Below are positions 1-52,189 of a stretch of DNA of 52,189 nucleotides, one piece after another. This DNA comes from Bacteroidota bacterium (lineage in GTDB: Bacteria; Bacteroidota; Bacteroidia; AKYH767-A; OLB10). Under the pieces are notes generated by a model, which saw only the letters and a program-made list of their open reading frames with translations, had not been told where the DNA came from and searched no databases. Location: the NCBI GenBank assembly GCA_947453935.1, contig CANGJU010000006.1, positions 1 to 52,189 of the forward strand. The letters run 5' to 3'. Every line of letters starts with the position of its first letter. Positions within the stretch are counted from its first letter, which is position 1. The translations under genes were made by a program, and so were the position numbers.

Positions 1-333
1 ATGGCGTCTGGTGGAGTAAATGCAAATATGGCTAAAGCCCAACAATACCTAGAATCGAAAGGTGCTGAATATATGACTTTAAAGGAGGTCGTTCGTAATA
101 GTCGCGATGCCTACACTAACTACAGAAAGAATTACGAAGCAGCATTAAATGATGCTAAAAAAGAACTGAATTTTAACAACATCGTTTCACCTCCGCTTGT
201 TCCAGAGAAAAAAGATTCTCCAAAGCGTGCAATTGTTATGATTCTATTTACCCTTTCGGCAATGCTAATTGCGATTGTAACTGCTGTATATATCGAACAA
301 TACAGAGATAAATTAAAAAGTCAGTTGCAATAA
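1..333 (+). CDS. Polysaccharide chain-length determinant / Wzz-GumC-like protein, C-terminal part (5' truncated by window)
   Basis: Coiled-coil-like stretch, then Pro-rich PPLVPEKKDSPKR and a C-terminal TM helix; directly upstream of an O-antigen ligase-like gene. Confidence 0.6.
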   Translation: MASGGVNANMAKAQQYLESKGAEYMTLKEVVRNSRDAYTNYRKNYEAALNDAKKELNFNNIVSPPLVPEKKDSPKRAIVMILFTLSAMLIAIVTAVYIEQYRDKLKSQLQ

Positions 334-339
334 TTCTGA

Positions 340-1806
340 ATGAAAGAAGGCTTTTTTCAGCTTGATAAATCCAAGGTAACTTGGTTTTATATTCTAACAA
401 TCCTTATAGCTTCACTAACAGCTTATGGATATGTAAAAGGATATATTATAGCATTAGCCGCCCCTTTCCTTCTCATACTTACTATTGCAGCCATCTTTCG
501 TTTTGACTTACTGATTTATCTTGCTGTACTGGTTACTCCGTTTTCTATTAACTTATCAAAAACGGGTATAGGTATTGGCGTTAGTTTGCCATCAGAGCCA
601 TTAATGTTTGGAATTTTTCTTGTTTTCTGGATTAAAATACTTGCAGAAGGAGGACTTGATAAGCGTATCTTAAAACACCCTGTCACCTGGATGATTTTAA
701 TCCATCTGGGATGGTACACCATCACAACTATCACGAGTACAATGCCTGTGGTTTCTATTAAGTCAACACTAGCTCGTTATTGTTATATCAGCGTGTTTTA
801 TTTTTCATTGCTCTATTTGTTTATCAAAAAGAAAAACATCCATAAGTTTTTATGGGCTTATCTTTTACCATTATTAGCGGTATGTATAATTACAATGCTT
901 AATCAGGCTTCTGCTGGATTCACTGAACAAAATGCACATATTGCTATGGTTCCTTATTACAACGACCACACTGCCTATGCAGCAGTAATAGCCTTATTTA
1001 TTCCAGTGATAATTGCATTACTGTTTGAAAACAAAATCAATAAAACTGTCAAGGCGTTCATTTTTATTGTTGCTGCATTACTTATTACAGCAATAGTACT
1101 TTCCTACACAAGAGCTGCGTGGGTTGCGTTAGCAGGAGCACTCGGATGTTTGTTTATTTACTTATTGAAAATTAAAAATTGGGTAGTTTATACTGGGATT
1201 GGATTAGTAGTACTTACTTATGCGTTATTTCATGTAGAAATTACGATGTATCTGGAGCGAAACGATAAAACATCCTCCACCGATTATGCGAAACATGTGC
1301 AGTCAATTGGAAATATTTCAACCGACGATTCTAATATTGAGCGCTTAAACAGATGGTCCTGCGCATTAAGGATGTTTAATGAAAAGCCATTGCTTGGATA
1401 TGGACCAGGCACCTATATGTTTCAATATGGGCAGTTTCAAAAATACTCTGAACGATCAGGAATCAGTACTAATTTTGGAGAAGGTGGTGGATCACATAGT
1501 GAGTATTTAGGCCCCCTTTCCGAACAGGGTATACTCGGTCCCGTTACATTTGTTTTAATACTTGCAGTGCTTCTTCAACGGACATCCACTTTTTTACGAA
1601 GCTGTACAAATCGAAATACAAGAGTAGTCACTAAAGGACTAGTATTAGGGCTAGTCACCTATATAATTCATGGAGGATTAAATTATTTCCTGGATACAGA
1701 AAAACTGGCTGTTCCTTTTTGGGGCTTTATTGCCTGCATCGTTGCCTTTGACATTTATTACAACGAACATCAAAACCAGGACTTAGATCAACATCCTGCA
1801 GCTTAA
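340..1806 (+). CDS. O-antigen ligase / Wzy-like polymerase family membrane protein
   Basis: Polytopic protein with YTRAAWVAL and LLGYGPGTYMFQYGQFQ...SHSEYLGPLSEQGILG, typical of the O-antigen ligase superfamily. Confidence 0.8.
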   Translation: MKEGFFQLDKSKVTWFYILTILIASLTAYGYVKGYIIALAAPFLLILTIAAIFRFDLLIYLAVLVTPFSINLSKTGIGIGVSLPSEPLMFGIFLVFWIKILAEGGLDKRILKHPVTWMILIHLGWYTITTITSTMPVVSIKSTLARYCYISVFYFSLLYLFIKKKNIHKFLWAYLLPLLAVCIITMLNQASAGFTEQNAHIAMVPYYNDHTAYAAVIALFIPVIIALLFENKINKTVKAFIFIVAALLITAIVLSYTRAAWVALAGALGCLFIYLLKIKNWVVYTGIGLVVLTYALFHVEITMYLERNDKTSSTDYAKHVQSIGNISTDDSNIERLNRWSCALRMFNEKPLLGYGPGTYMFQYGQFQKYSERSGISTNFGEGGGSHSEYLGPLSEQGILGPVTFVLILAVLLQRTSTFLRSCTNRNTRVVTKGLVLGLVTYIIHGGLNYFLDTEKLAVPFWGFIACIVAFDIYYNEHQNQDLDQHPAA

Positions 1807-3018
1807 CAAGGTAACATCATCAATTGGTTCAACCGACTTTTTAAAATCGTTGAAGGAATTGATAACTCCAACATGAAGGTCTTTCATTGAATTGGCCTGA
1901 TGATTTTTCTCAAGCAAGTCCATTAACACATCAACACCAAATACATCACCTGTAAGATTTTCCTGCTCCACTACTCCATCTGTATAACAAAACAATGTTG
2001 AACCAGGCTCAAAAGCAATTTGCCCTTCGTGAATAAATGGAAGCTCATCAAACATTCCTAAACCTGTTGTTCCCTTATCTAGCAAATGAAATTCTTTGCC
2101 ACAATAAATCAACGGAGGATTATGTCCTGCATTTACATATTTAAGAATACGCTCTTTTGTATTAATGATAGCTAGGAATACAGTAATAAACTTTTCTCCT
2201 TTGGCTGATTTGTTTACACTTTCATTTAAATCATTAACTAACTCCAGCAACGATTTCGACAATGGTGCTTTCGCATTTAGATTAGCTTGAAAATTCGACA
2301 TTAAAAGCGCGGCAGAAATACCTTTCCCAGAAACATCTGCAAGGCAAATTAATATTTCATCTTCATTGAGTTCAATGTAATCGTAGTAATCGCCACCAAC
2401 CATTTGATGCGGAAGATACGTTGCTGCTAAATCGATGCGTGAATTATGAGGAATATGAGCAGGAAATAACATACTCTGCATGCGGGCAGCTAGTTCTAAC
2501 TCTTTTTCAATCTGTGCTTGACGTATCGACTCTTTTGTCAGTCGTTTGTTTTCAATTGCAACAACAATAATATTGGTAATTGTATGAATAAAAGGAATTA
2601 CATCTTTCAAGTTTACAATATCTTCATGTGTACTTGCTCCAATAAATGCAAATGCTAATTGTTGCTTATTATGATTTACGGGAATTATTGTTTCGAAAGA
2701 GGATAACCAATCAGGCATATCACTACCGGTGGTCATAATCTTTTCAATTTCAGCTAGACGCGCTTCATTTAAATCAAGTTGAAAGTCGTCGGGAACACCA
2801 TATTTTAGCATGCAATGCCATTGATGTTCGTGAATGTATAGTATGAGTTTATTTATTTTCAGATGCTCTTTTAATACTGACTGATAAACCTCAAACAGCT
2901 GAGGAGCCGGCAAATCATAATTGATTGCTTTGGTAATCTGCAAGAGCCAATGCAACTGAATCTTTTTCACGTTCAGTTCCGATTGTATTCCAGATTTATT
3001 TTCTATTTCACCAGCCAT
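1783..3018 (-). CDS. PP2C/SpoIIE-family serine phosphatase with N-terminal GAF-like domain (RsbU-like)
   Basis: ELAARMQSMLFP, GGDYYDYIELNEDEILICLADVSGKGISAALLMS, YVNAGHNPPL, LFCYTDGVVE motifs. Confidence 0.85.
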   Translation of the reverse strand: MAGEIENKSGIQSELNVKKIQLHWLLQITKAINYDLPAPQLFEVYQSVLKEHLKINKLILYIHEHQWHCMLKYGVPDDFQLDLNEARLAEIEKIMTTGSDMPDWLSSFETIIPVNHNKQQLAFAFIGASTHEDIVNLKDVIPFIHTITNIIVVAIENKRLTKESIRQAQIEKELELAARMQSMLFPAHIPHNSRIDLAATYLPHQMVGGDYYDYIELNEDEILICLADVSGKGISAALLMSNFQANLNAKAPLSKSLLELVNDLNESVNKSAKGEKFITVFLAIINTKERILKYVNAGHNPPLIYCGKEFHLLDKGTTGLGMFDELPFIHEGQIAFEPGSTLFCYTDGVVEQENLTGDVFGVDVLMDLLEKNHQANSMKDLHVGVINSFNDFKKSVEPIDDVTLLSCRMLI

Positions 3019-3039
3019 ACTAAATATAACAGTTATGTA

Positions 3040-3966
3040 TTAACGAACTTTATCTAACAATTCAGGAAGCTTACCTAAATAAGCAAGCTCCTTCATTTTC
3101 TCTCTTGCATCCTTAGCAGGTGTACCGAAGTAGGTACCTGCTTTTATTGATTTAGTAACACCACTTTGACCAAGCACAACAGTTCCTTTCGAAATTGTTA
3201 AGTCCTTCTGCACTCCAACTTGACCCCACAGTATAACTTCATCTTCAATATTTACGCAACCAGCAATTCCTACTTGCGCAGCAAACAAACAATTCTTTCC
3301 AATCTGCGTGTCGTGACCAACGTGCACTTGATTATCAAGCTTACACCCTTCTCCGATGGTAGTATCTGCTGAAACGCCTCTATCGATTGTGCATGATGCT
3401 CCGATTTCAACATTATTGTGTATTACCACGCGACCACAGCTGTGCATCTTTTCATAGAATTCAGGACGACGTTTAAAATAAAACGCATCAGCACCTAAAA
3501 CAGTATTAGCATGAATTACCACATTATCTCCCAATACAGAATGATCATAAATAACAACGCCACTATGTATTAAACAGTTTCTACCAATTATGACATTTGG
3601 ACCAATACTAACGTTAGGCTGTACTATTGTTCCCTCTCCTATTTTTGCTGTTGGATGAATATTATTAGTTGAAGGAACAAAAGGCATAAAATTTTTACAA
3701 AGCCAAACATAATCACGGAATGGATCATCAGAAAATATGAGTGACTTACCTGCTGGTGCCTCAACCATTTTGTTTATGATTACAAAAGTAGCAGCAGAGT
3801 TTAATGCTTTATCGTAATACTTAGGATGATCAACAAAAGTTAAATCGCCATTCTCAACACGATGTATTTCATTGATGCCCGACACGAGTGCATTCTCATC
3901 GCCTATTACCTGACCGCTGACCATTTTAGCCAACTCTCCTACCGAAATTGCTTTTTCAAGTTTCAT
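3040..3966 (-). CDS. UDP-3-O-acylglucosamine N-acyltransferase family protein (LpxD-like)
   Basis: Left-handed beta-helix hexapeptide repeats (IHPTAKIGEGTIVQPNVSIGPNVIIG...), N-terminal LpxD-like domain; start moved to MKLEKA. Confidence 0.8.
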   Translation of the reverse strand: MKLEKAISVGELAKMVSGQVIGDENALVSGINEIHRVENGDLTFVDHPKYYDKALNSAATFVIINKMVEAPAGKSLIFSDDPFRDYVWLCKNFMPFVPSTNNIHPTAKIGEGTIVQPNVSIGPNVIIGRNCLIHSGVVIYDHSVLGDNVVIHANTVLGADAFYFKRRPEFYEKMHSCGRVVIHNNVEIGASCTIDRGVSADTTIGEGCKLDNQVHVGHDTQIGKNCLFAAQVGIAGCVNIEDEVILWGQVGVQKDLTISKGTVVLGQSGVTKSIKAGTYFGTPAKDAREKMKELAYLGKLPELLDKVR

Positions 3967-4038
3967 AATTGACATCAAAGATAAATTATCATTTTTGAAT
4001 TATTAGAAAAACTTCAACTGAATTATTAAATTCGTAAC

Positions 4039-4515
4039 GTGTTATCGAAAAAAGCAAAATACGGATTAAAGGCTTTAGAATATATTGCCAAGCAGGATAC
4101 AACTATTCCAGTTCACACTTCTGATATTTCATTAGCAGAATCAATTCCCAGAAAGTTTCTTGAAGCAATTTTACTCGACTTAAAACACGATGGAATTTTA
4201 AAGAGCAAACAAGGAAAAAATGGTGGCTATAATTTATTAATAGCACCCTCTGAAGTAACAATTGGTAGAGTTGTTAGGCTATTCGATGGTCCGATTGCAT
4301 TGTTACCATGTGTCTCATCAAATTACTATGAGCCTTGCGATGACTGTGAAAATGAAGCTGTGTGTGGACTTAAAAATATTTTTTCAGAAGTAAGAGAGGC
4401 TACGGGATCTATTCTAGATAAGTTAAGCCTTCAGGATATTTTAATTCGCGAACAAAATCTGAAAAGGAAAAAAGCTAGCTCCAACAAGACAAAATCAAGA
4501 CTCAATAAGAAATAA
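4039..4515 (+). CDS. Rrf2 family transcriptional regulator
   Basis: GTG start; LSKKAKYGLKALEYIA winged-helix, KQGKNGGYNL, Cys cluster CVSSNYYEPCDDCENEAVC. Confidence 0.88.
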   Translation: MLSKKAKYGLKALEYIAKQDTTIPVHTSDISLAESIPRKFLEAILLDLKHDGILKSKQGKNGGYNLLIAPSEVTIGRVVRLFDGPIALLPCVSSNYYEPCDDCENEAVCGLKNIFSEVREATGSILDKLSLQDILIREQNLKRKKASSNKTKSRLNKK

Positions 4516-4536
4516 AACAATTCAACAAAAAAGGTG

Positions 4537-4567
4537 TTGTAACTGAAGCAATAATGTTATAAATTTG
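4537..4567 (+). promoter_or_regulatory. Candidate Bacteroidota promoter (TTG N20 TAAATTTG) upstream of FAD protein
   Basis: TTG at 4537-4539 and TAAATTTG at 4560-4567 match the -33/-7 consensus TTTG-N19-TAnnTTTG. Confidence 0.5.
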
Positions 4568-4602
4568 TTTCTCCTACTAACTTTATAGGATTTAAAATTT
4601 TT

Positions 4603-5976
4603 ATGAATACAGAATACGATTTAGCAATAGTTGGTGGTGGCGCTGCAGGGTTAATTTTACTTGCAAATATTTTTGAAAAGGCGACACAGCCTATATCCGT
4701 TGTTATGATTAACGCAGGCTATCCAGCAGGGAAAGGAATTGCCTACTCTACTAACAACAGTAATCATTTGCTAAATGTTCGTGTTTCCAGAATGAGTGCA
4801 TTTACGCACGATGCCAATCATTTTACAAAATGGATTTTATCAAAACCCGAGTATAGCGATTATCACAAGGATAATCTTGCTGAGCGTTTTGTGCCTCGTA
4901 AAATGTATGGAGAATATCTCGAAGATTTATTCCAATCACTGGTAAACTCCGATAACAAAAATGTTAGCTTCAGCTTTATCAATGATGAAGTAATCGATTT
5001 AAAAAAGCAAGGTAATTCGTTTGAAGTTGTTTTAAAAAATGCACCTTTCATCAATTGCAAAAAAGTAGTTTTATGTACAGGTAATCAACCTCCTATTTCT
5101 TTGCCTGGCGTTTCTTCTATACAATCCGAAAAAGTATTTATCAATCCATGGGATGAGAAAGCAGTAGAAAATATTGATCAAGATAAATCTGTATTCATTG
5201 TAGGAGCAGGATTAACAATGGTTGATACCGTAATTAGTTTAATTGATCAGGGTTTTAAAAATAAAATTATTGTCGTTTCGAAACATGGCGCTATACCTAT
5301 GGCGCATCCTGTTGTGCGTGTAACAGTTCCTCATCCGGAAAAAGCACCTGCATCCGACATTCATGAAATTTATATTGATTTAAAATCGCGAATCAGATCT
5401 GCTATTGATCACACAGAATGGCATGAACCTGTTTTAGAAGCTGTTCGACCATTCACACAGAAAATATGGCAAGAACTACCTATCGAGCAAAAAAATCGTT
5501 TTTTACGTCACATCAACCATCGTTGGGCTAAACTTCGTCATCGATTGCCTCATGAGGTTCACGATATGATTCAATCTTTAATTGATTCAAATCAGATTGA
5601 ATTGTATGCTGGTAAACTTTTAAATGTTCAAGAGAATCAAAATGATTTAACAATTGACTTTTTTGATAAATCAAACGAAAAGAAAGTTACAGTAAATGCC
5701 CAACGCATCATAAATTGTATTGGTCCTGAGGGTGATTTTGACAAAGTTGATAACCCACTTTTAAGAAACATGCTTAGCCATGGATTAATTTCCAAAGATC
5801 CCCTATCGCTGGGTTTTAATGCTACTGGCGATGGAAGGATTATCGATAAATCGGGTAATGTGATAGAAAATTTACTGACAATTGGCTCTGGATTGAGAGG
5901 AATTTTATGGGAATCGACCGCTATACCTGAAATCAGAGTACAGGCGCACGAAATGGCTAATAAAGTACTGGCCTAA
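4603..5976 (+). CDS. FAD/NAD(P)-binding protein (YdhS-like)
   Basis: DLAIVGGGAAGLILLANIF dinucleotide-binding motif, second VFIVGAGLTMVDTVISL motif. Confidence 0.8.
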   Translation: MNTEYDLAIVGGGAAGLILLANIFEKATQPISVVMINAGYPAGKGIAYSTNNSNHLLNVRVSRMSAFTHDANHFTKWILSKPEYSDYHKDNLAERFVPRKMYGEYLEDLFQSLVNSDNKNVSFSFINDEVIDLKKQGNSFEVVLKNAPFINCKKVVLCTGNQPPISLPGVSSIQSEKVFINPWDEKAVENIDQDKSVFIVGAGLTMVDTVISLIDQGFKNKIIVVSKHGAIPMAHPVVRVTVPHPEKAPASDIHEIYIDLKSRIRSAIDHTEWHEPVLEAVRPFTQKIWQELPIEQKNRFLRHINHRWAKLRHRLPHEVHDMIQSLIDSNQIELYAGKLLNVQENQNDLTIDFFDKSNEKKVTVNAQRIINCIGPEGDFDKVDNPLLRNMLSHGLISKDPLSLGFNATGDGRIIDKSGNVIENLLTIGSGLRGILWESTAIPEIRVQAHEMANKVLA

Positions 5977-6014
5977 TTAAACAAATTGTTACTTCCTACA
6001 CATTCTGATTCTTT

Positions 6015-6049
6015 TTTGGCGTAAGACCCAATTAAAAGCCCTACCTTTG
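6015..6049 (+). promoter_or_regulatory. Candidate Bacteroidota promoter for typA
   Basis: TTTG 6015-6018 and TACCTTTG 6042-6049, about 23-bp spacer; implies a roughly 100-nt 5' UTR. Confidence 0.5.
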
Positions 6050-6157
6050 CACTCCGAATTTTAGCTCCCAATTCGTACACGACTAACTTTCAGTCTGTTC
6101 TGATTAGAATAAAATCCGAAATTAAAAGGAACTTAACCAAACTGCAGATAAATTAGC

Positions 6158-7969
6158 ATGCAATCAATCAGAAACATTGCAATTATTGCCCATGTCGATC
6201 ATGGCAAAACAACTTTAGTAGATAAAATTTTACTTCAGACACAACTCTTCCGTGACAATGAAAAAACGGGTGAATTAATCCTTGATAACAACGATCTTGA
6301 AAGAGAGCGTGGAATTACGATTATCGCAAAGAACGTATCGGTAAATTACAAAGGCACTAAAATTAACATCATTGATACTCCTGGTCACGCCGACTTTGGA
6401 GGTGAAGTAGAACGTGTGATGAACATGGCCGATGGAGTTATTTTGCTTGTTGATGCTTTTGAAGGACCAATGCCTCAAACCCGCTTTGTACTTAGTAAGG
6501 CCTTAGAGATGGGTAAAAAAGCAATCTTAGTTATCAATAAAGTTGATAAAGAAAATTGTCGTCCAGAAGAGGTACATGAAAAAGTATTTGATTTGTTCTT
6601 CCATTTAGGTGCTACCGAAGAGCAGTTAGGATTTCCAACGGTTTATGGTTCATCAAAGCAAGGATGGATGGGACATGATTATAAAAATCCAACTACGGAT
6701 GTAACTGCATTATTAGATTCTATTATTGAATATTTCCCTGAGCCTCCTGTTTATGAAGGAACACCTCAGATGTTAATTACGTCATTGGATTTTTCAACGT
6801 ATGTAGGTCGTATTGCTATTGGACGTATTAGCCGTGGTTCATTAAAAGAAAATCAGCCGGTAAGTCTTGTAAAGCGTGACGGCTCTATCAAAAAAATGCG
6901 CATTAAAGAAGTTTTTGTGTTTGAAGGATTGGGACGTAGAAAGGCAGATGAAATTACATGTGGCGACTTATGTGCAGTAACTGGTATTGAAGATTTTGAA
7001 ATTGGTGATACAATTGCTGATTTTGAAAATCCGGAGGCCCTTACTCCTATTTCAGTTGATGAACCAACAATGTGTATGTTGTTTACAATCAACAACAGTC
7101 CTTTCTTCGGAAAAGAAGGTCGTTTTGTAACTTCTCGTCACTTACGCGATCGTTTATACAAAGAGTTAGAGAAAAACCTGGCTATGCGTATTGTGGAGAC
7201 AGAATCACCTGACTCTTATTTAGTATATGGCCGTGGGGTACTTCACTTATCTATCCTAATTGAGACTATGCGTCGCGAAGGATATGAATTACAAGTAGGA
7301 CAGCCACAGGTTATCATGAAAGAAATTGATGGTCAACGTTACGAGCCAGTTGAGAATTTAACAGTAGATACTCCTGATGAAGTAGCTGGTAAAGTGATTG
7401 AATTAGTAACGCAGAAGAAGGGTGAGTTGAAAATAATGGAACCTAAGGGCGATTTACAACATTTAGAGTTTGAAATCCCAGCGCGTGGTTTAATTGGTTT
7501 ACGTAGTAACGTACTTACAGCAACTGCTGGTCGTGCAACTATGGCACATCGTTTTAAAAGCTACGAACCTTGGAAAGGCCCTATCTCAGGACGTATTTCA
7601 GGTGTATTGTTAGCGAAGGAATCTGGTGTTGCAACTCCTTATTCTATCGACAGAATGCAAGACCGTGGTTTCTTCTTTATTGATCCTGCTGAGAGTGTTT
7701 ATGCAGGTCAGGTTATTGGTCAGCATATTCGTCCTGATGATTTATTAATCAATGTGTGTGAAGCAAAGAAGTTAACGAATATGCGTGCTTCGGGTAGTGA
7801 CGATAACGTTAGAATTGCTCCAGCAGTGAAGTTTTCATTAGAAGAGTGTATGGAATACATCGAGAAAGATGAGTATTTAGAGATTACGCCAAAATCATTA
7901 CGTATGCGTAAAGTTTATCTTGATGAAAACGTAAGAAAACGTATGAGCAGAAAGGAAGAAGCGATTTAA
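6158..7969 (+). CDS. typA: Translational GTPase TypA/BipA
   Basis: IAHVDHGKTTLVDKIL, DTPGHADFGGEVERV, NKVDK; full-length 603 aa. Confidence 0.97.
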   Translation: MQSIRNIAIIAHVDHGKTTLVDKILLQTQLFRDNEKTGELILDNNDLERERGITIIAKNVSVNYKGTKINIIDTPGHADFGGEVERVMNMADGVILLVDAFEGPMPQTRFVLSKALEMGKKAILVINKVDKENCRPEEVHEKVFDLFFHLGATEEQLGFPTVYGSSKQGWMGHDYKNPTTDVTALLDSIIEYFPEPPVYEGTPQMLITSLDFSTYVGRIAIGRISRGSLKENQPVSLVKRDGSIKKMRIKEVFVFEGLGRRKADEITCGDLCAVTGIEDFEIGDTIADFENPEALTPISVDEPTMCMLFTINNSPFFGKEGRFVTSRHLRDRLYKELEKNLAMRIVETESPDSYLVYGRGVLHLSILIETMRREGYELQVGQPQVIMKEIDGQRYEPVENLTVDTPDEVAGKVIELVTQKKGELKIMEPKGDLQHLEFEIPARGLIGLRSNVLTATAGRATMAHRFKSYEPWKGPISGRISGVLLAKESGVATPYSIDRMQDRGFFFIDPAESVYAGQVIGQHIRPDDLLINVCEAKKLTNMRASGSDDNVRIAPAVKFSLEECMEYIEKDEYLEITPKSLRMRKVYLDENVRKRMSRKEEAI

Positions 7970-7995
7970 TCGTTTAATGTATAGGCAAACAAAAA

Positions 7996-8024
7996 GGGAG
8001 CAATTTTAAAATTGCTCCCTTTTT
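7996..8024. terminator. Bidirectional intrinsic terminator between typA and the M13 peptidase gene
   Basis: Perfect inverted repeat GGGAGCAATTTTAAAATTGCTCCC flanked by A- and T-runs. Confidence 0.85.
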
Positions 8025-8045
8025 TATTCTCTATTTAAAATTGAA

Positions 8046-10079
8046 TTACCAGATTTTTGCTCTTTCAGTATTATTACGATACATTTTATCGCCTTCTTTG
8101 ACACCAAAAGCTTTGTAGAACTCCGTCATATTAGAAAGTGTACCTAATACGCGGAAGTTTGCAGGTGAATGCACATCCGTTAATAAACGCTTGCGCAACA
8201 TTTCATCTTTGATATTTTGTTTCCAAACCTGAGCAAAGGCAAGGAAGAATCGTTGCTCCTCAGTAAACCCTTGAATAGTTACAGGAGCTTTTCCTTCGTT
8301 AGCCATTTGTAATGCATAATAAGCAGTGCTTAATCCACCTAAATCAGCAATGTTTTCACCGATTGTTAACTCACCATTTACAAATGAGCCTGGTAATGCT
8401 TCAAATTTATTAAAGCATTCAATTAACACTTTTGCACGGTCTTCAAACTGAACCTTATCTTTCTCACCCCACCAATCCATCATATTACCATTGCCATCGT
8501 ATTTTGAACCCTGATCATCGAAACCATGCGTAATTTCATGTCCGATAACAGCACCTAATGCACCGTAGTTAGTAGCATCATCAGCACCTGGGTAATAGAA
8601 AGGAGGTTGCATAATTGCCGCTGGGAAAACTATTTCATTTAATGTTGGATCGTAGTATGCATTTACTTGATGTGGTAACATTGCCCATTCTGATTTGTCA
8701 ACAGGCTTCCCTAACTTATCCATCATATCTCTGTAAGCAAACGCTTCCGCACGTTGCATATTTAAAACATAAGCGTCATCTTTAATCTCTAGCTTTGAAT
8801 AATCTTTCCATTTATCAGGATAACCTAATTTCGTATTGAACTTAGCTAGCTTTTCTAATGCTTTTGTCTTTGTTGAATCACTCATCCAATCCAACTTAGT
8901 AATACGCACTTTGTATGTAGCCAAGATGTTTTTCACCATTGCACTTACTTTAACCTTCAATTCTGGACTAAAGTATTTCTGAATATAAAGCTGACCAACG
9001 ATTTCTCCTATTGAGCCATCGCAGGCAGATACAGCGCGCTTCCAACGAGGGCGCATAACCTGAGTGCCGTTTAATATTTTACCGTTGAAATCAAAGCTTT
9101 CATTCACAAATTCACTGCTCAACTGTCCTGCACACCCTGAAATATACTTCCATGTTATAAAAAATTTCCACGTTTCTAAATCGGTGGTGTTAAACAAATC
9201 AGACAACCCTTTGAAATAATCAAGCTGGTTCACAATAATTTTATCATTAACTGCCACCTTGTTCGTTTTTAAGTAAAGTTGCCAGTCGATAGCAGGATTC
9301 ATATTAACTAAATCAGTCAATGTTGTTGGATTGTACGTTTTTTCTTCATCACGCATTTCAACACGCGACATCGAAATCTGAGCAATCTGTGTTTCTAATT
9401 TTAAAATTAACTCCGCTCTCATTTCAGAATCGTCGCATTTTAAAAGATTGAACATTTTTACCATATGTTCAACATATGACTTGCGAATTGCAACATTGCG
9501 CTCATCGTCTTTTAAGTAATAATCACGATCTGGTAGTCCTAACCCACTTTGTGTTAAGTAAAGGACATTTTTTGAACTATTCTTTAAATCGCGGCTTACA
9601 TAAAAGCCAAAAACATTATCAACTCCTTTAGCAGTTAAATCTGCCATACATATAATTAACTCTTGTTTTGAGTTGATAGATCCAATACGATCAAGGTCTG
9701 GCTTAATCATCGAAATACCCTGCGCATCAGCCTTTGCAGAGTCCATTGCCAGATTATAAAAATCACGTAGCTTTTGGCGCAGCGTTCCTTTTGCAGCAGC
9801 TTTATCTTTAGCAACTTCTTCAATTACAGTTCTGATTTTTTTGTTATTCTCATCTGCTAAAACATCGAAACTACCCCAGCGACTTTGGTCAGCTGGAACA
9901 GGATTGTTTTTTAGCCAGGTGCCACTCGCAAAATGGTAAAAATCATCATTTGGCTTAACATTCTTATCGATAGCAGCATAATCGATACCTTTTAATTGAG
10001 TTGTATCCGCCATAAATGCAGCCGATAACGCTACACCTACCGCAATACTAACTCCAGCAATCATTTTTAATTTTGACAT
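8046..10079 (-). CDS. M13 family metallopeptidase (neprilysin/PepO-like)
   Basis: GHEITHGFDDQGSKYDGNG zinc motif, ENIADLGGL; likely start MSKLKMIAGVSIAVG with signal sequence (ORF track start extended). Confidence 0.92.
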   Translation of the reverse strand: MSKLKMIAGVSIAVGVALSAAFMADTTQLKGIDYAAIDKNVKPNDDFYHFASGTWLKNNPVPADQSRWGSFDVLADENNKKIRTVIEEVAKDKAAAKGTLRQKLRDFYNLAMDSAKADAQGISMIKPDLDRIGSINSKQELIICMADLTAKGVDNVFGFYVSRDLKNSSKNVLYLTQSGLGLPDRDYYLKDDERNVAIRKSYVEHMVKMFNLLKCDDSEMRAELILKLETQIAQISMSRVEMRDEEKTYNPTTLTDLVNMNPAIDWQLYLKTNKVAVNDKIIVNQLDYFKGLSDLFNTTDLETWKFFITWKYISGCAGQLSSEFVNESFDFNGKILNGTQVMRPRWKRAVSACDGSIGEIVGQLYIQKYFSPELKVKVSAMVKNILATYKVRITKLDWMSDSTKTKALEKLAKFNTKLGYPDKWKDYSKLEIKDDAYVLNMQRAEAFAYRDMMDKLGKPVDKSEWAMLPHQVNAYYDPTLNEIVFPAAIMQPPFYYPGADDATNYGALGAVIGHEITHGFDDQGSKYDGNGNMMDWWGEKDKVQFEDRAKVLIECFNKFEALPGSFVNGELTIGENIADLGGLSTAYYALQMANEGKAPVTIQGFTEEQRFFLAFAQVWKQNIKDEMLRKRLLTDVHSPANFRVLGTLSNMTEFYKAFGVKEGDKMYRNNTERAKIW

Positions 10080-10278
10080 AAATAGATATTTTTTCAGGCC
10101 CCAAAGTAATAAAAGAAAAAGAGAACCCTCAAATAATCGAATCAAATTAAACGACATTACTAAGAATTTAACAGTTTGCCTACAAATTATAAAAATGCCC
10201 ATTCAGCATATTCGCATTTTGTGATATAAAGGTTTTCAATACATTTACGCTTCCAAAACATTTTATCAAAATCAATTC

Positions 10279-12633
10279 ATGAAAAAGCTACTTGCAATCG
10301 GATTTATTCTATTGTTTTACTCTCATTCATTCGCTCAATTAAATGTTAGTTTACGAGCTAATTTACCATTTAATAACGTACTTTCTAATATTGGAGGCTA
10401 TGTAGATAGCTCTGGAAATGAATATGCGTTAGTGGGAACTTTTACAGGTCTTTCGATAGTAGATGTAACGAATCCTACTAATCCTGTTGTTAAGTTCAAT
10501 ATACCAGGCACTAATTCAGATTGGAGAGAGGTAAAAACCTGGCAGAACTATGCTTATGTAACTACCGAAGGATGTTGCAATGGACTTCAAATATTGAATC
10601 TTGGATACTTGCCTGATTCTGTCCCAACCAAATTTTACAAAGGCGATGGTGCTATCAATAATCAAATAAATACCATTCATGCGTTGCATATAGAAGATGG
10701 ATACTGCTATTTGTTTGGTAGTAATTTATTTAATGGCGCTGCGTTGATTCTTGACCTTGCTAATCCATGGAATCCTACGTATACGGGTCACTCGCCAGGT
10801 ACTTATGTGCACGATGGTTATGTTCGCAACGACACACTCTATGGCTGCCATATTTATGATGGCTATTTTTCGGTAATGGATGTAACCAATAAGGCAAATC
10901 CGGCTTTAGTTACTACCCAAAATACACCAAGTTTATTTACCCATAATTCATGGCTTAATGATGCAGGCAATGTATTGTTCACGACAGATGAAGTGAGCGA
11001 CTCTTACCTTGCTGCATATGACATTTCTGATGTAAATAACATAACAGAGCTTGGAAAAATACAATTAACCCCTGGCTCGGGTTCAATCATTCATAATACG
11101 CATACGCTTGATGATTTTGAAATTGTGAGCTGGTATAAAGATGGAATTGCTATTGTTGACGTAAGCAGACCCGACAATATGATTGTTGTTGGAAGTTACG
11201 ATACCTACCCGCAAGGAGCAGGAAATGGATTTAATGGATGTTGGGGCGTATATCCTTTTTTACCTTCGGGAAATTTAGTTTGTTCTGATATTGACAATGG
11301 ATTGTTTGTACTAACGCCTACGTATGTACGTGGTTGTTATTTAGAAGGTTTGATAACAGACTCCTTATCCGGAACACCTATTTTCAATGCCACGATTCAA
11401 ATTTTAAATACATCCATCAGTAAGCAAAGTAAACTTACCGGCGAATATAAAACAGGAACTGCTGCAGCTGGAATTTATGATATTCAGGTTTCGAAAGCTG
11501 GCTACACCACTAAAACAATTTATGGTGTTTCTCTAACAAACGGACTAGTTACTAACTTAAATGTTCCATTGGTAAGTTTCTCAACAGTCGCTGCAATTGG
11601 TACAGTAACCAATGCAGTAACGGGAGCTCCTGTTGCTAATGCCACGGTTCATTTTTCAAATACACAATTTGATGTAACAGCAACAACTAATGCGGCAGGT
11701 CAATATACACTTGCAGGTTTTTATCCGGATAACTATACAATTACAGTAGGGAAATGGGGATACCAAACTGTTTGCTCAAACTCGCAAGTAGATGCAACTC
11801 CATTAAGCTTTGCATTAACACCAGGATATTACGATGATTTCGCCTTAGATTTTGGTTGGACAGTTAGCGGTCCTTCGCCAAACGCTTGGGAACGAGGTAT
11901 TCCTATTCAAACAAACAATCAAAATGCAATTGCCAATCCAGGTACTGATGTGTCGGGCGATTGTGGTGAGCAATGTTATGTAACTGATAATGGTGGTGGT
12001 GGTCCTTGGGATAATGATGTTGACCAAGGAGCGACAATTCTTACTTCGCCAGTGTTTGACTTATCGAATAACTCAAATGCATCGCTAAGCTATAAACGTT
12101 GGTTTTATAATGGGGGAATTACAAATGGAGCTCCTGACGATACAATGAGTATTTATTTAACAAATGGTAGCACAACAGTGTTACTAGAACGCACGTATGC
12201 TGGACAACCTTCTCAAAGCACATGGTTGAATCAATCGTATCAAATAGGCAGTTTACTTCCACTAACATCTACCATGCAACTAATCGTAAATATTAGTGAT
12301 CCGGGCCCAACGTTTAATATAGTAGAAGGCGGACTAGATAATTTTGTCATCAGCAACCTGACTGGTATTGAATCGAATGAAAGTACTAGTACTTCTATTT
12401 CTGCACAGCCAAATCCATTTGCAAATAATACACAGATTAAGGTTTTGAATAGAACAGGTGGAAATAGCAAATTATTAATTTATGATGCTTTGGGTAAAGT
12501 TGTTGAACAAAGAGATTTAGAAGGCGTAAATAATTATTTGAATGTAGGACAGGAATTAACATCAGGTATTTATACTCTTCAATTAATTTCTTCGAGTGGG
12601 AATTCAAACACCATGAAAATTGTGAAAGAATAA
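10279..12633 (+). CDS. Choice-of-anchor B / LVIVD-type secreted protein with CarboxypepD_reg-like domains and T9SS type A sorting domain
   Basis: LSIVDVTNPTNPVV, HDGYVRNDTLYGCHIYDGYFSVMDVT repeats; C-term PNPFANNTQIKV...GIYTLQLISSSGNSNTMKIVKE. Confidence 0.8.
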   Translation: MKKLLAIGFILLFYSHSFAQLNVSLRANLPFNNVLSNIGGYVDSSGNEYALVGTFTGLSIVDVTNPTNPVVKFNIPGTNSDWREVKTWQNYAYVTTEGCCNGLQILNLGYLPDSVPTKFYKGDGAINNQINTIHALHIEDGYCYLFGSNLFNGAALILDLANPWNPTYTGHSPGTYVHDGYVRNDTLYGCHIYDGYFSVMDVTNKANPALVTTQNTPSLFTHNSWLNDAGNVLFTTDEVSDSYLAAYDISDVNNITELGKIQLTPGSGSIIHNTHTLDDFEIVSWYKDGIAIVDVSRPDNMIVVGSYDTYPQGAGNGFNGCWGVYPFLPSGNLVCSDIDNGLFVLTPTYVRGCYLEGLITDSLSGTPIFNATIQILNTSISKQSKLTGEYKTGTAAAGIYDIQVSKAGYTTKTIYGVSLTNGLVTNLNVPLVSFSTVAAIGTVTNAVTGAPVANATVHFSNTQFDVTATTNAAGQYTLAGFYPDNYTITVGKWGYQTVCSNSQVDATPLSFALTPGYYDDFALDFGWTVSGPSPNAWERGIPIQTNNQNAIANPGTDVSGDCGEQCYVTDNGGGGPWDNDVDQGATILTSPVFDLSNNSNASLSYKRWFYNGGITNGAPDDTMSIYLTNGSTTVLLERTYAGQPSQSTWLNQSYQIGSLLPLTSTMQLIVNISDPGPTFNIVEGGLDNFVISNLTGIESNESTSTSISAQPNPFANNTQIKVLNRTGGNSKLLIYDALGKVVEQRDLEGVNNYLNVGQELTSGIYTLQLISSSGNSNTMKIVKE

Positions 12634-12656
12634 AGACTATTCTTAGAATATAATAC

Positions 12657-12690
12657 AGCCAGGTAAAATTAAAATTACCTGGCTTTTCTT
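12657..12690 (+). terminator. Intrinsic terminator
   Basis: AGCCAGGTAA AATTAAAA TTACCTGGCT followed by TTTCTTTTTC. Confidence 0.8.
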
Positions 12691-12821
12691 TTTCAGATTA
12701 GTAAAGATATTTGATGGTAAAAACTCCTACTTTATAAACTTCTTATTGTTGAAACAATAATCCACTATAAAAAATAGTTATTTGTTTAGATTGAATATTT
12801 GTAGTGTATCGCTTTCAGCAA

Positions 12822-14746
12822 TGACTAAAAACTATTTTGCTTTACTTGCACTTTGGGCTACCACCCTTGTCTCACCTGCGTTTAGTCAAAATCCAGCAAC
12901 ATGTAAGCCTTCAGCAGTCAAAAAATCAATGAAGTATTATGAAGATGCTGAACGGTTAAATCAGTCGCGAGAATCATTTGTAAAAATCAAAGAGCTACTA
13001 GTTAAATCAATTGAAGAAGATTCAACTAACGGTAACGCGTGGTGGTTATATGGTGATATCGCACTTCAGTTTCACAAAGATGCTGAAATGGCAACCGCTT
13101 ACGAAGCATTAATTCGTTTTTGTCCTGACGCCTCTGCTGATGCCTATTATCATTTAGGCGATTATTATTATAATCAAAAACGTTTCAAAGAGTGTATTCG
13201 CTTATTTGATGAGTACTTGAGCTTTGGCAAAGTACGAGAAGAATATGCATCTGATGCAGCACTAAAAAAAGTGAGAGCCAAACTCATGATGAATCCTGTG
13301 CCCTTTAATCCAACAGCATTAAAAAGTGTTTCCACAGGAGATCCTGAGTACCTAGCCATTATTTCACCCGATAATGAATTGTGTTTTTTCACACGCAGGT
13401 TTGATGAAAACAGAAAAGGTGCTGTTACAGTAAGTAATGTTGAGAAATTTATGCTTGCTGAAAAGAAAGACGGAGCATTTACCAAAGGAGAACCAATGCC
13501 ACTCCCCTTTAACAAATCAACCAGCGGAAATGAAGGTGGAGCATCCATTAGCGTTGACAATAAATCACTTTTCTTCACCGTAAACAAAGGAGGTAATTTC
13601 GATATCTATACCTGCGAAAATAACAATGGCACTTGGACAGAACCCGAAAGTGTAAGTCCGCTGGTAAACGACGCTAAATACTGGGATAGTCAGCCAAGTA
13701 TTTCTCCAAATGGTAAAGCACTTTATTTTGTAAGCTACCGCGATGCAGTAAATAAAACCAGTGATATTTATGTCACGCAAAAACTAGTTGGCAGTGGATG
13801 GACAGCTCCTTCTAAGCTACCAAAGTTTATTAATACCGTAGGTAATGAAAAGACCCCTTTTATGCATCCTGATAATCGTACCTTTTATTTCAGTTCTGAT
13901 AATTTACCTGGCATGGGAGGCTTTGATATTTATATGTGTAAATTAAAAAGTGACGGTACCTGGTCGGAACCAATTAACATTGGCTATCCTATCAATACAG
14001 AGGCTGATGAAGTTGGCTTCTTTGTTAGTACTGATGGTAAAAAAGGCTATTTCGCATCGAACAGTTTAAAAGGTGTTGGTGGTTATGATATTTATGAATT
14101 TGATTTACCTGAAACGGTAAAACCTGATAAAGTACTATTTCTTAAAGGTGAAATTGAAGGAGATAAATCGGAGTTGGCGAATGCAAAAATTGAATTGAAA
14201 AATGTAAAAACAAAAGAGACAGTTGAAGTAAAAGTTGATAGCATCACAGGTAAGTATGCCTCAGTTGTTGCATTTGATGATGATTATATTCTTACTGTCA
14301 AAAAAGAAGGACTCGCTTATAACTCTCAATATTTTTCGAAGAAAGATTCTACTCTTAATCAGCCTAAAAAGGTGAATTTAGAAGTGAAAAAAATTGAAGT
14401 CGGTAAACCATATCAACTGAATAATATTTTATTCAGCACTAATTCAAGTGAACTAAATCAGCAGGACAAAGATATTATTGAAGATTTTTCAGATTATTTA
14501 AAAATAAATAAATCATTAAAGGTGTCGATTGAAGGCCATACCGACAATGCAGGCAATCCGCAAGAAAACCAAAAGCTTTCCGAAGAAAGAGCAAGTGAAG
14601 TTTTAAATTATCTGACGCAGCAAGGAATTGACAAAAGCCGTTTGACATCGAAAGGTTTTGGAGCAACAAAACCCAAAGCAGATAATGATACAGAAGTGAA
14701 TATGGCTAAAAACCGCAGAACAGAATTTGTGATTATTGGCAAATAA
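12822..14746 (+). CDS. OmpA family protein with PD40-type beta-propeller repeats
   Basis: PSISPNGKALYFVS, GGFDIYMCK, GGYDIYEFD propeller blades; C-terminal IEGHTDNAGNPQENQKLSEERASEVLNYL...NRRTEF; ATG at 12822 preferred. Confidence 0.88.
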
Positions 14747-16519
14747 TTAAAAATCGCCCAACCAGCTTTTCAAAATATTTTTCTTGCTTTCGGATAGGCC
14801 TTCCGTTAGTACAAGATAATAACTTACATAAGGAGTATTTGTTACTTTTAAGGAAAATCGTTTTATCATCCCTCCTCTTGCAATCAAAAACTCCACCTTA
14901 TCATCAATACGAACTTCTCCAAGCGCATTTGCCATGTCACCAGCAAAGCGTACATCATTAATCGCTACAATTTCATCACCCACATTTAAGCCAGCAAACC
15001 ATGCTGGTGAATTTCGCTCTACTGACGAAACTGTATTTTTTCCGGCTTGTAAGTTAATACCAACATATACTTTTTCTTCATCTGCAAAATTATCTTCCAG
15101 CATCAATCCGAAATCATTCGTAATTGAATCAAATGGAACTCGTTGCGTATTGTAAACATAATTCTTAAAAAAATCATTCATATCACAACCTGCAATCTGA
15201 CTAACGGCCTGTTGAAATTCTGCATCTGTAAATCCTCTGTTATAATCTAAGAAATACGTTTGATACAAAACTTGCATTACATCATCCAGCGATTTTTTTG
15301 CGTTGGTTTTCGATCTAATAATCATATCCAGCGTAGCAGCAACCGCCGATCCTTTTGAATAATAACTTACACTTGTATTATTCGAGTTTTCATTAGGTCG
15401 ATAGTATTTAATCCAAGCATCAAAACTAGCTTCATTCAAAGGCTGAATAGCGGCTCCAAGCTGATTATCGGAATAAGAAAATGAATTAGCTACCTTCTGT
15501 AAAAATTCATCACGCGTATAAAATCCACTACGATATACAATTAAATCTTCGTAATAAGCAGTAAAACCTTCCGACACAAACAACATATTTGTGTAATTTT
15601 CATTGTCGTAATCAAACGGTCCTAATGCTTTAGGACGCATTCTTTTTACATTCCATAAATGAAAATATTCATGTGCAACTAAGGTTAAAAAATCTTTATA
15701 ATCATCACCAACATAACCATTTCTTTCTGTTTGAAGGGTAGTAGAGTTTTTATGCTCTAATCCACCACCCCCATTTATGAGATTGTGTACAATGAATAAA
15801 TAATTTTTACATGGATGTGGTCCACCAAAAACATTCAGCGATTGCTCTGTGATTACGGCCATATCTTTCTTTAGCTGCTCCTCATTGTAATTAGCCTGCC
15901 CGAACATAGCTACCTCATGTTTTACACCACACGACTCAAATGAAAACACTTTATGATTACCAATTTCAAAAGGGGCATCAACTAAATCATCATAATTATC
16001 TGCTGTAAATACATTCTCAACTGCATTCATTTTGCTAAGTGCAACAGAAATTATTTTCCAGTTATTAGCAGGAGATACTTTTACAGTTATCTTTTTCGAT
16101 AAATATTCTTTGGCAAAGACAAAGACGCTCGTTCCATTTAAATAAGCATGCTCTGCATCGATATAACTTGTACGTACAGAAAGCTCATTCGCATATAAAT
16201 CATACTCCACTTTTACATCGCCTTTTTCTGCTGATATGGTCCAGATGTTCTTTCTTGTCTTTAGTGTATGTAATTGTTCCCCCTTTTCGTTGAAGGCTTT
16301 AAATGACTCCACATTTTTTGAGAACTCACGTACTAAATACGACCCCGGCGCCCAAACAGGCATGTGTATTTCAATGTCGCCTCCTTTCCATTTCTTAAAG
16401 GTGGCAGTAACATGCGCGTAATGTGTTTCTGGATGAGGAAAATCAATTGAATAGTCTTGCGCATATCCAGTTGAACAAAAAAACAGAAATCCAATAATTG
16501 ATAAAACAATCGTTCTCAT
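14747..16519 (-). CDS. M61 family metallopeptidase with PDZ domain (glycyl-aminopeptidase-like)
   Basis: LVAHEYFHLWNVKRMRPKALGPFDY; C-terminal PDZ NSPAWFAGLNVGDEIVAIND. Confidence 0.9.
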   Translation of the reverse strand: MRTIVLSIIGFLFFCSTGYAQDYSIDFPHPETHYAHVTATFKKWKGGDIEIHMPVWAPGSYLVREFSKNVESFKAFNEKGEQLHTLKTRKNIWTISAEKGDVKVEYDLYANELSVRTSYIDAEHAYLNGTSVFVFAKEYLSKKITVKVSPANNWKIISVALSKMNAVENVFTADNYDDLVDAPFEIGNHKVFSFESCGVKHEVAMFGQANYNEEQLKKDMAVITEQSLNVFGGPHPCKNYLFIVHNLINGGGGLEHKNSTTLQTERNGYVGDDYKDFLTLVAHEYFHLWNVKRMRPKALGPFDYDNENYTNMLFVSEGFTAYYEDLIVYRSGFYTRDEFLQKVANSFSYSDNQLGAAIQPLNEASFDAWIKYYRPNENSNNTSVSYYSKGSAVAATLDMIIRSKTNAKKSLDDVMQVLYQTYFLDYNRGFTDAEFQQAVSQIAGCDMNDFFKNYVYNTQRVPFDSITNDFGLMLEDNFADEEKVYVGINLQAGKNTVSSVERNSPAWFAGLNVGDEIVAINDVRFAGDMANALGEVRIDDKVEFLIARGGMIKRFSLKVTNTPYVSYYLVLTEGLSESKKNILKSWLGDF

Positions 16520-16564
16520 TTACTCTTAATTTGGAGCAAAAGTAAAGAAATTGTTTGATGAAAA

Positions 16565-16927
16565 TTAAAAAGAATTAGGGCGACGTTTACCATCTTTAAA
16601 ATAGATGGTCCTTAATTTTCTTTGCGTTAAGAAGTAAGCAACCAAAACAGAAACTATCGTTGTAATTGCTAGCACTGAAAAAATTCGATACGGATGATTG
16701 GGCAAATATCTTTCTGTAACTATCAAGGTAAGAATCTGCAAAGGTGCAATGATCATTAAATATCTACCGAAGGTTACATTTCCGTCATGCCATGTTTCTT
16801 CGCTACGCATAGAAACACTTGTTTTAAATCCAAAGCCACCATATTCATTAGGGCGTTGATTTAACTTAACACCAATGGTAAAAATAACCATCACAATAAA
16901 CGAGCATATTAGAAGCAAAAGGTTCAT
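16565..16927 (-). CDS. SdpI-family-like small membrane protein
   Basis: Three TM segments, PNEYGGFGFKTSVSMRSEETWHDGNVTFGR motif. Confidence 0.55.
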   Translation of the reverse strand: MNLLLLICSFIVMVIFTIGVKLNQRPNEYGGFGFKTSVSMRSEETWHDGNVTFGRYLMIIAPLQILTLIVTERYLPNHPYRIFSVLAITTIVSVLVAYFLTQRKLRTIYFKDGKRRPNSF

Positions 16928-16947
16928 TCGAAAAATTTAAAAAAGGG

Positions 16948-17577
16948 TTATTTAAATTGTCGTTGTAACTGTTCAGGGGTCATAAATTCATAATCAGAAG
17001 GGATTTCAAATTTCTTCTTTGAAACCTTCTCTTCAGTAACTTTGCTTGCAGTCATTGTCATAGACATACCATTCAAATCAGCGGTATATTCTAGAGGCGC
17101 ACCTTTGAGGTTTTCAAAATTACCACCCCAGCTACCACCACCAGTAATACCCTCAGCACACCATACTGTCATTTTAGTGTTTTCATCAAATACCAATGTT
17201 GCTTTCTTACAATCATAACCAGCAATTTTCTTTGTATCCTCTGAATAATTAATTGTTGGTATTTTTGTTTTCGTCGACTTATCGTCGCGAGGATTCATGG
17301 CAATTTTCTTTCCCATCATATCCATCAAAATAGTCATCTCATTTTTCACACAAATGGTCACCATTTTCATTCCCATAAAACCATCACTCTCGGTACGGCA
17401 GTTATCATTGGAAAAATAGCATACACTTTCCGATGGAAGCATCGCCTTTTGATCAGATGGTAAATCGACACTAGGATAATTAATTTTATAAATAATCTTA
17501 CCCTGTTTAACTTGAGCTAAGACAGACTGATATCCTATGGACAACAGCAGTAGCAATGCAAAAAATTTTGTTTTCAT
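16948..17577 (-). CDS. Secreted DUF4412/GLPGLI-like protein
   Basis: Signal peptide; QGKIIYKINYPS, KKIAGYDCKKATLVFDENTKMTVWCAEGI. Confidence 0.6.
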   Translation of the reverse strand: MKTKFFALLLLLSIGYQSVLAQVKQGKIIYKINYPSVDLPSDQKAMLPSESVCYFSNDNCRTESDGFMGMKMVTICVKNEMTILMDMMGKKIAMNPRDDKSTKTKIPTINYSEDTKKIAGYDCKKATLVFDENTKMTVWCAEGITGGGSWGGNFENLKGAPLEYTADLNGMSMTMTASKVTEEKVSKKKFEIPSDYEFMTPEQLQRQFK

Positions 17578-17589
17578 AGTTTTGGAACG

Positions 17590-17635
17590 CAAATTTAATA
17601 AACTAATTACTTACAAAGCAAATTTGTAGATTTGC
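17590..17635. promoter_or_regulatory. Divergent promoter region between 16948(-) and 17662(+)
   Basis: + strand TAGATTTG 17627-17634; - strand TAAATTTG 17590-17597 with CAAA (TTTG on -) at 17619-17622; inverted repeat GCAAAT-N6-ATTTGC 17618-17635. Confidence 0.4.
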
Positions 17636-17661
17636 AAATAATAAAACATTTTATAAAAATT

Positions 17662-19833
17662 ATGAAAAATACAATCCTTGCATTTGTAATTGCGATAAGC
17701 TGTACAACTGTTTCCTACTCTCAAAAAGGCTTTTTACAACTAGAAGATATATGGGGAAGCAGGAAATTATCTGCAAAAACAGTGAGTGGATTTAATTCGA
17801 TGAAAAATGGTGAACACTATTCAAATTCAGTGTATACACCTATATTTAAAATCGAAAAATATAATTTTAAAGATGGAAAAGCCATTGAAACAATTCTAAC
17901 TGAAAATGATCTAGTTTACAAAGGCGATACAATTGCTATCAGTGATTATCAATTCAGTTCAGATGAAAATTTGATTTTACTTTCAGCAAATACGGAAGCT
18001 ATTTATCGTCACTCAAGTAAGTCTGATTATTTTGTTTTTGACCGTAAAACAAAGCAACTTTCAAAAATTACAGGCACTGAAAAAGTGATGTATTGTCAAT
18101 TTTCTCCTGATAATAAACAAGTGGCTTATGTAAAAGAAAACAATCTTTACATCTACGATTTATCTACAAAATTAGAAACGGCTATTACTAGTGATGGAAA
18201 GAAGAATTCAATTATTAACGGAGCTACCGATTGGGTTTATGAGGAAGAATTCAGTATGGACGTTGCATACGCATGGTCGCCAGACGGAAAAAAAATTGCC
18301 TATTACAAATTTGATGAAAGTAATGTTAAAGAGTTTAACTTAACTTATTACGGCAATCTTTATCCAAAGGAAGAAAAATACAAATACCCAAAAGCTGGCG
18401 AAGAAAATTCAAAGGTTGAAATTTATGCGTATGATGTTACCAGCAAGCAAAACACTTTGCTGAATACAGGTAAAGACAGAGAATATATTCCTAGAATTAA
18501 ATGGACCAACAATTCAGGAATCCTGAGCATTCAAACGCTAAACAGACACCAAAATCATTTAGAACTTTTGTTTATTAATGTAAATGATAATACTTCTAAA
18601 TGTGTGATAAAAGAAGACAACAATTCCTTTATAGAAATTACTGACGACTTAAAATTCCTTGAAAATGGTAGTCAGTTTATATGGACATCGACAAGAGATG
18701 GCTACAACCATATATACCTATATGCTGTTGATGGAAAATTAATTAAGCAAATAACAAAAGGAAACTTTGAAGTCTCATCTTATTACGGATTTGATGAAAG
18801 TAAAAAAACATTCTATTATTTATCTACTGAATTAAGTCCTACTGAACGTTACGTATATTCGATTACGATAGACGGCAAGAAAACAAATTTAGCTCCTGAA
18901 AAAGGAACACATAGTGCTTCATTTAGTAATGGATTTAAATATTTCGTTGATACCTACTCTTCATACGGAAAGCCATACACTTGTTCAGTTATCAATAACG
19001 TTGGAAAACAAATAAGAGTATTAGAAGACAACCGCGACGTAAAAGCAGCAATGCAGGAATATCGCTTAGGTAAGATAAAAGAGTTTACTTTTAAAAATAA
19101 AAATGGTATTGAGTTTTACGGTTGGATGATGTATCCACCTGATTTCGATTCAACATTAAAATACCCTGTACTAATAAATGTTTACGGTGGTCCTGGAGTA
19201 CAAACAGTAACCAACGATTGGGATGGTCCTAATTATTTATGGCATCAAATGCTTGCTCAAAGAGGCTACATCATTGCAAGTATTGAAAACAGAGGCACGC
19301 CTGGAAGAGGATTAGAATGGGCAAATTGCATCTATAAAGATTTAGGAAAATTAGAAGTAGATGATCAGATCTCTGGATCAAATTACATTAAAGCATTACC
19401 ATACGTTGAAAACAGCCGCATGGGTGTTTGGGGATGGAGCTTTGGAGGTTATATGACTTCGTTGTTAATGACAAAAGTTCATACGCAGTTTAAAGCAGGT
19501 ATTGCAGTTGCACCAGTGACTAACTGGCGTTACTACGATAATATTTACACTGAGCGTTACCTGCAAACACCGCAAGAAAATGCAGAAGGCTACGACAAAA
19601 ATTCTCCAACTACTTACGCAAAAGAATTAAAAGGAAAGTTATTACTTGTTCATGGATCAGCAGATGACAATGTGCACATGCAGAACTCAATGGACTTTAT
19701 TAACGCCTTGGTTAAATACAATAAGCAATTCGATTTATTCATTTATCCGAATCGGAATCATGGTATATACGGAGATGGGGCTCGCTTACATCTCTACACA
19801 AAAATGACTGATTTTATCATCAACAATTTATAA
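17662..19833 (+). CDS. S9 family peptidase (dipeptidyl peptidase IV-like)
   Basis: DWVYEEEFSMDVAYAWSPDGKKIAYYKFDES, GWSFGGYMTSLLM, DDNVHMQNS, NRNHGIYG; ATG 17662 preferred. Confidence 0.95.
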   Translation: MKNTILAFVIAISCTTVSYSQKGFLQLEDIWGSRKLSAKTVSGFNSMKNGEHYSNSVYTPIFKIEKYNFKDGKAIETILTENDLVYKGDTIAISDYQFSSDENLILLSANTEAIYRHSSKSDYFVFDRKTKQLSKITGTEKVMYCQFSPDNKQVAYVKENNLYIYDLSTKLETAITSDGKKNSIINGATDWVYEEEFSMDVAYAWSPDGKKIAYYKFDESNVKEFNLTYYGNLYPKEEKYKYPKAGEENSKVEIYAYDVTSKQNTLLNTGKDREYIPRIKWTNNSGILSIQTLNRHQNHLELLFINVNDNTSKCVIKEDNNSFIEITDDLKFLENGSQFIWTSTRDGYNHIYLYAVDGKLIKQITKGNFEVSSYYGFDESKKTFYYLSTELSPTERYVYSITIDGKKTNLAPEKGTHSASFSNGFKYFVDTYSSYGKPYTCSVINNVGKQIRVLEDNRDVKAAMQEYRLGKIKEFTFKNKNGIEFYGWMMYPPDFDSTLKYPVLINVYGGPGVQTVTNDWDGPNYLWHQMLAQRGYIIASIENRGTPGRGLEWANCIYKDLGKLEVDDQISGSNYIKALPYVENSRMGVWGWSFGGYMTSLLMTKVHTQFKAGIAVAPVTNWRYYDNIYTERYLQTPQENAEGYDKNSPTTYAKELKGKLLLVHGSADDNVHMQNSMDFINALVKYNKQFDLFIYPNRNHGIYGDGARLHLYTKMTDFIINNL

Positions 19834-19838
19834 CAAAA

Positions 19839-19866
19839 AATCCCCGACTAATCGGGGATTTTTTTT
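19839..19866. terminator. Bidirectional intrinsic terminator
   Basis: AATCCCCGA CTAA TCGGGGATT flanked by A6 and T7. Confidence 0.88.
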
Positions 19867-19881
19867 GTCTTTTTATTTTTA

Positions 19882-22086
19882 TTAGAAATTGCCTCGAACA
19901 GAAACAATAAAGTTCCTACCTGCTGCATTCATACCACTTGCAAAAACACGGTATTGGGTATCCAACATATTTTCAATTGCAAAATTCAAATCAACATTCT
20001 TATGAATCTTATAGGATGTACTTAGGTTTAAAGTAATCCATGCAGGCATTCCATTGGGAGTAGCATATTGCTCGTTATCTTCACCATTCAAAAAATAATC
20101 TTTCAATTCCTTCGCACCATTATAATTAGAATAAAGCGCTGCTTTAAATTTATCTGTTTTATAGTTCAATGCTATACGAGCCATGAATGGAGGAATATGA
20201 TCAAGCGGATTATCAACAGAATCTGTTTTCAAACGACCATAAGTATAATTTAATCCGAATTGGAAATTAAAATGGTCATCTAAATTAGAAGTGAAGTTTG
20301 AGCTAACTCCATAAATATATCCTTGTTGTTTATTCTGATTTGCTAGCACCTGACTTAATTCACCATCGTACAAAATTGAATCTTGTCCGTTATAAGTAAA
20401 TTTATCGACCACCGCAATGTTTTTAATAGATGTGTAATACAGATAATTCTCCCATATGGTCTTACTTCCCAACGACTGCGTAAAGCCTAATTCGTAATTT
20501 ATTGTTTGTTCTGGTTTCAAGTCTTTGTTTGGCACAATAACATTTCCAGCTGATGAGCCGAAAATTTTCGACATATCATCAACGTTAGGAACTCTAAATC
20601 CTGTAGCAATTGTAAAAGACAATTTAGTTGCGTCAGAAGGACGGTGTATAAGTCCTATTGAAGCCGAATAAACAGGCGTTTGTTGTTCGATGCTTGTATA
20701 CGGCAAATGAAATAGCAATGCAGTATCAACTAATGTTGATTTTAAAGATGAATAACCTAATCTCAATCCTTCTGAAATAGTTGTGGTAGTTGTAAGCATA
20801 TAATTATGCGATGCATATACGCCAAAATAATTCATGGTATTATCTCCATCTGGATAACGAGTATCTAACGGTGAGGTTGTTCCGTTAATCACATTTGATT
20901 TATTAGCTGTGGACTTTAACGAATTCAACTGACCATCTACACCAACTAATAATTTACTCTTTTTACCTTGATGTTGTCCATAAAAATCAAAGCCCAGTAC
21001 TCCTACATTCTCGATACGGTTGCTAAGTGTTGAACTTTTATAACCTCTGTTATGACGACTTTCTTCTAATGCCTGATAGCTAACTCCTAAGTGATACAAT
21101 TGCATCCAACGATTATCATTTTTATTGTTCATGGAGTATGCTGCCATCATTCGTGTTTGCGGACCATAATACCATTCAGCATATTTCAAATTTCCATTTG
21201 AGCTAAGATCTGTTAAACGGTCATATCGAGGAACATCGGTTGAAGTTGAATACTGAATATTTAAATCGTGCGTTGTATTTGCATTTTGCTTCCATAAAAA
21301 CTTCTGAATAAAATCAATTTGATTATAAGCAGTACCTACTTGAAGATAACGATATTCATTTTTCATGATTGAATCAACACCATTGGTTGTTTCGACGTAT
21401 GATGGTCGCTCGCCATAACTTGCACTATAAAACGGATTTTGATTTTTCCCTCCTCGCAAATCGCCAAACTGACTAATTGAAAACGATGTTAATGTAGCGA
21501 ATCGTGAATTACCATAATTAAAATCAATATGATTTGTAATTCCATTATTGGCTGAAGCATATTTTGATAAAAATGAAACATGCATTTCTGCATTATCAGA
21601 AAACATTGCTTTTTTTGTTGATAGGTTGATGACACCACCCAATGCATCACTTCCATAAATTGTAGATGATGGCCCGTATAAAACTTCCACTCTGTCTAAT
21701 AAATTCACATCTGTTTTTATAATATCTTGCAAATGACCAGCACGATAAATAAGGTTATTCATACGAACACCATCAATAACTAATAAAATTCTAGATGCTT
21801 CAAAGCCGCGCAAAGTCGGACTACCACCACCCTGCTGACTCATTTGAACTTGTAGTCCTTTCTGAGCAAGCAAATCAGCTGTAGACGATGGATTACAGGA
21901 TTCAATACTTTCTTTGGTAAACACCTTTACCTCCTGAGTAACGTTCTTTAATTTTTCGGGAGTTTTATTTACTGTAATGATGACACCATCAAGATTAATA
22001 CTTTTTTGAACGCTATCTTTTTGACCGTATGATAATGTACATACAGGTATAAGGAGCAAGAAGCTCCATATTTTTTTATTTTTCAT
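19882..22086 (-). CDS. TonB-dependent outer-membrane receptor (heme-receptor-like plug)
   Basis: Plug LRGFEASRILLVIDGVRMNNLIYRAGHLQDI, VEVLYGPSSTIYGSDALGGVINL; C-terminal barrel YRVFASGMNAAGRNFIVSVRGNF. Confidence 0.9.
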   Translation of the reverse strand: MKNKKIWSFLLLIPVCTLSYGQKDSVQKSINLDGVIITVNKTPEKLKNVTQEVKVFTKESIESCNPSSTADLLAQKGLQVQMSQQGGGSPTLRGFEASRILLVIDGVRMNNLIYRAGHLQDIIKTDVNLLDRVEVLYGPSSTIYGSDALGGVINLSTKKAMFSDNAEMHVSFLSKYASANNGITNHIDFNYGNSRFATLTSFSISQFGDLRGGKNQNPFYSASYGERPSYVETTNGVDSIMKNEYRYLQVGTAYNQIDFIQKFLWKQNANTTHDLNIQYSTSTDVPRYDRLTDLSSNGNLKYAEWYYGPQTRMMAAYSMNNKNDNRWMQLYHLGVSYQALEESRHNRGYKSSTLSNRIENVGVLGFDFYGQHQGKKSKLLVGVDGQLNSLKSTANKSNVINGTTSPLDTRYPDGDNTMNYFGVYASHNYMLTTTTTISEGLRLGYSSLKSTLVDTALLFHLPYTSIEQQTPVYSASIGLIHRPSDATKLSFTIATGFRVPNVDDMSKIFGSSAGNVIVPNKDLKPEQTINYELGFTQSLGSKTIWENYLYYTSIKNIAVVDKFTYNGQDSILYDGELSQVLANQNKQQGYIYGVSSNFTSNLDDHFNFQFGLNYTYGRLKTDSVDNPLDHIPPFMARIALNYKTDKFKAALYSNYNGAKELKDYFLNGEDNEQYATPNGMPAWITLNLSTSYKIHKNVDLNFAIENMLDTQYRVFASGMNAAGRNFIVSVRGNF

Positions 22087-22125
22087 TTTGTTGGATTTAA
22101 GAATTAATTAATTAAAAAACTTGCT

Positions 22126-22644
22126 TCAACAAAATGATATAGGTGGTGGGGTTGCTGGTTGAATAAAAACTTTAAAGGGACGAACCTGCTTATTAGAATA
22201 AATCGATTGTGAATAGAAATTATAAAAGCGAAGGGAATGAACTTTTTCAAGAACAATAGGATTGTAAAATGTTTTTAAAACCAACTTAGGCAAAGATGAT
22301 TTGGACGAACTTGAAGCATCAAACCAATCGACTGCATTTTTCAAAAAAGATTCTTCTTCTGTATCTCGAAAAACTTTAACAGTGACAATTCCATTTTTAA
22401 TTTCTTTGGATGCAATATCATAAAGTTCACCATTAATAAACAATTCATGCTCATCAAACTTTGCTAACTGAAATTCCAATTCAGATAATTGAAGAATTGT
22501 ATTCAATTCTTTTTTATTCGATGCAATTAATTTGAATGCTGATTGTTTAAATGCATATCGTTGTGAAAAATACATCACAGTCATACCGATGAATTGCATT
22601 AAAAATACAACTAATAAAATATTGGCGAGGATTTTCTTTAACAC
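22126..22644 (-). CDS. Hypothetical membrane-anchored protein preceding the TonB receptor
   Basis: N-terminal TM, C-terminal Pro-rich PATPPPISFC; co-directional with the receptor. Confidence 0.6.
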   Translation of the reverse strand: MLKKILANILLVVFLMQFIGMTVMYFSQRYAFKQSAFKLIASNKKELNTILQLSELEFQLAKFDEHELFINGELYDIASKEIKNGIVTVKVFRDTEEESFLKNAVDWFDASSSSKSSLPKLVLKTFYNPIVLEKVHSLRFYNFYSQSIYSNKQVRPFKVFIQPATPPPISFC

Positions 22645-22702
22645 AATATTATTTCGAATTGCTAAAATAGTTCATTTTGTAAATAAAACTAATTTTGCAC
22701 TT

Positions 22703-23188
22703 ATGAATGTAGCAACATTGCTTTTAGGCTGTAATATCGGAAACTGCGAAAGCACTTTTGTTGAAACGCTGCAAATGTTTGAGAAAAATTGCGGGAGACT
22801 TCTCAATAAATCTTCGCTTTATAAAACGGCTCCCTGGGGCTATGCTGAACAAAACGATTTTTTAAATCAAGTTGTTATTCTAGATACAGAATTAACACCT
22901 GTTGAATTACTATCGAAAACATGTGAAATAGAATTTGAGCTTGGCAGATTAAGAGCAATTGCGAATGGTCCGCGCACTATTGACATTGACATTTTGTTTT
23001 ACAATGATTTAGAAGTTATCACCAATGACCTAATAATTCCTCATCCTCGATTACATTTGCGAAAATTCACATTAATACCATTAAACGAAATTATCCCTGA
23101 CTATACGCATCCAGCTTTGAACAAAACGATTGCTCAACTTTTAGATGAATGCGAGGACAATCTCAACGTATACAAGAAAGGGAATTAA
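22703..23188 (+). CDS. folK: 2-amino-4-hydroxy-6-hydroxymethyldihydropteridine diphosphokinase
   Basis: LLLGCNIGN, NQVVILDTELTP, GPRTIDIDILFYND, IPHPRLHLRKFTLIPLNEI; true start ATG 22703. Confidence 0.93.
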   Translation: MNVATLLLGCNIGNCESTFVETLQMFEKNCGRLLNKSSLYKTAPWGYAEQNDFLNQVVILDTELTPVELLSKTCEIEFELGRLRAIANGPRTIDIDILFYNDLEVITNDLIIPHPRLHLRKFTLIPLNEIIPDYTHPALNKTIAQLLDECEDNLNVYKKGN

Positions 23189-23191
23189 ATT

Positions 23192-23842
23192 ATGAAATCG
23201 TCGCTACCCTATTCATATATTGCAGTAGAAGGAAACATTGGAGCTGGCAAAACATCGCTTGCCAAGATTTTTTCTGGAATTTACAATACAGATTTAGTTT
23301 TAGAAGAATTTGCTGATAATACCTTTCTGCCTCAATTTTACGAAAATCCGGAGCGCTTTGCATTTCCATTAGAGATGTCGTTTTTAGCTGAACGTTACCA
23401 GCAATTGAAAGCCCGCCAAGAGTCTGCATTAAAAAACAATAAAGTTCTGATTTCCGACTATCTTTTTGAGAAATCGATGTTTTTTGCTAACATTAATTTA
23501 AAGGGTAATGAACTCGATTTATTTAGAAAATTTTTCGAATTGATAAACAAAAATCTTCGTCAACCAGACCTTATTTTATACCTCAATAAATCCACCGATG
23601 AACTTCAAAAAAACATCAGTAAACGGGGAAGGTCCTATGAGCAGAATATTCCGTCAGAGTACTTAGATAGTATTTCGAAACAATATCAGCAGCATTTAAC
23701 TGACTATCCTTCAATACCTGTACTGTTTGTTGAAAGTGATAATATCGATTTTATTGAAAACTCATCTGATTTACGCTTTTTATTGGAATTAATCCAAAAC
23801 AAGAACAATATTGGTCTTCAAAAAATACAAAAACCTCTATGA
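23192..23842 (+). CDS. Deoxynucleoside kinase (deoxyadenosine/deoxyguanosine kinase type)
   Basis: IAVEGNIGAGKTSLAKIF P-loop, SDYLFEKSMFFA, KRGRSYE. Confidence 0.92.
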   Translation: MKSSLPYSYIAVEGNIGAGKTSLAKIFSGIYNTDLVLEEFADNTFLPQFYENPERFAFPLEMSFLAERYQQLKARQESALKNNKVLISDYLFEKSMFFANINLKGNELDLFRKFFELINKNLRQPDLILYLNKSTDELQKNISKRGRSYEQNIPSEYLDSISKQYQQHLTDYPSIPVLFVESDNIDFIENSSDLRFLLELIQNKNNIGLQKIQKPL

Positions 23843-23941
23843 TAGAGGCTATTAACTCTTAATTAAATTATTTTTTCGTAACAATTTGTATTTGATTTTT
23901 AATTATTATTGCATCAATAATCAAAAAACCATAAAACATCA

Positions 23942-25468
23942 ATGAAAACTAAGCATTTACTAATAGCATTTTGCTTATTCATTTCCGCGACTTCTTTCGC
24001 TCAAACTTCAACAGGCGGAGGACTTCCTAATAAGAAAGATTTTGATCGCATGTCGATTGGATTAAAACTAGGCGTTACTCATTTAAATGGCGACTTACTA
24101 AGTGGTCCGCAAAACAACTCAAGAATATTAGATGAGTTGAACTTTAATTTGGGCTACGGACTTATGTTTAATTACCAATTAACACATTCAATCGGATTAA
24201 GAGCAAGTGGTATGTTATCGAAGTTCGAGGCTTACGATAAGGAATATCTTTACAACTCGAAAGGAGAATGGCTTCCGTTCAACGCTGCAAATCCTAATGC
24301 ACCTTCTACATTCGGACTTTTCAATGATAAGTATGAAAGCAATATGTATGAAGCTGCATTAGAAATGACTTACAATTTCGGGAACATCAGCTTCTTAAAC
24401 AGAAACAAAAACTTCCACATGATTGCTACTTTAGGTGCAGGGCTATTTCATTTTGATGGCGATGTAACTCTAGATGGTACAGCTAATGTAATTTCAGGAA
24501 GCGATACAATAAAAGTAGGATCTGTTTTGAGATCATCTGGCAGCACAAGTGAATTAATGATTCCATTATCGTTAGGATTCAAGTATAAAATAGGCAAAAT
24601 CGATTTAGGTTTAGCAATGGAATATCGTAAAACATTTACTGATAATGTAGATGGAACAACTAAGACTTTTTCTGAGTACGATAGTTACTATATGTTAAAT
24701 GCAGGTATATCTTACACGCTAGGTAAGAAAAGCAAACCTATGGAGTGGGTTAACCCAATGGAAGTTGTTTACAATGATATTGCAGACTTGAAAGAGAAAG
24801 TGAATATCCTTTCAGGAGATAAAGATAAAGACGGAGTTTCTGACTTATTTGACAAAGACAATGCTACGCCAGAAGGAACTAAGGTTTATGGTGATGGTAC
24901 AACAGTAGATACAGACGGTGATGGTGTTGCTGACTCTAAAGATGCTGATCCATATACTCCAAAAGGAGCTAAGGTGGATGCTAATGGTCAAGAGGTAGAT
25001 ACAGATGGCGACGGTGTAGCAGACTCAAAAGATCTTGAGCCGGCTACTGACAGTGGTTCATTGGTAAACTTCCAAGGTATAACTATCGCTAAACCTGGTC
25101 AACATGGTAAAGATGGAATAAATGGATCTAATGGTTCAAACGTGGGTTACATGCCATCAATTTTCTTCGATTTAGGATCTGCAACAGTAAAATCAGTTTA
25201 CAACGACCGTATCTATGTTATTGCTAAAATGATGAAAGCAAATCCGTCTGTACAAATTACAATAACTGGTAATTGCGATTCAGTTGGAGGCGATTATGAA
25301 AACCAACGATTAGGAACTCGTCGTGCTGAAAACGTAAAAGAAATCTTAGTAAGAAACTTCGGCATTGAAGGATCTAGAATAGAAACCGAAACTAAAGGTT
25401 CTAAAGACCCTATTGCTGTGAAATTAAACTCTATGAACAGAAGAGTTGATTTCTCAGTTAAACAATAG
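23942..25468 (+). CDS. OmpA family outer-membrane protein with thrombospondin type-3-like calcium-binding repeats
   Basis: N-terminal barrel, DKDKDGVSDLFDKDN / DTDGDGVADSKD x2, C-terminal NCDSVGGDYENQRLGTRRAENVKEIL...NRRVDFSV. Confidence 0.9.
   Translation: MKTKHLLIAFCLFISATSFAQTSTGGGLPNKKDFDRMSIGLKLGVTHLNGDLLSGPQNNSRILDELNFNLGYGLMFNYQLTHSIGLRASGMLSKFEAYDKEYLYNSKGEWLPFNAANPNAPSTFGLFNDKYESNMYEAALEMTYNFGNISFLNRNKNFHMIATLGAGLFHFDGDVTLDGTANVISGSDTIKVGSVLRSSGSTSELMIPLSLGFKYKIGKIDLGLAMEYRKTFTDNVDGTTKTFSEYDSYYMLNAGISYTLGKKSKPMEWVNPMEVVYNDIADLKEKVNILSGDKDKDGVSDLFDKDNATPEGTKVYGDGTTVDTDGDGVADSKDADPYTPKGAKVDANGQEVDTDGDGVADSKDLEPATDSGSLVNFQGITIAKPGQHGKDGINGSNGSNVGYMPSIFFDLGSATVKSVYNDRIYVIAKMMKANPSVQITITGNCDSVGGDYENQRLGTRRAENVKEILVRNFGIEGSRIETETKGSKDPIAVKLNSMNRRVDFSVKQ
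24904..25050 (+). repeat. Intragenic tandem repeat encoding VDTDGDGVADSKD units
   Basis: Two near-identical DNA units gtagatacaga(c/t)gg(t/c)ga(t/c)ggtgt... within the OmpA gene. Confidence 0.75.
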
Positions 25469-25489
25469 TATTAAACATCCAAAACAAAA

Positions 25490-25521
25490 AAGGCTACTCC
25501 AAATAGAGTAGCCTTTTTTGT
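25490..25521 (+). terminator. Intrinsic terminator of the OmpA gene
   Basis: AAGGCTACTC CAAATA GAGTAGCCTT followed by a T-run. Confidence 0.88.
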
Positions 25522-25540
25522 TTTGTTTTTAATTGATTTA

Positions 25541-25571
25541 TTTGGTTATTTGTTGAATATTAATATATTTG
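25541..25571 (+). promoter_or_regulatory. Candidate Bacteroidota promoter
   Basis: TTTG 25541-25544, exact 19-bp spacer, TATATTTG 25564-25571. Confidence 0.65.
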
Positions 25572-25590
25572 TTAAATCAATCCTTAAACT

Positions 25591-25899
25591 ATGAGTAAGA
25601 TTTCTTTTTTTTACGATAAAGATTCAGTGTGCAAGGTAAGCTTAAAGGCACTGGAAAGAAGGAATTTTGTTGTCGAAGAATTTGACAAGTCCAAAGGATT
25701 AATAGTTGCTACCTCAAAAAAGCAATTTCTTAAACCAGACATCCGAATAGAAATTCAAGTAGACCATATTAATGAAAATCAAACTTCGATTAATATAAAA
25801 TCGGATTTAAAAAAGAATTGGTTTATTAATAAAGACATTAAAAACAAAGAGGAGCAAAAGTTAATCAATACACTTTATAAGTGCTTTGATTCAATTTAA
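25591..25899 (+). CDS. Hypothetical protein, 102 aa
   Basis: ORF with consensus promoter directly upstream; no family recognised. Confidence 0.6.
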   Translation: MSKISFFYDKDSVCKVSLKALERRNFVVEEFDKSKGLIVATSKKQFLKPDIRIEIQVDHINENQTSINIKSDLKKNWFINKDIKNKEEQKLINTLYKCFDSI

Positions 25900-28554
25900 T
25901 TAGTCTATTTTATAGAGACTAAACGAATTATCGTCTGATTTAAATACAATTTCAATACTTGAAGATGATGTGCTTTTAATTTCGCCATATCCTTTAACTG
26001 GAAATCCCTGACAAATCTTTCCCGAATTATCAATCAAATAACAAACTTTTGTTGCTTCGTCACGATACGAAAGGAATAATTTATCATAATCCATTAGTAT
26101 TTTCAAATCACTAGCAACTACATTATTATCCAATTGATGTTTTAATATCTCGTTACCGTTTTTATCAAACAAATAAACATATTGCTTATCACAGCCAGCA
26201 AAATACACCTTGCCGTCTTTTCTTGCCAAACTAATATCATTAATTGATTCCTGAGAAGACTTAAAATAAATTTCGGAATTCCTTGTCCCTTTGGCGCTTT
26301 TTAGGACACCTCCAAGCGTTTCCCAGATAAACATAGATGAAGTATCGTCGGCAGCATAAATTCTACTTTCTATGGCCTTTCCAATAGCATCATCCAATCT
26401 AAATTTTCGTTCTCCCGCAGGACTAATAAAATGACAAATACCTGTACCATCAACCACAGTAATAAATCGCTTATTATTATAAACCGATAGCCAAGCTGTA
26501 GTTTTAACCACTGCTGAAAGCTTTACAGGCTGATAATTAACCAGAGGAATACCAGAAAGCTCATAACCATAAACAAGCATGTTTCTACAAGAAATAAAAA
26601 GTTGCGACGAAGTATTATAATTAAGTTGGAAAGCACCAACACCTGAAGTGGCTGAATCGGGCAATTGAATAGGATAATTTCCTACATCATTACCTATCGA
26701 ATCAAGCATGTAAAGTTTTGAAGTAGTATTAAAAACATATTGAACGCCTCCGTTATTATAAAAATCTACTGTTTTAATCTCGCCCAGTATTTTACTTTCC
26801 AGCGATTTTTGCCATTTCAATATTCCATCTTTCCCAACAGCTGATAATGTAAAATTTGCATCTTGAATAAATAACATATCATGATCAGCTTTTGGCACAA
26901 ATGGACCAGCTATGATGGTTGTGTCGCATCTATAATCCCACAGTGCATGTGGCCCTTGTGACTTTTTATTAAAGTAACTAAGGCATCCTGTTGTATTAAA
27001 AACACCATTAGACGACCCAATATTTAAAGCTAAACCGTTCCACCCTTTTACTTTGTTGCCATATTGTGTAAGCCAGTCGAGCCAACCAGGTGCTGCTATT
27101 GATTTAAATATTTTCTCCGACTGAGGAAATCCAGCATAGAAATATAAATTACCAAAAGGATGAACAACATTTGTAATAGATTTAAATCGCTCTTGACCAA
27201 TTAATAGATTTTTACTTTTATTGTCATTTATAAAACCACGAAGAGCAGCCACCTGATTAGATGCAACGAAATAATTATTGATAATACAATAATAACTTCC
27301 ATTTAGTTTACTGAACAAAGGACCTAAAACCGAAGGAATCAAATCATTCATTTTTAATTTCCTTATGATAACACCATTGTAACTTTCTTCCAAAGGCTTA
27401 TTACTTTCGCTCTTTTCGGAAACCTCAAGCATCTTTTTCTGGCAAATTGAACTATTATTAACCGCTACGGCAGCAAAATAATTATTATCGTTACTTTCAG
27501 AAACAGGTTCAGTAACTATCAATGAAACTTCGTTCCCTATCCAATCTTCAAAATAAACTTTGTTTCTTGAAGAACTTGTATTGCCATTATTTTCATGAAG
27601 GTACTCTGCGAAATCATCCAACCATACAGTAGGACTACTAAATCCCCATGCAACTACAGCCGCAGTTCTTGAAGGAAGAATTTTGAATACATTTAGAGGT
27701 ACGCTCTTTTGATCTTTGAATAAAGATAAAAACTGATTGGCGCCATCAACAATAGTAGTACCTTGAAAAGTAATACAATCGGATTTGATACTCAACTTAG
27801 CAATAGACCACTCTCCTACTCTCTGTAGTGGCTCCAACTTTAATCCTGATAATGTATTTAACTGCGTTAATACCCATTTGTGAAATCCGTTATAATGAAT
27901 CCCTATAACAAGATTCTTTTTATTCGTATCAACAAAGCTCATCATCTTAACAGCTGGCGATGTACTCTTAATATACTTCTGTTGTCTTAATGCATCTTCT
28001 ACTAAATACGGAGTAAAGCTTCCGATAAATACGCCTTTAGAAACAGACCATGTAAACATGCGTGCACTATCCAACTTAACCTCTCGTATCTCTGTACCGT
28101 TATAATTTCTGGTTTGCTTTTTTACTTTCTTCCCTAAGATTCCCATCACTAACTGATCAGCTTCGCCATCAGGATTGGCATTATTAAGGCGCAAGTAATA
28201 AATTTCACTGAATGTATTAGGCCCCGTAACATGTCCTGATACAACTAGCGGATACGTCTTGAATATTGATCGTAAAGCTTGATTTTTTATGACTGCTGAA
28301 TCGAGAGAAATTAATGACTTATACCAATCATCAAGTACAGCAATCGAATCATGATTATTAAAGAAACCTGTATTAGCTAAACGTTTTAAATCGCCAGTAG
28401 TTGGGTCAACAGAAATAACCCAAGCCACATCAGAAGGAATAGCTTCATAAAGGCTGGTTGATTCGTTGCGGTAGTATTGATAGTAGATAAAAACACCTGC
28501 GACAGCAACTAGTATCACTACAGAAATTATTGACGACAGAAGGACTTTCTTCAT
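25900..28554 (-). CDS. Large membrane-anchored protein, DUF3352-like N-terminus and beta-propeller-like C-terminus
   Basis: N-terminal TM, IPSDVAWVISVDPTTGDL; C-terminal repeated strand patterns (GKDGILKWQKSLESKILGEIKTVDF, YLFDKNGNEIL). Confidence 0.65.
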   Translation of the reverse strand: MKKVLLSSIISVVILVAVAGVFIYYQYYRNESTSLYEAIPSDVAWVISVDPTTGDLKRLANTGFFNNHDSIAVLDDWYKSLISLDSAVIKNQALRSIFKTYPLVVSGHVTGPNTFSEIYYLRLNNANPDGEADQLVMGILGKKVKKQTRNYNGTEIREVKLDSARMFTWSVSKGVFIGSFTPYLVEDALRQQKYIKSTSPAVKMMSFVDTNKKNLVIGIHYNGFHKWVLTQLNTLSGLKLEPLQRVGEWSIAKLSIKSDCITFQGTTIVDGANQFLSLFKDQKSVPLNVFKILPSRTAAVVAWGFSSPTVWLDDFAEYLHENNGNTSSSRNKVYFEDWIGNEVSLIVTEPVSESNDNNYFAAVAVNNSSICQKKMLEVSEKSESNKPLEESYNGVIIRKLKMNDLIPSVLGPLFSKLNGSYYCIINNYFVASNQVAALRGFINDNKSKNLLIGQERFKSITNVVHPFGNLYFYAGFPQSEKIFKSIAAPGWLDWLTQYGNKVKGWNGLALNIGSSNGVFNTTGCLSYFNKKSQGPHALWDYRCDTTIIAGPFVPKADHDMLFIQDANFTLSAVGKDGILKWQKSLESKILGEIKTVDFYNNGGVQYVFNTTSKLYMLDSIGNDVGNYPIQLPDSATSGVGAFQLNYNTSSQLFISCRNMLVYGYELSGIPLVNYQPVKLSAVVKTTAWLSVYNNKRFITVVDGTGICHFISPAGERKFRLDDAIGKAIESRIYAADDTSSMFIWETLGGVLKSAKGTRNSEIYFKSSQESINDISLARKDGKVYFAGCDKQYVYLFDKNGNEILKHQLDNNVVASDLKILMDYDKLFLSYRDEATKVCYLIDNSGKICQGFPVKGYGEIKSTSSSSIEIVFKSDDNSFSLYKID

Positions 28555-28724
28555 TAAACAGGTTGGTTATTCAAAAGTACCACACCTTTAAAGAGAATAC
28601 TAACTACCCGCATATCCACTTATTTACAATGCAATGTTAATATGTCTTTTGATTTTTAATTTTATATTAATTTATACAAAACACACATTTTAATATTTTT
28701 TATCAATAAAAACCAAATAAATAT

Positions 28725-29669
28725 TTATATATTTATTACGATTCCATTAATTATTCGTATTGTCGACATTTGAGAATTACTTCCTAATGGCTCATATACT
28801 GGAAGAAATAACTGGGATTCAAATGAGATGTTTTTCCAAACAACCTGCAATCCAGCACCACATGAGAGCAATTTCATTGATGTACCACTTTGCCAGTTCT
28901 TTCCAATCTGAATGCCTTTGGTATTTTCATAAGCTCCATTAAATGAAGGGGCGATTATCCAGTCTCTATTTATTTTAATCTTTCTAAAACACATTGCATT
29001 AATACTTGATATTGGAGCTACCCTTTCATTATACAAATTGTAATTATTAACACGCATTAAGCTACTAATCATCAATCCCATTTTTTTATAACCTAAAGAC
29101 ATATTACCAAAAATTAAATAATCAAGTGAGCCAGTCCCTGCTTGATTATAAAGTCCAATTCGTTGTCCATTTTCACTTAAGAAATTATTTCTTCCTGTTG
29201 GAAGCTTAAAGCCAAATCCCGCTGAAAACCTATATTTAAATCTCTGATCTACTTTATTATTCACCCAATATCGATTAACAAAAAAGGAAAAATCTCCTAC
29301 TCCACTTACAGTTTCTTGTTCATCCCCAACAACTTCCTTATTCATGGTATAAGGCAAACTTGTAACTAAATCCCACTTTTTGTGAAAAAGAAAACGCCCC
29401 CTCAACTCAGCAACTCTGAAAATCTCATACGAGGAAGTATTTTGATTTCCTGCAGGAGAATGTGCAGTCTTAAGTATGCCTCCATCAGGAAACCAAGCAT
29501 TTTCTCCATTGTAGTATTGATTTTTAAATGCTCTATATCTATAGAAAATTGAGATTGAATGTTTGTCTTCGTTAGGCAAAATGCCTCCAAAGCCACCACA
29601 CACATCACATGCGGTAACATTTATTGATGTCAGGATAATAGCACCTAACATCAGCGTATATTTCTTCAT
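28725..29669 (-). CDS. Outer-membrane beta-barrel/transporter-like protein with mature N-terminal CDVCG motif
   Basis: Signal peptide then TACDVCGGFGGILPNEDKHSISIFYRYRAF; strand-rich; 2 nt from the diheme peroxidase gene. Confidence 0.6.
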   Translation of the reverse strand: MKKYTLMLGAIILTSINVTACDVCGGFGGILPNEDKHSISIFYRYRAFKNQYYNGENAWFPDGGILKTAHSPAGNQNTSSYEIFRVAELRGRFLFHKKWDLVTSLPYTMNKEVVGDEQETVSGVGDFSFFVNRYWVNNKVDQRFKYRFSAGFGFKLPTGRNNFLSENGQRIGLYNQAGTGSLDYLIFGNMSLGYKKMGLMISSLMRVNNYNLYNERVAPISSINAMCFRKIKINRDWIIAPSFNGAYENTKGIQIGKNWQSGTSMKLLSCGAGLQVVWKNISFESQLFLPVYEPLGSNSQMSTIRIINGIVINI

Positions 29670-29671
29670 TT

Positions 29672-30703
29672 TTACTTTTCGCTAAATCGTTCGTCGTTTA
29701 GGAAAGTAGGATCTGTAAGTGTATTTAAGAAAAGTAATAATTGCTGCTTTTCAGCGTCTGTAATTGACATATTACCTCCTGCTAAAATTGGATCTATCGT
29801 AGTGCTTTGCACAATTCCATTTCGGTAATGATCGATCACTTTACTGAGTGAATTTATTCTACCATCATGCATATATGGAAATGTAACGGCTACATTTCTG
29901 AGAGATGGCACTTTGAATTTACCAGAGTCGCTTGGCTGAAGTGTTATTCTTGCCCTGCCTGGATCCGAAGTAAAATGAAGATCTAAACCGTTATTACGAT
30001 AGTCAAGATCTGTCATTAAAGGTTCTCTGTGACAACTTTCACATTTCGATTTAAACAACATATAACCATTTTGCTCATCGACGGTAAAAGTTGCTGTACC
30101 TGCTTTAACCTGGTCATATTTGGAATTGGCAGAGATTAATGAAGACATGAACTGAGCCATTGCCCTAGTCATTGCCTGCGTGGTTATAGTATCGCTACCA
30201 AATGCCCTTTTAAACATTTCAGGATAGAATTTAGAGCGTTTAAGTTTAGCTATTACCCTAGCAACATCTTCATTCATTTCAACTGGGTTAGTAATAGGAC
30301 CTATTGGCTGAACCTCGATATGGTTTGAACCTCCATCCCAGAAAAAATTGGAATGCCATGCCAAATTAAATAGCGGTGGCGCATTTCTGTTACCTTCCAA
30401 ATCGTTAATTCCGTGACTTACTTTATGATCTAAATGTGCAAACGCAGCAAACTGCTGATGACAACTTCCACAAGATACTGAGCTATCTAATGATAGAATT
30501 GGGTCATAAAACAATTTCTTCCCAAGCCTGAACCCATTATAAGTAACAGGATTATTATTCAATTGGCCTGAAGTTGCCGGAAATCCGTCAGGCTGATAGA
30601 ATAAAGGCTTTGTAATAATGGGGTCAACATCAGGTACACAAGCCTGAATTGACCATACTATTACAATTATTAAAACTAAATATATTTTCAGATTTACTTT
30701 CAT
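29672..30703 (-). CDS. Diheme cytochrome c peroxidase / MauG (MbnH-like) family protein
   Basis: Two CxxCH motifs (SVSCGSCHQQFAAFAH, CESCHREPLMTD), GKKLFYDPILS, VPSLRNVAVTFPYMHDGR. Confidence 0.93.
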   Translation of the reverse strand: MKVNLKIYLVLIIVIVWSIQACVPDVDPIITKPLFYQPDGFPATSGQLNNNPVTYNGFRLGKKLFYDPILSLDSSVSCGSCHQQFAAFAHLDHKVSHGINDLEGNRNAPPLFNLAWHSNFFWDGGSNHIEVQPIGPITNPVEMNEDVARVIAKLKRSKFYPEMFKRAFGSDTITTQAMTRAMAQFMSSLISANSKYDQVKAGTATFTVDEQNGYMLFKSKCESCHREPLMTDLDYRNNGLDLHFTSDPGRARITLQPSDSGKFKVPSLRNVAVTFPYMHDGRINSLSKVIDHYRNGIVQSTTIDPILAGGNMSITDAEKQQLLLFLNTLTDPTFLNDERFSEK

Positions 30704-30712
30704 TAATTAAAA

Positions 30713-30736
30713 ACCGGAGCCCCAAAGAGCCCCGGT
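30713..30736 (-). terminator. Terminator-like hairpin between the MbnP-like and MbnH/MauG-like genes
   Basis: On - strand ACCGGGGCTC TTTG GGGCTCCGGT followed by TTTTT, ending about 10 nt before the downstream ATG. Confidence 0.6.
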
Positions 30737-30748
30737 CAAATTGATTTT

Positions 30749-31546
30749 TTATAGAGGATCGTTATGAATATGATCAAATTTAAACATATCAGCATAGTTA
30801 GTTGCTATACCCGATGATGTTGGTCCAACCATCATTACTGTTGACCCACTTGCAATTGTTACATTACTAGGATTTTTAAATATCTCTAAAACATCCGCTG
30901 CAATATGAATTTCTGCTTCTCTTTTACCTCCATCAACAATTAATATCGATGGTGTAAAATCAATTGATACTGTTCTTAGTCCACTGTAAGTTCCAGTAAA
31001 TCCACCGATATGATATTTATAGTTGTTATTAGAAGATGCTGATGATTGCCCTTCTAATTTCATGAATATATAGCCTGTTGTCCAACTCCAAAACATTCCA
31101 TTAGCAGGATCCAAAGCCCCTGTTTGAGAACCTGACACATTGCGCGCGCTGTCCACACCAATCGTGTATTCTAAGCCCGTATATTTACCACCAGGGATAT
31201 TCGCTAAATCCACTTTTAATGAATTAGTATCATTGGCGTCAATTAAAAAATAAGAGTTAGGCACTTCATATTTTGATCCATCTTGCTTTATCAGTTTTAC
31301 ATTTGAAACATAATATTTAAACATCGAAACATTGAAAGATTCTCCTGCAGCATTCACATAATTAGTTGCACCAGATGCATCTAATGCAACAGTTCCAGCA
31401 ATATTCATAAATTCAATTCCAACATCACCTGCATTGTAGGTAGTTGTTCCGGGATTTGAAGGGGTGGTTGTTTCATCGTCATTACATGAAACAATAGAGA
31501 TTGCAACAAATGCAATCATTAACATATTTAAAAATTTATTTTTCAT
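30749..31546 (-). CDS. MbnP family protein (lipoprotein), paralogue 1
   Basis: SCNDDETT lipobox; MFKYYVSNVKLIKQDG, GMFWSWTTGYIFMKLEG, C-terminal MFKFDHIHNDPL. Confidence 0.85.
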   Translation of the reverse strand: MKNKFLNMLMIAFVAISIVSCNDDETTTPSNPGTTTYNAGDVGIEFMNIAGTVALDASGATNYVNAAGESFNVSMFKYYVSNVKLIKQDGSKYEVPNSYFLIDANDTNSLKVDLANIPGGKYTGLEYTIGVDSARNVSGSQTGALDPANGMFWSWTTGYIFMKLEGQSSASSNNNYKYHIGGFTGTYSGLRTVSIDFTPSILIVDGGKREAEIHIAADVLEIFKNPSNVTIASGSTVMMVGPTSSGIATNYADMFKFDHIHNDPL

Positions 31547-31607
31547 TTAATTGTTTTTTTTTGATTTTGATTTTGATTTAATTTTCAAATTTGTAAATAG
31601 ATAGCAA

Positions 31608-31979
31608 CTATAACCTTGGAGGTTGAAAATTATTACTCAAGAAACCAATACTCAATGAAACTATTTTAATATGATTGATTTTTTGGATAAAAAAGAAAAA
31701 AAATGTTAATCCTTCCAGCATATTTAATTCGGAAACAAATTCTAGCTTTTGCTCAATAACTGTATTTGATGACTCGCGCTTTTCTTCTTGCTTTAATTGC
31801 TTGGTTAATTGACAATATCCTTTGCAACAGTTATTTTTAAGCTCTTTCTTTTCGCAAAGGTTATTAGCAATATAATCGCGGTTAATAAAAAAATCTACTA
31901 ACAATAATGTTTTGCTAGCACTCGATAAAAAAACCAAGAGCGTTAGCATAATCACAATATTGTTTTTAAACACTTGCAT
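31608..31979 (-). CDS. Small Cys-rich membrane-anchored protein
   Basis: N-terminal TM followed by CEKKELKNNCCKGYCQLTKQLKQEEK; resembles small Bacteroidota proteins I recall in metal/TonB loci. Confidence 0.6.
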   Translation of the reverse strand: MQVFKNNIVIMLTLLVFLSSASKTLLLVDFFINRDYIANNLCEKKELKNNCCKGYCQLTKQLKQEEKRESSNTVIEQKLEFVSELNMLEGLTFFFFFIQKINHIKIVSLSIGFLSNNFQPPRL

Positions 31980-31989
31980 AATTAAGTTT

Positions 31990-32020
31990 TACAAATATAA
32001 ATCTAACAAAAGTACAATCA
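31990..32020 (-). promoter_or_regulatory. Candidate promoter of the small Cys-rich protein gene
   Basis: - strand reads ACATTGTGATTGTACTTTTGTTAGATTTATATTTG: TATATTTG -7 element with upstream TTG at about 20 bp. Confidence 0.45.
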
Positions 32021-32064
32021 CAATGTTTTAAATAATTAGTAATTCTGACATAAATCAAACAATT

Positions 32065-32844
32065 CTAGTATTTCTTTACAAAGGAAAACATGTCTTTGTA
32101 GTTATCTGCAATAATTGGAGGAAGATGACCTGGCAACGTTACATTAGGAATATCCGCAATACTTAAATCACTCGGATTTTTAAAGAACTCCTGAACGTCA
32201 GTTTTAATTTGAATTTTCGTGTTTAACGACTTATTTATCTCTATCGACTGGCCATTAAAATACAGTGTTGACCACCTTAATGAATTGGTCCCATCATAAT
32301 CATGATAACCACTAATATGATATTGGAATAAACTATCCGTTCCTGCCAACGGACAACGCCCTTCCATTTTTACAAAAATATAACCTGTTGACCAGCTCCA
32401 AACCATTCCATTACTCGGATCAAGCGCTCCACCTTGTACTCCTTTGGAAAGAGTAGTACTGTCTACACCAATCATGAATTCAATCCCGATGTATTTACCG
32501 GCAGCAACATTATTTAAATTATTTAATAACGACAGCGGTTTACCGGCATCAATTAACCAATAGGTATCCGGCAGATAATAGCGAGAACTATCCGGTTTTA
32601 TTAATCGAATGTTAGAAAGGTAATACTTAAAAACATTCACAGAATACTCCTCTCCAGCTGAGTTTAAATAATTAGTATTACCTGTAATGTCCAGATCCTG
32701 GTTATCGACTTTATTGACAAATTCAACACTTAAGGTACCAGGCAAAATAGTATTGCCGTTGGGGTCTAAGGTCTCTTTATCACACCCACTAAAAACTGCG
32801 AATACTATTGCTGCAAGAACAACACAATTAAATTTTCTCATCAT
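32065..32844 (-). CDS. MbnP family protein (lipoprotein), paralogue 2
   Basis: SGCDKETLD lipobox; VFKYYLSNIRLIKPD, GMVWSWSTGYIFVKMEG; C-terminus NYKDMFSFVKKY. Confidence 0.85.
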   Translation of the reverse strand: MMRKFNCVVLAAIVFAVFSGCDKETLDPNGNTILPGTLSVEFVNKVDNQDLDITGNTNYLNSAGEEYSVNVFKYYLSNIRLIKPDSSRYYLPDTYWLIDAGKPLSLLNNLNNVAAGKYIGIEFMIGVDSTTLSKGVQGGALDPSNGMVWSWSTGYIFVKMEGRCPLAGTDSLFQYHISGYHDYDGTNSLRWSTLYFNGQSIEINKSLNTKIQIKTDVQEFFKNPSDLSIADIPNVTLPGHLPPIIADNYKDMFSFVKKY

Positions 32845-32846
32845 TT

Positions 32847-34511
32847 CTATCTGATTAAAGTAAAAATATCTCTTTTTCTAACGCTATCAAAACCATCAAA
32901 TTTATAACGGACTGTATAACCGTAAACCCCAATTTGTGAAGGAACTCCATCCACTAAACCATCCCACCCTTTTGAAATATCCTGAGTTTTAAAAACAATT
33001 TGTCCCATTCGATTAAATATAATTAAATCGTATTCGGAAACATCATTTCCATAACCCATAAACACATCATTTACACCGTCTTCATCGGGACTAAATGCAT
33101 CTGGGAACCAAACATAATTACCACATCCAACAACGATTTGTGCAGAATCGCTCGCTGTACATCCAGCAGCATTCTCAACAATTACAGTGTAAATTCCTGA
33201 ATCAGCAACAATAATAAATGATGAAGTATCACCTGTACTCCATAGGTATTTTTCAAAACTCCCCGCGTTTAATTTAACAGCATCACCAGGACAAATTTTA
33301 ATGAGTCCTCCAATATTTACTTTCGGATTTGCATTAGGTCCTACGCCAATAGTAAATGGCAAAGTAACATCACAACTATTTGTGGTACCAACTAAAGTAA
33401 CATAATACTGGCCTGGGGCTAAATTATTAACCGTACTTCCTGATGCTCCTATCGGAATCCACTTAATAGTTGGATTAGGAACTAAACTAACGGTAGCCGT
33501 AGCCGTTCCATTTGTATCGTCAATACATGTTACATCAGTTGATGTTACATTAAAATCAGGTATGATGACTTGCTTTGTAATTGTTCTTGTTCCAATACAT
33601 GGATAAGTAATTGTCAACTCTACATCAAACTGTCCCGCTCCTGAAAAGGTATGATTAGCACTTACTCCGTTTGCAATATTGCTTGATGAAGTTGGATCAT
33701 CAAAATCCCATGAATATGTAGAAGGACAATCAGACGATGTAGCATCAAATGAAACACTTCCATTTCCAGCACATGTAATATTAAAGTCGTATGTAGGTTC
33801 TTGGATTTCTCCTACATAAACCTGATCGAATGCTATTCCATCGTAATTATTACAAGAAGTACCAGACCCGAATATAAAACGAAATTTAACGGTTGGATTT
33901 CCTGCTAAAAAACTCAAGCAATGAGATGCTTCAAGCCATTGCCCGCTTCCGTTTCCACCTAAACACCCACCAGAACTATTTTGCAAATTGCCAGACCAAC
34001 CATGCGTTGGTGAAGCGAGTCCACCAAGGTTAGTTATGTTTGAACTATTAAACCAGTTTTTATTGTAACAATCAGAAGGGTCATTTGCATTTCCAATATT
34101 CGACCATGTAACGCCATTATTGATTGAAAACTGAAAACTTCCTCCATCATATTGTCGCTCGGTGTCCCAGAAAATAGAAAATTTGATAATAGGTCTTGTC
34201 AAAGTCGTAAAATCAAAACAAGGACTTTCCACAAACGACTTTTCCCCGCCGTTGTAGGAATTGCCAGACAAGTTACCACTGATCCAGCATTTACTTCCTG
34301 ATGAAGCTGCATTGATAGTAACTTTAGTTGGTGTACCCCAAGCCCAGTCGCTATTTGTTCCACCCGATGTCCAATTACCATTGGAATTTTCAAAACCTTC
34401 ACTGTATGGATAAGATGATATACATTGACCAAAAGAATCGGCAAAAAAAGTCACGACCATTACAATCATTAAAACATACCTTAGCGATAGTGACAATTTG
34501 GAAGACGACAT
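32847..34511 (-). CDS. Secreted PKD-containing protein with gliding motility-associated (T9SS type B) C-terminal domain
   Basis: Signal peptide, PKD-like YSWDFDDPTSSS, C-term WFPDAFSPDEDGVNDVFMGYGNDVSEYDLIIFNRMGQIVFKTQDISKGWDG. Confidence 0.88.
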   Translation of the reverse strand: MSSSKLSLSLRYVLMIVMVVTFFADSFGQCISSYPYSEGFENSNGNWTSGGTNSDWAWGTPTKVTINAASSGSKCWISGNLSGNSYNGGEKSFVESPCFDFTTLTRPIIKFSIFWDTERQYDGGSFQFSINNGVTWSNIGNANDPSDCYNKNWFNSSNITNLGGLASPTHGWSGNLQNSSGGCLGGNGSGQWLEASHCLSFLAGNPTVKFRFIFGSGTSCNNYDGIAFDQVYVGEIQEPTYDFNITCAGNGSVSFDATSSDCPSTYSWDFDDPTSSSNIANGVSANHTFSGAGQFDVELTITYPCIGTRTITKQVIIPDFNVTSTDVTCIDDTNGTATATVSLVPNPTIKWIPIGASGSTVNNLAPGQYYVTLVGTTNSCDVTLPFTIGVGPNANPKVNIGGLIKICPGDAVKLNAGSFEKYLWSTGDTSSFIIVADSGIYTVIVENAAGCTASDSAQIVVGCGNYVWFPDAFSPDEDGVNDVFMGYGNDVSEYDLIIFNRMGQIVFKTQDISKGWDGLVDGVPSQIGVYGYTVRYKFDGFDSVRKRDIFTLIR

Positions 34512-34635
34512 AATGCAAATTTACAACATTACACAACGCTAATTATTAATAGCAAAATCCTGATAAGTTTTTTTTACATTCCTATGAAAATCAGAATAAG
34601 TCCTTATTTTTACACCAAACCTAAAAAATCTTTCT

Positions 34636-36180
34636 ATGAAAAAACTACTACAATTCTTACTTGTATTAACGTTACCGGCTTTATGCTTTCATGGAGCTAT
34701 GGCACAACGCTATTTGTCGCCAGTATTTCCATCGGCATCTGTTACTCCTGATGTTGTTTACGCTAACAATATTCAAGTTTTAACTGGTACTCCAACAGCC
34801 GTAGATTTAAAAACAGATATTTATCAACCAGCAGGAGCAGTTGATCCATTATCACAACGTCCATTAGTAATTATTTTACACACAGGTAGCTTCTTACCTC
34901 CGGTAATTAATGGTTCTCCTAACGGAGGCAAAAGAGACAGTAACATAGTTTTTACATGTACCGAACTTGCTAAACGTGGCTATGTAGCAGCTGCTGTTTC
35001 TTATCGTTTAGGATGGAATCCTGCAGCAACAGGTGCTGCTGGTCAGGATATCAGAACAGGAACATTATTACAAGCTGTTTATCGTGCAATGCAAGATGCA
35101 AGATCAAGCGTTCGTTTCTTCAAAGCCAATGCTTCAACTTACGGAATTGATACTACAAAAATCATTATGGGTGGTTACGGAAGTGGTGGATATGTAGCTT
35201 TAGCTTGCGCAACAGTTGATAAAACACAAGAAATTAATTTACCTAAATTCTTAGCTCAAACTACAAATGCTACTTATGGTTTTGCCGCTGGACAGAGCTA
35301 TGTAAATCAAGCGTTAATTGGAGACTTCGAAGGCTTTGGTGGAATTCCTCAATTAAACAATCCAAATAACAACCCAGGCTATTCTTCTGATGTAGATTTC
35401 GTGTTTAATATGGGTGGTGCATTAGGCGACTCATCATGGTTAGAAGCAGGTGATTGCCCTATTGTAGCATTTCATGTTGTAAGTGATCCATTTGCACCAT
35501 ATGGTAATGGTCCTGTTATCGTGCCTACTACTGGCGATTTCGTAGTAGATGTTTCAGGAAGCTTAACAGTTGCTCAAAAGTCATTAGCACTTGGAAATAA
35601 CAACTGTATGGTAAATGCAAACTTTAATGATCCACTTTCTGTATTAGCAGCTTCACAAAACGGTGGTATTGAAGGATTATATCCTTTCTATACAGCTACT
35701 AATCCTCAATCAGGTCCGTGGGATTGGTACGACTCAACAACGACTGTTGCAGTTGCACAATTCTTAGGATATCCTGCTGCTCAAGGAACTGCTGTATATC
35801 AAAATGCACTATTAACTAACCCTGATATGTCGAAAGCAAAAGCAACAGCTTATATCGATACAATCATGGGATATGTAAATCCTCGTATCGTAACTTGCTT
35901 AAGTTTAACAACTGGAATTAACTATATGGAGAATCTTTCTTCTAATGTTCGCGTTAGTCCTAATCCAGCTTTATCATCAACTACTATTTCGGCAGACATG
36001 TTAGCTGGTGAAATCAGAACCGTAAAAGTGTATGATATATTAGGAAACTTAGTACTAAATGTTGAAGGTGTAAATAACCGTCAGTTTACTATTGAACGAA
36101 ATAAACTGGATGCGGGTGTTTACATTATTCGAACAACATTTGATAAAGGTGAGGCAACTGGAAAGTTAATTTTCAATTAA
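34636..36180 (+). CDS. Secreted alpha/beta-hydrolase-fold (esterase-like) protein with T9SS type A sorting domain
   Basis: DLKTDIYQPAG...PLVIILHTGSFLPPV, CTELAKRGYVAAAVSYRLGW, GGYGSGGYVALA; C-term VSPNPALSSTTISADML...KVYDILGNLV...GVYIIRTTFDKGEATGKLIFN. Confidence 0.8.
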   Translation: MKKLLQFLLVLTLPALCFHGAMAQRYLSPVFPSASVTPDVVYANNIQVLTGTPTAVDLKTDIYQPAGAVDPLSQRPLVIILHTGSFLPPVINGSPNGGKRDSNIVFTCTELAKRGYVAAAVSYRLGWNPAATGAAGQDIRTGTLLQAVYRAMQDARSSVRFFKANASTYGIDTTKIIMGGYGSGGYVALACATVDKTQEINLPKFLAQTTNATYGFAAGQSYVNQALIGDFEGFGGIPQLNNPNNNPGYSSDVDFVFNMGGALGDSSWLEAGDCPIVAFHVVSDPFAPYGNGPVIVPTTGDFVVDVSGSLTVAQKSLALGNNNCMVNANFNDPLSVLAASQNGGIEGLYPFYTATNPQSGPWDWYDSTTTVAVAQFLGYPAAQGTAVYQNALLTNPDMSKAKATAYIDTIMGYVNPRIVTCLSLTTGINYMENLSSNVRVSPNPALSSTTISADMLAGEIRTVKVYDILGNLVLNVEGVNNRQFTIERNKLDAGVYIIRTTFDKGEATGKLIFN

Positions 36181-36197
36181 TCAATAAAAGTATTACA

Positions 36198-36227
36198 AGA
36201 GCCGTTACAATGTAGCGGCTCTTTTTA
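36198..36227 (+). terminator. Intrinsic terminator
   Basis: GAGCCGTTAC AAT GTAGCGGCTC followed by TTTTTATTT. Confidence 0.85.
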
Positions 36228-36236
36228 TTTAAAGGT

Positions 36237-36827
36237 ATGTATAAAATCAAATTTCTCCTTCTCAACTTAATGCTCGCATTCGCGACACTTACTTCATCTG
36301 CACAAAAATTAACTTACAAGGTTAAAATAGATGGTAAAGAAAGCGGGACATTGATAGCGAATAAATCAGGCAAGAAAAATAATTTCACGTATGTTATTCA
36401 ATCAAGCATTAAAACGACAATGCTTGTCACTGTAGAAGTGAAATACAATTTGAAGTCTATAATAGAAAATGGCAAACTGAAATCATCGATGCTCGTTCAA
36501 TTGGTGAATGGAGTTAAACAAACCGATAATACCACCACGGTAAAAGGAAGTGGCTACGTATTTAAAGACAAAACAGGAGAAGAAAAAATAATCCACTCAA
36601 CTATCAATGTAATTGTCCCTGATCTTTATTTTACGGAGCCCAAGAATCATAAATCTATTTGGTCTGATAATCACGGTAAATTTTTATCAATCAAAAAAGA
36701 AGGGAATGCATATTTGTTAGAAACAGGAGACGGGCAAAACAGTAAATACACCTATGAGAAAGGGATTTGTAAAAAAGTAGAATCGACACAGGCCTTTTCA
36801 AAGATTACCTTCGAATTAGTTCAATAA
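36237..36827 (+). CDS. Secreted hypothetical protein (DUF6134-like)
   Basis: Signal peptide SSAQ; KLTYKVKIDGKESGTLIANKS... Confidence 0.55.
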   Translation: MYKIKFLLLNLMLAFATLTSSAQKLTYKVKIDGKESGTLIANKSGKKNNFTYVIQSSIKTTMLVTVEVKYNLKSIIENGKLKSSMLVQLVNGVKQTDNTTTVKGSGYVFKDKTGEEKIIHSTINVIVPDLYFTEPKNHKSIWSDNHGKFLSIKKEGNAYLLETGDGQNSKYTYEKGICKKVESTQAFSKITFELVQ

Positions 36828-36855
36828 CTGATTGTTTTTTTCGCATTTTTGTAAG

Positions 36856-37584
36856 ATGAAAAAGAGAATTGGCCTTTTTGTTTTTTGTTGCATTATAAGT
36901 TTACAAATAATGGCACAAATTAATACCACCCAATTTGGTTTTTGCTTCCGACCTATTTTCTCAAGCAATTATTTCAGAACAGGTCCAAAAGATTTTGACG
37001 ACAATAAAATATCTTATACCCTTGCTCAACATTCAGGTTATAGTACTGGAGTATTAGTAAGAAGAGGTGTTACCAAAAAACTCACTTTCGAATCAGGTAT
37101 TCTTTACGTAAAACGAAACTACGATTTAACACTTAGAGATACATCATTTATTTCTAAGAGTGATTTTTCTATAATAGGATATGAAATTCCTTTAAGCGCC
37201 CTGATTTATATTCAGCTCGATCAAAAAATATGGATGAGCGCTGCGATGGGGGGCTCAATTGATATTTTCCCTTCTGATGTTTTCACTTACCTTCCTACCT
37301 ATATGCTACAATACTCAGCAAGAAGAAATAAAATCAATGCAGGGGTATTAGCGAATATCGGCTGGGAATATCGCAATGGCAAAAAAGGCACTTATTATAT
37401 CGGTGCAAGTTATCATCGTTCATTATCTACGATATACAATACGTTGGTTGAATATTATCCGCAGCGGGACTTTACCAAACTTCCAACATCAACAGGTAGA
37501 ACCACATTACAAGGTGATTATTTAACAATCGATTTCCGATTTTATTTTCATGAAAGTCCGGATAAAAAACCAAGAAAGAAATAA
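36856..37584 (+). CDS. Outer-membrane beta-barrel (PorT-like) protein
   Basis: Signal peptide, SGYSTGVLVRRGVTKKLTFESGILYVKRNYDL, strand-rich; ATG 36856 preferred. Confidence 0.65.
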   Translation: MKKRIGLFVFCCIISLQIMAQINTTQFGFCFRPIFSSNYFRTGPKDFDDNKISYTLAQHSGYSTGVLVRRGVTKKLTFESGILYVKRNYDLTLRDTSFISKSDFSIIGYEIPLSALIYIQLDQKIWMSAAMGGSIDIFPSDVFTYLPTYMLQYSARRNKINAGVLANIGWEYRNGKKGTYYIGASYHRSLSTIYNTLVEYYPQRDFTKLPTSTGRTTLQGDYLTIDFRFYFHESPDKKPRKK

Positions 37585-38505
37585 TCAGAAGTAAAATGCT
37601 TCTCCGTTAATCTTTCCATTATTTTTTAATCTTATTGCAGGCATTGGAAATTTAATAAAGCCAAATGCTTCCTTCAAAATATTAAATGATTTATGTTTTG
37701 ATTTGATTTTTGTGATATCAATATCTGGCGATAAAATAAAATAATGAACTCTTTCAAATTGAGGTATGGCATTACTGTTATAGCTTAATCTATTTGTTTT
37801 TGCGCCTGTCATGCCAGATGCATTATAACCTACAGCAATATTCAACCAAGAAGGGAAATTTTGATTCTGAAAAGCAAAGTCCTTTAAATTAAAAGAAAGC
37901 CAGCATGTTTGACCATTATAATCTTTAAATATACGCTGCAGGTTATCTTCACCAAGTAATTCAGGATTGTATTTTGAAAACTCTGTAGAATGAAAAGACA
38001 ACTTGTATTTTATACGTTGCTCACCCCATTGAACAGCCTGAAAATAATACATGGACGAACCTATCGTATTAGCTGCTAAATCGCCAGGAGAAAAACCCCA
38101 TTGACTGCTATATCCATCAAACATTTCAATGGTTAACTGAAATCCAAATCCTGTTAGAGCTCCTAACAAAGCAGCCTTTTTCTGATTATACCCTGCATAC
38201 TTATATAACTGACTTGTCCAATTAGAAATATAATAAGCAGATCCTACATGTCCGAGCTTATCTTGTTTTTGCCATTCGATATTATCGTTAAAAAAATGAA
38301 ACTTCGACTGTGGATAGTCTTTATACCAGATTTGATATAGTCCTGTCATACCTGCAGCATATGCAATACCGGAACTTGTCCACAAAACAACCTTGCGCCG
38401 ATGATAATTAACAGAATCAAGTTGAGCATTTGCAATAGTAATATAAAACGAAAGCACCATAAAAATCATGATGCTCTTCGTAGTTATTACTTTTCGGATA
38501 GCCAT
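37585..38505 (-). CDS. DUF2279 family protein
   Basis: FHFFNDNIEWQKQDKLGHVGSAYYIS...FDGYSSQWGFSPGDLAANTIGS. Confidence 0.75.
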   Translation of the reverse strand: MAIRKVITTKSIMIFMVLSFYITIANAQLDSVNYHRRKVVLWTSSGIAYAAGMTGLYQIWYKDYPQSKFHFFNDNIEWQKQDKLGHVGSAYYISNWTSQLYKYAGYNQKKAALLGALTGFGFQLTIEMFDGYSSQWGFSPGDLAANTIGSSMYYFQAVQWGEQRIKYKLSFHSTEFSKYNPELLGEDNLQRIFKDYNGQTCWLSFNLKDFAFQNQNFPSWLNIAVGYNASGMTGAKTNRLSYNSNAIPQFERVHYFILSPDIDITKIKSKHKSFNILKEAFGFIKFPMPAIRLKNNGKINGEAFYF

Positions 38506-38509
38506 TACG

Positions 38510-39916
38510 TTAGTTCAACAGTGTTTCTTTAGCTGCATTTAAAATAGCGAAAGCTGCCTCGCGAGAATTCGACTCTGCATATGTACGTAAAACAGGTTCA
38601 GTTCCAGATGCGCGAATCATTAACCAATCACCGTTTTCGAAAAAATATTTAAATCCATCAAGATCTTCAGTTCGAACAATTTTATATTCTCCAAATGCAG
38701 TATAGTTTGAAGCTAAACAGTTTTTAAGAATAGACTGTTTTAATTCTTCTTTCAAATGCAAGTCGTTTCGCTCAAATGAAAACGGACCTACTATTTCATA
38801 CACTTCATTAATCAAATCATTTAGCGTTTTTCCGCTCTTTGCCATGAATTCCCATAATGTTAAACCCATCCATATTCCATCACGTTCAGGGATATGTCCT
38901 TTGATTGCAATTCCACCTGATTCTTCTCCACCTAAAAGAACATCTTCTTTAATCATGATCTCTGCGATGTATTTAAATCCAATTTTTACGGTTTCCATTT
39001 CGATGCCGTAGTGTGCGCAAAGCTTCGCTACTTTGGGCGTTGTTGAAAATGCAGTCACCACTTTACCTCTCATTCCTTTGTATTTGTACAAGTAATGAAT
39101 CAGCAATAAAATTATGTGATGTGAATCAACAAAGTTTCCTTGTGAATCGTAAAACCCAATACGATCAGCATCACCATCTGTCACTAATCCAGAGTCGATG
39201 TTCTTTGCATTTTTAATTAACTCAGAAAACTCCGTTAGATTCTTATGTATAGGCTCTGGAGCTTGTCCCATGAACGAAGGATTATAATCGCAATGCAACT
39301 TTGTTATTTCTGGAAGCATACGTTTAATAACATTCTGACCAGCACCATACATGGCATCATAAGCTAAATGAAGACCGCTATTTTTAATAAGATTCATATC
39401 AAAATTTGCTTCTACATGATTGCAATACATTGTTTCTAAATCAATGTAAGAAATCAAACCATCAGCTTGCATTTTTTCTAATTCAATTTTCGAATAATCT
39501 ATAGTACATTTTTCAGGAATCAAATCTTCTATTTCTGCAACATGACTTGGCAATAAGGGACCACCAAATGAACCTTTTAATTTAAATCCATTGTACTCTG
39601 GTGGATTATGACTTGCTGTTATAATGATACCCAAATCTTTATTTTCTTTAACAGTTCCCAAAGAAACCATTGGTGTTGAAACGAACCCTTTAGCCATCGT
39701 TACAGAAACACCTTTTGCACTTAAAACTTTTGCAATTGTATTACAAAAAAGTGCTCCTGCAAATCGACAATCGTGTCCAAGAATAACTCCGGGATTATGC
39801 TTTTGATTTAATAACCATAGTGATGTTCCTTCTGCTACACGAGCAACATTTTCAACTGTAAAGTCTTCTGCGATAATCGCTCTCCAACCGTCTGTTCCAA
39901 ATTTTATTTTCGACAT
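38510..39916 (-). CDS. Phosphoglucomutase/phosphomannomutase family protein
   Basis: FGTDGWRAIIAEDFT, TASHNPPEYNGFKLK, DGDADRIGF, GGEESGGIAIKGHIPERDGIW, RASGTEPVLRTY. Confidence 0.95.
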   Translation of the reverse strand: MSKIKFGTDGWRAIIAEDFTVENVARVAEGTSLWLLNQKHNPGVILGHDCRFAGALFCNTIAKVLSAKGVSVTMAKGFVSTPMVSLGTVKENKDLGIIITASHNPPEYNGFKLKGSFGGPLLPSHVAEIEDLIPEKCTIDYSKIELEKMQADGLISYIDLETMYCNHVEANFDMNLIKNSGLHLAYDAMYGAGQNVIKRMLPEITKLHCDYNPSFMGQAPEPIHKNLTEFSELIKNAKNIDSGLVTDGDADRIGFYDSQGNFVDSHHIILLLIHYLYKYKGMRGKVVTAFSTTPKVAKLCAHYGIEMETVKIGFKYIAEIMIKEDVLLGGEESGGIAIKGHIPERDGIWMGLTLWEFMAKSGKTLNDLINEVYEIVGPFSFERNDLHLKEELKQSILKNCLASNYTAFGEYKIVRTEDLDGFKYFFENGDWLMIRASGTEPVLRTYAESNSREAAFAILNAAKETLLN

Positions 39917-39928
39917 TTTTTATATTGA

Positions 39929-41026
39929 TTAATAAAGTTCTACGAAATTAATAAGATTGTTCCACTTGTGAGTAAACAAACCTTTTTGATATTTAATTGA
40001 TTTTTCAGGTGGTATTATATCTGAATTCAGCTTCACAATGAGATATAAAAAGTTTTTCTGTTGAATATAATCTAGCCAATTTTGATCATTAATTGTAAAA
40101 TCCCAATTTACCAGATTGTCCATGTAAATAGAATCGATAATAGTGCTGTCTATATTAACAGACATCCACAATGGAACGCTTGAAATAACGTCATCCTTTT
40201 TTTTCCATATTTCAGCAAAAGATACAGAAGAAATCTTCCAGGTCCCGTTTTGAAGAATCTCTTCAGCATTTTTACCTGATAAATTATATAATACTTCGAG
40301 ATTTTGATGAAAATAATTTGTTAATGCATTCGTAAAATCTCGTGATGACTGAGCCTTTGCACCTTTGAGTTTTTCAGAAGATGAAAGCGTCCATTCAACA
40401 TACTTCGACTCAACAGTATCTTTTGAGTAAGCATTCACATTAAATTTATTTCCTCTGATGAAACTCTCCTTGATTAATTTAGAGTCAGTTATATTATTAA
40501 TCACCTTATCTCCAAATTGCAATAATTGATAATTGTATTTTTTCTTGCTCAAGTAATTATTAAGATTCAAATAACAATCTCCATTGGCATTAATAACAGG
40601 TGTTGATGTTGCAATAATATTTTTAAGTCCATCATAATCGACATAACCAAAAACAACTGCCTCCCCATTATCCAATTTACTTGAAAACAAAAATCCTTGA
40701 GTTTCACTAGTTAGTTTTTTCTTTTCATTATTCCATATTTCATAGATAAAAATTATCTTTTGATCAATGAAATTTAACCCTGATGATTTTTCAATTTGCA
40801 CCAAAGAGCTAAACGAAATTTCTACTTCTTTTTTAGGCGAATCCCAAAGTTGTACTTTCCGATCTCTAATTGCATCATAACTAATTTTTGTAATTTCTTT
40901 AACGATGTTAACGCCAATTGTATCTTCTTGTTCATCTGCGGCAACTCTAATAATAACAGAATTTTGCGAGTAGCCTATTAGTGACAGTATCATAAAAAAC
41001 ACAAACGAAAAAATCTTTTTTTGCAT
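39929..41026 (-). CDS. Secreted hypothetical protein
   Basis: Signal peptide MQKKIFSFVFFMILSLIGYSQ; no family recognised. Confidence 0.55.
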   Translation of the reverse strand: MQKKIFSFVFFMILSLIGYSQNSVIIRVAADEQEDTIGVNIVKEITKISYDAIRDRKVQLWDSPKKEVEISFSSLVQIEKSSGLNFIDQKIIFIYEIWNNEKKKLTSETQGFLFSSKLDNGEAVVFGYVDYDGLKNIIATSTPVINANGDCYLNLNNYLSKKKYNYQLLQFGDKVINNITDSKLIKESFIRGNKFNVNAYSKDTVESKYVEWTLSSSEKLKGAKAQSSRDFTNALTNYFHQNLEVLYNLSGKNAEEILQNGTWKISSVSFAEIWKKKDDVISSVPLWMSVNIDSTIIDSIYMDNLVNWDFTINDQNWLDYIQQKNFLYLIVKLNSDIIPPEKSIKYQKGLFTHKWNNLINFVELY

Positions 41027-41031
41027 GTCTG

Positions 41032-41628
41032 TTATTTTTTTGTGGTATTCCACGTTTTATAAATATCCTGTTGCTTAGGTCTGTTTTCAGGCATAGTTCT
41101 CAATGGCTCGCATTCTTTGAGTGTTGAATGTAATTCGGAGGGCAACTGTTGGTATAGCGCAGTTCCTTTTGTTTTCCATTCAATCATTTCATCCGACATT
41201 TCTTTTACAATCTTTGCAGGATTTCCAACTGCAATGCTTCTTTCTGGAATCATCATTCCTTCGGGAACAAAACAAAGAGCACCAACAATTGAATTTTTTT
41301 TCACCAACACACGATCCATCACAACAGCGTTCATTCCAACTAAAACATTCTCTCCTATTTCTGCTCCATGAATAATTGCTCCGTGCCCGATGTGAGCTCC
41401 TTTTCTCAAAATCACTTGTTGCCCGGGAAACATATGCAACGTACAATTCTCCTGCACATTACATCCATCTTCAATAATAATTTCACCCCAATCGCCACGA
41501 ACTGCTGCACCAGGTGCTATATAAACATCCTTGCCAATTATAACATTACCTGTAACTACCGCTAACGGATGTACGAAAGATGATTCATGCACAACAGGAA
41601 TGTATCCGTTGAATTCGTAAATAGCCAT
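41032..41628 (-). CDS. Gamma carbonic anhydrase family protein
   Basis: Hexapeptide repeats VIIGKDVYIAPGAAVRGDWGEIIIEDGCNVQENCTLH, GAHIGHGAIIHGAEIG, VGMNAVVMD. Confidence 0.9.
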   Translation of the reverse strand: MAIYEFNGYIPVVHESSFVHPLAVVTGNVIIGKDVYIAPGAAVRGDWGEIIIEDGCNVQENCTLHMFPGQQVILRKGAHIGHGAIIHGAEIGENVLVGMNAVVMDRVLVKKNSIVGALCFVPEGMMIPERSIAVGNPAKIVKEMSDEMIEWKTKGTALYQQLPSELHSTLKECEPLRTMPENRPKQQDIYKTWNTTKK

Positions 41629-41630
41629 AA

Positions 41631-43265
41631 CTATGTTTGAATTACACCAACATTATAAGGTTTTTCGATTGGCGCATGGTTAGCCATTTCAATTCCCATG
41701 GATATCCACTTACGCGTATCTAACGGATCAATAATCGCATCAACCCACATACGTGAAGCCGCATAGTAAGGCGATGTTTGTTCGTTATATCGGTCGGTTA
41801 TTGTTTTGAGCAATGTCTTCTCCTCTTCATCAGAAACTTCTTTCCCTTGCGCCTTCATTGTTGAAGTTTGAATTTGCAATAATGTTTTAGCTGCAGAAGC
41901 ACCACTCATCACCGCTAATTGTGAATTTGGCCAAGAAACAATCAAACGAGGATCGTATGCTTTACCACACATCGCATAATTTCCAGCACCGTATGAGTTA
42001 CCTGCTATTATAGTAAACTTTGGAACCACTGAGTTCGACATTGCGTTTACCATTTTTGCACCGTCTTTAATAATTCCTCCATGCTCACTTCTTGACCCCA
42101 CCATGAATCCCGTAACATCCTGTATAAATACCAAAGGAATTTTTCGTTGATTACAATTCATTATAAATCGAGCAGCTTTATCAGCACTATCACTGTATAT
42201 AACACCACCAAATTGCATCTCACCTTTTTTGCTCTTCACTACTTTTCGTTGATTCGCAACAATTCCTACAGCCCAACCATCGATGCGCGCATAACCACAC
42301 AAAATAGACTGCCCATATTTTTCTTTGTATTCATCAAACTCACTATTATCAACTAATCGGGCAATCACCTCACGCATTTCAAATTGCTTATCACGCGCAT
42401 CAGGAATAATCCCGTATATATCTTTTTCATTTTTTGATGGAGGCATTGATTCCTTTCTATCAAAACCTGCATCAGGTAATTTACCTAGCTTATCCATCAC
42501 ACGACGAATATATTCTAAGCAAGATTGATCATCAGGAAACTTATTATCGGTAACACCTGAAATTTCGCATTGCGTAGTTGCTCCACCTAATGTTTCATTG
42601 TCTACATCTTCGCCAATAGCTGATTTTACGAGGTAAGAACCTGCTAAAAATACAGATCCTGTTTTATCAACTATCATGGCTTCATCACTCATAATTGGCA
42701 AATAAGCACCACCTGCAACACAAGAACCCATAATAGCAGCAATCTGAATAATGCCCATACTGCTCATGATTGCATTGTTTCGAAATATTCTTCCGAAGTG
42801 TTCTTTATCAGGAAAAATTTCATCCTGCATTGGAAGATAAACACCAGCGCTATCTACAAGATAAATAATTGGCAATTTATTCTCAATAGATATTTCCTGA
42901 GCTCTTAAATTCTTCTTGGCTGTCATCGGAAACCAGGCACCAGCTTTAACAGTTGCATCGTTAGCAACAACGATACACTGGCGACCAGAAACGTAACCTA
43001 TAACTACTACCACCCCCGCTGATGGACACCCGCCTTGCTCGACGTACATTCCCTCGGCGGCAAAAGCACCAATCTCTATTTGTGGTCTATCCTTATCAAG
43101 TAAATAATTAATTCGTTCGCGAGCCAGTAACTTTCCTTTTTCATGCTGCTTAGCAGCATTCTTTTTACCGCCACCTTCAGCAACTTTAGCTAATCGTTGT
43201 TTTAAATTACTTACAAGGGTTTTATTGTAATCTTCGTTTTTATTAAACTCTAAATTTTCAGCCAT
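41631..43265 (-). CDS. Acyl-CoA carboxylase carboxyltransferase subunit beta
   Basis: GGGKKNAAKQHEKGKLLARERINYLLD, GSCVAGGAYLPIMSDE, DVTGFMVGSRSEHGGIIKDGAKM, GNSYGAGNYAMCGKAYDPR. Confidence 0.95.
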   Translation of the reverse strand: MAENLEFNKNEDYNKTLVSNLKQRLAKVAEGGGKKNAAKQHEKGKLLARERINYLLDKDRPQIEIGAFAAEGMYVEQGGCPSAGVVVVIGYVSGRQCIVVANDATVKAGAWFPMTAKKNLRAQEISIENKLPIIYLVDSAGVYLPMQDEIFPDKEHFGRIFRNNAIMSSMGIIQIAAIMGSCVAGGAYLPIMSDEAMIVDKTGSVFLAGSYLVKSAIGEDVDNETLGGATTQCEISGVTDNKFPDDQSCLEYIRRVMDKLGKLPDAGFDRKESMPPSKNEKDIYGIIPDARDKQFEMREVIARLVDNSEFDEYKEKYGQSILCGYARIDGWAVGIVANQRKVVKSKKGEMQFGGVIYSDSADKAARFIMNCNQRKIPLVFIQDVTGFMVGSRSEHGGIIKDGAKMVNAMSNSVVPKFTIIAGNSYGAGNYAMCGKAYDPRLIVSWPNSQLAVMSGASAAKTLLQIQTSTMKAQGKEVSDEEEKTLLKTITDRYNEQTSPYYAASRMWVDAIIDPLDTRKWISMGIEMANHAPIEKPYNVGVIQT

Positions 43266-43361
43266 AGCTACACACTTAACTTTTTACGCTCGCAAAGATA
43301 AGTCTTAAACGAGTATGATAAAAAAGGAATTATTCAATTAATTCACATTTAAATCCATGCA

Positions 43362-43703
43362 TTATTCAACCGATAATTCCTGTGAAGGATCCCAGAAACA
43401 ACGAGTAAATTCCTGAATCTGGTCATCGATTACATGTACGCCTTCTTCCTTGAGACGATTTTCCATTTCATCAGGTTTGTGAAAGTGATTTTTACCGGAC
43501 AATAAGCCCAGTCGATTAACTACTCTGTGAGCGGGTACAGGAGGCAATACTTCATGACAAGCATTCATGGCCCAGCCTACCATACGCGCCGACTTTGCCG
43601 CACCGAGGTATTTGGCAATTGCTCCATAACTGGTTACTCTTCCTTTCGGAATTAAACGTACAACCGCATAAACATCTTCAAAAAAGGAAAACTTATCTTT
43701 CAT
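43362..43703 (-). CDS. Alkyltransferase-like (ATL) protein of the MGMT family
   Basis: YAVVRLIPKGRVTSYGAIAKYLGAAKSARMVGWAMNAC...VPAHRVVNRLG; PCHRV cysteine replaced by Ala. Confidence 0.9.
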   Translation of the reverse strand: MKDKFSFFEDVYAVVRLIPKGRVTSYGAIAKYLGAAKSARMVGWAMNACHEVLPPVPAHRVVNRLGLLSGKNHFHKPDEMENRLKEEGVHVIDDQIQEFTRCFWDPSQELSVE

Positions 43704-43837
43704 TTAGTGATTTTTAAATCGAGTAAAAAAACATTCAGAAGCGTAAAAATAATCACATGTAACATAAATCATCTGATTCAGTTAAAAACCCATCAAAAAA
43801 ATACTGTTCAAACAACGAAATCATTGATTAAGCAGAT

Positions 43838-43845
43838 TATATTTG
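43838..43845 (+). promoter_or_regulatory. Candidate -7 element (TATATTTG) for the thrS operon
   Basis: TATATTTG 17 nt upstream of thrS ATG; no clear -33 element. Confidence 0.4.
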
Positions 43846-43861
43846 CACCACTCTAAAATCT

Positions 43862-45799
43862 ATGAATATAAAAATTACATTACCCGATAATTCAGTGCGT
43901 GAGTATCCGAAAGGTTCTACTGCAATGGATGTTGCTAAATCAATTAGCGAGGGGTTAGCGAGAAATGTGTTAGCTGCAAAGGTTAACGGAGAAGTTCGCG
44001 ATTTATCAAGACCAATCAACGAAGATGCATCATTACAACTTCTGACCTGGAACGATGCAGACGGTAAAAGTACCATGTGGCACTCCTCTGCCCATTTGAT
44101 GGCAGAAGCGTTAGAATGTTTTTATCCGGGAATTAAATTCTGGGTAGGACCATCTGTTCAGAATGGATTTTACTATGATGTTGATTTTTGTGGTCAGGCT
44201 TTTTCTGCGGATGATTTAAAGAAAATCGAGGATAAAATGGCTGAGCTGGCAAAGCAAAGTAATGCCTTCGAGAGAAAAGAAATTTCTAAAGCAGATGCAG
44301 TTGCTTACTTTAAAGAGCGAGACGATCAGTATAAACTGGATTTGTTAAGTGGTTTAGAAGACGGAACAATCTCCCTTTACACGCAAGGTAACTTCACCGA
44401 TTTATGTCGTGGACCACATATCCCGCATACAGGATATATCAAAGCCATTAAATTAACCAATGTTGCTGGTGCTTATTGGAAAAACGATTCGAGCAATCCT
44501 CAGTTAACCCGTATCTACGGAATTACTTTCCCTAAGAAATCAGAATTGGACGAGTATGTTACAATGCTTGAAGAAGCGAAGAAACGTGACCACCGTAAGA
44601 TTGGAAAGGAGATGGAGATTTTCACGTTTGATGATGATGTAGGTCCAGGATTGCCTTTATGGTTACCTAACGGCGGTGTTTTAATTGAAGAATTAGAGAA
44701 GCTTGCTAAGAAAACGGAGAACAGTGCTGGATATAGTCGTGTGCGCACCCCGCATTTAGCGAAGGAAAACATGTACAAGACTTCTGGTCACTTGCCTTAT
44801 TACGAAGACAGTATGTTCCCTGCGATGGATTTAGACGGGGAGAAATACTATCTGAAAGCGATGAATTGTCCGCATCACCATAAAATTTTCAAAGAATTAA
44901 ACCCTAGCTACCGCGACCTGCCAATTCGTTTGGCTGAATACGGTACATGTTATCGTTATGAGCAAAGCGGTGAGTTGTTTGGTTTGATGCGCGTACGTTC
45001 GTTGCAGATGAACGATGCCCATATTTACTGTACAAAAGAGCAATTCTCGGATGAGTTCAATGCGGTAAACGAGATGTACTTGAAATATTTCAGAGTATTC
45101 GGAATTGAAAAATATGTGATGCGTTTCTCTACCCATGCTCCTGAGAAGTTGGGTAAAAAATATGTGGATAATCCGGAGTTGTGGAAGCAAACGGAAGACA
45201 TGGTTCGTCAGGTATTGATTGATTCAAAGATTCCGTATATCGAAGTACCTGATGAAGGTGCGTTCTACGGTCCTAAGATAGATGTTCAGGTATGGAGTGC
45301 TATTGGAAGAGAGTTCACCCTAGCGACCAACCAGGTTGACTTTGCGGTTCCTGCCCGTTTTGGCTTGACATATCGCAATTCAAACAACGAAATGGAAACG
45401 CCAATCTGTATACACAGAGCTCCTTTGGGTACACATGAGCGATTTATCGGTTTCCTAATTGAGCATTTTGCGGGTAATTTCCCGCTTTGGTTAGCGCCAC
45501 AGCAGGTTTCTATACTTCCGATATCAGAGAAATTCAACGGATATGCAAAAAAAGTTTTACAATTGCTAAGAAATTCCGATATTCGCGGGCTCGTTGATGA
45601 CCGAGATGAAAAGATAGGGAAGAAAATCCGTGATGCAGAAGTTAAGAAAGTCCCTTACATGCTGATTATCGGAGAAAAAGAAGAGGCAGAAGGAACCGTT
45701 TCAATTCGTCAGCATGGTAAAGGAGATCAGGGAAGTATGAGTGTGCAGGAGTTAGCAGATCGAATTACCAAGGAAATCAACGAAATGCTTAACGCATAA
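43862..45799 (+). CDS. thrS: Threonyl-tRNA synthetase
   Basis: TGS domain, HSSAHLMAEAL, MNCPHHHKIF, RSLQMNDAHIYC, HRAPLGTHERFIGFLIEH. Confidence 0.98.
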   Translation: MNIKITLPDNSVREYPKGSTAMDVAKSISEGLARNVLAAKVNGEVRDLSRPINEDASLQLLTWNDADGKSTMWHSSAHLMAEALECFYPGIKFWVGPSVQNGFYYDVDFCGQAFSADDLKKIEDKMAELAKQSNAFERKEISKADAVAYFKERDDQYKLDLLSGLEDGTISLYTQGNFTDLCRGPHIPHTGYIKAIKLTNVAGAYWKNDSSNPQLTRIYGITFPKKSELDEYVTMLEEAKKRDHRKIGKEMEIFTFDDDVGPGLPLWLPNGGVLIEELEKLAKKTENSAGYSRVRTPHLAKENMYKTSGHLPYYEDSMFPAMDLDGEKYYLKAMNCPHHHKIFKELNPSYRDLPIRLAEYGTCYRYEQSGELFGLMRVRSLQMNDAHIYCTKEQFSDEFNAVNEMYLKYFRVFGIEKYVMRFSTHAPEKLGKKYVDNPELWKQTEDMVRQVLIDSKIPYIEVPDEGAFYGPKIDVQVWSAIGREFTLATNQVDFAVPARFGLTYRNSNNEMETPICIHRAPLGTHERFIGFLIEHFAGNFPLWLAPQQVSILPISEKFNGYAKKVLQLLRNSDIRGLVDDRDEKIGKKIRDAEVKKVPYMLIIGEKEEAEGTVSIRQHGKGDQGSMSVQELADRITKEINEMLNA

Positions 45800-45832
45800 T
45801 TTAAGAGTAGATTAATTTAAAATTTTACAGTT

Positions 45833-46429
45833 ATAGCAACATCATTTAATCGTCCGTGGAACCGCGGACCGGTAAAAAAAGAAGCAGAGCATCGCATTAA
45901 CGATAAAATTCGTGCATCGCGTGTTCGTTTAGTCGGGGAAGGCGGTGAGCCAACCGTAGTTTCAATTGAAGAAGCCCTAAAACTTGCAGAAGAAAAAGGG
46001 TTAGACTTAGTTGAAATTGCAGCGCAAGCAGATCCTCCGGTTTGTAAGATTGTAGATTATCAAAAGTTCTTATACGAGCGTAAAAAGAAGGAGAAAGAAA
46101 CGAAGGCGAAGGCTGCTAAGCAGGTAATGAAAGAAGTACGATTTGGTCCTAATACCGATGAGCACGATTTCAATTTCAAAGTGAAGCACGCTATGAAATT
46201 CTTAGAAGAAGGGGCAAAAGTTAAAGCTTATGTACATTTCAGAGGTAGAGCAATTGCATACAAAGAGAAAGGAGAAATTATCCTTTTGAAATTTGCACAA
46301 GAACTTCAAGAATATGGGAAAGTTGAATTGATGCCTAAGTTAGAAGGAAACAGGATGTTTATACATATTGCTCCATTGCCTAACAAAAAAGTAGTAAAGC
46401 CAGCAAAGAATAACGATGCGGCAGAATAA
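45833..46429 (+). CDS. infC: Translation initiation factor IF-3, non-canonical ATA start
   Basis: My frame extension of ORF 46127..46429: (M)[112 protein letters not shown]...; located between thrS and rpmI. Confidence 0.93.
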
Positions 46430-46464
46430 GTAAGAAAAACGAAGTCAAAAAAAATAAAATCAAA

Positions 46465-46662
46465 ATGCCTAAAATGAAATCCAACTCTAGTGCGAAAAAG
46501 CGTTTCAAGCTTACAGGCACTGGAAAGATCAAAAGAAAGCATGCTTTCAAGCGTCACATTTTGACGAAGAAAGACACAGACCGCAAGCGTCACTTAACGG
46601 CATCAGGACTAGTTCATGAGTCTGATGAGTTCCGTGTAAAACGCATGTTGTGTGTAGCTTAA
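46465..46662 (+). CDS. rpmI: 50S ribosomal protein L35
   Basis: [36 protein letters not shown]. Confidence 0.97.
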
Positions 46663-46698
46663 TTGATCAACAAACAAAAACAAATTAATTTCTAACCC

Positions 46699-46735
46699 GG
46701 TAAATAGCTTAAAGTCCTTAAAAGGCGCTATCACC
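46699..46735 (+). promoter_or_regulatory. Candidate structured RNA element in the rpmI-rplT gap
   Basis: GGT/AA/ATAGC ... GCTAT/C/ACC stem with asymmetric internal loop, enclosing CCTT..AAGG. Confidence 0.35.
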
Positions 46736-46751
46736 AAAAAACAAAAACATT

Positions 46752-47096
46752 ATGCCACGTTCAGTCAATCATGTGGCCTCAAAGGCAAAACGTAAAAAGG
46801 TTTTAAAACTTGCCAAAGGTAATTGGGGTTCACGTAAAAATGTATGGACGGTTGCCAAAAACACCGTCGAAAAAGGTTTACAATACGCTTATCGCGATCG
46901 TAAAGCTAAAAAACGCAGCTTCCGTGCTTTATGGATTCAGCGTATCAATGCAGCAGCTCGCATGCATGGAATGTCTTACTCACAATTTATGGGTGCAATC
47001 CATAAAGGTAATGTTGACATCAACCGTAAAGTCTTAGCAGACTTAGCGATGAATAATCCGCAGGCTTTCGAAGCCATCTTAAATTCGGTAAAATAA
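46752..47096 (+). CDS. rplT: 50S ribosomal protein L20
   Basis: [68 protein letters not shown]. Confidence 0.98.
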
Positions 47097-47114
47097 AAAA
47101 TCAGACTTCGTTAA

Positions 47115-47144
47115 AAATCCTCCTTTACGGGAGGATTTTTTTTT
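47115..47144 (+). terminator. Intrinsic terminator of the thrS-infC-rpmI-rplT operon
   Basis: AATCCTCC TTTACG GGAGGATT followed by a T-run. Confidence 0.88.
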
Positions 47145-47162
47145 GAATTAAGAACCAAGAAA

Positions 47163-47378
47163 ATGCAGAAACATACCTTTCAATTAACTTCTGAGTTCAT
47201 TGAGCTTATTAAATTACTCAAACTTTTAGGCATTGCCGAGCATGGCAGTGAAGCCAAAATGATGGTAGACAATGAAGATGTTAAACTTAATGGAGTAATA
47301 GAATGTCGCTACAGAGCCAAACTTAGAGCTGGCGATAAAATTCAAATAGGCGACGAAATTGAAATTACTATCGAGTAG
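47163..47378 (+). CDS. RNA-binding S4 domain protein (YbcJ-like)
   Basis: FIELIKLLKLLGIAEHGSEAKMMVDNEDVKLNGVIECRYRAKLRAGDKIQIGDEIEI. Confidence 0.88.
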   Translation: MQKHTFQLTSEFIELIKLLKLLGIAEHGSEAKMMVDNEDVKLNGVIECRYRAKLRAGDKIQIGDEIEITIE

Positions 47379-48426
47379 CTTTCACTCCTCCACTCACACG
47401 CTGTAACGCTTCTTTGGCAGCTTTGTAGTCTTTCCGAACAGAAAGTGCCTGATTGTAATCGGCGGCAGCTGCTGCAATATTCCCCAGCGATTCATAACAT
47501 AACCCTCTGTTAAAAGAAGCTTCCGAATAATTCGGGTCAATGTTCAATGCATCGGTGTAGTGCTTGATAGCAACATCATAAATTTTCAGGTATTCGTAAT
47601 GTACGAAGCCTAGAGCAAAGTGAGCTCGTAAGTCTTTCGGGTTTATTTCAAGACAGCTTGTATAATCCTGAATCGCCTTATCAAAATCCTGCATATTATC
47701 CTGATAAAACAATCCTCTATCATAATAAATATCCGCCACCTTCGGATTTGCTCTTAAAGCAGCATCATAGTACTGAATAGCTAACTTATTCTTTTTTGCA
47801 TGGTACATCATGGCAATTTGCAAATACGAATTGAAATCTTTTGGATTCTGCTCCGTAGCCGTTTGAAAACTGGAAATTGCTTTGGTAGTATCTCCCATAT
47901 CACGGTAGCACATCCCTCTGAAAAAATAAGCAGGGGAACTATTGATATCAATTTTAATTACCTCATCAATTTGTGCCAATGCTTCTTTGTACTGCGTTGC
48001 ATAGAAATAAAGTTCTGCGAGTTTTTGATGGGCATCTTTATTTTTCGGGTCCAACGACAAACATTTTTCTAAAGCTGATTTCGACTTTGACACTTTACTC
48101 GCGGCAAAATGAGCATCCGCTAGCGTGAGGAAATAATCTGCTTTGGTTGTATCTATCGATAATGCTTTATTCATATCGATTAAAGCATTTCCTACATCTT
48201 TCCGTTGCAAATGTAATTTAGCACGTTGATTATACAAATCGGCATTGTTTGGGTTTTCACCTATTTTCAAACTTACATTGGCAATTAATTTACCTAAAGC
48301 TGTTGTATCCTTTACTGCATTTGCTTTGGGTGTTCCCTTTTTAGAAGGTCCTCCACAAGCGGAAATAATAATCACCAATGCGATTAGTACTAATTTTGAC
48401 AGGTATTTTGAATGATTTTGCGACAT
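47368..48426 (-). CDS. Tetratricopeptide repeat lipoprotein
   Basis: IISACGGPSKKG lipobox; multiple TPRs (ADIYYDRGLFYQDNMQDFDKAIQDYTSCLEINPKD...); start at MSQNHSKYL. Confidence 0.88.
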   Translation of the reverse strand: MSQNHSKYLSKLVLIALVIIISACGGPSKKGTPKANAVKDTTALGKLIANVSLKIGENPNNADLYNQRAKLHLQRKDVGNALIDMNKALSIDTTKADYFLTLADAHFAASKVSKSKSALEKCLSLDPKNKDAHQKLAELYFYATQYKEALAQIDEVIKIDINSSPAYFFRGMCYRDMGDTTKAISSFQTATEQNPKDFNSYLQIAMMYHAKKNKLAIQYYDAALRANPKVADIYYDRGLFYQDNMQDFDKAIQDYTSCLEINPKDLRAHFALGFVHYEYLKIYDVAIKHYTDALNIDPNYSEASFNRGLCYESLGNIAAAAADYNQALSVRKDYKAAKEALQRVSGGVKATR

Positions 48427-48476
48427 AATTTTTCTGATGTACAAATCTAATTGAAATCGACTATTAAGGGAATAAA

Positions 48477-48506
48477 AAAAGGGTAAAACCTTCGCCTTAC
48501 CCTTTT
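48477..48506 (-). terminator. Intrinsic terminator downstream of recA
   Basis: AAAAGGGTAA ... TTACCCTTTT inverted repeat with T-run on the - strand. Confidence 0.75.
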
Positions 48507-48523
48507 CAACCAATATAAATTTC

Positions 48524-49531
48524 TTAGTTCGCTGCTAACGCTTCACGAATTTTATTTTCGATTTCGTCGCATAGCTCAGGATTATCATGAAGCAACTGTT
48601 TAACTGCATCACGTCCCTGTCCTAACTTCGTATCTCCGTAGCTGAACCATGAACCTGCCTTCTTAATGATATTCATTTCCACACCCATGTCAACTACTTC
48701 ACCCATTTTAGAAATTCCTTCGCCATACATAATGTCGAACTCTGCTAAACGGAAAGGAGGCGCAACTTTATTTTTCACGATTTTTACTTTCGTTCTGTTA
48801 CCAGAAACCTGATCGCCGTCTTTAATTTGACCGATACGACGGATATCTAAACGTACAGAAGCATAAAACTTCAATGCATTACCACCAGTTGTTGTTTCCG
48901 GATTACCGAACATCACTCCGATTTTCTCTCTCAACTGATTGATGAAAATACAGCAACAGCCTGTGCGGCTAATGGTTCCTGTTAACTTTCTTAATGCTTG
49001 CGACATTAAACGAGCCTGCAAGCCCATTTTGCTCTCGCCCATTTCGCCTTCAATTTCGCTCTTAGGTGTTAAGGCAGCTACCGAGTCAATTACAATAATA
49101 TCAATCGCACCTGAACGGATTAAGTTCTCTGCAATTTCTAATGCCTGCTCACCATTATCTGGTTGAGAGATTAATAAATTCTCAATGTCAACACCTAACT
49201 TCTGTGCGTAAAAACGATCGAATGCATGCTCCGCATCGATGAATGCAGCAATACCACCTGCCTTTTGCACATTGGCAATAGCATGAATCGCTAATGTTGT
49301 TTTACCTGATGATTCTGGTCCGTAGATTTCAATCACACGTCCTTTTGGATATCCACCAATTCCTAATGCTGCGTCTAATGCAATAGATCCAGTAGGAATC
49401 GCTTCGATTGCCTCTACTGCATCATCTCCCATACGCATGATAGTTCCCTTACCGTACGCTTTTTCAATTTTATCAATTGCAAGCTGTAATACCTTTAACT
49501 TCTCTTTTGCCTCTGATGCTTCATTTGCCAT
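48524..49531 (-). CDS. recA: Recombinase RecA
   Basis: [84 protein letters not shown]. Confidence 0.99.
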
Positions 49532-49660
49532 ATTCTAAATGTTTTTAAAGTTTAATAAATTTTTAAGATTACAATGAGACAAAGGAAAGTAAAGTTTTTT
49601 TAAAATAAAACAAGGAGGGCTTATTATAATGTCAATATGGGTCATTTGTTAATAAAAAAC

Positions 49661-49685
49661 GAAAGCCCCCATATTGGAGGCTTTC
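49661..49685 (-). terminator. Intrinsic terminator downstream of rpmE2
   Basis: GAAAGCCCCC ATATT GGAGGCTTTC hairpin with T-run on the - strand. Confidence 0.75.
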
Positions 49686-49711
49686 TTTATCTTAATTGGA
49701 ACAAGTCCTAA

Positions 49712-49978
49712 TTATTTACCAGCATTTTTCTTTGCCTTCTCGAAACGGCTGCGGTATTTATCTACGCGACCAGCAGTATCGATTAACTTCATCTTACCAG
49801 TATAGTAAGGATGCGACATGTGAGAAATCTCTAACTTAATAAGAGGGTATTCTACACCATCTTCCATTGTGATAGTATCTTTTGTTTCGATGCATGATTT
49901 GCTGATGAAAGCGTAATCACATGAAATGTCCTTGAATACAACAGGACGGTAGCTTGATGGATGAATATCTTTTTTCAT
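49712..49978 (-). CDS. rpmE2: 50S ribosomal protein L31, type B (zinc-independent type)
   Basis: MKKDIHPSSYRPVVFKDISCDYAFISKSCIETKDTI...EISHMSHPYYTGKMKLIDTAGRVDKYRSRF. Confidence 0.95.
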   Translation of the reverse strand: MKKDIHPSSYRPVVFKDISCDYAFISKSCIETKDTITMEDGVEYPLIKLEISHMSHPYYTGKMKLIDTAGRVDKYRSRFEKAKKNAGK

Positions 49979-50121
49979 AATAAACTTATTCTTTCGAAGT
50001 GGGATGCAAAGATAATTATAAAACTGAATTGAACAAAAGGTTGTTTTAAAAAATATTTGAATTTCTTCGGTCCAGTAATAACAGACTAAAAAGTTTGTTT
50101 ATCAGTAATTTAAGAATTGAT

Positions 50122-51612
50122 TTATTGCTTCTCATAAGCACCTAAGTCCGGAGCTGCACCCTGCACTCGTTGATTTCCATCCAAATCCAGCGGAATTCCA
50201 GCAGCAAACGAGGTGTTTCCTTTGTCGATGCAAACAGAGCCCGGATTCAAATGGTAATCACCATCATATACATCCACAAAATTTGGAGTGGTGTTTTTGT
50301 AGATAGCCGTAAAGTGTAACGGGTCGGTTACGGGAGTGTTATAATCGACTTTCACTAAACAATTACTAAACTGATAATTGGCCTGTGCCCCGGTTTTCAT
50401 ATCCAGCTCAATCTCGTTATCGTTATCGCCATAGATAATCGAGTTTTTAAAGTCTGCCTTGGTTAAATCAATTGGCAGAATTGAAGTGGCGTCTTGTGCA
50501 TAGTTATTAATGTACAAATTAGGTGTCCCCCGTTGACCACCATTCCAGAAATTAGCCAATGTACAATGCGTAAAATCGTAGCTGCCGCCCATAGTTAATG
50601 CAGCGTTGTACTGTCCGCAGTTTACTATCATTGAGTTAGTCGCATTGATGGTCCAGTTACGGGCTAAAATCCCTAATCCCGACATATTCTTAACCACCGT
50701 ATTTGTCACATTCAGGGTTCGATTAGGCATCACCGGATCGAATAGTGTTTCCGTTTGCAATCCGATAAATCCATTTTTAATGACCGCATAATTGATTTCA
50801 TTCACGGCTCCATCATTAATCCATATCCTATCCCATTGTCCCGCTTGTTCCTGATAACTTTGTTCTCTGCGAAGCCCCTGAAAAACCACACGATTATCCT
50901 TTGAACCATTCACCAGCAGCTTCCCGCCTTTGTAAACCCAAAGACCTGCATTGTTGCTAAAATGTATTTGTGTTCCTTCACTTATCTGAAGTGTTGTGGA
51001 AGAATCGACAACAGCAAAGCCGCCATATATTACATAGGGCAATTGATTATCCCAGGTAGTCGTATGATTATCGATGGTATCAATCACCGCGTAATTAATC
51101 TGACCGATTGTTTTACCATTGTTATCCTTAATGTTTAAGGTCTGATCCGCAACAATAAAATGTGCATTTTGTCCCCAGGCTACTAAATCGATATCCTGCT
51201 GGTTACCGTTGGTTTCAAAAAGAATAGAATCCTGAACGATGTAAGGCAATAACTGCTGATTAGGATCGACCGTTACCTCCACAAAAATCCAAAGACTATC
51301 ACCTGCTCTCAGTTCAATATTATCGAAACTACGACCTGGAAGTCCGTTTACATTCATTCGAAAATACGAGGAATTCCCACCCGCCAATCGTATATTAGAA
51401 ATATTGATGGGCTGGTCATAGTCGTTATAGATACGAAGGTTTTTCGTTACCGAACCTATTGTAGCAAAAACAGTATCATACATTAATGTATCATCAGAAA
51501 ACCGCAATTGAACATCACCCGAGGTAAGCAACTCTTCTTTCTTACAAGCCCCTGTAAAAAGCGTAAGGGCTGCGAGAAATAAAAGAGCTGTGTATCGGAA
51601 AACTGATTTCAT
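50122..51612 (-). CDS. Lipoprotein with right-handed beta-helix / choice-of-anchor Q-like domain
   Basis: FTGACKKEELL lipobox; parallel beta-helix-like repeats; C-term YHLNPGSVCIDKGNTSFAAGIPLDLDGNQRVQGAAPDLGAYEKQ. Confidence 0.8.
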   Translation of the reverse strand: MKSVFRYTALLFLAALTLFTGACKKEELLTSGDVQLRFSDDTLMYDTVFATIGSVTKNLRIYNDYDQPINISNIRLAGGNSSYFRMNVNGLPGRSFDNIELRAGDSLWIFVEVTVDPNQQLLPYIVQDSILFETNGNQQDIDLVAWGQNAHFIVADQTLNIKDNNGKTIGQINYAVIDTIDNHTTTWDNQLPYVIYGGFAVVDSSTTLQISEGTQIHFSNNAGLWVYKGGKLLVNGSKDNRVVFQGLRREQSYQEQAGQWDRIWINDGAVNEINYAVIKNGFIGLQTETLFDPVMPNRTLNVTNTVVKNMSGLGILARNWTINATNSMIVNCGQYNAALTMGGSYDFTHCTLANFWNGGQRGTPNLYINNYAQDATSILPIDLTKADFKNSIIYGDNDNEIELDMKTGAQANYQFSNCLVKVDYNTPVTDPLHFTAIYKNTTPNFVDVYDGDYHLNPGSVCIDKGNTSFAAGIPLDLDGNQRVQGAAPDLGAYEKQ

Positions 51613-51658
51613 TGAATGTTTAAGCTGATTTGAAGTAGACAAATTTAAATTAATTCCC

Positions 51659-52189
51659 TTATAACGATAAAAGCCATTGCATCGTATCTACACCATCGGC
51701 ATAATCTAATATGTCTGGTTGCTGCGCAGATCCGAAAGGTAATCCGTTTACGCCTACTCTACATTGAATAAGTTCTTTGTCGGAGGCTAGTTTCAATTCA
51801 AGGTCATTCAAACTTGAATAATACTCGTAATGAAGCACGGATACCGGAGTTGCATACGCCTCGTTTTCTCTTACGATTAAGAAATTATTGGTTAGAAACG
51901 GAATTCCATCTAATAGAAATAAGGCACGATGATAATCGTAATTATTCATGAACTTATTATGCTCCATAATTGGAGAAAACACCTCCAAGGCTCCAAAAAA
52001 CTGATTGAAGGAATAACCCTCCGGAACATATAATTTAGAAACATTGCGACACCCCAGTCCGAAGTAATCAAAAATATCATGGCCCAATTGGGTTAACTCC
52101 TGGTCGGATTCATTGCCATTTAATACCGCCACCGAGTTTCTGTTTTTGCGAATCAGTGAAGGATACTTGCCAAAATAGTAATCGAAGTA
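51659..52189 (-). CDS. Acyl-CoA reductase (LuxC-like), C-terminal part, 5' truncated by window edge
   Basis: Reading frame continues to window end (YFDYYFGKYPSLIRKNRNSVAVLNGNESDQELTQLGHDIFDYFGLGCRNVSKLYVPEGY...). Confidence 0.7.
   Translation of the reverse strand, partial: YFDYYFGKYPSLIRKNRNSVAVLNGNESDQELTQLGHDIFDYFGLGCRNVSKLYVPEGYSFNQFFGALEVFSPIMEHNKFMNNYDYHRALFLLDGIPFLTNNFLIVRENEAYATPVSVLHYEYYSSLNDLELKLASDKELIQCRVGVNGLPFGSAQQPDILDYADGVDTMQWLLSL

Follow-up and report, generated by a model that had tools for sequence, protein, structure and literature searches.

Gene content and layout of the locus

We analysed a window of 52,189 nucleotides, a single contig from a 2.2-Mb Bacteroidota draft genome that is 80% complete; because the genome is a draft, further partners may be missing. 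Six minus-strand ORFs lie at 28725–34511, separated in transcription order by 2 nt (from the T9SS type-B gene to mbnP2), 85, 61, 45, and 2 nt (from mbnH to the outer-membrane gene). An earlier note, made from the sequence alone, had described six consecutive minus-strand genes with these two 2-nt gaps, and the ORF coordinates agree. Listed in the order of transcription, the features are:

32847..34511 (minus strand): T9SS type-B protein with a PKD domain, 554 aa, first gene of the run; PF13585 CHU_C, PF18911 PKD_4, TIGR04131
32065..32844 (minus strand): MbnP paralogue P2, a 259-aa lipoprotein with an M-V-W-S-W motif; PF20243, 159 bits; genus-level duplicate
31608..31979 (minus strand): small Cys protein, 123 aa, with an N-terminal hydrophobic segment, C-x9-C-x3-C and a terminal PP; found at 57 of 80 MbnP loci
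30749..31546 (minus strand): MbnP P1, a 265-aa lipoprotein with mature start CNDDE and an M-F-W-S-W motif; PF20243, 194 bits; fold match to 7l6g
30712..30737 (minus strand): terminator-like GC hairpin followed by a T run, between mbnP1 and mbnH; z −4.35
29672..30703 (minus strand): MbnH-like dihaem enzyme, 343 aa, predicted lipoprotein (Cys22), CxxCH at 78–82 and 221–225, Tyr293; PF03150, TIGR04039
28725..29669 (minus strand): outer-membrane beta-barrel, 314 aa, predicted mature N-terminus CDVCG; found at 62 of 80 loci

Across the whole draft, the only two MbnPs and the only MbnH-like protein are those of this locus. The note had seen no methanobactin genes in view, and a search of the entire 80%-complete genome for MbnB (TIGR04159) likewise returned no match. 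The HMM search that the note had proposed for MbnP and CCP/MauG gave Pfam matches well over the cut-offs, and the type-B domain of the 554-aa protein also scores over its own; on sequence grounds, the family matches of the MbnP, CCP_MauG, and T9SS type-B proteins are not chance. Consensus promoters were rarer than in shuffled sequence, and were uninformative.

Hairpins lie at the position of the one listed above in four relatives (L077, L078, L084, L090; three of the four from the same genus), with stems unlike that of the window, while none was found between the mbnP1 and mbnH positions of L080, L083, and L088. Our guess is that the hairpin could hold MbnH below its substrates.

Two MbnP lipoproteins and an MbnH-type dihaem enzyme

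Both MbnP scores compare with a Pfam cut-off of 27 bits. Against the NCBIfam equivalog TIGR04052, P1 and P2 reach 60.9 and 39.6 bits and miss the cut-off of 140. The motif M-x-W-x-W-x-x-G-Y-x-F-x-K-x-E-G, which the earlier note had reported as common to the two, is present in both sequences (MFWSWTTGYIFMKLEG, MVWSWSTGYIFVKMEG). In an alignment of 60 MbnP relatives, M151, W153, W155, and H179 are conserved in 58–59, and P1 and P2 possess all four. As neither the P1 sequence nor a P1 profile matched any PDB entry, we resorted to a fold comparison, which covered the P1 model only (AlphaFold, pLDDT 89). Only one PDB structure matched it significantly, the copper protein MbnP from Methylosinus trichosporium (7l6g), with E between 1.9e-10 and 1.4e-9 over six chains and a TM of about 0.55. 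At its metal site M. trichosporium MbnP has a His and a Met together with a kynurenine that derives from the first Trp of WxW; M151 and H179 would correspond to the Met and His of that site. Family scores, the P1 fold, and the diagnostic residues agree with the two MbnP paralogues that had been proposed.

In the tree, P1 and P2 fall into two clades within one well-supported family-level clade of 17. Five P2s cluster with relocated copies from two genomes (G003 and G004; support 100/97), which dates P2 to around the origin of the genus, and P2 has a longer branch than P1. Judged by this topology P2 is a genus-level duplicate, with one MbnH predicted to serve both proteins. From its lipid Cys onwards P1 reads CNDDE, and two or more acidic residues occupy this stretch in 49/60 MbnPs. 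Such acidic starts resemble the lipoprotein export signal described for Bacteroidota (PMC5080379), making surface exposure of MbnP plausible.

Some MbnP-fold proteins lack the Trp at M+2 (MWFG type). They are encoded in G121 and G038, genomes in which no close MbnH is present, and also in G114 and G177, which carry MbnH plus other MbnPs; this small sample fits the Trp being the substrate of MbnH. Four loci (L199, L200, L201, L202) encode MbnP-fold proteins in which M-W-F-G or M-F-W-N replaces WxW, and the gene precedes that of a small C-x4-C-H protein (e.g., NCSYAGCHSG), of which the one scanned, in L200, has no Pfam match. A further MbnP subfamily retains only the first Trp (M-x-W-P-x-x-M-G-G-G-Y; L064, L068, L069, L070, L095, L096) and adjoins a MauG-like gene of its own.

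The dihaem protein matches CCP_MauG (PF03150) with 184 bits (cut-off 25.6). Its top NCBIfam model is MbnH (TIGR04039, 214 bits, under the cut-off of 363), followed by MauG at 176 bits, and all of 40 relatives match both models. The two CxxCH motifs to which the earlier note had drawn attention in a MauG-like protein are indeed there, as CGSCH and CESCH, and both recur in 40/40 relatives. Equally invariant are Y293 and the lipobox Cys22, the latter implying that the enzyme should be lipid-anchored. Aligned with phmmer, Y293 falls opposite MauG residue 294 and a Tyr of MbnH 6e1c; at or next to that position the peroxidases shown have Met. W122, P136, and E142, aligned by spacing only, are placed like W93, P107, and E113 of MauG. 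Best model, diagnostic residues, and pairing with MbnP support an assignment to the MbnH type.

Further MauG-like genes occur in other loci. Hymenobacter operons (L176, L179, L182, L191) carry a second, longer MauG-like gene (382–417 aa) after the barrel gene. A second type of MauG-like/MbnP locus that includes a YHYH-domain protein is present in the family to which the window belongs and in one more family (L059, L063, L065, L067, L091, L113); the one YHYH-domain protein scanned has a T9SS type-A tail.

A conserved operon with two uncharacterised partners

We compared 80 MbnP loci from named genomes, collected by the W-x-W pattern and consequently biased to WxW proteins. Partners were counted with HMMs derived from loci at the class level; the two sets have some genomes in common. 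The barrel is encoded at 62 of these loci, the small protein and MbnH at 57 each, most commonly in the order small–MbnP–MbnH–OM. There are 54 cases of adjacent MbnP and MbnH genes, separated by a median of 2 nt. All 18 MbnP genomes without an adjacent MbnH possess a close one elsewhere (best E 1e-123 to 1e-160), and none of 19 MbnP-negative genomes has an MbnH match below 1e-100. No MbnP relative was found in viral contigs; plasmids yielded three distant ones, in Deinococcus and Ideonella.

Of the six-gene neighbourhood put forward in the earlier note, conservation extends to the small Cys-rich protein, MbnP, MbnH, and the CDVCG outer-membrane protein, which had been named as a candidate partner. 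It does not extend to the other suggested partner, the T9SS type-B protein: this was present at 6/80 loci, all close kin, and we rejected it as a partner; it is probably a lineage-specific passenger. The conserved association of the other genes is observed, as are the family and fold of MbnP and the family and diagnostic residues of MbnH. The comparison supports the small Cys protein and the barrel as conserved, uncharacterised partners of MbnP/MbnH in Bacteroidota, and by its sequence the operon is a methanobactin-free MbnP/MbnH operon from a distinct branch of that phylum.

The small protein has Cys at positions 42, 51, 52, and 56. C-x9-C-x3-C is present in 107/108 members of its family and the terminal PP in 105. 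We found no family for it in Pfam, NCBIfam, or the PDB; NCBIfam matches of the family were scattered and weak, and we judged them to be chance. Encoded in 133/247 class genomes, the family also heads TonB-receptor operons with PepSY, HMBD, YHS, and YtkA proteins. Operons of this sort, with TonB receptors, PepSY, HMBD, or YtkA proteins, are found apart from MbnP in L204, L205, L207, L209, and L214.

For the barrel, the model (pLDDT 85) matches FapF and the COG4313 channel 4rl8 with a Foldseek probability of 1.00, while the sequence itself has no Pfam or NCBIfam match. PF13557 was found in 7/28 relatives and is absent from the window protein. CDVCG follows the signal peptide, so that the mature form would start CDxCG; a third Cys occurs after it in 30/45 relatives, at a position where the window barrel has Gly.

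In relatives the operon also encodes SCO1/SenC, cytochrome c, YHS, and HMA proteins, with SCO1 adjacency mostly confined to one genus, Pedobacter. We also noted a short HH-x-K lipoprotein (c5) with a C-terminal GG...TE at 14–15 of the 80 loci and at L110:6790-7167; the window operon does not encode it.

A proposed role in copper handling

The reading we favour, and hold to be fairly probable, is a methanobactin-free copper-handling operon of a Bacteroidota type. The lipid-anchored dihaem MbnH would convert Trp153 into kynurenine, by oxidation, in each exported MbnP lipoprotein, and ripened MbnP would then bind Cu(I) at a site including the conserved Met and/or His. With its N-terminal hydrophobic segment as an anchor, the small C-x9-C-x3-C protein may take or relay Cu(I) via its thiols, and the CDxCG barrel may serve as the passage for free or complexed copper through the outer membrane. 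If the barrel passes copper, the module would feed the metal inward; in some relatives SCO1 and the respiratory cytochromes would receive it. Our inferences in this scheme are that Trp is oxidised and that the metal is copper, as well as what the small protein and the barrel do and which way transport runs. A copper role appears likely given the SCO1/SenC, YHS, and HMA genes beside MbnP in relatives—SCO1 is a copper chaperone—and the HMBD neighbours.

A bolder extension concerns the small family, which might represent an undescribed Bacteroidota Cu(I) relay common to two routes: TonB receptors on the one hand and, on the other, a TonB-independent one through the CDxCG channel and kynurenine-ripened MbnP. 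We offer this tentatively and would sooner expect it to fail than to hold.

Copper handling could also mean defence, with MbnP and the small Cys protein buffering excess envelope Cu(I) and the barrel exporting copper or another ligand. YHS, HMA, and HMBD domains do occur in copper-resistance settings as well, and the closest solved barrel fold is FapF, an export channel. However, the SCO1/SenC and cytochrome c operon-mates point to copper supply, the TonB-receptor operons headed by the small family encode importers, and in the runs examined we noticed no efflux pump, P-type ATPase, or multicopper oxidase. We therefore give defence a minor, though appreciable, chance. Somewhat less probable still is that the same chemistry serves another role or metal, MbnH ripening a redox, sensing, or iron/zinc MbnP that transports no copper: the neighbouring HMA, YHS, and HMBD domains are not copper-specific, but the MbnP fold matches that of a copper protein, 58–59/60 relatives conserve M, W, and H, and SCO1 is among the neighbours.

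The least probable alternative would make the dihaem protein an ordinary H2O2-detoxifying cytochrome c peroxidase that lies beside MbnP by chance. Its top single PDB sequence match is in fact a dihaem peroxidase (1iqc), yet the C-terminal haem ligand position holds Tyr rather than Met in 40/40, the gene adjoins MbnP at a median gap of 2 nt, and the two co-occur almost strictly. Based on Tyr293 and this co-occurrence we rejected the peroxidase explanation, which we rate as highly improbable.

Comparison with known systems

MbnP/MbnH are known mainly from methanotrophs and methanobactin operons. The M. trichosporium pair (7l6g, 6e1c; TIGR04052/TIGR04039) shares with the window the MbnP fold, WxW, and an adjacent dihaem enzyme with a Tyr ligand. 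In contrast to that pair, the window operon lacks methanobactin genes and has two MbnPs per MbnH; its MbnH has a lipobox, both proteins stay under the respective NCBIfam cut-offs, and a small Cys protein and a CDxCG barrel are present instead of a methanobactin TonB transporter. Relative to MauG of methylamine dehydrogenase, the enzyme is alike in its two haems, Tyr ligand, and W/P/E spacing, but scores 176 bits against 214 for MbnH, and the adjoining gene encodes MbnP. The modelled outer-membrane protein has a barrel fold like that of COG4313/PF13557 channels and FapF, from which it differs by its CDxCG mature N-terminus and the lack of a Pfam match.

A kynurenine-containing Cu(I) site with a dihaem peroxidase-like partner gene is also described for CorA/CorB and MopE/SACCP of methanotrophs (PMC3912023). 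An earlier study found no marked sequence similarity between MbnP and CorA or MopE (PMC3621798), and the P1 model had no significant fold match to either.

The operon is a candidate for copper passage independent of TonB, and its small protein belongs to a widespread family without a Pfam, NCBIfam, or PDB entry. New compared with the known pair are this conserved small Cys protein, the CDxCG barrel, a predicted lipoprotein MbnH, and two putative substrates per enzyme. Since named strains of Pedobacter and Hymenobacter share the operon, the role of copper sites with kynurenine beyond the methanotrophs becomes testable in tractable strains.
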